This document shows positions 1 through 56,799 of a stretch of 56,799 nucleotides of DNA, one piece after another (positions within the stretch are counted from its first letter, which is position 1; each line of letters opens with the position of its first letter). The notes beneath the pieces were generated by a model, which did not search any database, had not been told where the DNA came from, and saw nothing but the letters and a program-made list of their open reading frames with translations. Position numbers and translations under genes: made by a program. Origin of the DNA: Thermoplasmata archaeon (GTDB lineage Archaea > Thermoplasmatota > Thermoplasmata > Lutacidiplasmatales > UBA184); the NCBI GenBank assembly GCA_030037815.1, contig JASHPZ010000017.1, forward strand, positions 1-56,799, in the 5' to 3' direction.

Positions 1-165
1 GACCTCGACGCGAACCTCGGCACCGACCGCGCGCTCGCGCGCCTGTCCGCGTTCGCCGACGCGTGGGAGTCGAACCCCAACCCGCGCGCCGCCCGAGGAG
101 AGCGCGCGGACGTCCGCGACGCGCTCCGCCGCGTCGAGGCGCGGCTCGGGCTGCCGCTGCTCTAG
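1..165 (+). CDS. C-terminal fragment of an unidentified protein (possibly a DALR-type tRNA synthetase end)
   Basis: The window opens inside a reading frame that gives 54 residues ending in TAG at 163-165. The visible part is helical and charged. A stretch reading DLDANLGTDRALARL resembles the start of the DALR anticodon-binding helix bundle of cysteinyl-tRNA synthetases (typical form DDLNTPRAL), but the fragment is short and ends earlier than those enzymes normally do. It is convergent with the thiolase and overlaps it by 4 nt. Reading frame is fairly sure from codon use; the family is a weak guess. Confidence 0.5.
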   Translation, partial: DLDANLGTDRALARLSAFADAWESNPNPRAARGERADVRDALRRVEARLGLPLL

Positions 166-1367
166 GCCCGCGGCCGCTCGACCACGGTGGAGAGGCCGTT
201 CCCGCCGCCCATGCACAGGGTCGCGAGCCCGAGGTGGCCGTTCGTGCGCCGGAGCTCGTGGGCGAGCGTGACGACGATCCGCGCGCCCGACGACCCGATC
301 GGGTGACCGAGCGCGATCGCGCCGCCGAGGACGTTGAACTGGCGGTCGGTGAACCCGAACGCGCGCTGGACCGCGATGGACGCCGAGGCGTACGCCTCGT
401 TGTGCTCGACCCGGTCGAACGCGGCGGGGGTGAGGCCCGTCTTCTCGAGGTGCTGGCGCACGGTCGGGATGGGGGACTCCATCACGTCGCGGGGGTGGAC
501 CCCGCTCTCCGCGATCGAGTGGACCCACGCGAGCGGGGTCAGGTGGCGCGCCGCCACGACGTCGCGGCTCGCGAGCACCAGCGCGGAGGCGCCGTCCGCG
601 AGCTTCGAGGAGTTGCCCGCCGTCAAGAGGCCCTTCGGAGTGAACGCCGGCTTCAGCTTCGCCAGCCCTTCGAGCGTCGAGTCGCCCCGCGGGGCCTCGT
701 CGTGGTCGAGGCCGGGCGAGCCGGCTCCGGCGCCGGGCGGGACCGCGACCAGCTCGTCCCGGAAGGTGCCGTCCGTGACCGCCTTCGCGGCGCGCCGGTG
801 ACTCTCCAGCGCGAAGGCGTCGACCTCGGCGCGGGTCAGCCCGAGCTTCGTCGCGATCCGCTCCCCCGTGAGTCCCATCAGTTCGTGCTCGTCGTAGGCG
901 TCGATCAACGAGTCCCGCTGCATCGCGTCGTCCAGGACGTGCGGCCCGGGCGGAGAACCCCACCGCATACTCGGGTCGACCAGGAACGGCGCGCCGGACA
1001 TGCTCTCCATGCCGCCGACCAGCACGCGGTCGAACTGGCCCGCCTGGACCCCCATCACCCCGAGGTGGAGGGCCTTCATGCCGGAGCCGCAGACCATGTT
1101 GACGGTCGCCGCCCCGACCGAGTCCGGGACGCCCGCCCCGCGGAGCACCTGCCGGGCCGGGTTCTGCCCCGCGCCGGCCTGGATCGACTGGCCGAACAGG
1201 ACCTCCTCGATATCGGCGGGCGCGAGGCCGGACCGGGCGACCGCGGCGGTCGCCGCGATCGTGCCGAGCCGGGTCGCGGCGACCGTCCGGAGCGAACCCC
1301 CGAACCGGCCGATCGGCGTGCGGACGGCGGAGAGGATGGCGACCGCGGGCGGCAGTGGCCGATGCAC
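162..1367 (-). CDS. Acetyl-CoA C-acyltransferase (thiolase)
   Basis: A 401-residue thiolase, the usual family length. It makes or cleaves 3-ketoacyl-CoA (acetyl-CoA + acyl-CoA). The nucleophile Cys93 sits in NMVCGSGMKAL, the NEAYA motif is present, His355 lies in GGAIALGHPIGSSG and the second catalytic Cys385 in the C-terminal CMGGGNG motif, so it should be active. The start is a GTG at 1365-1367 with a TATA-like element about 21-30 nt upstream, consistent with a leaderless transcript. Chain-length preference, and whether it works in degradation or in the mevalonate pathway, cannot be read from sequence. The acyl-CoA dehydrogenase and mutase genes elsewhere in the window favour a degradative role. 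Confidence 0.93.
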   Translation of the reverse strand: MHRPLPPAVAILSAVRTPIGRFGGSLRTVAATRLGTIAATAAVARSGLAPADIEEVLFGQSIQAGAGQNPARQVLRGAGVPDSVGAATVNMVCGSGMKALHLGVMGVQAGQFDRVLVGGMESMSGAPFLVDPSMRWGSPPGPHVLDDAMQRDSLIDAYDEHELMGLTGERIATKLGLTRAEVDAFALESHRRAAKAVTDGTFRDELVAVPPGAGAGSPGLDHDEAPRGDSTLEGLAKLKPAFTPKGLLTAGNSSKLADGASALVLASRDVVAARHLTPLAWVHSIAESGVHPRDVMESPIPTVRQHLEKTGLTPAAFDRVEHNEAYASASIAVQRAFGFTDRQFNVLGGAIALGHPIGSSGARIVVTLAHELRRTNGHLGLATLCMGGGNGLSTVVERPRA

Positions 1368-1387
1368 GACGTATCGACCGGGACCGG

Positions 1388-1397
1388 CGATATAGGC
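1388..1397 (-). promoter_or_regulatory. TATA box of thiolase gene
   Basis: The minus strand reads GCCTATATCG, 21-30 nt before the GTG start. This is the spacing expected for an archaeal promoter giving a leaderless mRNA. Confidence 0.6.
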
Positions 1398-1430
1398 TTG
1401 GTGGCGGCGGGCCGCCGCCGAGGCGTCCCG

Positions 1431-2162
1431 TCAGTCCTCTTCGACCCGCGGCGCGAGGAGGTACCGTCCCTCGCCGCGTCCGGCGCCCATCGCGAACTCG
1501 ATCTTGAGCGGGTACTCGTTCCCGACGTGGAGCGTCGCCTCGTCCGCCGCGATCGACTTCACCATCGCCGAGAAGAAGTCGAGCGGGTACATGCTCTTCA
1601 CCGAGTCCTTCACGTCGAGCCGGGTGAGGGTCTCCTTCGGGATGCGGAGGTCGAGGCGGTCGGTGTCGCCCTCCGAATGCATCGTGAACGCCTCGGGCTC
1701 GACCGTCAGGGTGACGTGGTCCGTGAAGCTCTCCGAGCCGCGGATCCCCTGGCGCATGTCCTCCATCTTCACCGTCACGCTCGCGGGGGGATTGACGTTC
1801 GGGACCTTCGGGTCGGTGATCCCGGCCGGGTCGACCACGGCCATCTGACGGGTCAGGCGTCCGACGGACGCGACCAGGCGGTTCTTCCCGTCGTACTGGA
1901 GGTCGATGACGTCGCCCGGCTTCGAGAGCCGGAGCACCTCCTTCAGCTTCTCGATGTCGACGCCGACCTCGGTCGGTTCGCCGGTGAACTCTTCGAACAC
2001 GCCCTTCTGGAGCTTCAGGACCAGCATCGCGACGTGGGACGGGTCGACCGCCTTCGCCTCGAGACCGTCCTTCGAGACCGCGAGCTTGACCTCGCTCACG
2101 AGGGTGGAGACGACCTCGACGACCTCGCGGAGGTTCTCCATCTTGATGCGGAGCTTGAACAT
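1431..2162 (-). CDS. pcn: DNA polymerase sliding clamp (PCNA)
   Basis: A 243-residue PCNA, the normal archaeal length, starting MFKLRIKMENLREVVEVVSTL. It forms the ring-shaped clamp that tethers polymerases, FEN1 and ligase to DNA. Typical features are the LVSEVKLAVSKDGL segment, the LQYDGKNRL region and the C-terminal half ending in LLAPRVEED. The frame stays open to 2291, but the extra 43 residues have no PCNA character and include the promoter, so the ATG at 2160-2162 is chosen. A GAGGATT Shine-Dalgarno-like stretch lies just upstream. The gene is divergent from alaX, leaving about 100 bp that must hold both promoters. Confidence 0.95.
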   Translation of the reverse strand: MFKLRIKMENLREVVEVVSTLVSEVKLAVSKDGLEAKAVDPSHVAMLVLKLQKGVFEEFTGEPTEVGVDIEKLKEVLRLSKPGDVIDLQYDGKNRLVASVGRLTRQMAVVDPAGITDPKVPNVNPPASVTVKMEDMRQGIRGSESFTDHVTLTVEPEAFTMHSEGDTDRLDLRIPKETLTRLDVKDSVKSMYPLDFFSAMVKSIAADEATLHVGNEYPLKIEFAMGAGRGEGRYLLAPRVEED

Positions 2163-2196
2163 CCGAAATCCTCGGGGCGCGACACATCGGGGTCGC

Positions 2197-2206
2197 CCTA
2201 AAAAGA
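2197..2206 (-). promoter_or_regulatory. TATA box of PCNA gene
   Basis: The minus strand reads TCTTTTTAGG, 35-44 nt before the PCNA ATG. It leaves a short leader that contains a GAGG-type ribosome binding site. Confidence 0.55.
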
Positions 2207-2262
2207 TTGCCCGGCCCGAGGGACCAGAACCGATTTTGCCCCGCGGTTCTCCCCTCGGTCCC

Positions 2263-3021
2263 GTGACCGAACTCGACTTCCTGGTCGACATCGACGCCGC
2301 CTACCGCACCCGGTTCCGGGCCCGGATCACCGCGCTCCCGCCCGGCGGCGTGGTGCTCGACCGGACGCTGTTCTACCCGACCGGGGGCGGCCAGCCCGCG
2401 GACCGCGGGCACCTCACGGCCGCCGACGGTGCCGCGAGCGAGGTGGTCGACGTCACGAAGTCCGGACCGGCGGTCGTCCACCGCCTCCGGCCGTCGGCCC
2501 GCCCCGCGACCCCCTGGACGGTCGGGGCGGAGCTGGAGGGTCGCATCGACTGGCCGCGTCGGCACCGCCACATGCGCCTCCACACCGGCCAGCACCTCCT
2601 CAGCGCCCGGATCTTCGAGCGCACCGGCTTGAAGACGCGGAAGGCGAACCTGTCGGGCGTCGGGGCGACGCTCGACCTGAACGGCGCCCTCGACCCCGCG
2701 GTCGTGGACCGGCTCCTCGAGGACCTCGCGGACGCGGTCGCGCACCCCCGACGGGTCGCGGTGCGCCACGTGCCCCGCGCGGAGTGGGACCGGAATCCCA
2801 CCGCGGAGCGGTCGGGCCTCGTCCCGCTGCCGCCGCACGTCGACCCGGTGCGCGTGATCGAGGTGGACGGGATGGACGTCTGCCCCTGCGGCGGCACGCA
2901 CCTGCGGTCGACGGGCGAGCTCGGGGCGGTGCGGATCGCCCCCCTGACCCCGCGGGAGGGCGGCGACAGCCGCGTCTCCTTTACGCTGGTCGACCCCGGG
3001 CCGACCACGCCGCCCGAGTGA
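2263..3021 (+). CDS. alaX: Alanyl-tRNA editing protein AlaX
   Basis: A 252-residue free-standing editing domain that hydrolyses Ser (or Gly) mischarged onto tRNA-Ala. The zinc/active-site ligands are present: His107 and His111 in HTGQH, and Cys209 and His213 in CPCGGTH. The N-terminal part (FYPTGGGQPADRG) is the glycine-rich motif shared with the AlaRS editing domain, and the length fits AlaX-M. The start is a GTG at 2263 in frame with TELDFLVDID; the frame is open further upstream, but that overlaps the PCNA promoter and gene. An AT-rich CGATTTTGCC at about 2231-2240 could be its TATA element. Its 3' end overlaps the convergent acetyltransferase by about 40 nt. Confidence 0.92.
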   Translation: MTELDFLVDIDAAYRTRFRARITALPPGGVVLDRTLFYPTGGGQPADRGHLTAADGAASEVVDVTKSGPAVVHRLRPSARPATPWTVGAELEGRIDWPRRHRHMRLHTGQHLLSARIFERTGLKTRKANLSGVGATLDLNGALDPAVVDRLLEDLADAVAHPRRVAVRHVPRAEWDRNPTAERSGLVPLPPHVDPVRVIEVDGMDVCPCGGTHLRSTGELGAVRIAPLTPREGGDSRVSFTLVDPGPTTPPE

Positions 3022-3532
3022 CCCCGTACACGTAGACGTCGTGCCACCGCCCGTGGTGGAACAGCGCGCGCGCGAGCGTGCCTTCGCGGCGGAAGCCCAG
3101 CCCTTCGACCAGTCGGGCGGAGGGGAGGTTGTCGACGTCGCACACGGCGCCCACCCGCTCGATGCGGTGGGTCTCGAAGAGGTGGCCGACCAGCAGCCCG
3201 ACCGCTTCGCGGCCGTACCCCTTCCCCCGGGCCGCGGGGTCGGCGAGCAGGTACCACGTGTCGAGGTACTCGAGCACCGGGTGTCCCTGGTAGTACCCCA
3301 CGGCGCCGATGGCGCCGGGCGCGTCCGTCCGCTCGATCACGAACCGCGGCGCGAGCGACGCCGGGTCCCCGTCCGCGGTCTCGACGCTGCGCACGAACGA
3401 GTCGTACGTGTCGGTGACGTACCGGTCGAACGGGGAGACCAGGTCGGGGTCCGCGTACCACGCGAACACGGTCCGGTACTCGTCGGACCGCACCGGACGG
3501 AGCCGGACGTGGGCGCCCTCGAGGGCCGTCAC
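2981..3532 (-). CDS. GNAT-family N-acetyltransferase (RimJ/RimL-like)
   Basis: About 183 residues with a complete GNAT fold of the RimJ/RimL type: an N-terminal LRPVRSDEYRTVFAWYADPD segment, the acetyl-CoA pyrophosphate loop ADPAARGKGYGREA, and the late VCDVDNLPSARLVEGLGFRREG motif ending in WHDVYVYGV. It probably acetylates a protein N-terminus, aminoglycoside-like amine or small amine; the substrate is unknown. I chose the GTG at 3530-3532, just after the upstream gene's stop at 3541. A TTG overlapping that stop is an alternative. It is probably co-transcribed with the winged-helix gene before it. The 3' end overlaps alaX by about 40 nt. Confidence 0.82.
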   Translation of the reverse strand: MTALEGAHVRLRPVRSDEYRTVFAWYADPDLVSPFDRYVTDTYDSFVRSVETADGDPASLAPRFVIERTDAPGAIGAVGYYQGHPVLEYLDTWYLLADPAARGKGYGREAVGLLVGHLFETHRIERVGAVCDVDNLPSARLVEGLGFRREGTLARALFHHGRWHDVYVYGVTRAAWSARGRPA

Positions 3533-3540
3533 GTCGCCCG

Positions 3541-3954
3541 TCAATCTCCGTGGGCGTTCAGGTGCCGCCGGGGCACGCTGTCGGTCCCGGGCGGAGGGAG
3601 CGGCGGCTCCGGGTCGACCGGGAGGTCGTCCGCGGGCGTCGGCGGCACGACCGGGCCGCCGGGGTCGTCCCCGTGCTGGACCTCGAGCGCCTTCCTGTGG
3701 CCGGACGGGGTGAGCGTGAAGACGTGCTTCGGTTCGGAGTATCCCACGACGTACTGGGTGCGGCGGTAGACGAGGCGGCCGATCTCGAGGACGTGGAGCG
3801 CCTGCTTGAGCGCGGCCGTGTCCTCGTCCGAAAACTTCCGGAGGATGCCGAACTCGGTCGTCCACTGGGACGCCTCGAACCGGACCTGCTGCCCGCGGTG
3901 CTCGAGCAGATGCATCAGGAGCATCCGCTCGAGGCGGTCCAACTGCTCGTCCAT
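3541..3954 (-). CDS. Small winged-helix-like protein with proline-rich tail
   Basis: A 137-residue protein with no family I can name. Residues 1-85 look like a small helix-turn-helix/winged-helix domain (LERMLLMHLLEHRGQQVRF, then FSDEDTAALKQALHVLEIGRLVYRR, then a beta strand VFTLTPSGHRKAL). The remainder is a proline- and acid-rich, probably disordered tail. It lies 22 nt after the 74-residue gene upstream and directly before the acetyltransferase, so all three are probably one transcript. A DNA-binding or adaptor role is inference from fold prediction by eye. Confidence 0.72.
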   Translation of the reverse strand: MDEQLDRLERMLLMHLLEHRGQQVRFEASQWTTEFGILRKFSDEDTAALKQALHVLEIGRLVYRRTQYVVGYSEPKHVFTLTPSGHRKALEVQHGDDPGGPVVPPTPADDLPVDPEPPLPPPGTDSVPRRHLNAHGD

Positions 3955-3976
3955 CGGTGAATCGTGACCCGTCGGC

Positions 3977-4201
3977 TCACGAGATCGTGGTGATCTCGTA
4001 GTTAACGTCCAGCCCCTTCAATCGCTCGTGCATCTCGGTCGTCAGTCGGACGACGTCGTCGAGCGCCGCCTTGTCCTTCCACTTGTAAACGAAGTCGTGC
4101 ATCCCCATCGACTCCTCGAACCCGAGCCCCCGCATCGCCTCGAGGACCCGAAGGGGATTCGCCCCCTCCGAGTGGAAGGTCATGCGCACGTACGTTCTCA
4201 T
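3977..4201 (-). CDS. Conserved-looking 74-residue protein of unknown function
   Basis: A short protein starting MRTYVRMTFHSEGANPL with an alternating beta-alpha pattern: strand, helix LRVLEAMRGLGF, strand FVYKWKDKA, helix LDDVVRLTTEMHERLKG, strand NYEITTIS. This looks like a compact ferredoxin-like fold. The frame is open to 4249, but that ATG sits inside the TATA box, so the ATG at 4199-4201 is the likely start. It shares a divergent promoter region with the epimerase. I do not recognise the family and assign no function. Confidence 0.75.
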   Translation of the reverse strand: MRTYVRMTFHSEGANPLRVLEAMRGLGFEESMGMHDFVYKWKDKAALDDVVRLTTEMHERLKGLDVNYEITTIS

Positions 4202-4246
4202 CCGACCACGCACCGGCGCGACGAGCAACGAGTTTAGGCGGGGCTT

Positions 4247-4259
4247 CATTTATATATGC
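4247..4259. promoter_or_regulatory. Shared divergent TATA element
   Basis: An AT-only core (CATTTATATATGC on the plus strand) is nearly palindromic. It lies 22-34 nt before the epimerase ATG and 46-58 nt before the ATG of the 74-residue gene on the other strand, so it may serve transcription in both directions. Confidence 0.6.
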
Positions 4260-4280
4260 TTCCCTGACGAGCCCTCGGCG

Positions 4281-5249
4281 ATGACGGGCGCGCGCGCGTC
4301 GGGCCCGACGGTGGTCACCGGGGGCGCCGGCGCGATCGGTTCGATGCTCGTCGCGGCGCTGCTCGCGCGCGGGCTCGAAGTCCGCGTCGTCGACAACCTC
4401 TCGGCCGGCAAACGCGCCCATCTCCCCGGCGACGGCACGGCCGAGCGCCTGACGCTCACCGTCGCCGACCTCCGCACGCCGGGCGGCGTCGACCCGGCGG
4501 TGGCGGGCGCCGCGTCCGTCTGGCACCTGGCCGCGAACACCGACATCCGGCGCGGCTCGGCCGACCCGAGCGTCGACTTCGAGCACGGCACGCTCGCGAC
4601 GTTCCATCTTCTCGAGTCGGTCCGACGCCACGACGTGCCGGAGGTCCGGTACGCCTCCTCGAGCGTCGTCTACGGTTCGGCGCGCGTCCTGCCGACCCCG
4701 GAGACGTACGGCCCGCTGGTCCCGGAGTCGCTCTACGGGGCCGCGAAGCTCGCCGGCGAGGGGATGTGCGCGGCGTACGCCCACACCTACGGCTTCCGCG
4801 CCCGCCTCTTCCGGTTCGCGAACATCATCGGCCCGGGGATGACCCACGGCATCCTGTGCGATTTCTTCGAAAAGCTCCGCAACGACCCGACCCGGCTCGA
4901 GATCCTCGGTGACGGGAAGCAGTCGAAGAGCTACCTAAGGACGGAGGACTGCGTGAGCGGGATGCTCGCGGTCGCGGACCGGGCGGAGGGCCGCGTCGAG
5001 GTGTTCAATCTCGGCACGACCGACCGGATCACGGCCCGCGAGATCGGGGAGAAGGTCGTGGCCGCGCACGGCGGGCGGGCGCGGATCGAGTTCACGGGCG
5101 GGGAGCGCGGCTGGGTGGGCGACGTCCCCCAGACCTTCCTCGCCATCGACAAGGTGCTCGCGCTCGGCTGGAAGCCCCAGTACTCGAGCGCCGGCGCGGT
5201 CGACCGTACCATCGAGGAGATGGTCGAAGCGCGCCGGTGCCCGCCTTAG
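4281..5249 (+). CDS. NAD-dependent sugar-nucleotide epimerase/dehydratase
   Basis: A 322-residue extended short-chain dehydrogenase of the UDP-glucose 4-epimerase (GalE-like) group. The Rossmann motif is VVTGGAGAIGSML near the N-terminus, the Ser of the catalytic triad lies in YASSSVVYG, and the Tyr and Lys in ESLYGAAKLAGE. It then has FRFANIIGPGMTHG and a C-terminal substrate domain. It probably interconverts or modifies a UDP- or dTDP-sugar feeding the glycosyltransferases that follow. The start ATG at 4281 is set by the TATA box just upstream. The stop overlaps the convergent glycosyltransferase by 3 nt. Confidence 0.9.
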   Translation: MTGARASGPTVVTGGAGAIGSMLVAALLARGLEVRVVDNLSAGKRAHLPGDGTAERLTLTVADLRTPGGVDPAVAGAASVWHLAANTDIRRGSADPSVDFEHGTLATFHLLESVRRHDVPEVRYASSSVVYGSARVLPTPETYGPLVPESLYGAAKLAGEGMCAAYAHTYGFRARLFRFANIIGPGMTHGILCDFFEKLRNDPTRLEILGDGKQSKSYLRTEDCVSGMLAVADRAEGRVEVFNLGTTDRITAREIGEKVVAAHGGRARIEFTGGERGWVGDVPQTFLAIDKVLALGWKPQYSSAGAVDRTIEEMVEARRCPP

Positions 5250-6286
5250 GGCGGGCCGCGGTTCGGCCGCATCGCCTCGGCGTAGACCGCCAGGTGGGCC
5301 CGCACCACTTCGGGCCAGGCGTACCGGGTGCGCGCGACCTCGCGCGCGGCGTCCCCGACCCGCCGACGGAGCGCGGCGTCCGAACCGAGCGCCTTCAACC
5401 GGTCGGAGGCGGCGCGCCGGAACGCGGGGGCGCTCGCGTCGTCCACGACCCAGCCGGTCGTCCCGGAGTCGAACACGCCGTCGAGCGCGGAGCCCCCGAC
5501 CACCGGGAGGCCGGCGGCGAGCGCCTGGAGGACGGTCGCCGACAGGATCTCGACCGAGCTCGGGTGGACGAGCACGTCGCTCTCGCGGAAGAGGCGCTCG
5601 AGCTCGTCGGGCGCGACCTCCCCGAGCAGTTCCACGCCGTCCCCCGCCGCGCGGACCGAGTCGGCGTACGCGGGCGAAGGTATCGGACCGGCGAGCTTCA
5701 GCGAGAGTCCGGTGCCCCGGAGGGCGGCGGCGGCCCACTCCCACCGCTTGAACGGGAGCACGACACCGACGCCGAGCGCGGTCGTGCCCGTGCGACGACC
5801 CCAGTCGGGACGGAAGCGGTCGGAGTCGACCCCGAACGGGATGACCGTGAGCGGCGCGTGGGGGGCGCGCACGGTCGACTCCATCGTGCGCCGGAGCCGT
5901 TCGGTCAGCGCGACGACCGCGCGCGCGCGTCGCACCGCGCGCCGCTCGAGCCAGTATCCCCAGCGGTGCGTCCACCGCTCGCGGAAGTACCAGTGGCGCG
6001 AGTGGGACGTGTAGACCAGCGGACGCCCCCCGCCCGCGAGTCGGTTCGCGACGACCGGCGTGTGGGCGTGGAGGACGTCGTACCGCTCGCGCCGCAGCAG
6101 CGCCGGGAGCTCCCACGCGAACGCGTACTCGTCGCGCATCCGCCGGTGGCGTACGCGGTTGACGACCTCCGCCTCGTGTCCCGCCGCGCGCAGGCCGCGC
6201 TGGAGCTCCGTGATGATCTGCTCCACCGCGCCGTAGCCGGTCGGTGGGATCGGGTGGACCCCCCCTCCGATGAGGAGAATCCGCAC
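5246..6286 (-). CDS. Glycosyltransferase family 4
   Basis: A 346-residue GT-B glycosyltransferase. The N-terminus (ILLIGGGVHPIPPTGYGAVEQII) has the glycine-rich acceptor loop of GT4 enzymes. The mid-region has AHTPVVANRL and VIPFGVDSDRF, and the C-terminal donor domain has LLGEVAPDELERLFRESDVLVHPSSVEILSATVLQALAAGLPVV, the family's E-x7-E region. It transfers a sugar from a nucleotide donor to an unknown acceptor, perhaps a lipid, S-layer glycan or polysaccharide. The GTG at 6284-6286 is 21-30 nt after a TATA box. The frame is open far upstream but that stretch is a shadow of the GT2 gene. Confidence 0.9.
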   Translation of the reverse strand: MRILLIGGGVHPIPPTGYGAVEQIITELQRGLRAAGHEAEVVNRVRHRRMRDEYAFAWELPALLRRERYDVLHAHTPVVANRLAGGGRPLVYTSHSRHWYFRERWTHRWGYWLERRAVRRARAVVALTERLRRTMESTVRAPHAPLTVIPFGVDSDRFRPDWGRRTGTTALGVGVVLPFKRWEWAAAALRGTGLSLKLAGPIPSPAYADSVRAAGDGVELLGEVAPDELERLFRESDVLVHPSSVEILSATVLQALAAGLPVVGGSALDGVFDSGTTGWVVDDASAPAFRRAASDRLKALGSDAALRRRVGDAAREVARTRYAWPEVVRAHLAVYAEAMRPNRGPP

Positions 6287-6306
6287 GGCGTACCCAGCGG
6301 ACCGTG

Positions 6307-6316
6307 GGATTAAGGT
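6307..6316 (-). promoter_or_regulatory. TATA box of GT4 gene
   Basis: The minus strand reads ACCTTAATCC 21-30 nt before the GTG start. The same stretch read on plus (GATTAAGG) might also serve the GT2 gene at 6371. Confidence 0.55.
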
Positions 6317-6370
6317 CTTGGCGCGCTGGTCGTCCGGCGAGGAAGCCCGGCCGCGCGCCGGGGGGTCCGG

Positions 6371-7201
6371 ATGAGCACGATCACGGTCGAGATCGCGGTC
6401 CGCGACGACCCCCGGCTCGTCCGAGCCGTCCGGTCGCTCCGCGACCAGACCCGTCGGCCCGACCACATCCTCCTCGTCGCGACGCCCGAGACTCCGGCCG
6501 CGCTGGTCGCCCAGGCGACCGCGGCCGCCGACGCAATCCCGGTGGAGACCCTGCGCGTCTCGGGCGGCGTCGTGGACGCGCGGCAGGCCGGCCTCGCGCA
6601 CCTCCCCGACGAGGTCACCGCCTTCCTCGACACCGACGAGGAGGCCCCTCCGGAGTGGCTCGGCCGCCTGGTGGCCCCGATCGAGGCCGGACGCGCGGCC
6701 TTCGCGGGCGGACCGACCCGGCCGGCCGCGCCGCCCGAGACGCCGATCGAGCGGTACCAGGCGCTGATCGAGGCGTCGATCTACGAGGACCTCGTGCCGG
6801 CGAAGCTCACGTACCTGCCGCTCCAGAACACGGCCTGGAGGACCGCGGACCTGCGTCGGCTCGGGTTCGACCCGCGCATCCCGTTCGCGGAGGACCACGA
6901 CCTCGAGGTCCGGGCCCAGCGGGCCGGACTCGCGGGCGAGTTCGTACCGGACGCGTGGGTGCGCCACGACAAGAGCGACGAGACGAGTTACTACCGCTGG
7001 GCGCGCAAGCGGTACCGTTACAACGTCGCGCTCGCGATGTCGATGATCAAGAACGACGAGCTCCGGGGCCGGGTGGCCGAGCGACGGCGGCCAATCCCCC
7101 ACCGGTTGCGGTTCGTGGAGGCCGCGATGAAACCGGTGGCGCTCGCCCACGCCGCGCTCCGCTGGCGCCGGGTCGCGGGCCGGCGGGTTCCGGCCCCCTG
7201 A
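6371..7201 (+). CDS. Glycosyltransferase family 2
   Basis: A 276-residue GT-A glycosyltransferase. The N-terminus TITVEIAVRDDPRLVRAVRSLRDQT is the nucleotide-binding start, FLDTDEEAPPEWL holds the DxD metal/nucleotide motif (DTD), and GFDPRIPFAEDHDLEVRAQRAG carries the ED motif with the catalytic base. The C-terminal region is basic and may lie on the membrane surface; no clear transmembrane helix is seen. It is divergent from GT4 and close to the epimerase, so the three genes form a glycan-assembly locus. The acceptor is unknown. Confidence 0.87.
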   Translation: MSTITVEIAVRDDPRLVRAVRSLRDQTRRPDHILLVATPETPAALVAQATAAADAIPVETLRVSGGVVDARQAGLAHLPDEVTAFLDTDEEAPPEWLGRLVAPIEAGRAAFAGGPTRPAAPPETPIERYQALIEASIYEDLVPAKLTYLPLQNTAWRTADLRRLGFDPRIPFAEDHDLEVRAQRAGLAGEFVPDAWVRHDKSDETSYYRWARKRYRYNVALAMSMIKNDELRGRVAERRRPIPHRLRFVEAAMKPVALAHAALRWRRVAGRRVPAP

Positions 7202-7230
7202 GCGGGAGCCCTCCGCCACCGTCCCGAAGC

Positions 7231-7240
7231 AAACTTTATC
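7231..7240 (+). promoter_or_regulatory. TATA box of FKBP gene
   Basis: AAACTTTATC lies 24-33 nt before the ATG at 7264. This is leaderless spacing. Confidence 0.6.
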
Positions 7241-7263
7241 CCACGTCCCGGTTCGGCGGGGCC

Positions 7264-8127
7264 ATGTCGCCTGACGCCGCCCGCTCCGCCGGGGCCACCG
7301 AGCCCGGCGACCTCGTCAAGATCGAATACGACCTCTGGGCCGAGGGCGGCGGCAAGACCGAGCTCCTCGACACGACCCACGAAGAGACGGCCCGCAAGGC
7401 CGATGCGGAGAGCCCGGAAGGGCGCAGCTGGGGTCCGCGGGCCCACCAGATCGGCGGCGACTACTTCCCGGCCGGCGTCGAGAACGCCCTGGTCGGGCTG
7501 AAGGTCGGGGAAGAGGTCGAACGCGAGTTCGCGCCCCAGGACGCCTTCGGCGAGCGCGACCCGAACCTGATCGAACTGTTCTCGATGCACGAGATCTCCC
7601 GACTGCCCGAGATGCGGCGGGAGGACGCACACCTCGACCTCGGGACGGTGCTGACGATCAACGGCCGCCGGGGCCGCGTCGTGACGCTCACGGCAGCGCG
7701 CGTCCGCGTCGACTTCAACCCGCCGTTCGCGGGCAAGAAGGTCCGGGGCACGTTCAAGATCGTCGAGAAGATCCACGACCCCGTCGAGCAGGTGCGGGGC
7801 ATCCTCGAGCTCCAGTACGGCCGCTCGAACGAGTTCCACATCGAAGTCCACGAAAAGACCGTCACGCTCCGGATCCCCGACCGGTCGAAGTTCGACCTGG
7901 GGTGGGTCGCGGCGAAGCCGCGGGTCATCGACCGGCTTCGCACGCAACTGAAGCCGCACACGATCCGGGTGGTCGAGGAGTACGTCACCCCGACCCCCGA
8001 GAAGGCTCCGCCGGCCGAGGACGCCCCCGCGACGACGGATGCGACGGCGCCGGAGGCGCCGGCCGAGAAGCCCGCGCACGCGAAGCCCCACCGGGCGGCC
8101 AAGCCGGCCGCCGCGAAAGACGAGTAG
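7264..8127 (+). CDS. FKBP-type peptidyl-prolyl isomerase, long archaeal form
   Basis: A 287-residue SlyD-like FKBP. The catalytic FKBP fold is split by an insert-in-flap domain: it opens VKIEYDLWAEGG, has FPAGVENALVGLKVGEEVEREFAPQDAFGERDPN, then the IF domain DLGTVLTINGRRGRVVTLTAARVRVDFNPPFAGK. It helps fold proteins by prolyl isomerisation and chaperoning. Residues about 160-245 form an extra C-terminal domain found in archaeal long FKBPs, followed by an Ala/Pro/Lys/Glu-rich disordered tail of about 45 residues. The frame is open upstream to 6304 only because GC-rich DNA lacks stops. The ATG at 7264 fits homology and the TATA box. Confidence 0.92.
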   Translation: MSPDAARSAGATEPGDLVKIEYDLWAEGGGKTELLDTTHEETARKADAESPEGRSWGPRAHQIGGDYFPAGVENALVGLKVGEEVEREFAPQDAFGERDPNLIELFSMHEISRLPEMRREDAHLDLGTVLTINGRRGRVVTLTAARVRVDFNPPFAGKKVRGTFKIVEKIHDPVEQVRGILELQYGRSNEFHIEVHEKTVTLRIPDRSKFDLGWVAAKPRVIDRLRTQLKPHTIRVVEEYVTPTPEKAPPAEDAPATTDATAPEAPAEKPAHAKPHRAAKPAAAKDE

Positions 8128-8181
8128 GCCGCGGTCGAACGTACGACGCCCTCTTGAATCGAGGGCTCGTCCTCGGGCGGA

Positions 8182-8313
8182 ATGCAACCCACTCCGCCGG
8201 ACACCCGGATCCCGATGTCGTTCCTCGTCCTGGTGTTCGCGATCGCCGGAGCGATCGGGGCGGTGATCGCCTACCTCGGCATCACCGGGGCGATCGGCGT
8301 GCCGATCCCGTAG
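8182..8313 (+). CDS. 43-residue single-pass membrane protein
   Basis: A very short frame starting MQPTPPDTRIPMSF. It has one hydrophobic helix of about 25 residues (FLVLVFAIAGAIGAVIAYLGITGAIG) and a short end PIP. A weak TATA-like CTCTTGAATC lies at 8151-8160, about 22-31 nt upstream. It is followed after 49 nt by a second gene of the same size and topology. Function unknown; small membrane subunits or toxins are possible. The membrane-helix composition and promoter spacing are the only support. Confidence 0.5.
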   Translation: MQPTPPDTRIPMSFLVLVFAIAGAIGAVIAYLGITGAIGVPIP

Positions 8314-8332
8314 TCCGGGTGCGTATCGACCC

Positions 8333-8342
8333 GACTTAAACC
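8333..8342 (+). promoter_or_regulatory. TATA box of second small membrane gene
   Basis: GACTTAAACC lies 21-30 nt before the ATG at 8363, a good leaderless promoter spacing. Confidence 0.55.
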
Positions 8343-8362
8343 GGGTCGTCCGTCGGCGAGCG

Positions 8363-8488
8363 ATGCCGCCCGAGGGAGGAACCGCCCACCGCACCGGGCC
8401 CTACACGGGCTGGATCGCCGGCGCGCTGGCCATCCTCGCGATCCTGGCCGCCGGCGCCGTCCTGTGGTTCATGTACCACCCGCTGTGA
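8363..8488 (+). CDS. 41-residue single-pass membrane protein
   Basis: A short frame MPPEGGTAHRTGPYTGWIAG followed by a hydrophobic helix (ALAILAILAAGAVLWFMY) ending HPL. The N-terminus is polar and proline/glycine rich. Its own TATA box and the matching layout of the preceding 43-residue gene support expression. The 3' end overlaps the convergent methyltransferase by 20 nt. No family recognised. Confidence 0.55.
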   Translation: MPPEGGTAHRTGPYTGWIAGALAILAILAAGAVLWFMYHPL

Positions 8489-9041
8489 CCCCGTCCTCCG
8501 GCGGGGCGCGGTGCCCCGTCCATCGGTAGAGGTAGACGTCGGTCGCGCGGTCGTAGGTCGTCGGGGTCCAACCCGGAATCGCGTGGCAGTGGCTGACCAC
8601 GCGGGCCCCGACGGGCAGCTCGGACTCGAACTTCGGTCGGAGACGCGCCATCGCCCCCGGCCACAGGAACGCGGTCACGACGGTCGCCGTCCGGTAGTCG
8701 AGGTGGAACAGGTTCCCCCAGTGGAGCGTGATCCGGTCGGCGCCCGTGCCGAAGCGTCGCCGCAATCGAAGGACGAGCATCCGGATCGGCTCGACCTCGA
8801 CGCCGACGACCCGCGCGCGGAACGTGCGGGCCGCGCGGAAGACGATCGCGCCGGTCCCCGCGCCCAGGTCGTAGACGGTGTCGTGGGGCGTGACCTCCGC
8901 GAGGCGCAGCATCATCGCAACGGAGGCGCGAGGGGTCGGCTGGTACCCCGCGCCGTAGACGAACGACGCGAAGACGAAGTAGCCCGTCGCCGCGGCGACC
9001 GCGAAGAGGGCGAGCGCGACCTCGACCTCGATCGCGGTCAT
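8469..9041 (-). CDS. Membrane-anchored SAM-dependent methyltransferase
   Basis: A 190-residue class I methyltransferase. Residues 1-30 (MTAIEVEVALALFAVAAATGYFVFASFVYG) form one membrane helix. The SAM-binding motif I is VYDLGAGTGAIVFRAA, followed by the acidic end of strand 2 (VVGVEVEPIRM). The catalytic core is short and lacks an obvious substrate domain. This layout (N-terminal helix plus a PTPRASVAMML segment before motif I) is seen in protein-lysine methyltransferase-like archaeal proteins, but the substrate cannot be told. It lies 6 nt after meaB, so it is probably in the mcmA2-meaB transcript. Confidence 0.8.
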   Translation of the reverse strand: MTAIEVEVALALFAVAAATGYFVFASFVYGAGYQPTPRASVAMMLRLAEVTPHDTVYDLGAGTGAIVFRAARTFRARVVGVEVEPIRMLVLRLRRRFGTGADRITLHWGNLFHLDYRTATVVTAFLWPGAMARLRPKFESELPVGARVVSHCHAIPGWTPTTYDRATDVYLYRWTGHRAPPEDGVTAGGT

Positions 9042-9047
9042 CGACCT

Positions 9048-10010
9048 TCACCGGCGTGCGGAACGGCCCCGGTAGAGTCGCTCGGCCGCGCTCCGCGGGT
9101 CGAGCGTGCGCGCGACGACCTGGTCGATCAGGTGCCGCAACGTCGCGTCCCGCTCGAGCCGCGCGGCCAGCTCGACCCCGACGCGGTCCCGGACGCGGCC
9201 GACGATCTCCTGCGTGAGTCGGGCGCGCTCGCCGGTCGTGCGCTCCCCCGAGCGGTCGAGGTACGCCTCGTGGGACTCGACCGCCGCCCACAGCTCGGTC
9301 AAGCCGGACGGCTGGAACGTGGACGTGCGGACGATTGGGATCCGGTACTCGGCGTGCTTCGGGCCCAGCGAAACGAGCTCCATCAGGTCGCGCTGCGCCG
9401 CCTCGGACCCAGGGAGGTCGGACTTGTTCACGCAGAAGACGTCGGCGATCTCGAACAGGCCCGCCTTCAGCGTCTGGACCTCGTCGCCCAAGTGCGGCAC
9501 CAGGACCACGACCCTCGTCGTCGCGATGTCCCGGATCGCGATGTCGACCTGCCCGCTGCCGACCGTCTCGACCAGGACGAGGTCGAACCCCGCGGCGTCC
9601 AGGAGCCGCGCGACCTCGCGGGTCGTCCCCGCGACCCCGCCGACCGCGCCGCGGCTCGCCATCGACCGGAAGAAGACTCCGTCGTCGTCCGCCCGACGGG
9701 AGAACCGGATCCGGTCGCCGAGTACCGACCCGCCCGAGAACGGGCTCGACGGGTCGACCGCGATGACCCCGACCGTCCGGCCCGACTCCCGCAGATGCCC
9801 GACCAGGGCGTTGATCAGGCTCGACTTGCCGACGCCCAAGGGTCCGGTGAATCCGACAATCGGCGCCCGTCCGGTGTTCGGGTAGAGGGCCCGGAGGATG
9901 GGGTCGGCTTCCGGAGAACCGTTCTCCACCGCGGTGATCGCGCGGGCGAGCGCCCGGCGGTCCCCACGCACGATCGCCCGCGCGGCCGGGGGCGCGCGCA
10001 CCCCCGTCAT
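9048..10010 (-). CDS. meaB: Methylmalonyl-CoA mutase-associated GTPase MeaB
   Basis: A 320-residue G3E-family GTPase that gates and protects the B12 cofactor of methylmalonyl-CoA mutase. Walker A is GPLGVGKSS near residue 56; the MeaB signature [19 protein letters not shown], the ETVGSGQ switch (G3) and the NKSDLPG guanine motif follow. The family C-terminal dimerisation helix is present. Its ATG overlaps the stop of the B12-binding subunit gene as ATGA, showing translational coupling to mcmA2. The mutase large subunit itself is about 26 kb away. Confidence 0.95.
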
Positions 10011-10423
10011 CGCGCGGGGCGCGCGAGCCCCTGGGCGGTCCGAACGATCTCGTCGAGGGTCGTCCCCGGTCCGAAGATGGCGCGGATCCCGGCCTTCTTG
10101 AGACGGCGGGCGTCCTCGTCCGGAATGATCCCGCCCGCGAACACGGGGATCCGACCCGCGTGCTCCTTCTTCAGCAGCGCGAGGATCTTCGGGAACAGCG
10201 CCATGTGCGCGCCCGACAGGATCGAGAGTCCGATCAGGTCGACGTCCTCCTCGAGGGCGGCGCGCACGATCTCCTCGGGGGTCTGCCGGAGCCCGGCGTA
10301 GATGACCTCCATCCCCGCATCGCGCAGCGCCCGCGCGACGACCTTGGCCCCCCGGTCGTGCCCGTCGAGCCCGGGTTTCGCGATCAGGACGCGAATCGGC
10401 GCGGTCTTCGCTTTCGACGGCAC
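10007..10423 (-). CDS. mcmA2: Methylmalonyl-CoA mutase, cobalamin-binding small subunit
   Basis: A 138-residue B12-binding domain as found in archaeal split mutases. The cobalamin ligand motif DGHDRG lies at about residues 20-25 with the downstream GLSILSGAH and VFAGGIIP elements of the base-off/His-on fold. It pairs with the large subunit encoded at 35646-37325 to isomerise methylmalonyl-CoA and succinyl-CoA. The gene leads a probable operon with meaB and the methyltransferase. A CTATAG stretch overlapping the upstream peptidase stop, or GGCTTTTCTCC at about 10456-10466, could be the TATA element. Confidence 0.95.
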
Positions 10424-10478
10424 TCCGACCCCTCGAGCGCCGGCGACCGAGGACGCGGAGAAAAGCCTTCCGCGGGCT

Positions 10479-11393
10479 CTATAGGACCGCGAGCAGGTCG
10501 AGCAACAAGTTGCCGGCGAGGAGGGCGAGGAGCGCGCCGGCCGCGATGAGGACGACGAACGGGAGCTGGGGCGTCACCCAGACCCGGCGCACCCCGCGGG
10601 CGCGGAGCTCCCGCGCGATCTCGACCCGCTGGAGCCGATCCTCCTCCGACGTTTCGGGCTCGGGCTCGTCGCGCGGGGCGAACGTGGGGTCGCGGACCCA
10701 GACGAACCGCGTCGGCAGCTCGTCGACCGGCAGCGAATAGCCGGTGAACCCGCCCGCGAGACGGAACTCCCCCCGTCGAAGGTTGACGGCGGCGATGCCG
10801 ATCGGGATGACGACCGCCGACAGGGCGGCGTTCATCAGCGCGTTGAATGCGAACGGCAGGAAATGCAAGCCGTTGAGCGCGGCCGAGGGAAGTCCGACCA
10901 CCGGCGCGGTGAAGAACGGCACCAGGAGCCCCGCGACCATGACCGCCTTCGCGTCGGCCGCTCCGTAGAGGACGCCGAGCTCGAACAGGACGCGGGAAAA
11001 GACGACGACCGCGAACACCGCGATCACCTCGCGGGGGACGCCGGCCGGGCCGATCCCCCAGCGGAGCGCCGAGAGGCCGAGAACGCCCACGGTCGCGAGG
11101 TAGACCGCGAGGTCGATCGCGTCCGCGAACCGCTCGTAGCGCGGGCCGAGCCGTTCGTCCCACGGCACCATGTGCTCGAGTACCACCGCGGCGACGAGGA
11201 CCCACAGCAGCACCGGCCCCCACCCCTCCGGCGACTCCACGACGATCCCGAGCGCGAGCCCGGCACCCCCCATCAGCAGCCACAGCCGGTCGGTGACCTC
11301 GCGGGTGCGCAGGTCGGAGGCCGCGGCGAACCCGAACCCCGCGACGAGGACGACGAGCTGGGCGGCGAGAACCTCGTTCTGAAGCCCGTTCAC
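10479..11393 (-). CDS. Archaeal prepilin/preflagellin peptidase (A24 family)
   Basis: A 304-residue polytopic aspartyl protease that removes class III signal peptides from pilins or archaellins. The two catalytic aspartates are visible in ASDLRTREV (about residue 27) and [10 protein letters not shown], the archaeal version of GxGD. Six or more hydrophobic segments are present, including a C-terminal one. Between them is a long cytoplasmic-type charged stretch ([25 protein letters not shown]). No pilin or secretion ATPase gene is in the window, so its substrates lie elsewhere. A TATA-like CGTTTAAGAG at 11435-11444 is 42-51 nt upstream. Confidence 0.85.
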
Positions 11394-11473
11394 GCCCGGC
11401 CCCGCCGCGTCGAGCGCCCCGACGCTCCGCCCACCTCTTAAACGGGTCGCCGGAACGGCGACCGGCCAGCCGG

Positions 11474-11485
11474 CCTTTTTTACGG
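11474..11485 (+). promoter_or_regulatory. TATA box of secreted-protein gene
   Basis: CCTTTTTTACGG lies 23-34 nt before the ATG at 11508. Confidence 0.55.
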
Positions 11486-11507
11486 TGCCCGACTCCTCCC
11501 GCTGCCG

Positions 11508-12425
11508 ATGGCGACTCCGTCACCCGGGAGCCCCCCGGCTCCCCCCTCTGCCCTCTCCGCCCCGCCGACGGCGCCCCGGCGCGGGTCGCGTTCCGTGATC
11601 TGGGCGGCCGTCGGCGCGGTGGTCGCCGCCGCCATCCTGGTGGTCGCCGGACTCTACGTCCTCGGGGACCTGACCGCGCACGCGGCTGGCCCCACTTCGG
11701 CGGGTCCGTATCCCACCTACGAACAAGCGGAGTCGGTGGCCGCTCCGGCCGTCTCGTCGACCGCGGGCGGACCGTGGCTCGCCGTCATCGGGTTCGGGAT
11801 CGTGTCGGCGAACTCGGCGTTCGTCGGCGGGGCGAACCTGACCTCGGTCATCGCATCGTTGAACTGCTCGATCGCCTGGACGGGGACTCCGGACCCGACC
11901 GTGCTCGTGCCGCTCACGCCGAACTCGGCCGGGTCCGGACACTCGGCCTTCTGGGTCGTCGGCTTCCGCAACGCGGTCGGGGCGATCACGATCGCGCTCG
12001 TGACGGACGGAGTGGGCGCGGTGCTGCTCGAGGCGACGGGCTCGACCTGCGAGTCGGCGGCGAGTCACCTCGTCTCGATCGGCTCGATCGTCGACTCCCC
12101 CGAAGCGGTGGCCGGCGCGAACGCCGCCGGTGGGTCGGCGTTCCTCGCGGCCGACCCGAACGCGACGCAGGGATGGTTCATCCTGGGCGGTCTCGAAGAG
12201 GTCGGCATCGTCACCGAGCCGACCTGGTACATCGGCGACACGACCTGCACGCTCCCGGGCTCGGTCGAAGAGAACGGGTCCGAGTTCAACGCCACCGTGA
12301 ACGGTCTCACCGGCGACGCTTCGACCGCGTCCAACGGCAGCGTGAACTGCGCCGTCAGCGTCACCGCCCCGGTCGGCGGGCTCGTCCCCTCGTTCGCGGC
12401 GCAGGCGCTCGGAAAAGCTATTTAA
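11508..12425 (+). CDS. Membrane-anchored extracellular protein of unknown function
   Basis: A 305-residue protein with a proline/alanine-rich cytoplasmic N-terminus, one transmembrane helix at about residues 29-53 (VIWAAVGAVVAAAILVVAGLYVLGDL), and a Ser/Thr/Gly/Asn-rich exterior of about 250 residues. There are several N-x-S/T sequons and three to four cysteines (NCSIAW, STCESA, TTCTLPG, VNCAVS). The composition is typical of archaeal surface proteins, and the Pro-rich N-tail plus helix is pilin-like, though no clear class III cleavage site is seen. It faces away from the prepilin peptidase. I do not recognise the family. Confidence 0.75.
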   Translation: MATPSPGSPPAPPSALSAPPTAPRRGSRSVIWAAVGAVVAAAILVVAGLYVLGDLTAHAAGPTSAGPYPTYEQAESVAAPAVSSTAGGPWLAVIGFGIVSANSAFVGGANLTSVIASLNCSIAWTGTPDPTVLVPLTPNSAGSGHSAFWVVGFRNAVGAITIALVTDGVGAVLLEATGSTCESAASHLVSIGSIVDSPEAVAGANAAGGSAFLAADPNATQGWFILGGLEEVGIVTEPTWYIGDTTCTLPGSVEENGSEFNATVNGLTGDASTASNGSVNCAVSVTAPVGGLVPSFAAQALGKAI

Positions 12426-12428
12426 ACC
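12417..12428 (+). promoter_or_regulatory. TATA box of S6e operon, overlapping the upstream stop codon
   Basis: GCTATTTAAACC lies 33-44 nt before the S6e ATG. Its core contains the TAA stop (12423-12425) of the preceding gene. Confidence 0.6.
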
Positions 12429-12460
12429 ACGCCCGGCTGGCGCGCCACCGTTCCAACCTC

Positions 12461-12838
12461 ATGGTCGAGTACAAGCTCGTCATCTCCGACCGGGCGGCCT
12501 CCCTCGCCCGCACGGTCGCCGACCCGCAGGCCGCCGGCTTCCTCGGCAAGCGGATCGGGGAGACCGTCGGCGGCGAGGTCATCGGCGCCTCCGGCTACAC
12601 GTTCCGGATCACCGGGGGCACGGACAAGAGCGGGTTCCCGCTCCGTCCGGACGTCCCGGGGGCCCGCCAGACCCGCCTCTACGTCGGAGAGGGCTTCGGA
12701 TTCCACGCCCCGCGCGACGGCCAGCGCAAGCGGCGCACCTTCCGCGGCAACACGATCAGCGAGGACACGGTCCAGATCTGCCTGGTCGTCGACCAGAAGG
12801 GTTCGAAGCCGCTCGCTGAGCTGTTCGCGGCTCAATGA
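12461..12838 (+). CDS. rps6e: Small-subunit ribosomal protein S6e
   Basis: A 125-residue S6e (eS6), the usual archaeal length, starting MVEYKLVISD. It has the conserved FLGKRIGETVGGEVIG and ITGGTDKSGFPLRPDV stretches, then the basic RKRRTFRGNTISEDTVQINL-like end (here VQICLVV). It binds the small subunit body. Its stop overlaps the aIF2gamma start as ATGA, the standard archaeal S6e-aIF2gamma arrangement. The longer open frame upstream is a shadow of the preceding secreted-protein gene. Confidence 0.95.
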   Translation: MVEYKLVISDRAASLARTVADPQAAGFLGKRIGETVGGEVIGASGYTFRITGGTDKSGFPLRPDVPGARQTRLYVGEGFGFHAPRDGQRKRRTFRGNTISEDTVQICLVVDQKGSKPLAELFAAQ

Positions 12839-14070
12839 AGGTCCCGAGGCAACCCGAGGTCAACATCGGCCTGGTCGGCCATGTCGACCACGGCAAGACG
12901 ACCCTCACGCAGGCGCTCACCGGCGAGTGGACCGACCGCCACTCGGAGGAGCTGAAGCGCGGCATCTCGATCAAGCTCGGCTACGCCGACGCCGCGTTCT
13001 ACAAGTGCCCCAACTGCCCCGAGCCGACCGGCTTCTCGGTGGAGCCGAAGTGCCCCTCGTGCGGCGGCCCGGCGAAGTTCCTGCGCGCGGTCTCGTTCGT
13101 GGACGCGCCCGGCCACGAGGCGCTGATGGAGACGATGCTCTCCGGCGCCGCGATCATGGACGGCGCGCTCCTCCTGGTCGCGGCGAACGAACACTGCCCG
13201 CAGCCGCAGACGCGCGAACACCTCTACGCGCTCGACATCATCGGCGTGCGCAAGGTCGTGGTCGTGCAGAACAAGATCGACCTCCTCTCCTCCGAGGACG
13301 CCGAGGCGAACTACCGCGAGATCGAGGAGTTCCTGAAGGGGTCGCCGTTCGCGGGCGCCCCGGTCGTTCCGATCAGCGCGAACCACCGGGTGGGGATCGA
13401 CGCGCTCATCGGCGTGATCGAGGAGAAGATCCCGACGCCGCCGCGGGACCTCAAGAAGACCCCCCTGATGTACGTCGCGCGGTCGTTCGACATCAACCGG
13501 CCCGGCACGCGGCCGCAGGCGCTCCGCGGCGGCGTGCTCGGCGGCTCGCTCCTCCAAGGCCGGCTCACGGTCGGCGACTCGATCGAGATCCGGCCCGGCT
13601 GGGCCGGACCGACCGGAACGCAGCCGGAGTCGCTCACGACCAAGGTCACGTCGATCGTCTCGGGCGGCGAGGAGCGGGACGAACTCATCCCCGGCGGCCT
13701 CGCGGCCGTCGGAACGAGCCTCGACCCCGCGCTCGCGAAGGGCGACGGCCTCACGGGCCGGCTGGTCGGGGCCTCGGGGACGCTGCCCCCGGTCAGCCAG
13801 AAGATCCGGCTGAAGGCGACGCTCCTCGACCGCGTCCTCGGCGCCCAGCGCGAGATCAAGGTCGAGAAGATCCGGACGAGCGAGCAGCTCGCGGTCACGG
13901 TCGGGACGACCGTCGCGGCCGGCAAGGTGACGAGCGCGCGCGGGGACGAGGTCGAGCTCGCGCTCAACCGGGCCGTGACCGTCTTTCCGGGGAGCCGCGT
14001 CGCCGTCTCGCGCAAGCTGAACGCCTGGCGGCTGATCGGCTACGGGATCGTCGAGGGGGCCGCGCGGTGA
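12835..14070 (+). CDS. eif2g: Translation initiation factor 2 subunit gamma
   Basis: A 411-residue GTPase that delivers initiator Met-tRNA to the ribosome. The P-loop GHVDHGKTT is at residues 15-23, switch I holds RGISIKLGYADA, the zinc knuckle is CPNC and CPSC (about residues 58-78), DAPGHE is the G3 motif and NKIDLL the G4 motif. Domains II and III follow (RSFDINRPGT, GGVLGGS, RKLNAWRLIGYG). The ATG overlaps the S6e stop by 4 nt and its own stop overlaps the next GTG, so the three genes are translationally coupled. Confidence 0.96.
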   Translation: MKVPRQPEVNIGLVGHVDHGKTTLTQALTGEWTDRHSEELKRGISIKLGYADAAFYKCPNCPEPTGFSVEPKCPSCGGPAKFLRAVSFVDAPGHEALMETMLSGAAIMDGALLLVAANEHCPQPQTREHLYALDIIGVRKVVVVQNKIDLLSSEDAEANYREIEEFLKGSPFAGAPVVPISANHRVGIDALIGVIEEKIPTPPRDLKKTPLMYVARSFDINRPGTRPQALRGGVLGGSLLQGRLTVGDSIEIRPGWAGPTGTQPESLTTKVTSIVSGGEERDELIPGGLAAVGTSLDPALAKGDGLTGRLVGASGTLPPVSQKIRLKATLLDRVLGAQREIKVEKIRTSEQLAVTVGTTVAAGKVTSARGDEVELALNRAVTVFPGSRVAVSRKLNAWRLIGYGIVEGAAR

Positions 14071-14249
14071 AGGCCGACCTGATGGAGATCCTCTGCTGCC
14101 CCGTCTGCAAGGGGACCCTCACGCTCACCATCCGCTCCGAGGAGCGGGACGAGATCGTCACGGGGAACCTCCGGTGCGCGCAGTGCAAGGTCGACTACCC
14201 GATCGAGGACGGGATCCCCGACCTGCTCCCGCCCGACGAGCGCGACTAG
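14067..14249 (+). CDS. Trm112-like zinc-ribbon protein
   Basis: A 60-residue Trm112/UPF0434-type protein with two CxxC pairs (CCPVCKG and CAQCKVDYP) and the conserved end YPIEDGIPDLLP. Trm112 proteins are small activating partners of several methyltransferases that modify tRNA, rRNA and release factors. The start is a GTG whose last two bases begin the aIF2gamma stop (GTGA), so it is coupled to that gene. The adjacency to translation factors fits this role; the specific partner is unknown. Confidence 0.85.
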   Translation: MKADLMEILCCPVCKGTLTLTIRSEERDEIVTGNLRCAQCKVDYPIEDGIPDLLPPDERD

Positions 14250-14250
14250 G

Positions 14251-14685
14251 TCAGGCGCCGGCGGCGTAGTAGTACGCGAACAGGACGCCGAACATCAGCG
14301 CGGCGACCAGCACCGACGGGATCAGCCACGCGATCGCGCCGCGCGAGCGCGCCTGGACCGAACTCCCCACGGTGACGACCGGGATCGCGAACGCGAGCCA
14401 GTACCCCGTCAGGATCGTCGTGTAGAGCGCGAACGACGTCTGGTTCCCGTCGGGGTCGTGCACGACCAGCGCGACCACGAGCGCCACCGCGAAGACGAGG
14501 AACCCGAGGCTGACCCCGGCCGCGTCGAGGTACCCCTCGAACCCGCGTTTCCGCTTCGGGTAGTAGCAGCGCAAGACGAACAGCATCAGGACGAAGACCG
14601 CGAGCGTTCCGACCAGGACGTAGAACGACGTCGTCGCGAGGGGCAGCGGGATCGGGCCGCGTCCGGGCGCGTCCAGGGCCCTCAC
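14251..14685 (-). CDS. Four-helix integral membrane protein, function unknown
   Basis: A 144-residue protein with four hydrophobic helices: TSFYVLVGTLAVFVLMLFVL, LDAAGVSLGFLVFAVALVVALVV, FALYTTILTGYWLAFAIPVVTV, and IAWLIPSVLVAALMFGVLFAYYYAAG. A basic loop (RCYYPKRKRGFEG) follows helix 1. The GTG start at 14683-14685 overlaps the cyclase stop as GTGA, indicating coupled translation. It is convergent with the Trm112-like gene, 1 nt apart. No family recognised. Confidence 0.75.
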   Translation of the reverse strand: MRALDAPGRGPIPLPLATTSFYVLVGTLAVFVLMLFVLRCYYPKRKRGFEGYLDAAGVSLGFLVFAVALVVALVVHDPDGNQTSFALYTTILTGYWLAFAIPVVTVGSSVQARSRGAIAWLIPSVLVAALMFGVLFAYYYAAGA

Positions 14686-15320
14686 CCGCGCCCGCGGGGG
14701 GTCAGGGTCACGCGGGCCGGCCCCCCGTCCCCGTCGCGGAGGCGGAGCGGCAGGCACGCGAGGTCGTAGCTCCCCTCCGGCGCGTCGGCGAGGAGAAGCC
14801 CTTCGAGGATCAACGCCCCGCCGCCGAGGAGCGCGTGGTGGACCGGGAACCGGCCCGACGCGTCCCGCTCGACCGACAGCGCATCGATCCCCACCAGGCG
14901 GACTCCGCGGACGAGGAGCGCCCGCGCCGCGTCGGGCGTGACCGCGACGTAGTCTTCGAAGAACTCGAGCTTCCGCGCCCACCGGGCCGAGTTGGCGGTG
15001 TGGAACAGGACTCGGTCGGTCCCCGGCGGCACGCGGTCGACGTCCGACGGTTCGACGGCGGGACGTTCCTCCGCGACCCGGACGACGGCGCACGGCCCGT
15101 TCAGGCGGTCGAGGTCGACCCGGTCGATCCCTGCGCCGTCGCGGACGAAGTGGACCGGCGGGTCGACGTGGGTGCCCGCGTGCGACCCGAACGCGAGCGC
15201 CGAGAGGTTGTACGCCTGCCCGCGGTCAATCCGGTCGACCGCGGCGCTCGAGAACGTCGGGTCGCCCGGGAACGCCGGCATGCCCGCGTAGAGCGGCATC
15301 GACACGTCGAGGCGCGCCAC
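14682..15320 (-). CDS. Cyclase-family metal hydrolase (kynurenine formamidase-like)
   Basis: A 212-residue member of the cyclase/KynB superfamily. The metal-binding motif HAGTHVDPPVHF is intact (His, His, Asp, His), with PAFPGDP near the N-terminus and the VGIDALSVE segment. Members hydrolyse N-formylkynurenine, other amides or isatin; the substrate here is unknown. Start GTG at 15318-15320, with a TATA-like ACCGTTAAGG at 15356-15365. It is coupled by overlap to the downstream membrane protein. Confidence 0.88.
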   Translation of the reverse strand: MARLDVSMPLYAGMPAFPGDPTFSSAAVDRIDRGQAYNLSALAFGSHAGTHVDPPVHFVRDGAGIDRVDLDRLNGPCAVVRVAEERPAVEPSDVDRVPPGTDRVLFHTANSARWARKLEFFEDYVAVTPDAARALLVRGVRLVGIDALSVERDASGRFPVHHALLGGGALILEGLLLADAPEGSYDLACLPLRLRDGDGGPARVTLTPRGRG

Positions 15321-15410
15321 GGGTCGCTCTCCGCGGGGCGAGCCGGCGCCGGCCGCCTTAACGGTTGGGCTCGTCCGGCACGGGAGGGGCCGTCTTCGAT
15401 ACGAGCCGAA

Positions 15411-15419
15411 TCGTTAAGG
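15411..15419 (+). promoter_or_regulatory. TATA box of signal peptidase gene
   Basis: TCGTTAAGG lies 24-32 nt before the ATG at 15443. It supports that start over the in-frame upstream ATG at 15365. Confidence 0.5.
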
Positions 15420-15442
15420 AGAGCGGACGGGAAGGGGCGGGG

Positions 15443-16780
15443 ATGGCCCGGCGTCCGTCGTCGACCCCGGAGGATCCGGAGGACGAGGACGACCTCGACG
15501 CGGAGGACGACGAACCCTCCCGGACGCGCCGCGCCCGTCCGCCTCCGCGCCGCACCGCGCGGCGTCGGGGCCGCCCGGCGCCGGTGAAGGAGTGGAGGGC
15601 GTCGGGCGACGGCGAACCGGAGCCCGCCGACGACGAGCTGCCCGACGATCCGGACGCGCCGAAGCCCCGCCGCGCGCCGGTCTACTGGCGGGCCCGCGAC
15701 TCCCTGTTCTTCGAACCCCTGGTCGCGCTCGCGATCATCGTCGTGCTGATCGTCTCGCTGTTCGCCTACACCCAGAACTGGCCGCCCGTGTACGTCGTCG
15801 AGTCGGACAGCATGCAGCACGGGTCGAACGACATGGTCGGCCTGATCAACACGGGGGACCTCGTGCTCGCCCAGCGCCTCTCGACCGACCAGATCACGCC
15901 GTACGAGCTCGGCCGGCAGACCGGGTACTCGACCTACGGAGAGTACGGGGACGTGCTCCTCTACCATCCGAACGGGCAGGGGGCGACGCCGATCATCCAT
16001 CGGTCGATCCTCGAAGTGTTCTACAACGCCAGCACGGGGACGTACAGCCTTCCGGTCCTGACCGGGCAGTCGTGCGGGAGCTGGGCGAGCGGCGCGGTGT
16101 ACGACACGCCCGGGTGCGCCACCACCCACCTCCTGGACGAGACGCTCACCCTCTACCGCGTCGGATGGAGGTCCGCCAATCTCTCGATCGACCTCTCGGT
16201 CTCGACCCTCGGGCCCCAAACCGGGTTCCTGACCGCCGGCGACAACAACTTCGTGCCGGGCTCGTGTCCGAGCGCCTGCGCGATCGACCCGGACCAGCCC
16301 GGGATCTCGACCCTGGTCGAGCCGTCGTGGGTGATCGGCGTCGCCCGCGGGATGGTCCCGTGGTTCGGGGCGTTCAAGCTCCTGATCACGAACGCACCGA
16401 CCCTCGGGGAGGTTCCGTCCCAATCGTGGCAGTACATGGGGATCACGCTCGCGGCGGTGATCCTCGGCGCGATCGGGCTGCACTACCTGTTCCGGGCCGA
16501 AGGGATCGAGACCGAGCTGCGGAAGCGCGAAGAGGAGGCGGCGGCCGACGTGGACGACGACACCCTCGAGGAGGGGCGCGCCCGACGCTGGTTCAGTTCG
16601 CTGCGACCGTGGCGCCACCCGGACGCCGAGGACCCCGAACCGGACGACCCGCCGCCCCGGAAGCGGTCGCCGCCGCCCGAACCGAAGTCGACCCACCGGC
16701 ACGGCCGGCCGCGCCCGCGGGTCCGCCGCGAGCCGAAGAAGACGGCCGCCCGCGACCGCGACGACGACGATTCGCTCTAG
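15443..16780 (+). CDS. Type I signal peptidase (S26B) with long charged tails
   Basis: A 445-residue protein with an archaeal signal peptidase core. After a disordered N-tail of about 85 residues (alternating acidic and arginine-rich) comes a membrane helix (LVALAIIVVLIVSLFAY), then the catalytic Ser in VESDSM (about residue 123), the His replacing bacterial Lys in PIIHRS (about residue 186), and the GDNN box that supplies Asp. A second membrane helix (GITLAAVILGAIGLHYLF) and a highly charged C-tail follow. It cleaves Sec/Tat signal peptides on the outer membrane face. The total length is far above the usual 150-300 because of the tails and extra residues between His and GDNN. Confidence 0.87.
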   Translation: MARRPSSTPEDPEDEDDLDAEDDEPSRTRRARPPPRRTARRRGRPAPVKEWRASGDGEPEPADDELPDDPDAPKPRRAPVYWRARDSLFFEPLVALAIIVVLIVSLFAYTQNWPPVYVVESDSMQHGSNDMVGLINTGDLVLAQRLSTDQITPYELGRQTGYSTYGEYGDVLLYHPNGQGATPIIHRSILEVFYNASTGTYSLPVLTGQSCGSWASGAVYDTPGCATTHLLDETLTLYRVGWRSANLSIDLSVSTLGPQTGFLTAGDNNFVPGSCPSACAIDPDQPGISTLVEPSWVIGVARGMVPWFGAFKLLITNAPTLGEVPSQSWQYMGITLAAVILGAIGLHYLFRAEGIETELRKREEEAAADVDDDTLEEGRARRWFSSLRPWRHPDAEDPEPDDPPPRKRSPPPEPKSTHRHGRPRPRVRREPKKTAARDRDDDDSL

Positions 16781-16837
16781 TCGCGTCGGGCAAACCTAAA
16801 GCCCCGAACCCGGTCCCGACGCGGGAGTCGAGGGGCC

Positions 16838-17713
16838 GTGCACATCATCGGGGGGACCGCGTCCACCGCGCTCGCCGAACGGGTCTCACGCGAACTCGGG
16901 AACGCACCGTTCGGGATCCCGTTCAAGAAGCGGTTCCCGGACGGCGAGATGTACGTCCGGGTCGGCGGCCGGGTGGAAGGGGAGGACGTGGTGGTCGTGC
17001 AGTCGACCCGGACCGACGAGGACCTGGTCGAGCTCCTGCTGCTCTTGGACGCCGTCCGTGAGGCCGGCGCGCGGCGAACGTTCGCGGTCGTCCCGTACTT
17101 CGGCTACGCGCGCCAGGACCGGCGCTTCTTCCCGGGCGAACCCGTCAGCGCCCGGGCGCTCTGCCGGCACGTCGAGCTCGACGCCGACGCCGTGATCACG
17201 GTCGACCTCCACTCCGCCCAGACGCTCGCGCAGTTCACCAAGCCGGCGTTCGAGGCGAGCGGGATCCCCGCGATCGCCCGCATGCTGCGCGAGCGGCCGG
17301 TGGACGTGCTCGTCTCGCCGGACAAGGGCGGGGTCGACCGCGTCCGCCGGATGGCGCAGTTGCTCGACAAGCCGTGGTTCGCGCTCGACAAGAAGCGGAT
17401 CGACTCGGAGCACGTCGAACTCGCGTTCCCCGCCGAGGTCCCCATCCCGATCGCGGGGAAGCACGCGGTCCTGATCGACGACGTCATCACGACGGGCGGG
17501 ACGATCGTCGAAGCGGCGAAGCTCCTCCAGAAGCGGGGAGTCGGGGCCGTGAGCGCGGCGTGCACGCACGGACTGTTCCTGCGGGACGCGTTCGAGCGGA
17601 TCAAGGCGGTGACCGACGAGGTCTACTCGACCGACACGCTCGGCAATCCGGCGGAGAAGGCGTCCGTCGCGCCCGACATCGCCCAGATCCTCCGGCGGGA
17701 GGCGTCGCCGTAG
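16838..17713 (+). CDS. prs: Ribose-phosphate pyrophosphokinase
   Basis: A 291-residue PRPP synthetase making PRPP from ribose 5-phosphate and ATP for nucleotides, His and NAD. Landmarks are FPDGEMYVRV, the ATP-binding YFGYARQDRRFFPGEP, the Mg site DLHSAQ, SPDKGG, and the PRPP loop LIDDVITTGGTI. It starts at a GTG (16838) giving MHIIGG, a normal N-terminus. A TATA-like CAAACCTAAA at 16791-16800 lies 38-47 nt upstream. The acetyltransferase gene follows 12 nt after the stop. Confidence 0.95.
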   Translation: MHIIGGTASTALAERVSRELGNAPFGIPFKKRFPDGEMYVRVGGRVEGEDVVVVQSTRTDEDLVELLLLLDAVREAGARRTFAVVPYFGYARQDRRFFPGEPVSARALCRHVELDADAVITVDLHSAQTLAQFTKPAFEASGIPAIARMLRERPVDVLVSPDKGGVDRVRRMAQLLDKPWFALDKKRIDSEHVELAFPAEVPIPIAGKHAVLIDDVITTGGTIVEAAKLLQKRGVGAVSAACTHGLFLRDAFERIKAVTDEVYSTDTLGNPAEKASVAPDIAQILRREASP

Positions 17714-17725
17714 CCGCGGCCGCCC

Positions 17726-18688
17726 GTGGAGCTCCCCCGCCCGGCGCGCGGCGCCCCGGCCGACCGTCTGCTCGAGCTCGTGCACGAGCTCCGCCGGGAA
17801 CTCCTCCTGCGCGAGGAGTCCCCCTCCGGCGCGTGGGTCGAGGAGTCCGCGGCGCGCCTCCGCTCCGGGGAGACCCCGGGGTGGGTCCTTTCCGAGGAAC
17901 CGGGCGGCCTCGCGTTCTTCAACGTGCGCGGACCGGCGGCGTTCGGCCACGTCCACGTCCCGGCAGGTCCGAACGGCTCGGAGCGCGGGTCGGCCCTCGC
18001 GGAGGCGGTCCTCGCCGGACTCCCCTCCGCGGTGGGTTCCGTCGACCTCGGCTTCACCGGACTCACGGTCGAGGATGAGCGGGCGGTGCTCGTCCGCCTG
18101 GCGGCGCGCCCGGGGTCGACGGTCATCGAGCGGGAGGCGATGGAGCGGCCGCTCGGGGGGGAGGACGGCGCGCCGGTCGGCCCCCTGCCGCCCGGCGTGC
18201 GCCACGCGCCGATCCGGGACGTCACGCTGGACGCGCTCGCCGACCTCGACGTGCGGGCGTTCCGCGGGTCGGACGACGAGCTCTTGATCGGCCACGACCT
18301 CGGCGACTACCGCCGGGTGCTCGAGTCGCTGCTCGCGGGCGGAATGGGGCGATTCCTCGACGAGGCGTCGACCGCGCTCGTCGAGACCGAGCCGGTCCGG
18401 TTGGTCGGCGCGATCCTCACGTCGGAGCAGTCCCCGCGGCGGGCCGTGTTCCTCGACTTCATGGTCGACCCCGAGCGCCGCGGTCACGGACACGGGCGCT
18501 ACCTCCTCCGGTGGGGGTTCCGGGCGCTCTGGGCCCTCGGCTACGAGAGCGTCCGGCTGTGGGTGACGATGTCGAACCAGACGGCCCGTCGCCTCTACGC
18601 GGACGTCGGATTCCGGCCGACCTCCCGGGCCGCGATCTACCGGTGGGAACGGTCGACGGCGGGGTCGCAGCCGCATTCGGGCCGGTAG
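17726..18688 (+). CDS. GNAT-family acetyltransferase, two-domain
   Basis: A 320-residue protein whose C-terminal half is a clear GNAT domain: VFLDFMVDPERRGHGHGRYLLRWGF holds the acetyl-CoA loop and SNQTARRLYADVGFRPTSRA the final motif. The N-terminal half is GNAT-sized and acidic (WVLSEEPGGLAFFNVRGPAAFGHVHV) but lacks the acetyl-CoA loop, so it may be a degenerate second copy. Start GTG at 17726, 12 nt after prs. The 3' end runs 52 nt into the convergent nuclease gene. Substrate unknown. Confidence 0.82.
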   Translation: MELPRPARGAPADRLLELVHELRRELLLREESPSGAWVEESAARLRSGETPGWVLSEEPGGLAFFNVRGPAAFGHVHVPAGPNGSERGSALAEAVLAGLPSAVGSVDLGFTGLTVEDERAVLVRLAARPGSTVIEREAMERPLGGEDGAPVGPLPPGVRHAPIRDVTLDALADLDVRAFRGSDDELLIGHDLGDYRRVLESLLAGGMGRFLDEASTALVETEPVRLVGAILTSEQSPRRAVFLDFMVDPERRGHGHGRYLLRWGFRALWALGYESVRLWVTMSNQTARRLYADVGFRPTSRAAIYRWERSTAGSQPHSGR

Positions 18689-20007
18689 GTGCACTCTTCC
18701 CACCGCCACGCGGGACACGCCGGGAGCCCCTGCGGGGCGTGCCGACGCACGGCGTCTCGGATCGCCTCCGCACGGCCCCTCCAGATGCGCGAAAAGTACG
18801 TCGGGGCGCCGAACCGGAGGTCGAACACGGCCACGCGGTCCTCCGCCCGCTCCGCGCGCTCGTAGACGACCAGCACGCGACCCGAAGCGAGTCCGGTCGC
18901 GGCGCACCGGAACCCGAGCTCGAGGACGTACTGCGGCGAGCGGGCCGCGAGCTCCTCGGGCCGGATCGGGTCCCACGACCGGGACGTCCGTACCAGGTAG
19001 GGCGCGCCGCGGAACAGGCCGACCTCCTCGAGCGGCTCCTCGGCCCACGTGGGTGCGCCGCACACTTCGCCCAGCGGACCGGATTCGAGGGCGGCGACCG
19101 CCCGTTCGTACGGGTCGGCGGGTCCCGCCGTCGCGGGCACCGCGCCGTCGACCTCCTCGGGTCCCGGGGGGGCGGTCCGTTCGAAGTAGGTGCGCCGCGG
19201 ATAGAGCACGTCCCGGAACCGTGCGATCCGATCGGCCTCCGCGGGGCGGGCGTGCGCGCGCACGCCGGTGTCCACGCGCTCGGCCAGCTCCGGCCGGGAC
19301 GTGAACCCGGCGGCCGCGTCGAGCATCGCGGACCCCGCGTCCGCCTCGCCACCCGAGCAGTCGCAGACGTTCGCCGCCCGGTACTCGCACCCCTTTGCGA
19401 ACCACCGGCAGCGCGGGAGTCCGGCCGGGTCGCGGCTCGCGAGGGAGGTTCGGAGGGCGTCGACCCGACGCCGCATCTCGCCCGCGACCTCGGCCGGGCG
19501 CTCGAACCGCACGTCGGTCGCCCGGACCTCCCGCACGTCGGACCCCTCCGTCCGGAGGTGGAGGAGCCGACCCGAGGGCCGGTCGGCCAGGACGCAGTAC
19601 ATGGCGAGCTGCTCGACGTGTTCGGGTCGCAGCGTGCGCAGTTCGTCCGGATCGACGACCGTCCCGCCGGTCTTCACCTCGGTCGGAACGTCCGCGAGGA
19701 GGTCGATCCGGCCGACCAGTCCCTGCCCCCGGACCCGCACCTCGAGTTGGCCCTCCCGGGAGAGCGCCCGGCCGAGCGCCATGTGGAGCGCGCGGCCGGC
19801 GTCGATCGCTGCACGCCGCTCCTCGGACAACGCCGGGGCGCCGCGCGTCCGTCGCCAGAAGGCGCGCCGGGGGTCAAGGAGGTCGGTGACCCAGATCGCG
19901 CGCTCTTCCGGGACGGCCGCGATTCGGCCCGCCATCTCGGCGGAGAGGTCCCGGTCCAGCGTGACCGCGACCGTCGGTTCCCATCGCGGCTCGTCCGGAA
20001 GCGCCAC
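18637..20007 (-). CDS. Tandem Cas4/RecB-like PD-(D/E)XK nuclease with a degenerate second copy
   Basis: A 456-residue protein made of two related halves. The first has the nuclease core: HMALG, then GRIDLLADVPTEVKTG (Asp, Glu, Lys of the PD-(D/E)XK fold) and HVEQLAMYCVLA. It ends in four cysteines spaced C-x6-C-x7-C-x-C. The second half repeats the order (DVLYPRRTYFER, YVLELGFRCAATG, RVLVVY) and ends C-x7-C-x5-C-x-C, but lacks the Asp and D/E-x-K residues. Cas4 and AddB-type proteins hold a 4Fe-4S cluster with such cysteines; the N-terminal Cys of Cas4 is absent in both halves. No CRISPR array is nearby. A DNA repair or end-processing role is inference. Confidence 0.8.
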   Translation of the reverse strand: MALPDEPRWEPTVAVTLDRDLSAEMAGRIAAVPEERAIWVTDLLDPRRAFWRRTRGAPALSEERRAAIDAGRALHMALGRALSREGQLEVRVRGQGLVGRIDLLADVPTEVKTGGTVVDPDELRTLRPEHVEQLAMYCVLADRPSGRLLHLRTEGSDVREVRATDVRFERPAEVAGEMRRRVDALRTSLASRDPAGLPRCRWFAKGCEYRAANVCDCSGGEADAGSAMLDAAAGFTSRPELAERVDTGVRAHARPAEADRIARFRDVLYPRRTYFERTAPPGPEEVDGAVPATAGPADPYERAVAALESGPLGEVCGAPTWAEEPLEEVGLFRGAPYLVRTSRSWDPIRPEELAARSPQYVLELGFRCAATGLASGRVLVVYERAERAEDRVAVFDLRFGAPTYFSRIWRGRAEAIRDAVRRHAPQGLPACPAWRWEECTYRPECGCDPAVDRSHR

Positions 20008-20061
20008 GGAGTCGTCCGGCCGAGAGAGCCCCGCGTCTTGACCCCGGCGGCCGGCAGAAGC

Positions 20062-20070
20062 CGATATACC
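20062..20070 (+). promoter_or_regulatory. TATA box of nadB
   Basis: CGATATACC lies 23-31 nt before the nadB ATG. Confidence 0.6.
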
Positions 20071-20092
20071 GCGCCCGCCCCCTCAACGCCCG

Positions 20093-21661
20093 ATGCCGTC
20101 GGCGGCCCGGCGCCCGTTGATCATCGGCAGCGGGATCGCGGGGCTCTACGTCGCGCTCCGCGCGCGAGAGCTCGGCCTGCGGCCGACCCTGGTCACGAAG
20201 TCGCGGCTTGAGGAGAGCGCGACCCGATACGCGCAGGGCGGCATCGCGGCCGCGATCGGGCCGGACGACTCACCGGCGCGCCACCTCGACGACACGCTGC
20301 GCGCCGGCGCGGGGCTGGTCGACCGCGCCGCCGCGCGCCAACTGACGAGCGACGCGCCCGCGCGGATCGCCGACCTCGTGCGCTACGGGGTGCCGTTCGA
20401 CACGGTGGACGGGCAGATCGCCCTCGGACGCGAGGGCGCCCACTCGACCGCCCGCATCCTGCACGCCGGGGGGGACGCGACCGGACTCCAGATCGAGGAG
20501 GCGCTGAAGCGGCGGGCGCTGGACGCCGGCGTGGACGCCCGCGAGCGCACGGTGTTGCGGGCGTTGCGCCCGGACGGCAAGGACGGCGTGGTCGCCGTGC
20601 TCTCGCACGCCGACGGCGGGGAGAGCGAGGTGATGGACGAGCGGCCGGTCGTCCTCGCGACCGGCGGCGCGGGCTCCCTCTACCGGCAGAGCTCGAACCC
20701 GTCGATCTCGACCGGCGAGGGCGTGGCGATCGCGTTCCGGGCCGGCGCGCTCGTGTCGGACATGGAGTTCATCCAGTTCCACCCGACCGCGTTCTACCGC
20801 GAGGGCGCCCCGCACTTCCTGATCACGGAGGCGATGCGGGGGGAAGGGGCGGTCCTCCGGAACGACGCCGGCGAGCGGTTCCTCGTCGGGCAGCACCGGG
20901 ACGCGGAACTGGCGCCGCGCGACGTCGTCGCGCGCGCGATCGACCGCGAGATCCACCGCTCCGGGCACCCGTGCGTCTACCTCGACGCCACGGCGATCCC
21001 GCGGGACCGGTTGTTCGCCCGGTTCCCGTCGATCACGACCTTCCTCGCGGCCTACGGCCTCGACCCGTCCCGCGACCCGATCCCGGTGACTCCGGTCGCG
21101 CACTACATGGTCGGCGGGGTGACGACCGACCTCGAGGGCCGTACGACGCTCCGCCACCTCTACGCGTGCGGCGAGGCGGCCGCGACCGGGGTCCACGGCG
21201 CGAACCGGCTCGCCAGCAACTCGTTGCTGGAGGGCCTCGTCTTCGGCGAGCACGTCGCGCGCCAGCTGGTCCATCCGGTGCCGCGCGCGCCGCCGGACCC
21301 CGGTCGCGTGGTCGAGATCCCGTTGCGCCCGGGCGCCGGCCGTTCCGACCCGCCGCCCGAGGTCGAGGCCGTGCCGGACCTGCTGTGGGAAGAGGTCGGG
21401 ATCGTGCGGACCGCCGACGGGCTCCGCGACGCGCTCTCGGGTTTCGAGGCGATCCTGCGCGAGCTCGAACCCGCGCGGTCGGACGAGCTGGCCGGGCCCG
21501 AGGCGAACGCGGCGCTCACGGCCGCGTTCATCGCGCGGTCCGCGCTCGCGCGGACCGAGAGCCGCGGAGCCCACTACCGGTCGGACTGGCCGAAGTCGCG
21601 GACGGAGTGGGTGAAGCACATCGGCCTCCGGCTCGAGTCGAAACCCCGCGCCCGCCCCTGA
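20093..21661 (+). CDS. nadB: L-aspartate oxidase
   Basis: A 522-residue FAD enzyme of the NadB/SdhA family that oxidises aspartate to iminoaspartate, the first step of NAD synthesis. It has the dinucleotide motif [15 protein letters not shown], the flavin region [28 protein letters not shown], and [49 protein letters not shown], which is the NadB form of the C-terminal FAD motif. The C-terminal helical domain ends [10 protein letters not shown]. NadA and NadC are not in the window. The frame and length are full. Confidence 0.93.
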
Positions 21662-21670
21662 ACCGCGACA

Positions 21671-21680
21671 AGGGTTATCC
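21671..21680 (+). promoter_or_regulatory. TATA box of acyl-CoA dehydrogenase gene
   Basis: AGGGTTATCC lies 23-32 nt before the ATG at 21703. Confidence 0.55.
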
Positions 21681-21702
21681 TCCCGGCGCGGTGGTGGCGT
21701 CG

Positions 21703-22851
21703 ATGCACCTCGCGCTCTCCGACGAGGAGCGGGCGCTCCAGGACGCGGCCCGCGCGTTCGTGCGCAAGGAGGTCCTACCGGTCGCGGACCGGATGGACCG
21801 CGAGGACTACTTCCCGCGGGACGTCTTCCGTCGCCTCGGCGACGCCGGATTCCTCGCGCCCACCTTGCCCGTGGAGCTCGGCGGGTTGGGGCTCGGCTAC
21901 CTCGCGCAGGCGATCCTGCTCGAGGAGATCGCCCGGGCGAGCCCCGCGCTCGCGCTGAGCGTCGGCGCGCACTCGAATCTGTTCGCGGACAACGTCCTCC
22001 GGAACGCGAGCCCCGCGCAGCGGTCCGAGTTTCTGCCGGCGGCCGCCTCCGGGGCGGCGGTCGGCGCGCTCGCGCTGACCGAGCCGAACGCCGGTTCGGA
22101 CGCCGTGTCGCTCCGGACGCGCGCCGAACGCCAGGGCGACCACTACGTCCTCAACGGGACGAAGCAGTTCATCACCAACGGTCCGGTCGCGGACACGATG
22201 CTGGTCTACGCGAAGACCGCACCGGACCGCGGCCCGCGGGGCATCTCGGCGTTCCTCGTGCGGCGGGAGACGCCCGGATTCTCGGTGACGCGTCAGCTCG
22301 ACAAGATGGGGATGCGCGGGTCGCCGACCGGCGAGCTCGCGTTCCAGGACGCCCGGGTGCCCGTCGACCAGCGGGTCGGCGCGGAGAACGAGGGCGTGCG
22401 CATCATGATGAGCGGGCTGAACGTCGAGCGAGCGGTCCTGGCCGGCATCCCGCTCGGCATCATGGCCGAGTGCCTCGACCGTTCGGTCGCGTACGCGCGG
22501 CAGCGCGAACAGTTCGGGAAGCCGATCGGCGAGTTCGAGCTGATCCAGGCGAAGATCGCGAACATGTACACCGACCTCCGGGCGGCGCGCCTGCTCACCT
22601 GGGCGGCGCTCGAGGACGTGACGACCGCGCCCGAGCTGCGCCGCGCGAGCGCCGCGGCGCTGACGTTCGCCTCCGAGGCGTCCACCCGCGTCGCACTGGA
22701 CGCCGTCCAGGTGCACGGCGGGTACGGCTACATGCGCGACCTTCCGATCGAGCGCCTCGCGCGGGACGCGAAGCTGCTCGAGATCGGCGCCGGGACGTCG
22801 GAGATCCGGCGCCTCCTGGTCGCGCGCGAACTGCTCGGACTCGGAGGGTGA
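21703..22851 (+). CDS. Acyl-CoA dehydrogenase, isovaleryl-CoA dehydrogenase-like
   Basis: A 382-residue flavoenzyme forming a 2,3-double bond in acyl-CoA. The family motifs [29 protein letters not shown] and [23 protein letters not shown] are complete. At the usual medium-chain base position the sequence is [10 protein letters not shown] (Ala), while [17 protein letters not shown] matches the helix that carries the catalytic Glu in isovaleryl-CoA dehydrogenase. That points to leucine breakdown or another branched-chain acyl-CoA. A GTG nine bases upstream is possible, but the ATG at 21703 fits the TATA box. Electron-transfer flavoprotein genes are not in the window. Confidence 0.92.
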
Positions 22852-22881
22852 CCGGGCCGCGCGGCGGCCCGGCCGGGGCGC

Positions 22882-23058
22882 CTACCGCCCCTGCGGCTTC
22901 CGGAGCCCCAGCCCTTCCTCGATGTAGAGGGCCGCCTGGGTGGACGTCGATCGGCGGTCGCGTTCCGCGGCGCGCTTCAGATGGCGAAGGATGGCGGGCT
23001 CGAGATATACGGCCAGTCCGACACGTCGCTTCGCCTTGCTCTTCGGTGGTCTCGGCAT
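22882..23058 (-). CDS. Small ribbon-helix-helix-type DNA-binding protein
   Basis: A 58-residue basic protein starting MPRPPKSKAKRRVGLAVYLEP. It has a basic N-arm, a strand (RVGLAVYLEP), helix ILRHLKRAAERD and helix TSTQAALYIEEGLGL, the pattern of CopG/MetJ-like repressors that dimerise and bind operators with the beta ribbon. The frame is open to 23160 but the ATG at 23056-23058 follows a GAAGGA ribosome-binding-like stretch. A hairpin-forming inverted repeat lies just upstream and is a candidate operator. The coiled-coil gene is divergent. Confidence 0.75.
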   Translation of the reverse strand: MPRPPKSKAKRRVGLAVYLEPAILRHLKRAAERDRRSTSTQAALYIEEGLGLRKPQGR

Positions 23059-23077
23059 ACTGTTCTTTTTTTTCCTT

Positions 23078-23093
23078 CGAGTCCTGAGACTCG
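23078..23093. promoter_or_regulatory. Inverted repeat in leader of ribbon-helix-helix gene
   Basis: CGAGTC-CTGA-GACTCG has 6-bp arms and a 4-nt loop, 20-35 nt before the start codon. It could be an operator for the encoded repressor or an mRNA hairpin beside the ribosome binding site. Confidence 0.4.
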
Positions 23094-23147
23094 ACCGCGG
23101 TACCCGGTCCGCGGGGCCTGACGGCCGAGAGGGGTGTGGTGGCCGTC

Positions 23148-23160
23148 GGATAAATATCAT
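23148..23160 (-). promoter_or_regulatory. Candidate TATA element of ribbon-helix-helix gene
   Basis: An A/T-only core (TAAATAT on the plus strand within GGATAAATATC) stands out in GC-rich DNA about 90-100 nt upstream of the start codon. It implies a leader of roughly 65 nt that contains the inverted repeat. Confidence 0.4.
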
Positions 23161-23243
23161 TCGTTCGGGTCGGCCGACGCCGGAAACGGTCCCCTGACGT
23201 GGGGAGCGCCGCGGCGCGGGTCGCGCGCGCGCCGCCCGGCCAA

Positions 23244-23253
23244 CGTATATAGC
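23244..23253 (+). promoter_or_regulatory. TATA box of coiled-coil gene
   Basis: CGTATATAGC lies 24-33 nt before the ATG at 23277 and supports that start over the GTG at 23259. Confidence 0.6.
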
Positions 23254-23276
23254 GCCCCGTGCCCCATCCGACCTCG

Positions 23277-24014
23277 ATGGCCGGCCGTCCTCCGGCGAGC
23301 TCCGGCTCGATGGCCTCGTTGCGGGTCGAGGTCCTGAAGGAGCTCCAGGCGCTGATCGACGGGCGGGATGCCCGCGACCGGATCGACCGCGGGCCGCTCG
23401 CCGAGACGAAGGGGAAGGAGCACTGGGTGCTCCACCTCCTCCTGCGCGCGGAGGAGCTGAACCAGGCGCACTTCGACAGCCTCATCGGCACCGCCTACTC
23501 GAACCTCATCGCGCGGCTCCAGTCGGTCGAGGACCGGGTCCAGCGGGTCGAGACCGCCTCCCAGGCGGTCGGCCTCGAGGTGAAGACGCGGTTCGACGGG
23601 ATCGAGAGCCAGCTCGCGGAGCGGGTCTCGAAGGAGGTCACGGGCACGATCGGCAAGGCGGCCGAGCAGATCGGCACCGACCTGTTCCGCAACCTGGACG
23701 AGCGGTGGAAGCCCGTGGGCGACTCGATCGAGACGTTCGCCCAGGCGTCCGGCCAACTGTCGAAGGACCTCTCGGACACCTACCGCGTGACGACCCAGAG
23801 CCGGCTCCTGCTCAACGAGAACGCGCGCCGCATCATCGACCTCGGCCGGGACCTGGTCGCGCTCGAAGAGACCCTGAAGCTCGTCCTGACGAAAGCGCTC
23901 GAGGAGGGCCTCCAGCCGCTCGAGGACCGCATCGCCGCGCTCGAGAGCCGGCTGGGCGCGAACGGCGAGACGAACGGCGCCCGGACCGCGGAAACCCCCT
24001 CCGGGGGCGCCTAG
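23277..24014 (+). CDS. Coiled-coil protein of unknown function
   Basis: A 245-residue hydrophilic, almost wholly helical protein. Heptad-like stretches run from about residue 70 to the end (NLIARLQSVEDRVQRVETAS, DSIETFAQASGQLSKDLSD, LEETLKLVLTKALEEGLQ, LEDRIAALESRL). There is no signal peptide or membrane helix. The repeat pattern resembles cytoskeletal, chromosome-organising or chemoreceptor-type coiled coils, but no defining motif is visible. A short Gly/Thr/Ala-rich tail ends it. The gene faces away from the small repressor-like gene and is followed 14 nt later by the CoA-pathway ligase. Confidence 0.78.
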   Translation: MAGRPPASSGSMASLRVEVLKELQALIDGRDARDRIDRGPLAETKGKEHWVLHLLLRAEELNQAHFDSLIGTAYSNLIARLQSVEDRVQRVETASQAVGLEVKTRFDGIESQLAERVSKEVTGTIGKAAEQIGTDLFRNLDERWKPVGDSIETFAQASGQLSKDLSDTYRVTTQSRLLLNENARRIIDLGRDLVALEETLKLVLTKALEEGLQPLEDRIAALESRLGANGETNGARTAETPSGGA

Positions 24015-24028
24015 CGCGCCCGTCCCGG

Positions 24029-24790
24029 ATGCGGATCTCCCCCCGCCACCCGCGGTACCGTAGCCTCACCGTGCGCGCGGGGCTCGCCGCGGCGGCCCGG
24101 TCCGGGCTCGTCGTACCGGAAGGGCTGATCGCCCACGGTCGCGGCGAGGCGTTCGACTACCTCCTCGGGGAACGCACGACCCCGAGCGCCCGCCGCGCCG
24201 AGCGCGTCGCGGCGCGGTGGATCCGGGCCGCCCGGCATCCGGTCCTCAGCGTCAACGGCAACGTCGCGGCGCTCGCCGCCCGCGACGTCGCGGCGGTGGC
24301 ACGGGCCTGGCCCGCGCTCCGCGTCGAGGTGAACCTGTTCCACCGGACGGCCGACCGGGCGGAACGGATCGCCGCGGCGCTCGAACGCGCCGGCGTACGG
24401 GACGTCCTGGGGGTCCGACCGTCGGCCCGCATCCCCGGGCTCCCGTCGGACCGATCCCGGGTCGACCGCGAGGGGATCTATCGCGCGGACGTCTGCGTCG
24501 TCCCCCTCGAGGACGGAGACCGGACGGCCGCGCTCCGCGCGCTCGGGAAACGCGTGATCGCGATCGACCTGAATCCCCTGTCCCGCACGAGCCGGACCGC
24601 CGACCTCCCGATCGTGGACGAACTCGTTCGGGCGCTCTCGCACCTCGCGACCGACCTCAAGGCTGGCCGCGGCGCCCGAGCGACCGGGCGGTTCCCTCCG
24701 TTCGACGCTCCCGCGGCGCTGGCGGAAGCGCTCGCGACGATCGACCGCAACCTCACGCGGGCGGCGGGCCTTCGGACGCGGCGACGGTGA
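24029..24790 (+). CDS. 4-phosphopantoate--beta-alanine ligase (archaeal CoA pathway)
   Basis: A 253-residue member of the archaea-specific phosphopantothenate synthetase family, which joins 4-phosphopantoate to beta-alanine using ATP in place of the bacterial PanC route. Recognisable stretches are HPRYRSL, LIAHGRGEAFDYLLGERT, VLSVNGNVAALAARD, VEVNLFHRTADRAERI, VVPLEDGDRT and VIAIDLNPLSRTSRTADLPIVDEL. The length and end-to-end similarity leave little doubt. Start ATG at 24029-24031, 14 nt after the coiled-coil gene. Its 3' end overlaps the convergent GAF gene by 38 nt. Confidence 0.95.
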   Translation: MRISPRHPRYRSLTVRAGLAAAARSGLVVPEGLIAHGRGEAFDYLLGERTTPSARRAERVAARWIRAARHPVLSVNGNVAALAARDVAAVARAWPALRVEVNLFHRTADRAERIAAALERAGVRDVLGVRPSARIPGLPSDRSRVDREGIYRADVCVVPLEDGDRTAALRALGKRVIAIDLNPLSRTSRTADLPIVDELVRALSHLATDLKAGRGARATGRFPPFDAPAALAEALATIDRNLTRAAGLRTRRR

Positions 24791-25247
24791 CGGCCGCCCC
24801 GAGCTTCGCCGCGACCGCCTCGAGGAACGTCCGGTCCGAGGCGTCGTACGCCCCGACCGTCGTCCCGTCGATGTCGATCTCCCCGACGACCGTGGGGCCG
24901 ACGTGGATCGGAACGACGATCTCGGCGCGCGTCTCGAGGAAGCAGGCGAGGTACTCGGGGTCCGCCCGCACGTCGTCGACGACGACCGTGCGGCCCTCCC
25001 GGGCGGCCCGGCCGCAGACGCCCCGGCCGATCGGGATGCGGGTGTGCTCCGTCGGGGCCGGGCCGTCCCACGCGTCCAGGACGAGCGTCGCGCCGTCGAG
25101 GCGGTAGATTCCGACCCAGCGGTAACTCCGGAACGAGCTCCGGAGGAAGCGGCAGACCTCCGCGAGCGCCGCCCGACCCTTCAGCCGGCCGAGGATCGCA
25201 TCCAGTTGCAACAGGGCCGGCGTCGCCGCGCGGGGCGCCACCGTCAT
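24753..25247 (-). CDS. GAF-domain protein, free methionine-R-sulfoxide reductase-like
   Basis: A 164-residue single GAF domain. It resembles free methionine-(R)-sulfoxide reductases: IPIGRGVCGRAAREGRTVVVDDV, then EYLACFLETRAEIVVPI and GEIDIDGTTVGAYD. Two of the three redox cysteines of that family (those in GVCG and LAC) are present. The first, expected just before IPIGRGVCG, is replaced (TEHTR), so activity or regeneration may differ. It could be a repair enzyme or a small-molecule sensor. It ends inside the convergent ligase gene. Confidence 0.82.
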   Translation of the reverse strand: MTVAPRAATPALLQLDAILGRLKGRAALAEVCRFLRSSFRSYRWVGIYRLDGATLVLDAWDGPAPTEHTRIPIGRGVCGRAAREGRTVVVDDVRADPEYLACFLETRAEIVVPIHVGPTVVGEIDIDGTTVGAYDASDRTFLEAVAAKLGAAVTVAASEGPPPA

Positions 25248-25272
25248 CGGGACCGCCCGGGCTGGAGGAGAG

Positions 25273-25390
25273 CGCCGAGGGGGAGAATCTCCGCCGCGAC
25301 GGGACGGCCGTCCGCGGCGTTTGAACTCCCGAGGCGTATTCCGCCACGAGCTTTCCAGACTCGCGCCGTACCGGACTGAGCCACCTCGGC
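25273..25390 (-). tRNA. tRNA-Ser(GGA) with a T-loop intron
   Basis: The minus strand folds as a class II tRNA. The 7-bp acceptor GCCGAGG/CCTCGGC is perfect, with G73 as expected for serine. The D-arm has 3 bp, and the anticodon arm CGAGT-CTGGAAA-GCTCG gives anticodon GGA. The long variable arm is GGCG-GAATA-CGCC. The T-stem GGGAG/CTCCC is perfect, but the T-loop is interrupted by 33 nt (25287-25319). Removing it leaves TTCAAAT and an 85-nt tRNA, exactly the size expected. CCA is not encoded. Fold and size were checked by hand. Confidence 0.9.
25287..25319 (-). other. 33-nt intron in tRNA-Ser at position 59/60
   Basis: The insertion forms its own hairpin (CGCCGCG pairing with CGCGGCG). Next to the T-stem, 3-nt unpaired stretches flank a short helix formed by TTC of the T-loop and GAG near the intron's 3' end, resembling the bulge-helix-bulge motif cut by the archaeal splicing endonuclease. 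The exact cut sites are inferred from restoring a 7-nt T-loop. Confidence 0.8.
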
Positions 25391-25420
25391 ACGCCCGGTG
25401 CGATTGGACGGCGCGTGCGC

Positions 25421-25430
25421 CATAAGCTTA
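25421..25430 (-). promoter_or_regulatory. TATA box of tRNA-Ser gene
   Basis: The minus strand reads TAAGCTTATG 31-40 nt before the first tRNA base, consistent with a short 5' leader removed by RNase P. Confidence 0.5.
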
Positions 25431-25451
25431 GCGGCGGGACGGCGGCGCCCG

Positions 25452-25691
25452 TCAGTCCCGGAGGGGGTACCAGCGGCAGTTCGCGCAGCCGACGCCGCGG
25501 TCCTCGCCGGGGATCGGGACGCCGCAGCTGGGGCACGGCGTCGGGCTCGCGACCGAGAGCACGAGGCAGTCGAAGCAGCTTCCGCCGCGTCGGTCCTCGG
25601 GCAGAAGGACGATCTCCTTGCCGCAGAAGAGACAGCGGGACCACCGGTCGTCGGGCGACGGGAATCCACGGTTGTCCGCGAACAAAAGCAT
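25452..25691 (-). CDS. Small double zinc-ribbon protein
   Basis: A 79-residue protein with cysteine pairs CLFCGKE, CFDC, CPSCGVP and CANC, enough for two zinc sites. The middle is LLPEDRRGGS and the end WYPLRD. Such rubredoxin/zinc-ribbon proteins bind nucleic acid or protein partners; no specific function is assigned. The frame is open to an ATG at 25721, but that lies in the TATA-like stretch GTCTTATGTAC (about 25719-25729), so the ATG at 25689-25691 is preferred. Confidence 0.72.
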   Translation of the reverse strand: MLLFADNRGFPSPDDRWSRCLFCGKEIVLLPEDRRGGSCFDCLVLSVASPTPCPSCGVPIPGEDRGVGCANCRWYPLRD

Positions 25692-25776
25692 CGGGCGGCC
25701 ACCACGAGCCGGGCGGTACATAAGACCTCGCGCGTCGGCCCGCGTTCCGGCGGCCGAGAACGCCGGATAGACGTCG

Positions 25777-26523
25777 TTACGGCTCCTTCCAGCGGGCCTT
25801 CACCGCCGCGATCAGGAACAGCGCGGCCGTGAACGTGACGAGGACGGTCCAGTCGAGGAGCGCCTGGCCGGTCGAGAGCGGCTGGAGGCCGGTCGCCCCC
25901 TGCGCGAGGCTCGCCGCGTAGGTCGTCGGCGAGAACCGCGCGATCACCTGCGCCCACCCGGGCAGCGCCGAGAGCGGGTAGTAGACGGGCGGCAAGACGG
26001 TGAGCCCGAGCGAGATCAGCGGGCTGAACATGAACGTCTCGCGCACGTCCTCGAAGTAGGTCGCGAGCGTGAACGCGAGGGCCGTCGCGAACCCCCAGAC
26101 GAGCAGCATCACCCCGGCGAGGACGACGCACGCCTCGGCGCTCGCGAGCCCGTCCGCGGCGAGGATCACGACGAACACGCCGATCCCGGGCAACGAGTAG
26201 ACGAGCTCGGAGAACGCCATGCCGGCGACGTACACCGGCGCCTCCACCGGCGAGGCGACGACGACGTCCTGGAACTTCAGGTCGTGCCGGTAGTGGGTGA
26301 GGTCCGACTGGAGGCCGGTGCCGACCGACAGCATCGTCAGCACCATCCCGCCGGTGACGCCGTAGGCGAGCAGCGAGCCGTGCGAGATCACGGTGATGAA
26401 GAACAGGAACGAGAGCGGCGAGGCGAGCAGGTTCAGGAGGTAGAGCGGCTGCGTCCGGATCGGGATGATGCCGTTCAGCTGGACGAGCGTCAGGAGCGAA
26501 CGCAGGCGGTGGCGCTCGCTCAC
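25777..26523 (-). CDS. ABC-2 type transporter permease
   Basis: A 248-residue membrane protein with six hydrophobic segments, including LYLLNLLASPLSFLFFITVI, VYSLPGIGVFVVILAADGL, CVVLAGVMLLVWGFATALAFTLATYFEDVRE and the final WTVLVTFTAALFLIAAV. The stretch TFMFSPLISLGLTVLPPVYYPLSALPGW is typical of ABC-2 exporters. It forms the channel for the ATPase encoded just before it; the GTG start overlaps that gene's stop as GTGA. Cargo (drug, lipid, polysaccharide or peptide) is unknown. Confidence 0.88.
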   Translation of the reverse strand: MSERHRLRSLLTLVQLNGIIPIRTQPLYLLNLLASPLSFLFFITVISHGSLLAYGVTGGMVLTMLSVGTGLQSDLTHYRHDLKFQDVVVASPVEAPVYVAGMAFSELVYSLPGIGVFVVILAADGLASAEACVVLAGVMLLVWGFATALAFTLATYFEDVRETFMFSPLISLGLTVLPPVYYPLSALPGWAQVIARFSPTTYAASLAQGATGLQPLSTGQALLDWTVLVTFTAALFLIAAVKARWKEP

Positions 26524-27467
26524 GCCGCCTCCTCCGCGGTCTCCGCGTCGCCGTCCGAGTCGATCGACTTCCCGACGACGTCGAGGAAGATGTCCTCGAG
26601 GCTCACCGGTCCCATCGAGAGCCGCGCGCCGCGCTCGAGCGCGACCTTCGCCAAGTCGCGCGCCTCGGCTTCGCGCGTGAACACGAGGTAGCCGCCCTCG
26701 ACGTCCGACACCTGCCCGTACGACTCGAGCTCGGCGTGGGTGAACCCGCCCTGGAGCGTGACGCGGTACGGGTACCGCACCCGGCCCCGGAGGTCGCCCG
26801 GCGACCCCTCGAGGACGAGCTGCCCCCGTTCGATCAGCGCGAGGCGCCCCGACAATTGCTCCGCCTCGTCGAGGTAGTGGGTCGTCAGGACGATCGTGCG
26901 GTGCTCGCGGCTCGCGCGGCGGATCGCCTGCCACACCTCACGGCGGGCGATCGGGTCGAGCCCCGTGGTCGGCTCGTCGAGGAACATCACGTCGGCGTCC
27001 GACGCGAGCACCATCGCGCAGAGCGTCCGCCGGCGGAGCCCGCCGGAGAGGCGGGAGACGAGCCGCTTCGCGTACTCGGTGAGCGACAGCTCGTCGAGGG
27101 CGGCCTTCGTCCGCCGGCGCGCCTCGGCCGGCTCGAGCCCGCGCATCTTGAGGTAGAGGTAGATGACCTCCTCGACGCGGAGGAAGTAGAGCGGCCGCGA
27201 CTCCTGCGGGACGCACGCAATCCGCGCGCGGATCTTCCGCTCGCCGCCCTGGACGTTCTCGCCGAGCACGTCGAGCCGCCCTGACGTCGGCTCGAGCTGG
27301 GTCGCGGCGATCCGGATGAACGTCGTCTTGCCGGCGCCGTTCCGTCCGATCAGCCCGTAGACGCCGCCGGTCGGGACGTCCAGGGAGAGCCCGTCCAGGG
27401 CCGGGACGCCCTTGACCGAGTGACGGTAGACCTTGCCGAGGCGCTCGGCGTGGATCGCGCTGCCCAT
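26520..27467 (-). CDS. ABC transporter ATP-binding protein (ABC-2 exporter)
   Basis: A 315-residue ATPase of the DrrA/CcmA exporter type. Walker A is GRNGAGKTT (about residues 41-49), the Q-loop VPQES, signature LSGGLRRR, Walker B VMFLDEPTTGLD and the H-loop THYLDEAE. A C-terminal region of about 90 residues after the core (GRVRYPYRVTLQGGFTHAELESYGQV) is a regulatory domain seen in this subfamily. It powers the permease encoded downstream. A TATA-like GTTAAGAACC at 27491-27500 lies 24-33 nt upstream. Confidence 0.92.
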   Translation of the reverse strand: MGSAIHAERLGKVYRHSVKGVPALDGLSLDVPTGGVYGLIGRNGAGKTTFIRIAATQLEPTSGRLDVLGENVQGGERKIRARIACVPQESRPLYFLRVEEVIYLYLKMRGLEPAEARRRTKAALDELSLTEYAKRLVSRLSGGLRRRTLCAMVLASDADVMFLDEPTTGLDPIARREVWQAIRRASREHRTIVLTTHYLDEAEQLSGRLALIERGQLVLEGSPGDLRGRVRYPYRVTLQGGFTHAELESYGQVSDVEGGYLVFTREAEARDLAKVALERGARLSMGPVSLEDIFLDVVGKSIDSDGDAETAEEAA

Positions 27468-27515
27468 TGAGGGCTCGGGGAACGGGGCGCGGTTCTTAAC
27501 GCCGGCCCGCCCGCG

Positions 27516-28583
27516 TCAGCTCAGGACCTCGGCGAGGCGACCGGTCGCGCGGGCGTGCTTGACCTCGCGCGCGATCCGCCGGCCGGTCGACAGACCCGGC
27601 TCCTTGAGGTCGGAGTACGGGCTCCCCGAGATGAACAGGTTCGTCCCGGCCACGATCCGGGTCGACACCTCGAACACCTTGAACTCGAGGTCCTCCGTCA
27701 TGATCCCCTCGACGCAGAACGGTCCGACCATCCCGCCGAACAGCTCGATCGACCGCTCGACGATCCGCGCCGCGACGTCGAACGCCTTCGGGAGCAGCGA
27801 CTCGCGCAGGATGACCGGCACGTTCCCCGTCACGACGAACGTCGGGCGGAGTCCGGCCTTGAGGAGCTCCTCCTGCGCGCCGAGCTTGTAGAGCTCGTCG
27901 ATGTTCGCCTCGTCCCGCCGGTCCATCCCGAGCAGCTCGAGGGAGCCGCTCCCGCACCGGTAGCCGCCGTCGGTGATCGGCGAGTAGAAGAAGTGCATGT
28001 AGTAGCGGGTGCCGAGCACGTACTCCTGGATGACGTAGGGGCCGGTCGGCGTGAAGTCGGCGAGCGCCTCGCGGTTCTTGGCGAGGAAGAATCCCTTCCC
28101 GCCCTTCGCCCCGTAGTACTTCACGATCACCGGGCCGTCCACTTCGCTCTCGTCCTCGTACCGGTCCGGCATCGGAACGCCGGCCGACTCGAGCCAGTCC
28201 CGCTCCTTCCGCCGGTCGGACTCCCACCCGAGGACCGCGCGGTTGCCGAAGACGGGGACGTCGAGCGCGGCGAACTTCTCCGGACCGAGGTACTCCACGA
28301 ACGACCCGTGGGGGACGAGGATCGCGCCGGCCTCGCGGAGCGGGGCGACCAGGGTCGGCAGGTCCGCGACCTTCGGGACCGAGAGGAACCGGTCCGGCTT
28401 TGCGAGCGGGAAGGCGTCGTAGAACCGCTGCGGGGGCCCCACGCAGATCCCGATCGGGCTCAGGCCTTCGGCCCGCGCCCCGTGGAAGATCTGGAGCGAA
28501 GAGTGGGAACAGAGGGTCGCGATCGCGGGCGTCCGGCCCTCGAGCGGCTGGAGACGGGCGGCGTCCGAAAGGGCTTGCCCCAT
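27516..28583 (-). CDS. purP: Formate-dependent AICAR formylating enzyme PurP
   Basis: A 355-residue ATP-grasp ligase, the archaeal route for the ninth step of purine synthesis (AICAR + formate + ATP to FAICAR). The N-terminus TLCSHSSLQIFHGARAEG is diagnostic, followed by PHGSFVEYLG, VFGNRAVLGWESDRRKE, VIVKYYGAKGGKGFFLA and FEVSTRIVAGTNLF with the catalytic ATP-grasp residues. The start ATG at 28581-28583 follows a TATA-like GGCTATGATG at 28603-28612. Full length and single copy. Confidence 0.95.
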   Translation of the reverse strand: MGQALSDAARLQPLEGRTPAIATLCSHSSLQIFHGARAEGLSPIGICVGPPQRFYDAFPLAKPDRFLSVPKVADLPTLVAPLREAGAILVPHGSFVEYLGPEKFAALDVPVFGNRAVLGWESDRRKERDWLESAGVPMPDRYEDESEVDGPVIVKYYGAKGGKGFFLAKNREALADFTPTGPYVIQEYVLGTRYYMHFFYSPITDGGYRCGSGSLELLGMDRRDEANIDELYKLGAQEELLKAGLRPTFVVTGNVPVILRESLLPKAFDVAARIVERSIELFGGMVGPFCVEGIMTEDLEFKVFEVSTRIVAGTNLFISGSPYSDLKEPGLSTGRRIAREVKHARATGRLAEVLS

Positions 28584-28635
28584 AGGGGGTCGTACTGGGT
28601 GACCATCATAGCCTTTGCGCGACGGCCGGGCCGCG

Positions 28636-29838
28636 TCACGGCTCCCGGCCGGCGCCCTCGAGCTCCCAGTACCACTTGACCCGCCGCGACCCGGTCTCGG
28701 CGATCCGACGCCGCACTTCCGCCGGGATGCGGGGGTCGCGGAGCACCTTGCGGACTTCGTCGGCCGAGCCCCGCGGCACCCGCTCGGTGATCCCCGCGCT
28801 CTCGAGGTGCGGCCGGAGGGCGTCCAGCGAGTACTGCCACGCCTCCTCGCGCCGGCGGATCGCGGTCGCGTGGGAGCCCGGGATGCGGTGGACTCCGAGC
28901 GACTCCGCGGCGTGGTGGAGCTCCTCGGCGGTCTGGCGCAGCTCGTGCTCGAGCCGATGCTCCTCCGACCGGAGCGTCTCGAACCGGTCGACCAGCGCGA
29001 CCAGACGCTGCTCCTCGGGGGCCGGGACCTCGCGGAACTCGGGACACCGCGCGCGGAAGTCGCAGCGGGCGCACTGCCGGCCCGGCGTCGGGTCGAACGC
29101 CTGGGCGCGGATGCCGTCCGAGACCGAGCCGAGGCGGTCGTGCAGCCGGTCGAGCGCGTCCACCGTCCGCGGCGCCGTCCGGTGGGGGGTGAGCGAGCGG
29201 AGGTGGTAGAGCGTGAGCCGCTCGACCGGCTCGGCGTAGTTGGTCTGGACGAGGACCTGGTAGATCGACAGTTGGTCGGACGCCTTCGCGTCGTCGCCCG
29301 ACAGTTCGCGCGACGTCTTGTAGTCGACGACGTCGAGTCCCCCCGACTCGGTCCGGTCGATGCGGTCGATGTAGCCGTGGATCGGGATGCCGTCCCAGCG
29401 GGCTTCGAGATGCTCTTCGACGGCGACGGGCCGCGGCGGGTCGTTCACGAGCCGTTGGTAGTAGCGGAGCAGGAGGTCCTTCCCGAGCGCGCGGTAGCGG
29501 GCCTCTTCCTCGGCCGAGGTGTACCCCTCGCTCGTCCAGCTCTTCTCGTAGACCGCGAGGAGCTCCTCACGGTTCAGCGCCGGGTGGACGGCGGGGGTGT
29601 GCGACCCCGCGTGCCAGTCGTCCAGCGTCCGCTGGGACTCCCCGGTGGCGAGCCGACGGGTCCCCGGGACCACGTACGGTCGGACGAGCTCCTCGAGGAC
29701 GGAGTGGATGACGCGTCCGAAGCTGAAGTACCCCCGCGGGGCCTCGGGGAGGCGGTCGACGTAGAGGAACTTCCAGCGCAGCGGGCACTCGAGGTACGTG
29801 TGGTACGACGAGTAGCTCAGCGCCTGGACCGCGGCCAC
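28636..29838 (-). CDS. RecB/Cas4-like PD-(D/E)XK exonuclease
   Basis: A 400-residue protein. The nuclease domain (about 1-270) begins SYSSYHTYLECPLRWKF with the first iron-sulfur Cys (about residue 18), has HSVLEELV, GYIDRIDR and VVDYKTS (the active-site Asp, Asp and Lys), QLSIYQV, and ends CARCDFRARC with the other cluster cysteines. Unlike the protein at 18637-20007 it keeps the canonical Cys pattern. The C-terminal 130 residues form a helical, coiled-coil-rich domain (EEHRLEHELRQTAEELHHAAE). A role in DNA end processing or repair is likely. Start GTG at 29836-29838, with a TATA-like element at about 29859-29868. Confidence 0.88.
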   Translation of the reverse strand: MAAVQALSYSSYHTYLECPLRWKFLYVDRLPEAPRGYFSFGRVIHSVLEELVRPYVVPGTRRLATGESQRTLDDWHAGSHTPAVHPALNREELLAVYEKSWTSEGYTSAEEEARYRALGKDLLLRYYQRLVNDPPRPVAVEEHLEARWDGIPIHGYIDRIDRTESGGLDVVDYKTSRELSGDDAKASDQLSIYQVLVQTNYAEPVERLTLYHLRSLTPHRTAPRTVDALDRLHDRLGSVSDGIRAQAFDPTPGRQCARCDFRARCPEFREVPAPEEQRLVALVDRFETLRSEEHRLEHELRQTAEELHHAAESLGVHRIPGSHATAIRRREEAWQYSLDALRPHLESAGITERVPRGSADEVRKVLRDPRIPAEVRRRIAETGSRRVKWYWELEGAGREP

Positions 29839-29916
29839 GGGCGTGGGAGGACCGGTCGGGCTAAGCGTTTCGCCCCCGCACCGGAGGAAAGGGTTCGCCC
29901 ACGACGACCGGGGGCC

Positions 29917-31020
29917 CTAGTGGCCGGCGGCCGCGGCGTCCACGGCGATCTTCTCGTCCGACTCGGACGGGAGGACGCCGCGCGCCTGCGGGTTGGTCAG
30001 GTTCTTCGGCAGCCCGAGGAGGTCCAGGAGCTCCTTGTAGTGGTTCCGGATCGTCACCGGCGTGACGTTCGCCACCGCCGCGATCCGGTCCTGGCTGCGC
30101 GGCTCCCCCATCAGGTTCGACGCGATGTAGATGATCGTCGCGAGGATCCCGTTCGGAAGCACGCCGCTGGTCGAGTAGACCTGCTCGACCTGCTCGAGCA
30201 GCGAGAGGACCTTCTGGCGGACCTCCTTCGAGAGGTTCAAGTCCTGCGTGAACCGGACGAGGTAGTCCCGCGGCTCGACCGGCTTCAGCCCGAGCTTGAG
30301 CTCGCGCGCGAGCAGCGTGTACGCCCGGCCGACCTCGATCTTGGTCGCCTTCGAGTGGGCGATGATCTCCTTCATCGTCCGCGGGACATGGCACTGCCGG
30401 CACGCCGCGTAGACGCTCGCGGCGACCAGCGCGACGATCTTCTTGCCGCGGGTCGCCTTGTGCTCGAGCGCCCGTCGGTAGATGTAGGTCGCGGATTCCT
30501 TGACCTCCCGCGAGAGGCCGAGGACCCCCGCCAGCCGGTTCAGCTCGCCGAGCGCGACCACGAGGTTGCGCTGATGCGTGCGAGCCGCCCGCAAGCGGTG
30601 GTTCAACTTGCGCAGGTGGTAGAACTTGAGGGACGTGTTCCGCGAGAGCGAGTTCCCCTGGAAGTCGCGGGTCGGGACGCCGATCTCGCTGAAGAGACCC
30701 TTGTCCGGCATCAACGGCGAGATGACCGGTCCCCAGCCGCGGGCCTCGCGGCCCGTGTCGTCCTTCGTGCCCCGCTGGCCGCGGTCGCTCACGAGGGCGC
30801 TCTGGTCGACCACGAGCCCGCAGTCGGCGCAGACGATCTCGCCGCGGATCTCGTCGCGGATCAGGTGGGTGGAGCCGCAGTTCGGACAGACGTCCGACTC
30901 GGGCGCGGCCGGTGGTGCGACCGTCGGAGCGACCGGGGCCGCGGGGCGGGGGGCGGCAGCGACCTTCGGCTTCGGAGAACGCGGGCGGGAAGACACCGAG
31001 GAGGCAGTAGTGGTCTTCAT
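29917..31020 (-). CDS. tfb: Transcription initiation factor B (TFIIB homologue)
   Basis: A 367-residue TFB that bridges TBP, the BRE and RNA polymerase. The zinc ribbon is CPNCGS and CADCGLVV (about residues 45-67). The linker/B-finger is RGWGPVISPLMPDKGLFSEIG, followed by two cyclin folds (VALVAASVYAACRQCHVPRTMKEI and ILATIIYIASNLMGEPRSQDRIAAVANVTPVTIRNHYKEL). A 40-residue Pro/Ala/Lys-rich N-terminal extension precedes the ribbon and is longer than usual. It has its own strong promoter. Confidence 0.95.
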   Translation of the reverse strand: MKTTTASSVSSRPRSPKPKVAAAPRPAAPVAPTVAPPAAPESDVCPNCGSTHLIRDEIRGEIVCADCGLVVDQSALVSDRGQRGTKDDTGREARGWGPVISPLMPDKGLFSEIGVPTRDFQGNSLSRNTSLKFYHLRKLNHRLRAARTHQRNLVVALGELNRLAGVLGLSREVKESATYIYRRALEHKATRGKKIVALVAASVYAACRQCHVPRTMKEIIAHSKATKIEVGRAYTLLARELKLGLKPVEPRDYLVRFTQDLNLSKEVRQKVLSLLEQVEQVYSTSGVLPNGILATIIYIASNLMGEPRSQDRIAAVANVTPVTIRNHYKELLDLLGLPKNLTNPQARGVLPSESDEKIAVDAAAAGH

Positions 31021-31050
31021 ATCTTGTACGGGCCCCTAACCGAAGGCTCG

Positions 31051-31060
31051 TATTTATAGC
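31051..31060 (-). promoter_or_regulatory. TATA box of tfb
   Basis: The minus strand reads GCTATAAATA 31-40 nt before the tfb ATG, a strong match to the archaeal consensus. Confidence 0.7.
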
Positions 31061-31099
31061 CTTGTGCGGCGAATGTTGCGTTTGTCGGCTACATTTGTT

Positions 31100-31113
31100 A
31101 CACCGTGCGGTGT
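31100..31113. promoter_or_regulatory. Inverted repeat upstream of tfb promoter
   Basis: ACACCG-TG-CGGTGT has perfect 6-bp arms about 40-53 bp upstream of the tfb TATA box. It sits in the 180-bp stretch between tfb and the MEDS gene. It may be an activator or repressor site. Confidence 0.35.
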
Positions 31114-31201
31114 CGTAGCACGCCTGACGGAGGACTCCCGCGCGTGACGGATAACCGGAGGCTACGCGCGGGGCGGTGCTCGACGGCCGGAACGGCCCCG
31201 C

Positions 31202-31927
31202 CTACCAGTTGGCGGTGCCGCGCTCGCCCCAGGCGCGAATGATCTCCTCGCCCGACGGGGCGAGACGGAACGCGCCCGTGTTCGCGTCCACGCTGACGTG
31301 GCCCTTCTCGACCGCCCAGCGGTACGTGCGGTCGAGCGACTCGGGGAGTTCGTGCGAGCTCGGGAAGATGAACAGCTCGAGCAGCTGGGCCGCTTCCTCG
31401 GTGCAGTCGGAGAGGATGACGTGGGAGTGGTGGGCGCCGAGCTGGCGCATCACCTCCGGCGCGAGGTCGGGCGGGACGGCCCGGAGGTCGTACGGGCAGA
31501 TGAACCGGGACTTCGACCGCGGCTGGCGCTCGAACCAGTCCTCGTACTCGAGGTGGTCGGGGATGTTCGGGGGCGCCCAGTAGGCCGTGATCGTCCCGCC
31601 GCCGGCGGTGACCCCTTCGGGGTGGGCGACGAGGAACTCCTCGACGAGCGGCACCGGGCGCAACCGGCCGTCCACTTCGTGGACCTGCTCGGTCGGGAGG
31701 ACCGCGACGCAGCCGACGTGCGCCGGCGCGTGCTGGCCCGCGGCCTGCGCGTAGAAGGCGGCCGTCGCGCTGTCCTTCACCCAGAACCGCGCGCGCTGCC
31801 CGCGCGGGGTTCCGGCGAGAAAGCTCGCGGCGTGCTGGGCGGCCTCGCCGTCCGTCGAGTGGAAGGAGACGCCGTGGGAACCGAGGGGCAGCTCGCTCGG
31901 CGAGGCGAGCAATTGGGGCGCTCGCAT
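31202..31927 (-). CDS. MEDS-domain (DcmR-type sensory) protein
   Basis: A 241-residue protein resembling the MEDS (methanogen/methylotroph DcmR sensory) domain. The N-terminus LPLGSHGVSFHSTDGEAAQHAASFL corresponds to the domain's G-x-H-x-x-x-F start; GQRARFWVKD, RFICPYDL and HHSHVILSD are later matching parts. MEDS domains sense small molecules and often sit with regulators. The C-terminal 50 residues (LDRTYRWAVEKGHVSVDANTG) may be a winged-helix-like piece. A palindrome over its transcription start suggests autoregulation. Identification is by remembered pattern. Confidence 0.68.
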   Translation of the reverse strand: MRAPQLLASPSELPLGSHGVSFHSTDGEAAQHAASFLAGTPRGQRARFWVKDSATAAFYAQAAGQHAPAHVGCVAVLPTEQVHEVDGRLRPVPLVEEFLVAHPEGVTAGGGTITAYWAPPNIPDHLEYEDWFERQPRSKSRFICPYDLRAVPPDLAPEVMRQLGAHHSHVILSDCTEEAAQLLELFIFPSSHELPESLDRTYRWAVEKGHVSVDANTGAFRLAPSGEEIIRAWGERGTANW

Positions 31928-31928
31928 T

Positions 31929-31942
31929 GCGGAGTACTCCGC
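31929..31942. promoter_or_regulatory. 14-bp perfect palindrome at start of MEDS gene
   Basis: GCGGAGTACTCCGC reads the same on both strands. It lies between the TATA box and the start codon, over the expected transcription start, a place where bound protein would block polymerase. Confidence 0.5.
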
Positions 31943-31950
31943 TCGCCTGC

Positions 31951-31960
31951 ATTATAAACC
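31951..31960 (-). promoter_or_regulatory. TATA box of MEDS gene
   Basis: The minus strand reads GGTTTATAAT 24-33 nt before the ATG. A second inverted repeat, CTCAA-AA-TTGAG, lies just upstream at about 31964-31975, in the BRE region. Confidence 0.65.
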
Positions 31961-32024
31961 CTACTCAAAATTGAGGCGGACTGCGGCGAGCCGAACTACG
32001 CGAGTCGGGCCCGCCGGCGCCCGT

Positions 32025-33299
32025 TCACGCGGGGGACGCCACGAACACGCAGCCGCGGGTCGCGTGCTTGGTCGGGTCCGGCTTCGAGACCTCCCAGCGG
32101 CGGCCGAGCCGGGTCTCGAGCACGGTCCGGAGCAGCTGGGGGCACATCACGCGCCCGATCTCGGGCGAGTCGGTTGTGCACGCGAAGCAACCGGTCACCT
32201 GCAGCGTGAGCGGCTTCTCCTTCACCATCGTAAGACGGCCCATCGTGTGCGCCTCGTAGTAGCGGGCGAGCGACCGGGCGACCTCGGCCGGCGTCCGCCC
32301 GGTGACGTCCTCCGCGACCTCGCGGCCGAGCTGCCGGCCGATCGTCTCGATCATCTCGGGCAGGTGGAACTGGAACTCGCGGACCCCGGTCGCGCGCATC
32401 CCGAGCTTGGCGATCTCCTTGAGCCGCTGGAACGGCACCGCCTCCTTCCCGGCGACGACCGGAAGAACCGCCGCGGGGGCGGTCTCGAGCTCGACGAACC
32501 GCTCGTCGGCCCGCCCCCCGGGCGTCCACAGGCGTCGGTGGTAGTCGCGGGCCAGTTGGATGAAGGCGGGCGCGGACGACCACAGCGCGACCTGTTCGTC
32601 GCCCGACGGCTCGATCGGCTCCTCGCCCGACACGAACACGAGCGCGCCCGTGCGGTCGACCACGAGCGTCCGGTTGACGACCGGGCCGGCCGAGTGGCGG
32701 AGCTCGCAGAACGCCGCGAAGTGTTTCGCCGCGGCGAGCGTCGTCGGGTAGACCTCGGTGACGACCCGCACCTTGACGCCGCGCTCGGCGGCGTCGCGGA
32801 GCGCCCGGTCGACCCCGCCCTCGATCAGTCCCGAAAGGCCGGGCCCGCTCGTGCTCAGGAGGATGCGCCGCTCCGCGGTCCCGATCCGCTTGCGCAGGAA
32901 GCGACGGACCGTCTCCCGCCCCTCGAGCACGGCGAACTTGCGGGGGTCCCGCTCGTCGAGCTCGGTCCGGCTCTCTTCCCAGTCGGCCAGCACGCGGTCG
33001 CGGCTCTCCTCCAGCCGCCGCACCCGTTCCGAGGCGCGGTGAATGAACCGGTCCACCAGTTCCCCGGGGGGGAGCGCCTCGAACCGTTGCGGTCGGCTCG
33101 TGGTCGCCCGGAGGAGGCCCTCCTGCGAGAGCAGCTTGATCGTGCGGTACGCCTCGACCCGATGGAGCGCCGACAGGCGCGCGAGCTCGCTCGCGGTCTG
33201 CGGACCGGCGCGGCAGGCCGCCAGGTAGACCCGGGCGCCTTTCTCCGGGATGCCGTGCTCGCCGAGGAGGTCGAGCAGGCCAGAACCGGGCCGCCCCAC
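32025..33299 (-). CDS. TrmB-family transcriptional regulator
   Basis: A 424-residue regulator. Residues about 1-80 form the TrmB winged helix (LGEHGIPEKGARVYLAACRAGPQTASELARLSALHRVEAYRTIKLL), followed by a helical linker (FIHRASERVRRLEESRDRVLADW) and the phospholipase D-like sugar/ligand domain. About 130 extra residues at the C-terminus contain Cys residues in CFACTT, MCPQLL and GCVFVA; they somewhat resemble V4R-type domains but I cannot confirm it. It probably represses or activates sugar-related genes. GTG start at 33297-33299, 22-31 nt after TATA element GGCTTTTATC. Confidence 0.85.
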   Translation of the reverse strand: MGRPGSGLLDLLGEHGIPEKGARVYLAACRAGPQTASELARLSALHRVEAYRTIKLLSQEGLLRATTSRPQRFEALPPGELVDRFIHRASERVRRLEESRDRVLADWEESRTELDERDPRKFAVLEGRETVRRFLRKRIGTAERRILLSTSGPGLSGLIEGGVDRALRDAAERGVKVRVVTEVYPTTLAAAKHFAAFCELRHSAGPVVNRTLVVDRTGALVFVSGEEPIEPSGDEQVALWSSAPAFIQLARDYHRRLWTPGGRADERFVELETAPAAVLPVVAGKEAVPFQRLKEIAKLGMRATGVREFQFHLPEMIETIGRQLGREVAEDVTGRTPAEVARSLARYYEAHTMGRLTMVKEKPLTLQVTGCFACTTDSPEIGRVMCPQLLRTVLETRLGRRWEVSKPDPTKHATRGCVFVASPA

Positions 33300-33320
33300 G
33301 TCTCCGAAAGGCCCGCGCCC

Positions 33321-33330
33321 GATAAAAGCC
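33321..33330 (-). promoter_or_regulatory. TATA box of TrmB-family gene
   Basis: The minus strand reads GGCTTTTATC 22-31 nt before the GTG start. The preceding C-rich and G-rich run (CCCCTTGGGG) may also help end the S2 transcript. Confidence 0.55.
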
Positions 33331-33337
33331 CCAAGGG

Positions 33338-33355
33338 GGCGGCGCGCGCGCCGCC
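33338..33355. terminator. GC palindrome after S2 gene
   Basis: GGCGGCGCGCGCGCCGCC is a perfect 18-bp palindrome starting 10 nt after the S2 stop on the minus strand, followed by CCCCTTGGGGCTTTT. It may be a 3'-end hairpin, but in DNA this GC-rich such a run could be chance. Confidence 0.35.
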
Positions 33356-33365
33356 GAAAGGGCCC

Positions 33366-34022
33366 TTACAGCGCCGCCTGGAAGTCCTCGATCGAGAGCG
33401 GGTACTCGACCTCGGCGCCGCCGGCCCGCGCCCGCAGCACCTCGCGCGCGAGCAGCCAGTAGACGGTCGCAAGCGCCACCCGGCCCTTGTTGTTCGCCGG
33501 GATGACCAGGTCGACGTTGCGCGTCTCGTTGTTCACGTCGCAGAGCCCGACGACCGGGATCCCGATCGAGACGGCCTCGCTGAGCGCCTGCTGGTCGGTC
33601 GCCGGGTCGGTGACGACCAGGACCTTCGGTTCGAAGTACTCGACGAGGTTGGGGTTCGTGAGGCAGCCCGGGACGAACCGCTCGGCGAACGACACCGCGC
33701 CGATCGTCTTCGCGAAGATGCGGACCGGCTTCTGGCCGTACTGCCGCTGCGAGACAGCAAGGATCTTCTCGGCCGGGATGCGGGCGAGGAACTTCGCCGC
33801 GAGCCGGATGCGGCGGTCGGTCTCCTTGACGTCGAGGACGTGGAGGCCGTCGAACCGCACCTTGTAGACGAAGCGGCGCATCGACGCCGACTTCTGCTGG
33901 GTCCCGATGTGGACCCCCGACGTGAGGTAGGTGTCCTCCGGGATCAGGAGGTCCCCCGGGCGGATGTCCTGGGCGTCGCTCGCGGTCGGCGTCTCCTGGA
34001 CCATCGTCTCGTCGTCGGGCAT
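33366..34022 (-). CDS. rps2: Small-subunit ribosomal protein S2
   Basis: A 218-residue archaeal uS2. Key stretches are [84 protein letters not shown] and [27 protein letters not shown]. The archaeal N-terminus is slightly extended (about 35 residues before the first conserved part). It starts 6 nt after the enolase stop, so the two are cotranscribed, a common archaeal pairing. Confidence 0.96.
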
Positions 34023-34028
34023 CGGTTC

Positions 34029-35243
34029 CTATCGGGGCGTGGCGCGGCCGAGCCGCAGGAGTTCATTTAGCTTTGCCACCCGTTCCCCCCCGAGGACCCC
34101 GCATTTCAGGGCCCGCGCCCCCGTCCCGACCGCGACGTGGGCAAGCCATCCCTCGGGCACCTCCCCGGAGCGGTGGGACGTGACCGTCGCGAGGCCGCTC
34201 ACCCGGGCCAGGTCGACCGTCGCGAACGTGTCGGTCAGGGTGCCGACCTGGTTGACCTTGATCAGGACCGAGTTCGCCGCGCCGACCCGGATGCCGTGCC
34301 GCAGCCGCTCGACGTGCGTGGTGAAAATGTCGTCCCCGACGACGAGGGCCTTCGACCCGACCTGCCGATTCAGCTCGGCGAACGCCTCGAACGCCTCCTG
34401 GTCGAACGGGTCCTCCACGTACTTCAGGCCGTACTTGTCGACGAGCTTCGCGACGAACCCGACCTGGCCGGCCGAGTCGAGGGTCTGCTCCTTGTACCGG
34501 TAGCGCCCGTCGTGGAAGAACTCGCTCGCCGCCAGGTCGAGCCCCGGGTGGACGGGCAGCTTCAGCTCGTCGCGCGCGGTCGCGCAGGCGGTCGCGAGGA
34601 TCTCGATCGCCTCGACGTTCCCGACGCCGGCGACCCACCCCCCCTCGTCGCCGCGGCCGAGCGCCCGGTCCGGGAACTTTCGCTCCAGCGCCGCGCCGAT
34701 CAATTGGTGGACCCGAACGGCCGCCCGCACCGAGTCCTCGGGTCGGGGGGCCTCGGAGAACGCGATGAACTCCTGGATGTCCGGTCCGCCAATCGCGTGC
34801 CGGCCGCCGTTCATGCAGTTCCCGACGATCGCGGGGAACGCACGGCCGTCGACCCCCGGCCGGGCGAGCACCGACCAGAGCGGACGCCCGGTCTCCTCGG
34901 CGTGCGCGATCGCGCACGCCACCGAAGCGGCGGTGGCGGAGTTGCCCCCGATCCCCGTGAAGTTCGGCGTACCGTCCGCGGCGTGCAGCGCCGCGTCGAC
35001 CGCCGCCTGGTCTCCGGCGTCCAATCCGTTCAGCGCGGGGGCGCCGCGGGCCCGGAACGCGGTCAGCGCGGCCGGAACGCCCCCCTCGGGGAACGCCGCG
35101 ACCTCGGTCGCACCCGTGCTCGCGCCGCTCGGGGCCCCGGCGCGTCCGGACGCGCCGGAGTCGAGTCGGACGGTCACTTCGACCGTGAGCTTCCCGCGAC
35201 TGTCGTACAACGGCTCGATCTCGGTCGAAACGATGCGACTCAT
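34029..35243 (-). CDS. eno: Enolase
   Basis: A 404-residue phosphopyruvate hydratase for glycolysis/gluconeogenesis. It has the N-terminal EIEPLYDSRGKLTVEVTV and GAPSGASTG, Mg ligands in GLDLAASEF, VEDPFDQE and VVGDDIF, the catalytic Lys in LIKVNQVGTLTDT, and the SHRSGE loop. At 404 residues it is slightly short compared with about 420-430. Its ATG overlaps the epimerase stop as ATGA, and it is cotranscribed with rps2. Confidence 0.96.
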   Translation of the reverse strand: MSRIVSTEIEPLYDSRGKLTVEVTVRLDSGASGRAGAPSGASTGATEVAAFPEGGVPAALTAFRARGAPALNGLDAGDQAAVDAALHAADGTPNFTGIGGNSATAASVACAIAHAEETGRPLWSVLARPGVDGRAFPAIVGNCMNGGRHAIGGPDIQEFIAFSEAPRPEDSVRAAVRVHQLIGAALERKFPDRALGRGDEGGWVAGVGNVEAIEILATACATARDELKLPVHPGLDLAASEFFHDGRYRYKEQTLDSAGQVGFVAKLVDKYGLKYVEDPFDQEAFEAFAELNRQVGSKALVVGDDIFTTHVERLRHGIRVGAANSVLIKVNQVGTLTDTFATVDLARVSGLATVTSHRSGEVPEGWLAHVAVGTGARALKCGVLGGERVAKLNELLRLGRATPR

Positions 35244-35635
35244 GGACCCTCCACGAACTCCACCAGCACGCCTCCGAACGCCGAAGGATGCGCGAACCCG
35301 ACCCGTCGGCCGCGGGCGCCGGGTCGGGCGGATCGGTCGACCACGCGACCCCCCCGGGCGACCACGCCCGCGAGCGCCGCGTCGACGTTGGGAACGTGAT
35401 AGGCGAGGTGGTGCACCCCTTCGCCCCGCGCTTCGAGGAACTTCGCGACCGGCGACTCGGCCTCGGTCGGCTCGAGCAGCTCGACGTGGGTCGCTCCGGC
35501 GCTCAGGAACGCCACGCGCACGCGGTTCGACGGGACGACCTCGGGGGGTGCCTCGGGCGGGCCGAGGAGCGGCGCCCAGCGGGCGACCGCCGACGGGAGG
35601 TCGCGGACCGCGATTCCGATGTGGTCGACGTCCAT
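35240..35635 (-). CDS. mce: Methylmalonyl-CoA epimerase
   Basis: A 131-residue glyoxalase-fold enzyme converting (S)- to (R)-methylmalonyl-CoA. It has the N-terminal MDVDHIGIAVRDL with the first metal His, HVELLEP, the EGVHHLAYHVPN strand with the second His, and the final Glu in GGVLVEFVE. It is followed by eno (ATGA overlap) and preceded by the mutase large subunit gene, so it belongs with propionate metabolism. Confidence 0.94.
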   Translation of the reverse strand: MDVDHIGIAVRDLPSAVARWAPLLGPPEAPPEVVPSNRVRVAFLSAGATHVELLEPTEAESPVAKFLEARGEGVHHLAYHVPNVDAALAGVVARGGRVVDRSARPGARGRRVGFAHPSAFGGVLVEFVEGP

Positions 35636-35645
35636 CCGGCCCCTC

Positions 35646-37325
35646 CTAGAACGCCCGCGACGGCGTCTGTTCGCCGAAGAGGGTCCGCCAGACGTCGGCG
35701 ACCTCGCCCAAGGTCGCGCCGGCCGAAACGGCAGCGAGGACGAGCGGCATCACGTTCGACCCCGACCGGGTCCCCGCCTCCAGGGCGGCGAGCCGGTCGC
35801 GGCAGCGGGCCGCGCTCCGCCGCGACCGCCACCGGCGGACGGCGGCGACCTCGGCGCGTTCGTGCACGTCGGTGATCCGTTCGACGCGGACGCCGCGCCC
35901 GTCGGTCGCCGGAAAGAGCGTGAACTCCGCGTTCCCCTCCGTGAAGTCGTTGACGCCGACCACCACCTCTTCCTTCCGCTCGCGGGCGCGCGCGACCCGG
36001 TACGCCTCCTGGGCGATCTCGGACGCCATGAAGCCGCGGTCGACCGCCGCGAGGGCGCCCCCCAGCGCGTCGATCCGCGCGAGGTACTCGGTCGCGCCGC
36101 GCTCGACCTCGTCGGTGAGGTACTCGATCTCGTACGCCCCGCCGAGCGGGTCGACCGTGCTCGCCACGCCCGACTCCTCGGCCAGGATCTGCTGGGTGCG
36201 GAGCGCGAGGCGCGCGGACGACTCGGTCGGGAGGCCAAGCGCCTCGTCCAGCGAGTTCGTGTGCAGCGACTGCGTCCCTCCGAGGACCGCGGAGAGGGCC
36301 TCGAGCGTCGTCCGTACGACGTTGAGCTCGGGCTGCTGGGCCGTCAGGCTCGAGCCGGCCGTCTGGGTGTGGAACCGCAGCTGCATCGCCCGCCCGCTCT
36401 TCGCGCCGAACCGGTCGCGCACGATCTTCGCCCAGAGTCGCCGCGCGGCGCGGTACTTTCCGATCTCTTCGAGAAAGTTGCGGTCGGCGGAGAAGAAGAA
36501 CGAGAGGCGGGGGAGGAACTCGTCCAGGTCGAGCCCGCGGGCGCGGACCGCGTCGACGTACGCGATCGCGTTCGCGAGCGTGAACGCGACCTCCTGGACG
36601 GCGGTCGCGCCCGCCTCGCGCATGTGGTAGCCCGAGACCGAGATGTAGTTCCACTGCGGCATCTCGCGGGTCGCGAACTCGATCAGGTCGACCGCGAGAC
36701 GGAGGGACGCGGCGGCCGGATAGATGTACGTGCCGCGCGCGATGTACTCCTTCAGGATGTCGTTCTGGACGGTGCCGCCGAGCCGCGCGCGGGGCACCCC
36801 GTTCTCCTCGGCGACCGCGACCAGGAACGCCGTCAGGATCGGCGCCGTCGCGTTGATCGTCATCGAGACGGTGGCGCGGTCGAGCCTGATCCCGCGAAAG
36901 AGCGTACGCATCGCGCCGAGCGACGAAACGGGCACGCCGCACCGCCCGACCTCGCCCTGCGCGCGCGGGTGGTCCGGGTCGTAGCCGTTCTGGGTCGGGA
37001 GGTCGAACGCGACGGAGAGCCCCGTCTGGCCCCCATTCATCAGAAAGTGGAACCGCGCGTTCGTGGCCGCCGCGCTCCCGAACCCCGAGTACTGGCGGAA
37101 CGTCCACAGGCGCCCCCGGTACATCGTCGGCTGGATGCCGCGGGTGTACGGCGCGACGCCGGGAAACCCGACCTTCTCGAGGAACGCGTCGTCCGGGTCA
37201 TCCGGGGGTCCGACCAGGAGCGGGACCTTCCCGCCGTCGACCTTCGGCCCGATCGCGGCCCGCGCGTCCGACTCCCACCGCGCGCGGTCGGCGGCCGGGG
37301 GCCGGGCCGCCCGCGACTTCGCCAT
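35646..37325 (-). CDS. mcmA1: Methylmalonyl-CoA mutase, large (catalytic) subunit
   Basis: A 559-residue TIM-barrel subunit, the archaeal split form without the B12 domain. Typical stretches are GVAPYTRGIQPTMYRGRLWTFRQYSGFGSA, LPTQNGYDPDHP, VSMTINATAPIL, QNDILKEYIARGTYIYP, ISVSGYHMREAGATAVQE, RFHTQTAGSSLTAQQPELNVVRTTLEAL and SLHTNSLDEALGLPTE. It works with the small subunit encoded at 10007-10423. A TATA box overlapping the pheT stop lies 22-31 nt upstream, giving a leaderless start. The next gene in the run is mce. Confidence 0.96.
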   Translation of the reverse strand: MAKSRAARPPAADRARWESDARAAIGPKVDGGKVPLLVGPPDDPDDAFLEKVGFPGVAPYTRGIQPTMYRGRLWTFRQYSGFGSAAATNARFHFLMNGGQTGLSVAFDLPTQNGYDPDHPRAQGEVGRCGVPVSSLGAMRTLFRGIRLDRATVSMTINATAPILTAFLVAVAEENGVPRARLGGTVQNDILKEYIARGTYIYPAAASLRLAVDLIEFATREMPQWNYISVSGYHMREAGATAVQEVAFTLANAIAYVDAVRARGLDLDEFLPRLSFFFSADRNFLEEIGKYRAARRLWAKIVRDRFGAKSGRAMQLRFHTQTAGSSLTAQQPELNVVRTTLEALSAVLGGTQSLHTNSLDEALGLPTESSARLALRTQQILAEESGVASTVDPLGGAYEIEYLTDEVERGATEYLARIDALGGALAAVDRGFMASEIAQEAYRVARARERKEEVVVGVNDFTEGNAEFTLFPATDGRGVRVERITDVHERAEVAAVRRWRSRRSAARCRDRLAALEAGTRSGSNVMPLVLAAVSAGATLGEVADVWRTLFGEQTPSRAF

Positions 37326-37346
37326 CGGCCGTAGGACCGGCGCGCG

Positions 37347-37356
37347 CTATTAATCG
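37347..37356 (-). promoter_or_regulatory. TATA box of mcmA1, overlapping the pheT stop
   Basis: The minus strand reads GATTAATAGC and includes the pheT TAA stop codon. It lies 22-31 nt before the mcmA1 ATG. Confidence 0.6.
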
Positions 37357-39041
37357 ACTTCGCGGCCGCCGAGGAGCGGCCAGAGCGCCGTGAGGTCCAG
37401 CTCGGCCCACGCGACCGGCACCGGCACGCCGAGATCGGTGAGCACTTTCGGGTGGACCTCGCCGACCTCCGCGACCACCTCGCCCGCGACCCGGACCCGC
37501 GCGGCCCGTCCCGGGATCGTCGCGGGCAGCTCGACCGGCTCCCGCACCGAACCGACGTCGAGGAGCCGGAGGACGTAGTCCGCGAGCGCGGCCGCGTCGG
37601 CGAATCCGGCCGACTCCGACGCGAGGAGCCCCCCCGCGTGATACCGTGTCTCCGCCCCGGACTCCGCGTCCGTCGACCGCCGTACCACCGGCCCGACCTC
37701 GGCGAACCGCTGGGGGTAGCCGTGCCGCGTGTTCCGGCCGAGCACGACCAAGTGCGAGGCGAAGAGACGGTCCCGAACGAACGCGAACTCCGCGGAGACG
37801 GGGTTGCGGAGCGGGATCGGGCCCTCCCCGACCCGGGCCGCCGCGACGTCCGAGACGAGCAGGCCCGTGTTCGGCTGAGCGTACCCGAGTCCGAGGAACC
37901 AGTCGGCGACGCGGCGGCGGAATCGGATCTCGGGGGAGCGCCGGCCCCGGGTGCCGCTCATCGGAAGCCGCCCGTCGGACGGACGGATGCCGCCCGACAG
38001 GACGACCTCCTCGACCGCGTCGATCGGCGTGACGAGGTCCGGCCGCCACGGCGGAGCCTCGACCGTCCAGCCCCCCGAGTGCGGTCGGAACCCCAGTCGG
38101 GCGCGCGCGAGACGACGCTCGACCTCCGGACCGGGCACGACGTCCCCCCACGCGGCGTGCACGAGGGCCGCCGACAGACGGACCGGATGCGGGGCGACCG
38201 CGCGGCGGCCGTCGGAGCGCGCGTCCCCGGGCCCGACGACAGGCAGCGGACGCACGGACCAGCCGCGCGCGACGAACGGGGCGAGCAGGAGCCCGAGCGA
38301 CTCGCGGACCGGGCGCTCCGCGGTGCCGGTCGACTCGAGGAGGAGGTCGCGGTCGCCGACCCGGGCCTCGCCCGCGCCCCGACTGTTGAGGACCGGCGGC
38401 AGGCTCAGGACGGCGCCGTGCGCGTCAACCAGCGCGAGGCCGGCGTCCCCCACCCGTCCGAGCGCGCCGTACCGCTCGGCCATCGGATGGTCGCGGTAGA
38501 ACACGGCCGCCGTCACCTCGGCGACGCCGTCCAGGGGGACGAACCGGAGCCGGTCGAGCGGCTCGAGCGCATACCGGACCGGGAAGGCGAACCGATCGAC
38601 CGGGTAGATCCCGAGGCTCGCCGCCCGCCGGTCCCGGCCGATGCTCGCGTGGACGATCTCCTGGAAGCGGACGGCCTCGGCGAGCAGCCCCGCATCCAGC
38701 GCCCCGCCGCGCGGCGCCGAGAGCAGCGCACCGGCGAGGTGGGGGCGGAGAGGGACGACGCTCGGGTCGACCTCCAGTCGCGTCGTGGGGGACGGCTCCG
38801 GGCCCGCGGGGGGTGTCACGAGGCCGACGTCCGACTCGACCTCGCCCTGGAGGTAGAGCGCGAGGCCGCCCTCCGACAGGAGGTCCAACCGGTCCGGCGT
38901 GACCGACACCGTCCACGCGTCCGGCGTGCGGTCCTCGACCTCCGCCTTCGACGCGAACAGTAGATCGTCGAGCGCGCGATCCGAGAGCGGGGCCCGGAGG
39001 AGCTCGAGGACCCGCGACGGGACGAGCGTGCTCTGCGGCAT
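37350..39041 (-). CDS. pheT: Phenylalanyl-tRNA synthetase beta subunit
   Basis: A 563-residue archaeal-type beta subunit, shorter than bacterial PheT because it lacks several added domains. It has the B3/B4 (editing) part with ALDAGLLAEAVRFQEIVHASIGRDRRAASLGIYPV, a B5-like region (APPWRPDLVTPIDAVEEVVL), and a catalytic-like core ending GEVHPKVLTDLGVPVPVAWAELDL. Some archaeal consensus residues differ, but the layout is complete. Its ATG directly follows the pheS TAG, so the two are one unit. Confidence 0.93.
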   Translation of the reverse strand: MPQSTLVPSRVLELLRAPLSDRALDDLLFASKAEVEDRTPDAWTVSVTPDRLDLLSEGGLALYLQGEVESDVGLVTPPAGPEPSPTTRLEVDPSVVPLRPHLAGALLSAPRGGALDAGLLAEAVRFQEIVHASIGRDRRAASLGIYPVDRFAFPVRYALEPLDRLRFVPLDGVAEVTAAVFYRDHPMAERYGALGRVGDAGLALVDAHGAVLSLPPVLNSRGAGEARVGDRDLLLESTGTAERPVRESLGLLLAPFVARGWSVRPLPVVGPGDARSDGRRAVAPHPVRLSAALVHAAWGDVVPGPEVERRLARARLGFRPHSGGWTVEAPPWRPDLVTPIDAVEEVVLSGGIRPSDGRLPMSGTRGRRSPEIRFRRRVADWFLGLGYAQPNTGLLVSDVAAARVGEGPIPLRNPVSAEFAFVRDRLFASHLVVLGRNTRHGYPQRFAEVGPVVRRSTDAESGAETRYHAGGLLASESAGFADAAALADYVLRLLDVGSVREPVELPATIPGRAARVRVAGEVVAEVGEVHPKVLTDLGVPVPVAWAELDLTALWPLLGGREVD

Positions 39042-40568
39042 CTAGTCCGTCCCTCCCGTCAATTCGGCGAGGTCTTCGACGAACAGGTCGCGGATGTCGT
39101 TCTTGCCGAGCGCCACCATCGCGAGACGGGTGATGCCGGCCCCCCAGGCGATGACCGGCACCTCCACGCCGAGCGGGCGGAGCACCTCGGGGCGCAACAG
39201 GCCGCCGGGGAACACCTCCATCCAGCCGAGGCGCGGGTGGCGGACGTACCCTTCGATCGACGGCTCGGTGAACGGGAAGTAGCTCGGCCGGATCTTGAGC
39301 TCCGGAATCCCGATCGCGTGCGCGAGCGTCTGGAACAGTCCGACCAGGTCCCGAAGCGAGATACCGGCCTGCCCCGCGATCCCCTCGCACTGCCCGAACT
39401 CGAGGTGGTGGCGCGCGTCCAACTCCTCGCGGCGGAAGTTCCGGTCGACCGAGAACATCCGGAACGGCGGCGTCGGGTGCCGCGCGAGGTACCGCGCCGA
39501 GACCGCGGTCGTCTGCGACCGCAGCACCGGACGGGCCGCGATCGCGGGGTCGTACTGGGCCGTCCAACCGGGTCCCAGGGGCTCGGACTCGCCGGGGAGG
39601 GCCCGGCCTTCGTGCGCCGCCGCGACGCGGGCGAGGAGCTCGGCCGAGGGCAGGCGGCCCGAGATCCCCTCGAGCGAGAGCGCGTCGTGGATCGACCGCG
39701 CGGGGTGGTCCTGCGGCATGAACAACACGTCGTTGTTCCAGAACTCGGTCTCGAGGAGCGGTCCCTCGGACTGCTCGAACCCGAGGCCCACCAGGATCTC
39801 CTCGAACTCCTCGAGCCAGGCGACGTACGGGTTCGGCCGCGCGCCGGTGACGAACGGCACGGGGGCCCGCACGTCGTACGGCCGGAACGCCTGAGTGGAC
39901 CACGCGCCGGACGCGAGGAGGCGGGGCGAGAGCGCCCCCAGGAGAGACTCCGACGTCGCCTCGAGCGGCAGACGCCGCCCTTCTTCGGAGGGCGACCACG
40001 CCTTGCGGGAACGGCGGTCGGTCCGGACGAGCCCCCGTCGTTCGAGCGCCTGGTACACGGCGCCGTCGAGCTCCTCCTCGCCGTTCGCCACCTGCTTGAG
40101 GACGACCTCCTCGGGGAGGAGCCCGTCGGGCGGCGCCGCGCCATCCTTCCACCGGAACGGGAGCCCGTCGGCGAGGAGCCCCCGGCGTCGGAGGATGCCG
40201 ATCGCCGCCGAGCGCTCTTCCTCCGCGATCCCTTCCGCGGCGGCTTCCTCGGGGGTGAGCGCCCCCCGTCGGCGCAACGCGTCCAGGAACCGGCGTTCGG
40301 GAAGGCCGGAGGCGATCGCCGCGTCGCCGCGCGGGGTGAGCCGGCGGGTCGACTCGTGGCTCTCCTCGACGACGACGAGGTGCTTCGACTTGAGGCGCTG
40401 GAGGCTCCCGCGGACCGCGTCCGGTGGGAGGCCGAGTTCGCCCGCCAGCTCCTCCTCGTCGACCGGGAGGTCGGTGAGGGCACGCAACACCGCCAGCACC
40501 GAACGCTCGGGCCCCGAGAGGGTCACCGGGGCCGCACCGTCCGGAGCATCGTCCGATGCGCCGGGCAC
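39042..40568 (-). CDS. pheS: Phenylalanyl-tRNA synthetase alpha subunit
   Basis: A 508-residue class II catalytic subunit. The N-terminal 200 residues are winged-helix-like repeats (TRRLTPRGDAAIASGLPERRFLDALRRRG and EEGRRLPLEATSES), followed by the class II core: motif region NPYVAWLEEFEEILVGLGFEQSEGPLLETEFWNNDVLFMPQDHPAR, SVDRNFRREELDARHHLEFGQCEG, and GAGITRLAMVALGKNDIRDL. The GTG at 40566-40568 fits a TATA box 20-30 nt upstream. A GTG at 40526 would give 494 residues and a start closer to homologues. It is the first gene of a run continuing to pheT and mcmA1. Confidence 0.93.
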   Translation of the reverse strand: MPGASDDAPDGAAPVTLSGPERSVLAVLRALTDLPVDEEELAGELGLPPDAVRGSLQRLKSKHLVVVEESHESTRRLTPRGDAAIASGLPERRFLDALRRRGALTPEEAAAEGIAEEERSAAIGILRRRGLLADGLPFRWKDGAAPPDGLLPEEVVLKQVANGEEELDGAVYQALERRGLVRTDRRSRKAWSPSEEGRRLPLEATSESLLGALSPRLLASGAWSTQAFRPYDVRAPVPFVTGARPNPYVAWLEEFEEILVGLGFEQSEGPLLETEFWNNDVLFMPQDHPARSIHDALSLEGISGRLPSAELLARVAAAHEGRALPGESEPLGPGWTAQYDPAIAARPVLRSQTTAVSARYLARHPTPPFRMFSVDRNFRREELDARHHLEFGQCEGIAGQAGISLRDLVGLFQTLAHAIGIPELKIRPSYFPFTEPSIEGYVRHPRLGWMEVFPGGLLRPEVLRPLGVEVPVIAWGAGITRLAMVALGKNDIRDLFVEDLAELTGGTD

Positions 40569-40587
40569 GCCGGCGGAGAGAGGTCGC

Positions 40588-40598
40588 GGATTATGAAC
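40588..40598 (-). promoter_or_regulatory. TATA box of pheS
   Basis: The minus strand reads GTTCATAATCC, 20-30 nt before the GTG at 40568 and 62-72 nt before the alternative GTG at 40526. Confidence 0.5.
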
Positions 40599-40660
40599 TT
40601 GACCGCGCGGACGCGCGGGAAGGGGTTCGGGCCGGCGGTTGGTTCGACCGACCGGCGCGA

Positions 40661-41059
40661 CTAGCTCGACGCGACGGCCCGGGAGACCGCGCGCGTCGCG
40701 GGCTCGATCAGGAGGAGCACCCCCGCCACGAGGGCGAGGATCCCGCCGACCAGCGTCGCGACGTTCAGCCCGCCCGCGCTCACGACCCAGGAGACGACCG
40801 CGAGGACGACGAGGAGCACCCCGCACGTCCCGGCCCGGTCGCTCCAGCCGCGGCTCGCGAGGTGGGCGAACAGGAGCACGAGGGCCCCGATCACGCCGAG
40901 CGCGACGGCCGTCCCGACGCCTGCGATCGCCCCGAAGACGTGGCCGGTCACGGCGTCGGCCAGGCCGAACGCCAGGGAGACCACGCCGCCGACGATCAGG
41001 AGCAGCCCCCCCGCGAGCCCGAGCCCGTGGGCGAGCGTCCGCTCGTTTGGATTCACCAT
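40661..41059 (-). CDS. Four-helix membrane protein, function unknown
   Basis: A 132-residue protein with four hydrophobic helices (LGLAGGLLLIVGGVVSLAFGL, VFGAIAGVGTAVALGVIGALVLLFAHL, TCGVLLVVLAVVSWVVSA, and VATLVGGILALVAGVLLLIEP) and a short polar N-terminus MVNPNERTLAHG. It is one of few genes here with a textbook ribosome binding site: AGGAGGTGA, 7 nt before the ATG. A strong hairpin precedes this site. No family recognised. Confidence 0.8.
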   Translation of the reverse strand: MVNPNERTLAHGLGLAGGLLLIVGGVVSLAFGLADAVTGHVFGAIAGVGTAVALGVIGALVLLFAHLASRGWSDRAGTCGVLLVVLAVVSWVVSAGGLNVATLVGGILALVAGVLLLIEPATRAVSRAVASS

Positions 41060-41067
41060 TGGTTTCT

Positions 41068-41076
41068 CACCTCCTG
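41068..41076 (-). promoter_or_regulatory. Strong Shine-Dalgarno site
   Basis: AGGAGGTGA on the minus strand ends a few nt before the ATG at 41057-41059. It is much stronger than elsewhere in the window, which mainly shows leaderless starts. Confidence 0.6.
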
Positions 41077-41087
41077 TGTGTTCGCTC

Positions 41088-41125
41088 CGCCCCGAGAAGC
41101 CCCCCTGCGAGGGGGGACCGGGGCG
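41088..41125 (-). promoter_or_regulatory. Bipartite hairpin in the leader of the membrane-protein gene
   Basis: CGCCCCG pairs with CGGGGCG, and inside that CCCCCC pairs with GGGGGG around a 5-nt loop, with a small asymmetric interior gap. It lies just before the Shine-Dalgarno site and after the sedolisin gene, so it could be a terminator for one or a leader element of the other. Confidence 0.4.
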
Positions 41126-41274
41126 GGCCTTACCGAGCGAAGGTCGGGCCCATCCTACTTGAAGGAACGTCCCGCGCTTCGCGGAATTCGTCTTCGGATT
41201 CGGCGATTGCCGCATCGCGCCGGGTTTCGTTCCACGATTGTCGTTCGGGCCAAGGGCCGCGGGCCGCGGGAGAC

Positions 41275-43668
41275 TCAGCGCCCGGAGCCCATGTCGAACG
41301 GTTCGGGGTCGGCGGGGCCCGGTGGAGCTTCCGCCGGTGGAGTCGCCGTCGGCTCGACCGGCGCGGCCGCAGGCGACGCCGGCGGTCCGGCGGCCGGTAC
41401 CGAGGGAGCCGCGACCGGGGCGTTCGCGCCCGCCGGCGGCGCCGGGGCGGAAGCGACGGACGGGCGCCGCGGAGGTCGGCGACCGAGCACGCCCCCCAGC
41501 GCGATCGCGAGCCCCATGATCACGACGAAGCCGAGGATGCTGTACGGCATCTCCCCCAGGAAACCGAGCGCCGGTACGAGCCCGAGCAGGTTCACCGCGA
41601 GCGTCGTCGAGCTCTGGCCGTAGAGGCCGTCCGAGGTGACGGTCACGGTCGCGATGGCGTGGGACCCCAGGTAGCACGCCGGCACCGCGAGGCTCGCGGT
41701 CGCGACGCCCTGCGCGTTCGAAGAGACCGTGGCAGTCGCGAACCGCCCCACGCACGGCCCGACGGCGCTGTCGGCGTCGAGGTCGATCTCGGCGGGCACC
41801 CCGACCACCGGGGCGCCGCTCGTCCGGTTCGCGAGCGTCACCTGGATCGTTACGGTGCCGCCGGGGGCCACGGTCGCGGGCGAGGCGGTGACCGTGATGT
41901 TCACGAACGTCGCGGTGAGGTCTTCGTAGAGCAACAAGGCGCTCGGCGACCCCCACCCGGTCACGGCGTCCCAGCCGGTTGTCGCCGTCGCGACGCAGTT
42001 CGACCCCGAGGTGATGTCCATCAGCCCGATCCCGTTCTTTCCGGTCGACTGCTCTTCCGCGACCACGTAGATCCGCGGGTTGAGGAAGCCGAGCGACGTG
42101 CCCGCGCGCGCGTCCATGGTGACGACGAGCCCGGCCCACAGCGGCGTAGCGAAGCTCGTCCCCGCGCCCTGGCCGGTCTGGCCGTCGAAGTAGAGGAAGT
42201 TCAGCGCGGCGGTGGCGGCGACGTCCGGCACCCCGCGATGCCCCTGCGCGGCGATGGTCGGGACGCTGGATTGCCAGGACGGAGTCGAGTAGTCCGACGA
42301 GAAGCCGCCGCCGCTGTCCACCCAGCCCGACTCCGAGAACCCCGTCACGGAACCGATCACGTTTCGGCTGAGCGAGACGTCCGTTCCCCCGACCGCGAGG
42401 ACGTACGGCGAGGTCGAGGGGTACTCGGGGGCGGGCCCCCCGCTGCACGCTTTGGCGTCCCCGCCGGTATCGCCCGTCGCCGCGAGCAGGCTGATCCCTT
42501 CCTGGGTAGCGGTCGCGAACGCCGTCTCGAAGCCGGCGCTCAGGCCGGCGTCCGTCGACTCGGACGTGCCGAACGACATCGAGACCGCGCGGACGTCGGG
42601 GAGCGAGATCGCCTCGTTCAGCGCGTCGATCATCGACACGTCCGTCGGGGAGTAGCCGTTGGAGGACGGACCGTCCGGCGCGTAGACGGCGTCGAGCGTC
42701 GCCCCCGGCGCCATCGAGCCCGACCACTCCATGTCGAGGGTCAGCTCGCGGGGCGCGCCGCTCGGGTCGTTCGGGGCGCCGGCGGACGGCGCGGGCGCCC
42801 CGTCGACGGGGTACGCATTCCAGTGGACCGCCGGGAACGAGGACGGATAGTACGAGGAGAAGAACGTCGAGATGTCCGACGGGGCGTAGCCGTCCCCCCA
42901 TAGCAGGAGCGCGATCGCCTCCCCGCTCGGGAACTGGGCGGCCCCGCCCGAGACGTTGTAGAGGCTCGAGAGGTCGTAGATCTGCCGGGCGATCGCCGGC
43001 GTTACCATGTCCGTCGCGGACGCGGCCGGCGACGTGGGGACGAGCGGGAGCGAGAAGGAGTCCATTCCGGTCGACAGCCCCGAGATCCCGACGATCTCGT
43101 TCTCGAGACCGACGGGGAGAGTGGGCGACGCGGCCGGGAACGTCACGGTGCGCCCGTCCCACTCGCCCGACTCGAGGCGGGTGCCGAACGCCCGGTCGAG
43201 CGCCGCGGCGCTTCCCGAGACCGTCAACGAAAGCCGATCGGAAGCCGTGTGCACGACCGTCAGCCCGTCGGCGACGAAGTACGCCTCGGCGGCGGCGTAC
43301 GCCGCGACCGGGAGCCCCCAGCGGCTCGCCACCTGGGTGGACGTCAAGGGCGCGGCGCCGGCGGACGGCGTCGCGAAGAACGATGGGTCGCGGGCCGCGA
43401 ACGTGATTGCGACCAGCGCGGAACCGGTGTACACGAGGGGATCCGACACCTCGCCGGGCACGGCGGAACTGTACCCGGCCCGTTGGGCGAACGAGCCGCC
43501 GTAGAACGACGGAAACCCGTCCACCGACGGAGCTCCGGTCGCGACGGTCGGCGCCGGCGCCCCGACCGGCGCGGCCAGCGTCACGCCGGGTAGCGTCGGG
43601 ATCGCGACGACGAGGGCGAGGGCGAGCAGGCCCCAAAAGCGCGCCCGCCGCGCCGTCCGCCCGTCCAT
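41275..43668 (-). CDS. Membrane-anchored pro-kumamolisin-type serine-carboxyl protease (sedolisin, S53)
   Basis: A 797-residue secreted protease. Signal peptide at residues 1-32; a propeptide of the S53 activation type (about 55-200); a catalytic domain with Glu308 and Asp312 in RELTLDMEW, oxyanion Asp400 in ATGDTGG, and Ser505 in GAGTSFATP; a TGWDAVTGWGSP segment near the calcium site; a C-terminal beta-sandwich (VNITVTASPATVAPGGTV); a membrane helix (ILGFVVIMGLAIALGGVLG) and a Pro/Ala-rich tail. Sedolisins act at acidic pH. It should sit on the cell surface and cut proteins for the peptide importer. TATA-like TCTATTTCCG at 43694-43703. Confidence 0.93.
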   Translation of the reverse strand: MDGRTARRARFWGLLALALVVAIPTLPGVTLAAPVGAPAPTVATGAPSVDGFPSFYGGSFAQRAGYSSAVPGEVSDPLVYTGSALVAITFAARDPSFFATPSAGAAPLTSTQVASRWGLPVAAYAAAEAYFVADGLTVVHTASDRLSLTVSGSAAALDRAFGTRLESGEWDGRTVTFPAASPTLPVGLENEIVGISGLSTGMDSFSLPLVPTSPAASATDMVTPAIARQIYDLSSLYNVSGGAAQFPSGEAIALLLWGDGYAPSDISTFFSSYYPSSFPAVHWNAYPVDGAPAPSAGAPNDPSGAPRELTLDMEWSGSMAPGATLDAVYAPDGPSSNGYSPTDVSMIDALNEAISLPDVRAVSMSFGTSESTDAGLSAGFETAFATATQEGISLLAATGDTGGDAKACSGGPAPEYPSTSPYVLAVGGTDVSLSRNVIGSVTGFSESGWVDSGGGFSSDYSTPSWQSSVPTIAAQGHRGVPDVAATAALNFLYFDGQTGQGAGTSFATPLWAGLVVTMDARAGTSLGFLNPRIYVVAEEQSTGKNGIGLMDITSGSNCVATATTGWDAVTGWGSPSALLLYEDLTATFVNITVTASPATVAPGGTVTIQVTLANRTSGAPVVGVPAEIDLDADSAVGPCVGRFATATVSSNAQGVATASLAVPACYLGSHAIATVTVTSDGLYGQSSTTLAVNLLGLVPALGFLGEMPYSILGFVVIMGLAIALGGVLGRRPPRRPSVASAPAPPAGANAPVAAPSVPAAGPPASPAAAPVEPTATPPAEAPPGPADPEPFDMGSGR

Positions 43669-43722
43669 CTCAGGGCTCGAAGCTCGGCCCCCTCGGAAAT
43701 AGATTGGCCCCGTTCCGGGGGG

Positions 43723-45180
43723 CTAGCTTCGGATGGGCGCGGTGTACCCTGGGGGCAGGTGGAACGTGCCCGTCCCGCCGAACGGCTCGGGGCGTGGGCT
43801 CGCGTCGGCGTGGCGAAGGCCGGAGAGGTAGGCGTCGATCGCCTCGGCCGCTTCGGTGGCGGTCCCCATCGCGTACACGACCGATCGGCCGCCGGCGGCG
43901 AAGATTCCCGGGACGGCCGTCGCGAACCGGGGCAAGCGACCTTCCGGCCATCCGCCGGACGCGATCCGGAGGTCGAGCGCGGGGTCGATCCCCTCCAGGT
44001 CGGCCTTCTGACCGACCGCGACGATCACGGTGTCGCACGGGAGGACCTCGGTGCCGCCCGGGACCGGGACGGGCGCGCGGCGGCCCCCGGCGTCGGGCGC
44101 TCCGAGCTCCATCGTCTGGATCTCGAGGCCGGTGACGTGGTCCGTCCCGACGATGCGCAGGGGGGCTCGGAGGAACAGGAAGCGGATCCCTTCCGCCTCG
44201 GCGCCGTGCACCTCTTCCGGGTCGGCCGGCATCTCGTCCTTCGTCCGCCGGTAGACGAGGGTCACGTGGCCGCCGTTCGACTTCCGCAGCGCGCTGCGGA
44301 CCGAGTCCATCGCGACGTCACCTCCCCCGACCACGACGACCTCCGTCCCGACCGTCACCGGGCGGCCCGCGTTCAGCTCCTTCAGGAACTCGAGCGCCGG
44401 CACGACGCCCGGTAGCTCTTCGCCCGGGACGCCGAGCGTCCGGTGCGTCGACGTGCCGACCGACACGAACACCGCCTGGTACCCCTCCGCGAGCAACGAC
44501 GCGAACGGGCGGTCGCGGCCGACCTTCGTGCCGGTAACGAGCGTCACGTCCAGGTCCCGGAACCGCGCCATGTCGACCTGGAGGTCGGCGTCCGTCATCC
44601 GGTACGCCGGGATCGTCTGGGCGAGGCCCCCGACGCGGCCCTCCGTCTCGAACACCGTGACGGAGTAGCCCCGCACCCCAAGCTCCCACGCCGCCATCAG
44701 CCCCGCGGGGCCGCCGCCGACGACCGCCACCCGCTGGTGCTTCGGTGCGCTCGGGACGTACGCGAGGTCGCTCGACCCGTAGTCGAGCGCCGCGCGCTTC
44801 AATTGGCGGATCGCGATCGGGACGCCCTTCTTCGTGATCACGCACGACTCCTCGCAGTAGTGGTAGCAGACCTTGCAGAGGGTGGTCGAGAGCGGGTTCT
44901 CCCGCAGCGTCACCTTCGCCGCGCCGTTCCAGTCCTCGATCGCGATCAGACGGATGTACTCGCGGCAGTCCTGCGAGATCGGGCACGCCTCAACGCACCA
45001 GGGACGGCGGCACTGGATGCACCGCTTCGCCTCGAGGACCGCCTCCTCCTTCGAGTACGCGTGGAGCACCTCGCGGAAATCCTTCGTCCGCTCGGCGACC
45101 GGCTCCTCCGGGACCGGGACGCGCACCGGGTTGAGCTTGGGGGGGGTCGGTTTCGGAGGGGACGCGGCGATGCCGGCCAT
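43723..45180 (-). CDS. Glutamate synthase small-subunit-like FAD/NAD(P)H oxidoreductase
   Basis: A 485-residue protein of the GltD/NfnB/SudA family that passes electrons from NAD(P)H through FAD and iron-sulfur clusters. The N-terminal domain has CIQCRRPWCVEACPISQDC and CKVCYHYCEESC for two 4Fe-4S clusters; the FAD motif is VAVVGGGPAGLMAAWELG and the NAD motif EVVVVGGGDVAMDSVRSA. The end IFAAGGRSVVYAMGTATEAAEAIDAYL is typical. No glutamate synthase large subunit lies beside it, so the partner is unknown. The ATG at 45178-45180 fits a TATA box 31-40 nt upstream; the frame is open to 45282. Confidence 0.9.
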   Translation of the reverse strand: MAGIAASPPKPTPPKLNPVRVPVPEEPVAERTKDFREVLHAYSKEEAVLEAKRCIQCRRPWCVEACPISQDCREYIRLIAIEDWNGAAKVTLRENPLSTTLCKVCYHYCEESCVITKKGVPIAIRQLKRAALDYGSSDLAYVPSAPKHQRVAVVGGGPAGLMAAWELGVRGYSVTVFETEGRVGGLAQTIPAYRMTDADLQVDMARFRDLDVTLVTGTKVGRDRPFASLLAEGYQAVFVSVGTSTHRTLGVPGEELPGVVPALEFLKELNAGRPVTVGTEVVVVGGGDVAMDSVRSALRKSNGGHVTLVYRRTKDEMPADPEEVHGAEAEGIRFLFLRAPLRIVGTDHVTGLEIQTMELGAPDAGGRRAPVPVPGGTEVLPCDTVIVAVGQKADLEGIDPALDLRIASGGWPEGRLPRFATAVPGIFAAGGRSVVYAMGTATEAAEAIDAYLSGLRHADASPRPEPFGGTGTFHLPPGYTAPIRS

Positions 45181-45210
45181 CACGCACCACCGATTTGACC
45201 TCGGCGCGCC

Positions 45211-45220
45211 GATATGACCC
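45211..45220 (-). promoter_or_regulatory. TATA box of GltD-like gene
   Basis: The minus strand reads GGGTCATATC 31-40 nt before the ATG. It lies in the spacer shared with divergent srp54. Confidence 0.5.
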
Positions 45221-45256
45221 TTGCCCCGGCGGGCCGCGAACGAGCGCGCACACCAC

Positions 45257-45267
45257 GACTTATAGAC
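45257..45267 (+). promoter_or_regulatory. TATA box of srp54
   Basis: GACTTATAGAC lies 42-52 nt before the ATG at 45309. Confidence 0.5.
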
Positions 45268-45308
45268 GTGCCGCGCTAGCACCTCGGGACGCTCGGAGGG
45301 GTGGCCCC

Positions 45309-46649
45309 ATGGTGCTCGATTCGCTGGGGAAATCGCTCCGCGGGGTCCTCCAGAAGATCGCCCGCGGCGGCGCGGTCGACGAGGCGCTCCTCTCGGAGGT
45401 CGTCCGCGACATCCAGCGGGCGCTCCTCCAGGCCGACGTCAACGTCCAGCTGACGCTCGAACTGACCCAGCGGGTCCGCCGACGGGCGACGCAAGAGAAA
45501 CCCCCGGCCGGCGCGAGCCTGCGGGACTTCCTTGTCCGGATCATCTACGAGGAGATCCGCGGCATCCTCGGGAAGGACCGCGCGTTCGAGCTGAAGCCGC
45601 GCAAGGTCCTGCTCGCCGGGCTGTTCGGGCAGGGCAAGACGACCAGCGCCGGCAAGCTCGCGCGCTACTTCCAGAAGAAGGGGATCCGGGTCGGCCTGGT
45701 CGCGGCGGACGTCCACCGGCCGGCGGCGGTCGACCAGCTCGAGCAGCTCGCGAAGAAGGTCGGCGCGGAGTTCTACGCCAACCGCCAGGAGACCCGCGCC
45801 GAGGTGATCTGTCGGGAGGCGCTGGAGCGGTTCCCTCCGCACCTCGCCGTCATCGTCGACACCGCCGGTCGGAGCGGGCTCGACGCCGAGCTCATCGAGG
45901 AGCTGAAGCGCGTCCGCGCGGTCGTGCAACCGGATGAGGTCCTCCTGGTCCTCGACGCGGCGATGGGGCAGGCCGCGGGCCGGAGCGCCGAAGCGTTCCA
46001 CAAGGCGGTCGGCCTCACCGGCGTCATCCTGACGAAGCTCGACGGCTCCGCGAAGGGCGGCGGCGCCCTCTCCGCCGTCGCGGTGAGCGGCGCGCCGATC
46101 CTGTTCATCGGGACCGGAGAGCACATGGACGAGTTCGAGCGGTTCGAGCCGACCCGGTTCGTCTCGCGCCTCCTCGGGATGGGCGACATCCAGACGCTGC
46201 TCGAACGGTTCGAGGAGCTCTCCAACAAGGAAGCGGCCGAGGAGGCCGCGAAGAACCTGATGGGGGGCCGGTTCACGCTGCGCGACATGCGCACGCAGCT
46301 CGACTCCATCGGCCAGATGGGCTCGATCTCGAAGCTGCTCTCGATGTTCCCCGCGTTCGGTGCCCAGAAGATGGACGAGAAGTCGGTCGACCAGACCCAG
46401 GCCCGCCTGCGGCGGTTCCGCGCGATCCTCGACTCGATGACGCCCGAGGAGCTCGACGACGCGGCGCTGATCAAGGCGGACCGCGTCCACCGCATCGCGC
46501 GGGGGAGCGGCCAGCGGCCGCAGGAGGTCCGCTCGCTCCTGAAGCAGTACGAGACGACGCGCAAGGCGGCGCACGGGCTCGTGTCCAACCGTCGGCTCCG
46601 GCGCCAGCTCGAGAAGCAGTTCGCGGGCGGCGAGGCCGCCCCCGAGTGA
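45309..46649 (+). CDS. srp54: Signal recognition particle protein SRP54
   Basis: A 446-residue SRP GTPase that binds signal sequences at the ribosome. The N domain (about 1-100) is followed by the G domain: AGLFGQGKTTSAGKLARY (G1), LVAADVHRPAAVDQL, VDTAGR (G3), TKLDGSAKGGGAL and FIGTGEHMDEFERFEPTRFVSRLLGMGDI. The Met-rich M domain follows (GRFTLRDMRTQLDSIGQMGSISKLLSMFPAF) with the RNA-binding end IARGSGQRPQEVRSLLKQYE. The ATG at 45309 is in frame with the family start MVLDSLGKSL. Confidence 0.97.
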   Translation: MVLDSLGKSLRGVLQKIARGGAVDEALLSEVVRDIQRALLQADVNVQLTLELTQRVRRRATQEKPPAGASLRDFLVRIIYEEIRGILGKDRAFELKPRKVLLAGLFGQGKTTSAGKLARYFQKKGIRVGLVAADVHRPAAVDQLEQLAKKVGAEFYANRQETRAEVICREALERFPPHLAVIVDTAGRSGLDAELIEELKRVRAVVQPDEVLLVLDAAMGQAAGRSAEAFHKAVGLTGVILTKLDGSAKGGGALSAVAVSGAPILFIGTGEHMDEFERFEPTRFVSRLLGMGDIQTLLERFEELSNKEAAEEAAKNLMGGRFTLRDMRTQLDSIGQMGSISKLLSMFPAFGAQKMDEKSVDQTQARLRRFRAILDSMTPEELDDAALIKADRVHRIARGSGQRPQEVRSLLKQYETTRKAAHGLVSNRRLRRQLEKQFAGGEAAPE

Positions 46650-46665
46650 CGGAGCGGCGCGCCGC

Positions 46666-47211
46666 ATGTCCTACTGGGTCGTACTCGAAACGGTCGTCGG
46701 ACTCCTGCTCCTCTTCTTCCTCCCCGGCTACGGACTGACGCGGGCCGTCTTCCCCGAGTGGCGCCTCCGCGGCCCCGGTCGACTGCGGCGCGCGGTCGAG
46801 ACCGTCACGCTCTCGTTCGTCCTGAGCGTTGTCCTGACGGTCCTGGTCGGGTACGTCCTCCTGAGCGCGTCGCCGGGCGGGTTCCAGGCGAGCTGGAACG
46901 ACCCGCTCCTCGAAGCGATCCTCGCCGCCGTCGCCGGGCTCGCGCTCCTGGTCGCCGCGATGGAAGGGGCGTTCGGTCGCCCCGGTCCGACCCCGCCCTC
47001 CCACGACGCGGCCGGGGCGGCGGAAGAGGGGGCGTGGGAGCTCTCCCGCGACCTCGAGCGGTTGATGCGGGAGGAGCGCCGGATCTCGAAGGCGCTCGCC
47101 GCCCCGAGCGTGGACGCGGACGAAGGGGCGCGCCTCCGCGCGCGCCTCGAACGGGTCCGGGCGGACTCCGCCGCGTTGCGGGCACGACGGGAGGCGGAGT
47201 ATGCCCAATAG
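46666..47211 (+). CDS. Membrane protein with DUF1616-like N-terminus
   Basis: A 181-residue protein. Three hydrophobic helices lie in the first 105 residues (VVLETVVGLLLLFFLPGYGL, VTLSFVLSVVLTVLVGYVLL, LLEAILAAVAGLALLVAAME). The LPGYGLTRAVFPEW stretch matches DUF1616-type archaeal membrane proteins. The rest is a charged cytoplasmic helix (SRDLERLMREERRISKALA). It lies between srp54 and pth2, 16 nt after the first and overlapping the second by 11 nt, so the three probably form an operon. Function unknown. Confidence 0.78.
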   Translation: MSYWVVLETVVGLLLLFFLPGYGLTRAVFPEWRLRGPGRLRRAVETVTLSFVLSVVLTVLVGYVLLSASPGGFQASWNDPLLEAILAAVAGLALLVAAMEGAFGRPGPTPPSHDAAGAAEEGAWELSRDLERLMREERRISKALAAPSVDADEGARLRARLERVRADSAALRARREAEYAQ

Positions 47212-47581
47212 ACGCCCGCCGCGGGGCGGACCGTACAAGATGGTCCTGATCCTGCGCGGCGAGATCCGTCTCACGGCCGGCAAGGCGGCGGTCCAGGCGG
47301 CCCACGCGGCCGTTCTCCTCGTACAGAAGGCCGAGGCGCGCCGGCTCGCGGCCCTCGCGCCCTGGCTCGCGGAAGGGCAGAAGAAGGTCGCGCTGACGGT
47401 CGAGACCCTGGACGAGATGAGCGCGGTCGAGCGCCGCGCCCGGGCGGCCGGCATCCCGACGGTGTGGGTGGAGGACGCGGGCTTTACCGAGGTCGCGCCC
47501 GGCACCCGGACCTGCCTCGGCCTGGGTCCCGCGACCGGCGCGGAGCTCGACCCGATCACCGGCGAGCTCGCGCTCCTCTGA
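47201..47581 (+). CDS. pth2: Peptidyl-tRNA hydrolase 2
   Basis: A 126-residue archaeal Pth2, which releases tRNA from peptidyl-tRNA after ribosome drop-off. The signature is YKMVLILRGEIRLTAGKAAVQAAHAAVLL, with the catalytic Lys/His region; then WLAEGQKKVALTVETLDEM, VWVEDAGFTEVAPGTRTCLGLGP. Its ATG lies inside the end of the preceding membrane-protein gene, indicating coupling. Confidence 0.94.
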   Translation: MPNRRPPRGGPYKMVLILRGEIRLTAGKAAVQAAHAAVLLVQKAEARRLAALAPWLAEGQKKVALTVETLDEMSAVERRARAAGIPTVWVEDAGFTEVAPGTRTCLGLGPATGAELDPITGELALL

Positions 47582-47646
47582 CCCGAGTCCGCCCGCGATG
47601 GCGGACGACGGAAGCTCCTCCGATCAATAGAAACACAAGACCCCAA

Positions 47647-47666
47647 GGGCCCGCAACCGCGGGCCC
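47647..47666. terminator. Hairpin between pth2 and the convergent transporter gene
   Basis: GGGCCCGC-AACC-GCGGGCCC is an inverted repeat with perfect 8-bp arms and a 4-nt loop. It sits mid-way in the 127-bp convergent spacer, where a two-way terminator would be expected. Confidence 0.5.
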
Positions 47667-47708
47667 CCGGGGAGGGGAAAAGGTTCGCCCGATCGCACCT
47701 CGTCCGGC

Positions 47709-50700
47709 TTAGGACGACGGGGGCGACTGGCTGCTGCCGTCACCCTTGTTGTCGCTGCCCTGCCAGCTCTGCGGCGGGTTCCCCATCGGCGGCTTCCGGC
47801 GCGCGAACATGATCGCGAGCACCAGGAAGATCAACGCCAGGACCGCGAACACCCCGATCAGCGCGTAGGCGAGCGTGCCGAGGTAGTTCGAGTTCGTGGA
47901 CGTACCGGTGGTGGTCGTCTGGCTCAGCGTGATCGCCGGCACCGGCACAGGGGCGCCGTTCACGGTGAACGTGCCGCCCGACGGCGAGGCGTACCAGCCG
48001 GACGGGGCGATGACCCCGAAGCTGTACGTCCCGTTCGCCAAGGCGACCTGGACCGTGTTCGCGCCGCTCGCCGGGGTCAACGTCTGGCCGTTCACCTGGA
48101 CCGTCCAGCCCGACCCGCCGTTCACCGTGAAGGTGACCGTGTAGGTCGCGCCCGTGGTCGACTGGCTGATGACGACCACGACCGCCTGCGCGGCGCCCGC
48201 CACCAGGACCGAGCCCGACGCCGGACTCGCCGTGTAGCCCGCCGGGACCCCGACCGTGTAGGTCTGGGTGCCGTTCGGCAGGTTGAACGCGAGCGAGTTC
48301 GTGGTCGAGTTCATGGTGACGCCGTTGATCGTCACGCTCCAGGTCGATCCCGCGGGCAACGTGCCACCCTCGAAGAAGGTGACCGTGTACAGGGTCGGCG
48401 TGAAGGTGATCGGCTCATTGACGGCCGCGCCCGCCACCGTCGTCGTCCCGCTGGACGGCGAGATCGTGTAGCCCGACACCGCGGCGATGCTGAACGGATA
48501 CGACCCGTTCGGCAGGGTGTACGAGATGGTGGTCGACGAACTCGTCTTCACGGTCCCGTTGAGGTTGACCTGCCACGTGAAGCTGCCCGTGAGGCCGCTC
48601 TCCGTGAAGGTCACCGTGTAGACTGCGTTCGAGAACGGCACCGCCACGTTGACGTTCGCCCCGTTGACGGTCACGCTGCCGGTGTTGGACGGTGGATACC
48701 ATCCCGCCGGACCGGTGATCGTGTAGCCGTACGTCCCGTTCACCTGCGTGAACGAGATCGTCGTCCCGGTGGACGTCTGCGTGAAGCCGTTCAGGGTCAC
48801 CGCCCAGGTCGACGACGCGGGCAAGCCCGACTCGGTGAAGTTCACCGCGTAGGTCGAGTACACCGCCGGCGTGTAGACGATGGTCGCGCTCGCGCCGGAC
48901 GACGTCACCGTGACGTTGCCCGGGCCCGAGTTGGTGTAGCCGACGAGCGTTCCGGGCGTGTAGGCGTACGCCGCCGCCGGCACCGCGAACACCATGCTGG
49001 TCTGGTTGGTGCGCAATCCGCCGACTCCCGCCACCGACGCCGTCCAGTTCGTGCCCGAGACGATCCCCTGCTCGTTGAGGGTCAACGAGTAGGTCGTGCC
49101 CGAGAACGCCGTGAACGTCACCGCCGTGTTGACCGAGCTGCCCGCGACCGTGACCGTTCCCGTGACCGGGCTCGCGCCGTAGCCGGACACGAATCCGATC
49201 GTGTACGGCTCCGTCCCGTTGACCTGGCCCGCGAAGACGATCGTCGACGCGCTGGACGTCTGGGTCGAAGTCCCGAGCGTCACCGACCAGGTCGTACCGG
49301 CCGGCAGGCCCGACTCCGTGAAGTTCACGTCGAAGGCGTTCGACGCGTACCCCCAGTTGAACCACAGCTGGTCACCGCCGCCGCCGATCATCACGTTCGT
49401 GTTGATCGTGGCCGGGTTGATCCACGAGCCGTAGATCGACACACCGAGCGACTGGTCGAGCGACATGTACAGACCGAGCGTGTTCGCGATGTGCTCCGCC
49501 AGGTTGTAGTCGAGCGTCCGCTGCGGGATGTTCGTCTCCGTCGCGGCGGTCGTCAGCCAGGCGTTCATCACGTCGTACGCGATCCCCTGGCAGTCGTTCG
49601 GCAGCTGGCCGATGTTCGCCCAGTAGGTCAGGTTCGCCCAGTCCGGCGTCGCGTGGCCGCACGCGGTGACGTTGTTGTACGGGGCCTCGTTGGTCTGCTG
49701 CCAGACCGCGTCCACGAACGTGTACGTCGCGTTCGGGCCGTACATCGGGGCCACGTAGTCGGTGGGGTCCGGGTAGTCGGGAGCCCAGCCGTAGTTGTAC
49801 ATCGGCATGTTCCCGTAGCCCGGAGGCAGACCGACACCGCTCGCGATCGTGTTCGCCGGCTCGTCCAGCAGGTACGGCTGGAGCGAGTTGTTGGAGAACG
49901 TCTCGACGTTGGCGATCTCGAGGTTGATCGCGCTGTCCACCGAGAAGGCGCCCTGGAAGTTGATGATGGGGAACTTACAGGGGCTCGACGACGTACAGCC
50001 CGCGACCTCGGGGTCATACCACTGCGAGCTCGGGTTGTTGAGCTGGTACCACCACCAGGTCACGTTGCCCGTCTGGGTGGGGTTCGACGTCGGGTCCCCG
50101 CCCGGCCAGGAGATGTTCTGGGGGTAGTAGTTGCCCATGTTCAGCGGGATCATGCCGCCGTAGTTCTCGCCCAACTGGATCCCGTCTACCGTGAAGATCG
50201 TGTTGATGATCGTCTGGTAGGGGTACGAGTTGATCAAGAACTGCCGCAGCCCGACGTTGCTGAACCAGTCGCCCGGCACGTTCAGCTGGCCCGTCGTGTC
50301 GATCAGGTTCTCCGCCGCGACGCTGAAGTTCAGCTCGAACGGATAGAAGAAGATCGACAGCGTCGGGATGTTGGTCTGGATCCCGTACTTCCCCTCGTTC
50401 ACGAGCTGAAGCACCGTGCCCAAGTGGGACGCGTCGACACCCGCGGTGTCGGCGTAACCCGCGATCAACTGCTGGAGGCCGACCGTGTCGTCAGGCTCCC
50501 AGTAGACGTTGACCGTCGCGTCGTACTGGCCCGGCTCGGGCAGGCAGCCCGGCTGGCCCGCGCAGCCCGTCGGGGCCGCGTACGCGGGGTTCGCCTGGAG
50601 GAAGTAGCCGACTCCGTTGTTGATCTCGTTGTTCGGGCTCGAGGAGTAGTACGGTCCCGAGCCGATCATCGTCCACTGGACCCCGGCCTGCGGCGAGGGG

Positions 50701-51755
50701 TAGTTGGTGATGGTCGAGCCTTCGACCGCGTCCCACGCGTACGGGCTCACGCTGGCGACGTAGTTCGTGAACGCCGACTGGCTCGTGCTCGTCGCGTTGC
50801 CCGGGAGCAGGCACGGCCCGTCCCCGTCCGTCGCGTTCGAGCCCAGCCAGCCCGGCAGGCCCGCGTTCAGGTAGGTGAAGGCACCGCACGGAACGACGCT
50901 GCCACCCATCGGGTCCGCGACCAGCTCGAGGAAGTACGGCCAGATCGTGCCGGACGCACCGACATCGAACGTGACGCAGCCGTTGGTCGCGAGCGAGATC
51001 GACGCGCTCGGACAGTACGCCGAGTCATTGACCAGGATCGCCGACAGGACGTGGTTCGGGGTGTTGTTGAACGGCGCGTGGATGCCGCCGTCCCAGCTCG
51101 AGTTCCCGCCCGGGATCAGGTCCTGGGTGTTGATCCAGCCGTTGTAGACACCGAACGGATTCGCGAACGCCATCGTCCGGTCGAAGCTGAACACGACGTC
51201 CGAGGGGTAGATCGGCCAGCTGTTGCCGGTCGACGGGTCGTAGAACCGCGCCGCCGAGTCGATCTCGAACGTGTAGTATTCGGGGGCGCCCGTCGTCGCG
51301 TTGTTGAAGACGAGGGTCGAACCGCCGAACTGGTTCTGGCACTCGAGGGAACCCGGGACGCACGTCGCGACTTCCGGAACGAACCCGTTCGGGGTCGGCA
51401 CGGTGCTCGTGCCGTTGTACGCGATCAGCGTCTCGTAGGTGTTCCAAATCGGCTCCGCATTCACGGTGTAGTAGGCCGCCGCCGGGTCGACCGTGGTTCC
51501 GGCGCCCGTCGGTTCGTAGATGTCGAGGGTACCCGGGTGAGGTCCGCCGCCCGAGGCCGGCGTGGCCGCGGTGGCGGTCTGGGTAGTCGGCGTCGACGTC
51601 ACCTGCACCGTCGGAGAGCTCGCCGACGCCGCCGGAGTCGCGGCGGAATTTCCGCCGGGCGACACGGCGCTCGCGGGAACAAAGCTCAGACAGAGCAGGG
51701 CGATTACGGCCATGATGGCGAAAGTCGCAACTCGCCCAATCCGGTTGGCTCTCAT
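47709..51755 (-). CDS. Surface-anchored peptide-binding protein of ABC transporter (SBP family 5) with repeat stalk
   Basis: A 1348-residue protein. A signal peptide (residues 1-30) and a Ser/Thr/Ala-rich linker are followed by a DppA/OppA-type binding domain to about residue 800 (with segments such as TLDIYEPTGAGTTVDPAAAYYTVNAEPIWNTYETLIAY and DVVFSFDRTMAFANPFGVYNGW). Six Ig-like repeats of about 80 residues follow, the type FTESGLPAGTTWSVTLNG, to about residue 1288. A membrane helix (LAYALIGVFAVLALIFLVLAIMF) and a basic tail end it. It should catch peptides outside the cell for the divergent permease genes. No lipid anchor is seen; the helix is the anchor. The ATG follows a leader of about 40 nt holding a palindrome. 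Confidence 0.9.
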   Translation of the reverse strand: MRANRIGRVATFAIMAVIALLCLSFVPASAVSPGGNSAATPAASASSPTVQVTSTPTTQTATAATPASGGGPHPGTLDIYEPTGAGTTVDPAAAYYTVNAEPIWNTYETLIAYNGTSTVPTPNGFVPEVATCVPGSLECQNQFGGSTLVFNNATTGAPEYYTFEIDSAARFYDPSTGNSWPIYPSDVVFSFDRTMAFANPFGVYNGWINTQDLIPGGNSSWDGGIHAPFNNTPNHVLSAILVNDSAYCPSASISLATNGCVTFDVGASGTIWPYFLELVADPMGGSVVPCGAFTYLNAGLPGWLGSNATDGDGPCLLPGNATSTSQSAFTNYVASVSPYAWDAVEGSTITNYPSPQAGVQWTMIGSGPYYSSSPNNEINNGVGYFLQANPAYAAPTGCAGQPGCLPEPGQYDATVNVYWEPDDTVGLQQLIAGYADTAGVDASHLGTVLQLVNEGKYGIQTNIPTLSIFFYPFELNFSVAAENLIDTTGQLNVPGDWFSNVGLRQFLINSYPYQTIINTIFTVDGIQLGENYGGMIPLNMGNYYPQNISWPGGDPTSNPTQTGNVTWWWYQLNNPSSQWYDPEVAGCTSSSPCKFPIINFQGAFSVDSAINLEIANVETFSNNSLQPYLLDEPANTIASGVGLPPGYGNMPMYNYGWAPDYPDPTDYVAPMYGPNATYTFVDAVWQQTNEAPYNNVTACGHATPDWANLTYWANIGQLPNDCQGIAYDVMNAWLTTAATETNIPQRTLDYNLAEHIANTLGLYMSLDQSLGVSIYGSWINPATINTNVMIGGGGDQLWFNWGYASNAFDVNFTESGLPAGTTWSVTLGTSTQTSSASTIVFAGQVNGTEPYTIGFVSGYGASPVTGTVTVAGSSVNTAVTFTAFSGTTYSLTLNEQGIVSGTNWTASVAGVGGLRTNQTSMVFAVPAAAYAYTPGTLVGYTNSGPGNVTVTSSGASATIVYTPAVYSTYAVNFTESGLPASSTWAVTLNGFTQTSTGTTISFTQVNGTYGYTITGPAGWYPPSNTGSVTVNGANVNVAVPFSNAVYTVTFTESGLTGSFTWQVNLNGTVKTSSSTTISYTLPNGSYPFSIAAVSGYTISPSSGTTTVAGAAVNEPITFTPTLYTVTFFEGGTLPAGSTWSVTINGVTMNSTTNSLAFNLPNGTQTYTVGVPAGYTASPASGSVLVAGAAQAVVVVISQSTTGATYTVTFTVNGGSGWTVQVNGQTLTPASGANTVQVALANGTYSFGVIAPSGWYASPSGGTFTVNGAPVPVPAITLSQTTTTGTSTNSNYLGTLAYALIGVFAVLALIFLVLAIMFARRKPPMGNPPQSWQGSDNKGDGSSQSPPSS
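47890..49335 (-). repeat. Six tandem Ig-like surface repeats (protein level)
   Basis: Units of about 77-85 codons recur. They share an opening FTESGLPAG-like motif (also seen as FTESGLTGSF and FEGGTLPAGS), a WxVxLNG strand, and a late NGTYxYxIxxxxGYxxSPxxGTxTVxG segment. Units differ in sequence, so they are old repeats. They probably act as a spacer lifting the binding domain above the surface layer. Confidence 0.8.
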
Positions 51756-51774
51756 TCTCTAAACCCCTTATGCA

Positions 51775-51792
51775 TTGGACCCGCGGGTCCAA
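51775..51792. promoter_or_regulatory. 18-bp perfect palindrome in the leader of the binding-protein gene
   Basis: TTGGACCCGCGGGTCCAA is identical on both strands. It lies 26-43 bp downstream of the TATA box and 20-37 bp before the start codon, over or just after the expected transcription start. It fits an operator or a 5' hairpin. Confidence 0.5.
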
Positions 51793-51817
51793 CCTTCGGC
51801 CGACCGAACGGGGCCCC

Positions 51818-51828
51818 CGATATAAACC
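51818..51828 (-). promoter_or_regulatory. TATA box of binding-protein gene
   Basis: The minus strand reads GGTTTATATCG, 63-73 nt before the ATG. It leaves a leader of about 40 nt. Confidence 0.6.
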
Positions 51829-51975
51829 TTACATTCTGGCGATTTCTCGATACGTATTCACGACGTCTAACACGCCCTCCGGAAGGGAATAAATCGACCG
51901 GAGAAAGTGATTCGTCGCGCGGACGGGTCCGATTTTTTCGACTGCCCGGCCGCGAGTCGTTTCGCCCGTTCGAAT

Positions 51976-51986
51976 GAATAAATACT
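51976..51986 (+). promoter_or_regulatory. TATA box of permease operon
   Basis: GAATAAATACT lies 32-42 nt before the dppB ATG. A second AT-rich GGGAATAAATC at about 51888-51898 could be an extra promoter. The 262-bp region between the two transporter arms holds promoters in both directions and no gene. Confidence 0.55.
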
Positions 51987-52017
51987 CCGAAACCTCCCGT
52001 GAGACGAGGGCGAGCCG

Positions 52018-53235
52018 ATGAAGATGTGGATCTACATCGTGCGCCGACTGGTGCTGTTGATCCCCGTCATCATCGGGGTGATGACGATCACCTTCCTCCT
52101 GCTCAGCTCGCTCAGCGTTCAGCAGCAGATCATCGCCCACTTCGGCGAGCCGCCGCGACAGAACCCGACGGAGTACAACCAGTACTTACCGTGCCCCGGG
52201 AACCGGAGCCAGCAGTGCCTGAACCCGATCTACGTCAAACTCACGAAGCAACTCGGATTGAATCAACCTGCCCCTGTACAGTGGGGGTACTACCTGTACC
52301 GGAGCTTCACGTTCCAGTGGGGCACGGTCGCGAACCAGAGCACGGCCGGCCAGGCGATCCGCGTCGCCGAGGGTCAGCCCGTGGTGACGGTGCTCGGCTG
52401 GTTCCTTCCCTACACGTTGGAGTTAGCGGCGTTATCGCTCGCGATCATCCTCGCCGTCGCGCTCCCGTTGGGTAACCTCGCGGCGGTCAACCGGAACCGG
52501 CCCGTCGATCAGGTGGCGCGGGTGATGTCGTTCTCCGGATTCGCTTTGCCGGGTTTCCTGTTAAGCGCCCTCGTCTTGATGGGGACGGTTTTAGCGATCT
52601 CGTCGGTGACCGGGGCCGTCGTCCATACCCCGTGGTGCCCATCGGGGGAGGCGACTTGGCTCGAGTTCTGGGGCTCGTGGCCGTCGAACTCCTGCTTCCC
52701 CGGAGGTCAATATCCGTTGTGGATGCACGGAGGGTATCAGACCAGCCCGACCGGATTCCCCACGGTCGACGCCCTCCTCCACCACCAGTACTGGCTCGCG
52801 GCCGATTCGCTGCTCCGGATGGCGCTCCCCGCGCTCGTCATCGCGTTCGGCTCGGTCGCCATTCTGCTGCGGTTCGTCCGCAACAGCATGCTCGAAGTGA
52901 TGAACCTCGACTTCGTGCGCACCGCGCGGGCCGAAGGGATCCCGGAACAGCGCGTGATCAAACGCCACGCGGGACGGAACTCGCTCAACGTCACCGTCAC
53001 CGTGCTCGGCCTCACGTTCGCGTTCTTCATCGGCGGTTTTCCAATCATCGAGGACGTGTTCCACCTCCGGGGAGTGGGGTTGATGCTCCAGCTCGCCGCC
53101 AGTAGTTCGAACGGTTCGATCGATTTCGCGTTGGTCTTCGGTTCCACCCTCCTGTTCACGTTCATCGTCGTGATCGCGAACATCATCGTGGACGTGATCT
53201 ACGCGTACCTGGACCCGAGGGTCCGGCTGGGGTGA
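52018..53235 (+). CDS. dppB: Peptide ABC transporter permease DppB-like
   Basis: A 405-residue permease with six transmembrane helices, beginning with the hallmark YIVRRLVLLIPVIIGVMTITFLL. A large external loop follows helix 1 (NPTEYNQYLPCPGNRSQQC, with two or more Cys). The binding-protein-dependent transport signature and EAA loop are in ALVIAFGSVAILLRFVRNSMLEVMNLDFVRTARAEGIPEQRVIKRHAGRNS. It ends YLDPRVRLG, as usual. External loops (WCPSGEATWLEFWGSW, NSCFPGG) are longer than in bacterial DppB. First gene of the operon. Confidence 0.94.
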   Translation: MKMWIYIVRRLVLLIPVIIGVMTITFLLLSSLSVQQQIIAHFGEPPRQNPTEYNQYLPCPGNRSQQCLNPIYVKLTKQLGLNQPAPVQWGYYLYRSFTFQWGTVANQSTAGQAIRVAEGQPVVTVLGWFLPYTLELAALSLAIILAVALPLGNLAAVNRNRPVDQVARVMSFSGFALPGFLLSALVLMGTVLAISSVTGAVVHTPWCPSGEATWLEFWGSWPSNSCFPGGQYPLWMHGGYQTSPTGFPTVDALLHHQYWLAADSLLRMALPALVIAFGSVAILLRFVRNSMLEVMNLDFVRTARAEGIPEQRVIKRHAGRNSLNVTVTVLGLTFAFFIGGFPIIEDVFHLRGVGLMLQLAASSSNGSIDFALVFGSTLLFTFIVVIANIIVDVIYAYLDPRVRLG

Positions 53236-53241
53236 GGGTCG

Positions 53242-54744
53242 ATGAGCGGTACTCCCTCCGGAACGGCCCCCGCGGCGCCCGCACCGACCCCGCCCGCCGC
53301 CCCCGCCAAGAAGGCGGCGAAACCCGGACGCCGGCCGAACCCACGGATCGCCCAGTGGAAGCGCACCTGGTACTTCCTGCGACGGAACACGCTCGCCCTG
53401 GTCGGGCTCGGGATTATCCTCGCGCTGGTCGCGATGGCCCTCTACGCCGCGACCACCCCGCTCAACTACTACACCATGACCCAGTACTGCGCCACCAGCC
53501 AGACGAACCCGACGGCGTTCACCAGTACGGGAGTGGACCTGACCATCGTCCCGAGCCTGGACAACGGGACGTATTCGTACACCCTGTCGACGACCCAATT
53601 CGGCTTCGCCCCCTCGCCCTCGACCGGTAATTTCACTGTCAACGGCGCCGCGTTAACGGTCAACGTCACGTTCGTGGCCAAGCCGGCGTCGTTCCACAAC
53701 GCCCCGGCCGCGTCGGTCGTACCGACGGCCGGCGCCGCCCCGCCGCCGTACTCGGTGGTCTTCCACGAGTCGGGCCTTCCGGCCGGCGCCTCCTGGAAGG
53801 TCACCGCCAGCGTCACGTCGGAGAACCAGTGCAAGGGGTCCCAGGTGTGCACCTACCTGCAAGGTTCCACCCCGCCCGGTCCGGGCTGCTACCAGGTGCC
53901 GTGCACGAGCGCCCAGGTCTGCTACCTCTCCGTGATCGCCCCGACGATCACCCTCAACCCGCCGACCGCGGGGCCGCTTCCGCTGGGAGCTCTGACGCTG
54001 AACCCCGCCGAACAGTACTTCTACAATACGTGGGACGGGCTGCTGCGCGGCTCCGACTGGTCGCTGATGATCTCCCTCTCGATCGTCGCCGGAGGGGCGA
54101 TGATCGGGTTGTTCGTCGGCGCGATCTCCGGCGCCTTTGGCGGGGTCGTCGACGAGGCGATCATGCGGCTGGTCGATATCTTCCTGTCAATCCCGCAGAT
54201 CCTCTTCGTGATCATCGTCATCGCCGTGATCACCCAACATCAGGGCGGCGTGTTCGGATTATCGGCGGCGAACACGCCGATCTTCCTCCTGATCGTCGGG
54301 TTCCTGGTCACGTGGTGGCCGTTCTACGCCCGCGTCGTGCGCGGCCAGGTCCTCGTCATCCGCGAGCAGAAGTACGTCGAGGCCGCCCGCGCGAGCGGCG
54401 CCGGCCGCGGCCGGATCATCCGCCGCCACATCATCCCGAACAGCATGTACCCGATCTTCATTCAGATGAGCCTGGACGTCGGGTCGATCCCGCTTTTGAT
54501 CGGCGCCCTGATCTTCCTCGGGTTCCGCCTCTTCCAGAGCTCCTACTTCCCCGAGTGGGGGTCTGTCTCGGCGCTGTCGGTCATTCAGCTCCAGGGATTC
54601 CTGACGACTTGCCAGGTCGGGCAGTGCATCGTGCCGTGGTGGCAGTTCCTGTTCCCCGGCTTCGTACTGTTCATGTTCGCCATCAGCGTGAACTTCCTCT
54701 CCGACGGCCTGCGCGACGCCCTCGACCCGCGGCTGCGGAGGTAA
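53242..54744 (+). CDS. dppC: Peptide ABC transporter permease DppC-like with an extracellular Ig-like domain
   Basis: A 500-residue permease, well above the usual 280-320. A Pro/Ala N-tail precedes helix 1 (NTLALVGLGIILALVAMALYA). Next comes an exterior part of about 200 residues (72-270) absent from typical DppC. It includes NGTYSYTLSTTQFGFAPSPSTGNFTVNG and VVFHESGLPAGASWKV, both matching the binding protein's repeat style, plus six cysteines. The transport core follows (VAGGAMIGLFVGAISGAFGG, the EAA loop VVRGQVLVIREQKYVEAARASGAGRGRIIRRHIIPNS), ending GLRDALDPRLRR. It begins 6 nt after dppB. Confidence 0.93.
   Translation: MSGTPSGTAPAAPAPTPPAAPAKKAAKPGRRPNPRIAQWKRTWYFLRRNTLALVGLGIILALVAMALYAATTPLNYYTMTQYCATSQTNPTAFTSTGVDLTIVPSLDNGTYSYTLSTTQFGFAPSPSTGNFTVNGAALTVNVTFVAKPASFHNAPAASVVPTAGAAPPPYSVVFHESGLPAGASWKVTASVTSENQCKGSQVCTYLQGSTPPGPGCYQVPCTSAQVCYLSVIAPTITLNPPTAGPLPLGALTLNPAEQYFYNTWDGLLRGSDWSLMISLSIVAGGAMIGLFVGAISGAFGGVVDEAIMRLVDIFLSIPQILFVIIVIAVITQHQGGVFGLSAANTPIFLLIVGFLVTWWPFYARVVRGQVLVIREQKYVEAARASGAGRGRIIRRHIIPNSMYPIFIQMSLDVGSIPLLIGALIFLGFRLFQSSYFPEWGSVSALSVIQLQGFLTTCQVGQCIVPWWQFLFPGFVLFMFAISVNFLSDGLRDALDPRLRR
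53455..54052 (+). other. Extracellular insertion in DppC
   Basis: About 200 codons between helix 1 and helix 2 encode an exported Thr/Ser/Pro-rich domain. Repeat-like stretches (NGTYSY, GNFTVNG, ESGLPAG) match those in the transporter's binding protein. Cys residues at about 82, 197, 203, 216, 221 and 227 could form disulfides. Confidence 0.75.
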
Positions 54745-54757
54745 CCCGGAGGCATCG

Positions 54758-56785
54758 ATGGCGATCAGCACCCCCCCCGGTGAGAGCCGGCCGTTGAGCG
54801 AAGTGCCGACGCCCGAGGCGCCGGCGCCCGAGGCGCCGCTCGCGCCTCCGGCCGACGAGGACCCGAGCCACCCGACGGTCCTGACGATCAAGGACCTCAA
54901 GACCTACTTCTTCACGTACGACGGCGTCGTCAAGGCGCTCGACGGCGTCTCGCTGTCGATCCGCGGCGGCGAGACGACCGGCCTGGTCGGAGAGACCGGC
55001 TGCGGGAAGAGCGTCACCGCCTTCTCTGTGACCCGGCTGATCGCGGACCCCCCCGGCCGCGTGATGAGCGGCGAGATCCGGTTCCGCGGTACGAACCTCC
55101 TTTGGGGGCTCGACAAGGAGGCGAAGTTCCTCCCGATCAAGGGGACGGACCGCGTGAAGGTGAAGCGGTCGTTCCGCCGGATCAAGGACGCCTCCGAGCG
55201 GATGTCCTCGGTCCGCGGCCGGTCGATCGCGACGATCTTCCAGGAGCCGACCCAGGCGATGAACCCCGTCTTCTCGATCTCCAACCAGCTCGGCGAGGTG
55301 CTGCTCCTCCACCGCGGCGTCCGCATCATCGACGAGATGCTCGCCGTGACCCCGCGCGCGGAGGGCGTCGGTCCGGCGATCGACGCGCTCCTCCAGGCCG
55401 CCGCGGCCGGGAAGCGCGAGGAGATGCGCGCGGCCGCGAACCAGCTGGGCGAGATCGTCCACGCGCCGTCGTTCGCGACCGAGGCGTACTACATCGCGCG
55501 CGCGGCCGGCCCGGCCGCGCTCGAGGCCGAGCCGAAGATCCGGCGCGCGCTGCGTCGGATCGAGAAGTACGCGTTCGTCGGCCAGCGGAACCCGAAGGGA
55601 TTCCCCGAGGCGATCGCGGCGTTCGTCGCCGCGGCGCGCGCCAAGGACGACGCGCAGATCCGCGCGGCGGCCGCCCAGCTCGGCCAGGTGACGCGCTCCT
55701 CCCGCCTCGCCCGCGCGGCGGTCCAGATCGCGAAGTCGCCGTCCGTCGCTCCCGACCAGCTCGAGACCGAGATCCGCCGCTCGTTCGAGCGGGCGAACGC
55801 CCACGGGGCCCGACGGTACCTCCTGCACCGCCAGCGCCTGTTGCGGGTCGAGGACGACCTCCGCTCCACCTACTTCCGCGAGATGACGGAGGAGAAGCCG
55901 CTCTCCGGCGCGCGCCGCCGGCTGCGGGCGATCCGCCTGCGGGAGCGGTGGGGGCACTTCTACTACGGCATCCGCGGCGTGAAGGGCCGCGTCGAGAAGC
56001 CGTTGAACGACGAGCTGTTCTACCGGGTCGTCCGACTCCTCGAGGGGGTCTCGATCGCGAACCCCGTCCAGGTCGCCCGCGGCTACCCGCACGAGCTCTC
56101 GGGCGGGATGCTCCAGCGCGTGATGATCGCGATGGCTCTGTCGAGCGAGCCCGAGCTCTTGATCGCGGACGAGCCGACCACCGCGCTCGACGTGACCGTG
56201 CAGGCCCAGATCCTGGACCTGATAGTGGACCTGCAGTCCGAGTTCGGGTCGGCGGTCATCATCATCACCCACGACCTCGGCGTGGTGGCCGAGGTCGCCG
56301 ACGACGTGCTTGTCATGTACGCCGGGCGAGTGGCGGAAAAGGGCAGCGCCAGCGACGTGTTCCGTCAGCCGGGGCATCCCTACGCCTGGGGCCTGCTCGG
56401 CTCCATGCCGCGGCTTGACGCGGCCCGGGTCGACCGGCTGCGTCCGATCCGCGGCACGCCGCCGAGCCTGATCAACGTGCCGTCGGGCTGCCCGTTCCAC
56501 CCGCGCTGTTCGTACCCGTCGCAGGTAAGCGGCGACCGGTGCCGGACCGAGGTGCCGCCGCTGCGGGAGACCGGGCCCGCGCACCAGGTGGCTTGTCACC
56601 TGACGCTGTCCAAGCAGCAGCAGATCTGGGCGGAACTCTCGCAGCCCGCCCCCGCCGAGCCAGCCCCTGCCGATGACGGGACCGCCGAGACGGAGGCCGG
56701 CGAGAAAGCCGCCCAGACGGCCGCCGCCCAGTCGGCCACCGTCGGCGAGCCGGGTCAGGACGTTACCGAAGTAGAGGCACCATGA
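54758..56785 (+). CDS. dppD: Peptide ABC transporter ATP-binding protein OppD/DppD-like with helical insertion
   Basis: A 675-residue ATPase, about twice the usual 330. After a Pro/Ala/Glu N-tail comes the core: Walker A GETGCGKS (78-85), Q-loop Q162 in [13 protein letters not shown], signature LSGGM (447-451), Walker [13 protein letters not shown] (467-478) and the H-loop THD. The OppD-specific C-terminal cysteines ([18 protein letters not shown]) that can bind an Fe-S cluster are kept. About 240 extra helical residues (190-430) lie between the Q-loop and the signature, and about 35 more precede the Q-loop. The acidic Ala-rich tail is also long. Its stop overlaps the next ATG. Confidence 0.94.
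55325..56048 (+). other. Helical insertion in DppD
   Basis: About 240 codons rich in Ala, Arg, Glu and Leu encode helices ([49 protein letters not shown]). The two AAA..QL units resemble each other, hinting at an internal duplication. The stretch sits in the ATPase's helical subdomain, where the permease coupling helices dock. Confidence 0.75.
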
Positions 56786-56799
56786 CCGACGACCTGCTG
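56782..56799 (+). CDS. Start of the next gene, probably the second transporter ATPase
   Basis: An ATG overlapping the dppD stop (ATGA) opens a frame reading MTDDLL before the window ends. The position in a dppBCD run makes an OppF/DppF ATPase likely, but six codons cannot show it. Confidence 0.45.

Follow-up and report, generated by a model that had tools for sequence, protein, structure and literature searches.

The interrupted tRNA-Ser(GGA) gene

The window, a stretch of 56,799 nucleotides from the MAG of a Thermoplasmata archaeon, carries on its reverse strand (positions 25273-25390) a tRNA-Ser(GGA) gene composed of 71 + 33 + 14 = 118 nt (Table 1). Nothing is out of the ordinary in its acceptor, anticodon, and variable arms. 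Within the T-arm, GGGAG-TTCAAA-(33 nt)-T-CTCCC, the insertion lies between positions 59 and 60 and not at the 37/38 site of canonical tRNA introns. Removal of the 33 nt would leave a tRNA of 85 nt, with a predicted T-arm (GGGAGTTCAAATCTCCC) that matches, letter for letter, that of uninterrupted orthologues in other families. The gene was missed both by ARAGORN and by the Rfam tRNA model at its gathering score (22.8 bits, below the cut-off of 29). UCC codons are common in this genome, at about 13 per 1000 by a crude count over ORFs, and tRNA-Ser(GGA) is therefore needed. A GGGCGT-like leader, common to most of the 28 aligned orthologues, directly precedes the gene on its 5' side.

Table 1 Coordinates of the tRNA genes, intron elements, and splicing enzymes discussed in the text. 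Numbers without prefix are window positions; C prefixes denote contigs of the source genome (G000) and L prefixes denote loci.
Feature	Position	Strand	Description and evidence
tRNA-Ser(GGA) exon 1, nt 1-59, class II variable arm	25320..25390	(-)	71 nt, ends ...GGGAGTTCAAA; sequence, 27 congeneric orthologues, uninterrupted orthologues in other families
Anticodon GGA of tRNA-Ser	25354-25356	(-)	Sequence
T-loop intron at 59/60	25287..25319	(-)	33 nt, GC-rich hairpin; removal gives the T-arm of intronless orthologues; compensatory changes; fold z -6.2
Exon 2: nt 60, T-stem 3' strand, acceptor 3' strand, discriminator G	25273..25286	(-)	14 nt, TCTCCCCCTCGGCG; pairs with T-stem and acceptor 5' strands
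Central helix, 5' strand (T-loop nt 54-57, TTCA)	25322..25325	(-)	Fixed register; base 57 covaries with its partner
Central helix, 3' strand (GGAG), intron-internal	25289..25292	(-)	Fixed register; covariation at base 57
5' bulge AAC (A58, A59, first intron base)	25319..25321	(-)	Bulge-helix-bulge register; predicted cut after A59, from the mature tRNA of orthologues
3' bulge ATT	25286..25288	(-)	Bulge-helix-bulge register; predicted cut before T60, from the mature tRNA of orthologues
TATA-like box AAGCTTAT	25422..25429	(-)	32-39 nt upstream of the gene; same or near-same motif in all 28 aligned orthologues, at ~-35
Splicing endonuclease (EndA)	C91:3547-4608		354 aa; two tRNA_int_endo (PF01974) domains in a single chain
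RtcB ligase	C47:499-1803		Present in source genome
D-loop intron loci	G000:C92:9125-9229; C87:37721-37825; C45:5118-5256; L410; L344	(+); (-); (-)	
tRNA-Gly(TCC) + tRNA-Ser(TGA) pairs	C66:12-259; C92:44075-44316		Two copies in source genome
tRNA-Trp(CCA)	C69:325-484	(-)	Long anticodon-loop intron

Conservation among relatives

We searched for orthologues by BLAST in 61 related genomes, 36 of them congeneric. The full 118-nt gene, intron included, was found in 27 of the 36 congeneric genomes with 85-97% identity; in other families, no match extended past nt 71, where the 5' splice site is predicted, and some ended before it. Direct reading of the tRNA-Ser(GGA) loci of other families revealed uninterrupted T-arms (...GGGAGTTCAAATCTCCCCCTCGGCG) identical to the exact predicted product, and the predicted product equals these intronless orthologues (GTTCAAATCTCCC). 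Removal of the insertion thus restores a standard tRNA, as expected of a bulge-helix-bulge intron. In the intron hairpin, both partners of seven pairs have changed among 26 distinct orthologous T-arms, and the covariation score of the hairpin exceeded that of all shuffles (0/500). At base 57, one orthologue has an A57-U pair and another one a C facing A57. Orthologue comparison and covariation hence support the first-pass annotation, which had proposed a serine tRNA interrupted by 33 nt between positions 59 and 60, with a mature size of 85 nt, and had considered Thermoplasmatota as its possible source.

The same tRNA is interrupted in other ways elsewhere. The orthologues of five genomes (G037, G038, G039, G047, and G058) have canonical 37/38 introns. 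In other families of the same class, that of G046 (L282) combines a 37/38 intron with a long T-loop intron and that of G040 (L287) has a D-loop insertion.

T-loop introns in other tRNA genes

The source genome is a MAG of 1.57 Mb in 94 contigs, with an estimated completeness of 89%. All contigs were scanned with an explicit cloverleaf search permitting T-loop insertions, using the reversed sequence as control. This kind of search, advocated in the first-pass annotation, recovered tRNA-Ser(GGA) together with ten further interrupted genes. The cloverleaf scan and the Rfam matches, of which the other sub-threshold ones mostly corresponded to tRNAs with an insertion at 59/60, together revealed insertions of 29-35 nt at this site in 11 genes for 10 isoacceptors: Ser(GGA), Ser(GCT), Ser(CGA), Arg(TCG), Arg(TCT), His(GTG), Glu(CTC), Ala(GGC), Gly(TCC) (two genes), and Lys(TTT). 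The reversed sequence gave three hits, with insertions of 48, 49, and 5 nt, none within 25-40 nt. Since ten other genes carry such insertions, the control has none of 25-40 nt, and the 118 nt are conserved in 27 congeners, the insertion in tRNA-Ser(GGA) is not a chance match.

In the 100% complete congeneric genome G029 we found 45 tRNA genes, of which 14 (31%) have T-loop introns: Glu(CTC), Gly(TCC), Arg(TCT), Arg(TCG), Asp, His, Ser(CGA), Ser(GCT), Ser(GGA), Gln(CTG), Ala(GGC), Asn, Lys(TTT), and Leu(TAG). The isoacceptors interrupted in the source genome are also interrupted in this one. A search for hidden Asp, Asn, Tyr, Gln, and Ile tRNAs in the source genome did not retrieve any; because G029 has tRNA genes for Asp, Asn, Gln(CTG), and Leu(TAG), all with T-loop introns, these four probably lie in unassembled parts of the source genome. 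tRNA-Ile(GAT) was not found among the 45 genes of G029 and may be hidden by further introns.

We also read T-loop introns at exactly 59/60 in genomes from 14 additional families of the class. A scan of 295 genomes across the phylum yielded strong matches throughout the family of the window (4-11 per genome) and one match each in many genomes of a second family (f8); matches in several families of another class are candidates. The position had initially been regarded as unusual for Thermoplasmatota. This holds with respect to the literature, where 59/60 is known mainly from Crenarchaeota and we found no Thermoplasmatota report, but the gene is not a single oddity, being one of a class-wide set. 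As a probe for intron transposition of the Thermoproteales type, we compared the introns of different isoacceptors with one another; their similarity was near background as compared with shuffles (mean z 0.8 and 0.3), in a test weakened by the fast divergence even of orthologous introns.

Other tRNA introns occur in these genomes. D-loop introns interrupt the initiator Met, Arg(GCG), and Lys(TTT) tRNA genes of the source genome, the last one in addition to its T-loop intron, and in G029 also those for Pro(TGG) and Leu(TAG). The source genome contains twice a tRNA-Gly(TCC) and tRNA-Ser(TGA) pair, either a duplicate or a strain variant; the exons of both pairs are nearly identical and their T-loop intron interiors differ, which indicates that intron interiors change fast. 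Its tRNA-Trp(CCA) has a long anticodon-loop intron, as is usual in archaea.

A shared bulge-helix-bulge architecture

We compared 51 T-loop introns: 11 from the source genome, 14 from G029, and 26 from other families, the last retrieved with a model (R1) of which the central helix is a part, which tilts their pairing counts in favor of the helix. The introns share a common register: going backwards from the T-stem, three bulge bases come first and then a four-base segment paired with T-loop nucleotides 54-57 (TTCR). In this fixed register nucleotides 54-56 are paired in 50 of the 51 introns, as compared with 17 at most when the register is slid by one position or more. Base 57 covaries with its partner: G57 faces C in 25/25 introns and A57 faces T or G, never C, in 26/26 (Fisher value 4e-15, computed without correction for relatedness). 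The helix was fully paired in every case read outside the order of the window. Within that order A57 mostly faces G, a mismatch present in 14 of the 25 introns read in the genus.

tRNA-Ser(GGA) shares this mismatch. It has two 3-nt bulges flanking a 4-nt helix (U54.G, U55-A, C56-G, and the A57.G mismatch), i.e., the bulge-helix-bulge motif in a relaxed form in which the fourth pair is A.G. This is the register already described from the sequence, with its short helix between 3-nt bulges and its A-G mismatch. When the Ser(GGA) arm is folded for minimum energy, its outer and inner stems form (z -6.2) but the central helix stays open, as an internal loop; in the corresponding fold of the Gly(TCC) arm, which has a G57-C pair, the helix is closed.

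Splicing enzymes

Both a splicing endonuclease and an RtcB ligase, the enzymes expected where bulge-helix-bulge introns are processed, are encoded in the source genome. PF01974 domains occur at only one locus, with no second gene, and all 26 relatives examined have exactly two of these domains in one frame at one locus each. Close relatives of this EndA come from Thermoplasmata MAGs, including acid-soil genomes and UBA184, the latter assigned to the order Lutacidiplasmatales (PMC9287336). The window probably belongs to this order as well. The predicted fold (pLDDT 91.6) resembles that of the Methanopyrus kandleri fusion protein 5X89 (TM 0.86) and of Archaeoglobus fulgidus EndA 2GJW (TM 0.76), and Tyr285, His300, and Lys331 are shared by all 19 proteins of an alignment. 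At YGSRVGDRLELSL, the site where the ASL of ARMAN-2 precedes a beta-strand, we found no CSL or ASL insertion relative to the M. jannaschii and A. fulgidus enzymes, nor among the relatives. The protein consequently lacks the loop, with its lysine near the active site, of broad-specificity (alpha beta)2 or epsilon2 endonucleases. An epsilon2-type enzyme had been considered because of the protein length and was ruled out by the presence of two PF01974 repeats only and by the best fold match to alpha'2-like structures. Layout, sequence, and modelled fold indicate an alpha'2-type enzyme, presumably a homodimer, and not the broad-specificity enzyme that the first-pass annotation had anticipated.

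Like the alpha'2 enzymes of A. fulgidus (2GJW) and Thermoplasma acidophilum (2OHC), and like the M. kandleri subunit fusion (5X89), this EndA is a two-repeat chain with the same fold and catalytic residues. It differs in being ~50 residues longer than A. fulgidus EndA and in its presumed substrates, which would include mismatched T-loop bulge-helix-bulges. The enzymes of T. acidophilum and A. fulgidus are listed as narrow (PMC6379350). This reported narrowness, together with the frequency of the A57.G mismatch in the genus, might suggest that splicing does occur but that the alpha'2 protein is not, or not alone, the enzyme responsible, or that it needs a helper at T-loop sites. We consider this improbable, although it is the most serious of the alternatives: no other PF01974 locus was found in the source genome or in any of the 26 relatives, and a narrow enzyme would suffice outside the order, where the T-loop helices are fully paired.

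A model for T-loop intron splicing

The evidence from sequence comparison argues strongly, with a probability of about nine in ten, that the tRNA-Ser(GGA) gene of the window is genuine and expressed, and that the insertion at position 59/60 of its T-loop is an archaeal bulge-helix-bulge intron. In the transcript, U54-U55-C56-R57 would pair with four bases near the 3' end of the intron, mostly (C/U/G)-G-A-A/G, located three bases before the T-stem; the resulting bulge-helix-bulge would link the T-stem to the intron hairpin. The alpha'2-type endonuclease, presumably as a homodimer, would then cut both bulges and RtcB would join the exons into an ordinary 85-nt class II tRNA, probably before the T-loop docks with the D-loop. 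TTCR does not vary among tRNAs, and a single intron design therefore suits every isoacceptor. This would account for the occupation of one site in so many tRNAs, though not for the way in which introns moved. Two observations count against this model: the fourth central pair of tRNA-Ser(GGA) is A57.G with the helix open in the minimum-energy fold, and alpha'2 enzymes have been described as restricted to canonical bulge-helix-bulges (PMC6379350, PMC12397907).

The mature tRNA might instead retain the insertion, as a lengthened T-arm tolerated by the ribosome, an idea that the strong hairpin continuing the T-arm could favor. This is very unlikely: the D-loop/T-loop elbow would be lost in about a third of all tRNAs, the bulge-helix-bulge register and the covariation at base 57 would have no purpose without cleavage, and relatives have an uninterrupted T-loop. 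Equally hard to sustain is a dead, unspliced copy replaced by an intact tRNA-Ser(GGA) elsewhere. A second, unassembled copy is conceivable from the source genome alone, an incomplete MAG. However, neither cloverleaf scans nor Rfam matches detected another tRNA-Ser(GGA) gene in this 89% complete assembly, and the 100% complete G029 has a single one, in line with the absence of an intact second copy on which the initial proposal depended. Furthermore, in the 27 congeners the exons are nearly invariant and the hairpin changes compensatory, and the upstream box is conserved. An assembly or binning artefact, which a fragmented MAG could invite, is already refuted by the recurrence of the gene in 27 separate genomes with independent substitutions.

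Comparison with known systems

Position 59/60 is among the listed non-canonical intron sites, found mainly in Crenarchaeota (PMC4090602), and the non-canonical-intron genes newly found with tRNAscan-SE 2.0 belong mostly to Crenarchaeota and Thaumarchaeota (PMC8450103). Non-canonical introns have been tied to (alpha beta)2, epsilon2, or loop-bearing alpha2 enzymes, whereas Euryarchaeota with alpha4 or alpha'2 enzymes have essentially 37/38 introns only (PMC4090602, PMC4033280, PMC6379350). In Euryarchaeota, mostly with alpha4/alpha2 enzymes, introns occur in <10% of tRNA genes, one each and at the canonical position (PMC4090602). Our literature search, which covered older primary papers incompletely, found no description of T-loop introns in Thermoplasmatota; databases annotated with tRNAscan-SE may list single cases.

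The introns described here resemble those of Thermoproteales and other Crenarchaeota (PMC4090602) in being short bulge-helix-bulge introns outside 37/38, several per genome, with 59/60 on record. However, the crenarchaeal introns occupy many positions and are cut by (alpha beta)2 enzymes with CSL, whereas in these Thermoplasmatota one site dominates and the enzyme is of the alpha'2 type without CSL or ASL. Korarchaeum cryptofilum likewise combines a homodimeric enzyme type with non-canonical introns; it has been called the only alpha2 archaeon with them, a property attributed to a loop that its enzyme shares with (alpha beta)2 endonucleases (PMC4033280) and that is absent from the EndA studied here. 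In the soil Asgard Atabeyarchaeia and Freyarchaeia, non-canonical introns are also unexpectedly common for uncultured archaea, but those lineages belong to another phylum and have introns in 92-95% of their tRNAs, often several per gene (PMC11291895).

Implications

The failure of a standard finder to detect tRNA-Ser(GGA), and the scores of several similar genes below the Rfam cut-off, account for tRNAs seemingly absent from the genomes of this group. As a tentative interpretation, which we put forward as possible with somewhat less than even confidence, Thermoplasmatota would possess a portable class of introns whose 3' end complements TTCR and fits site 59/60 of any tRNA, cut, even with the A57.G mismatch, by an alpha'2 endonuclease lacking CSL and ASL. 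A possible reason for the retention of such introns is that they interrupt the part of the T-arm in which integrases have their attachment site. If this interpretation is true, it would break the rule, drawn from the literature, by which non-canonical introns go with loop-bearing enzymes. In this class, alpha'2-type enzymes without either known loop coexist with T-loop introns in up to 31% of tRNA genes, many of which, in the order of the window, have a mismatched helix. The rule of enzyme-intron coevolution can thereby be tested directly, a single purified protein and a single precursor RNA being sufficient.
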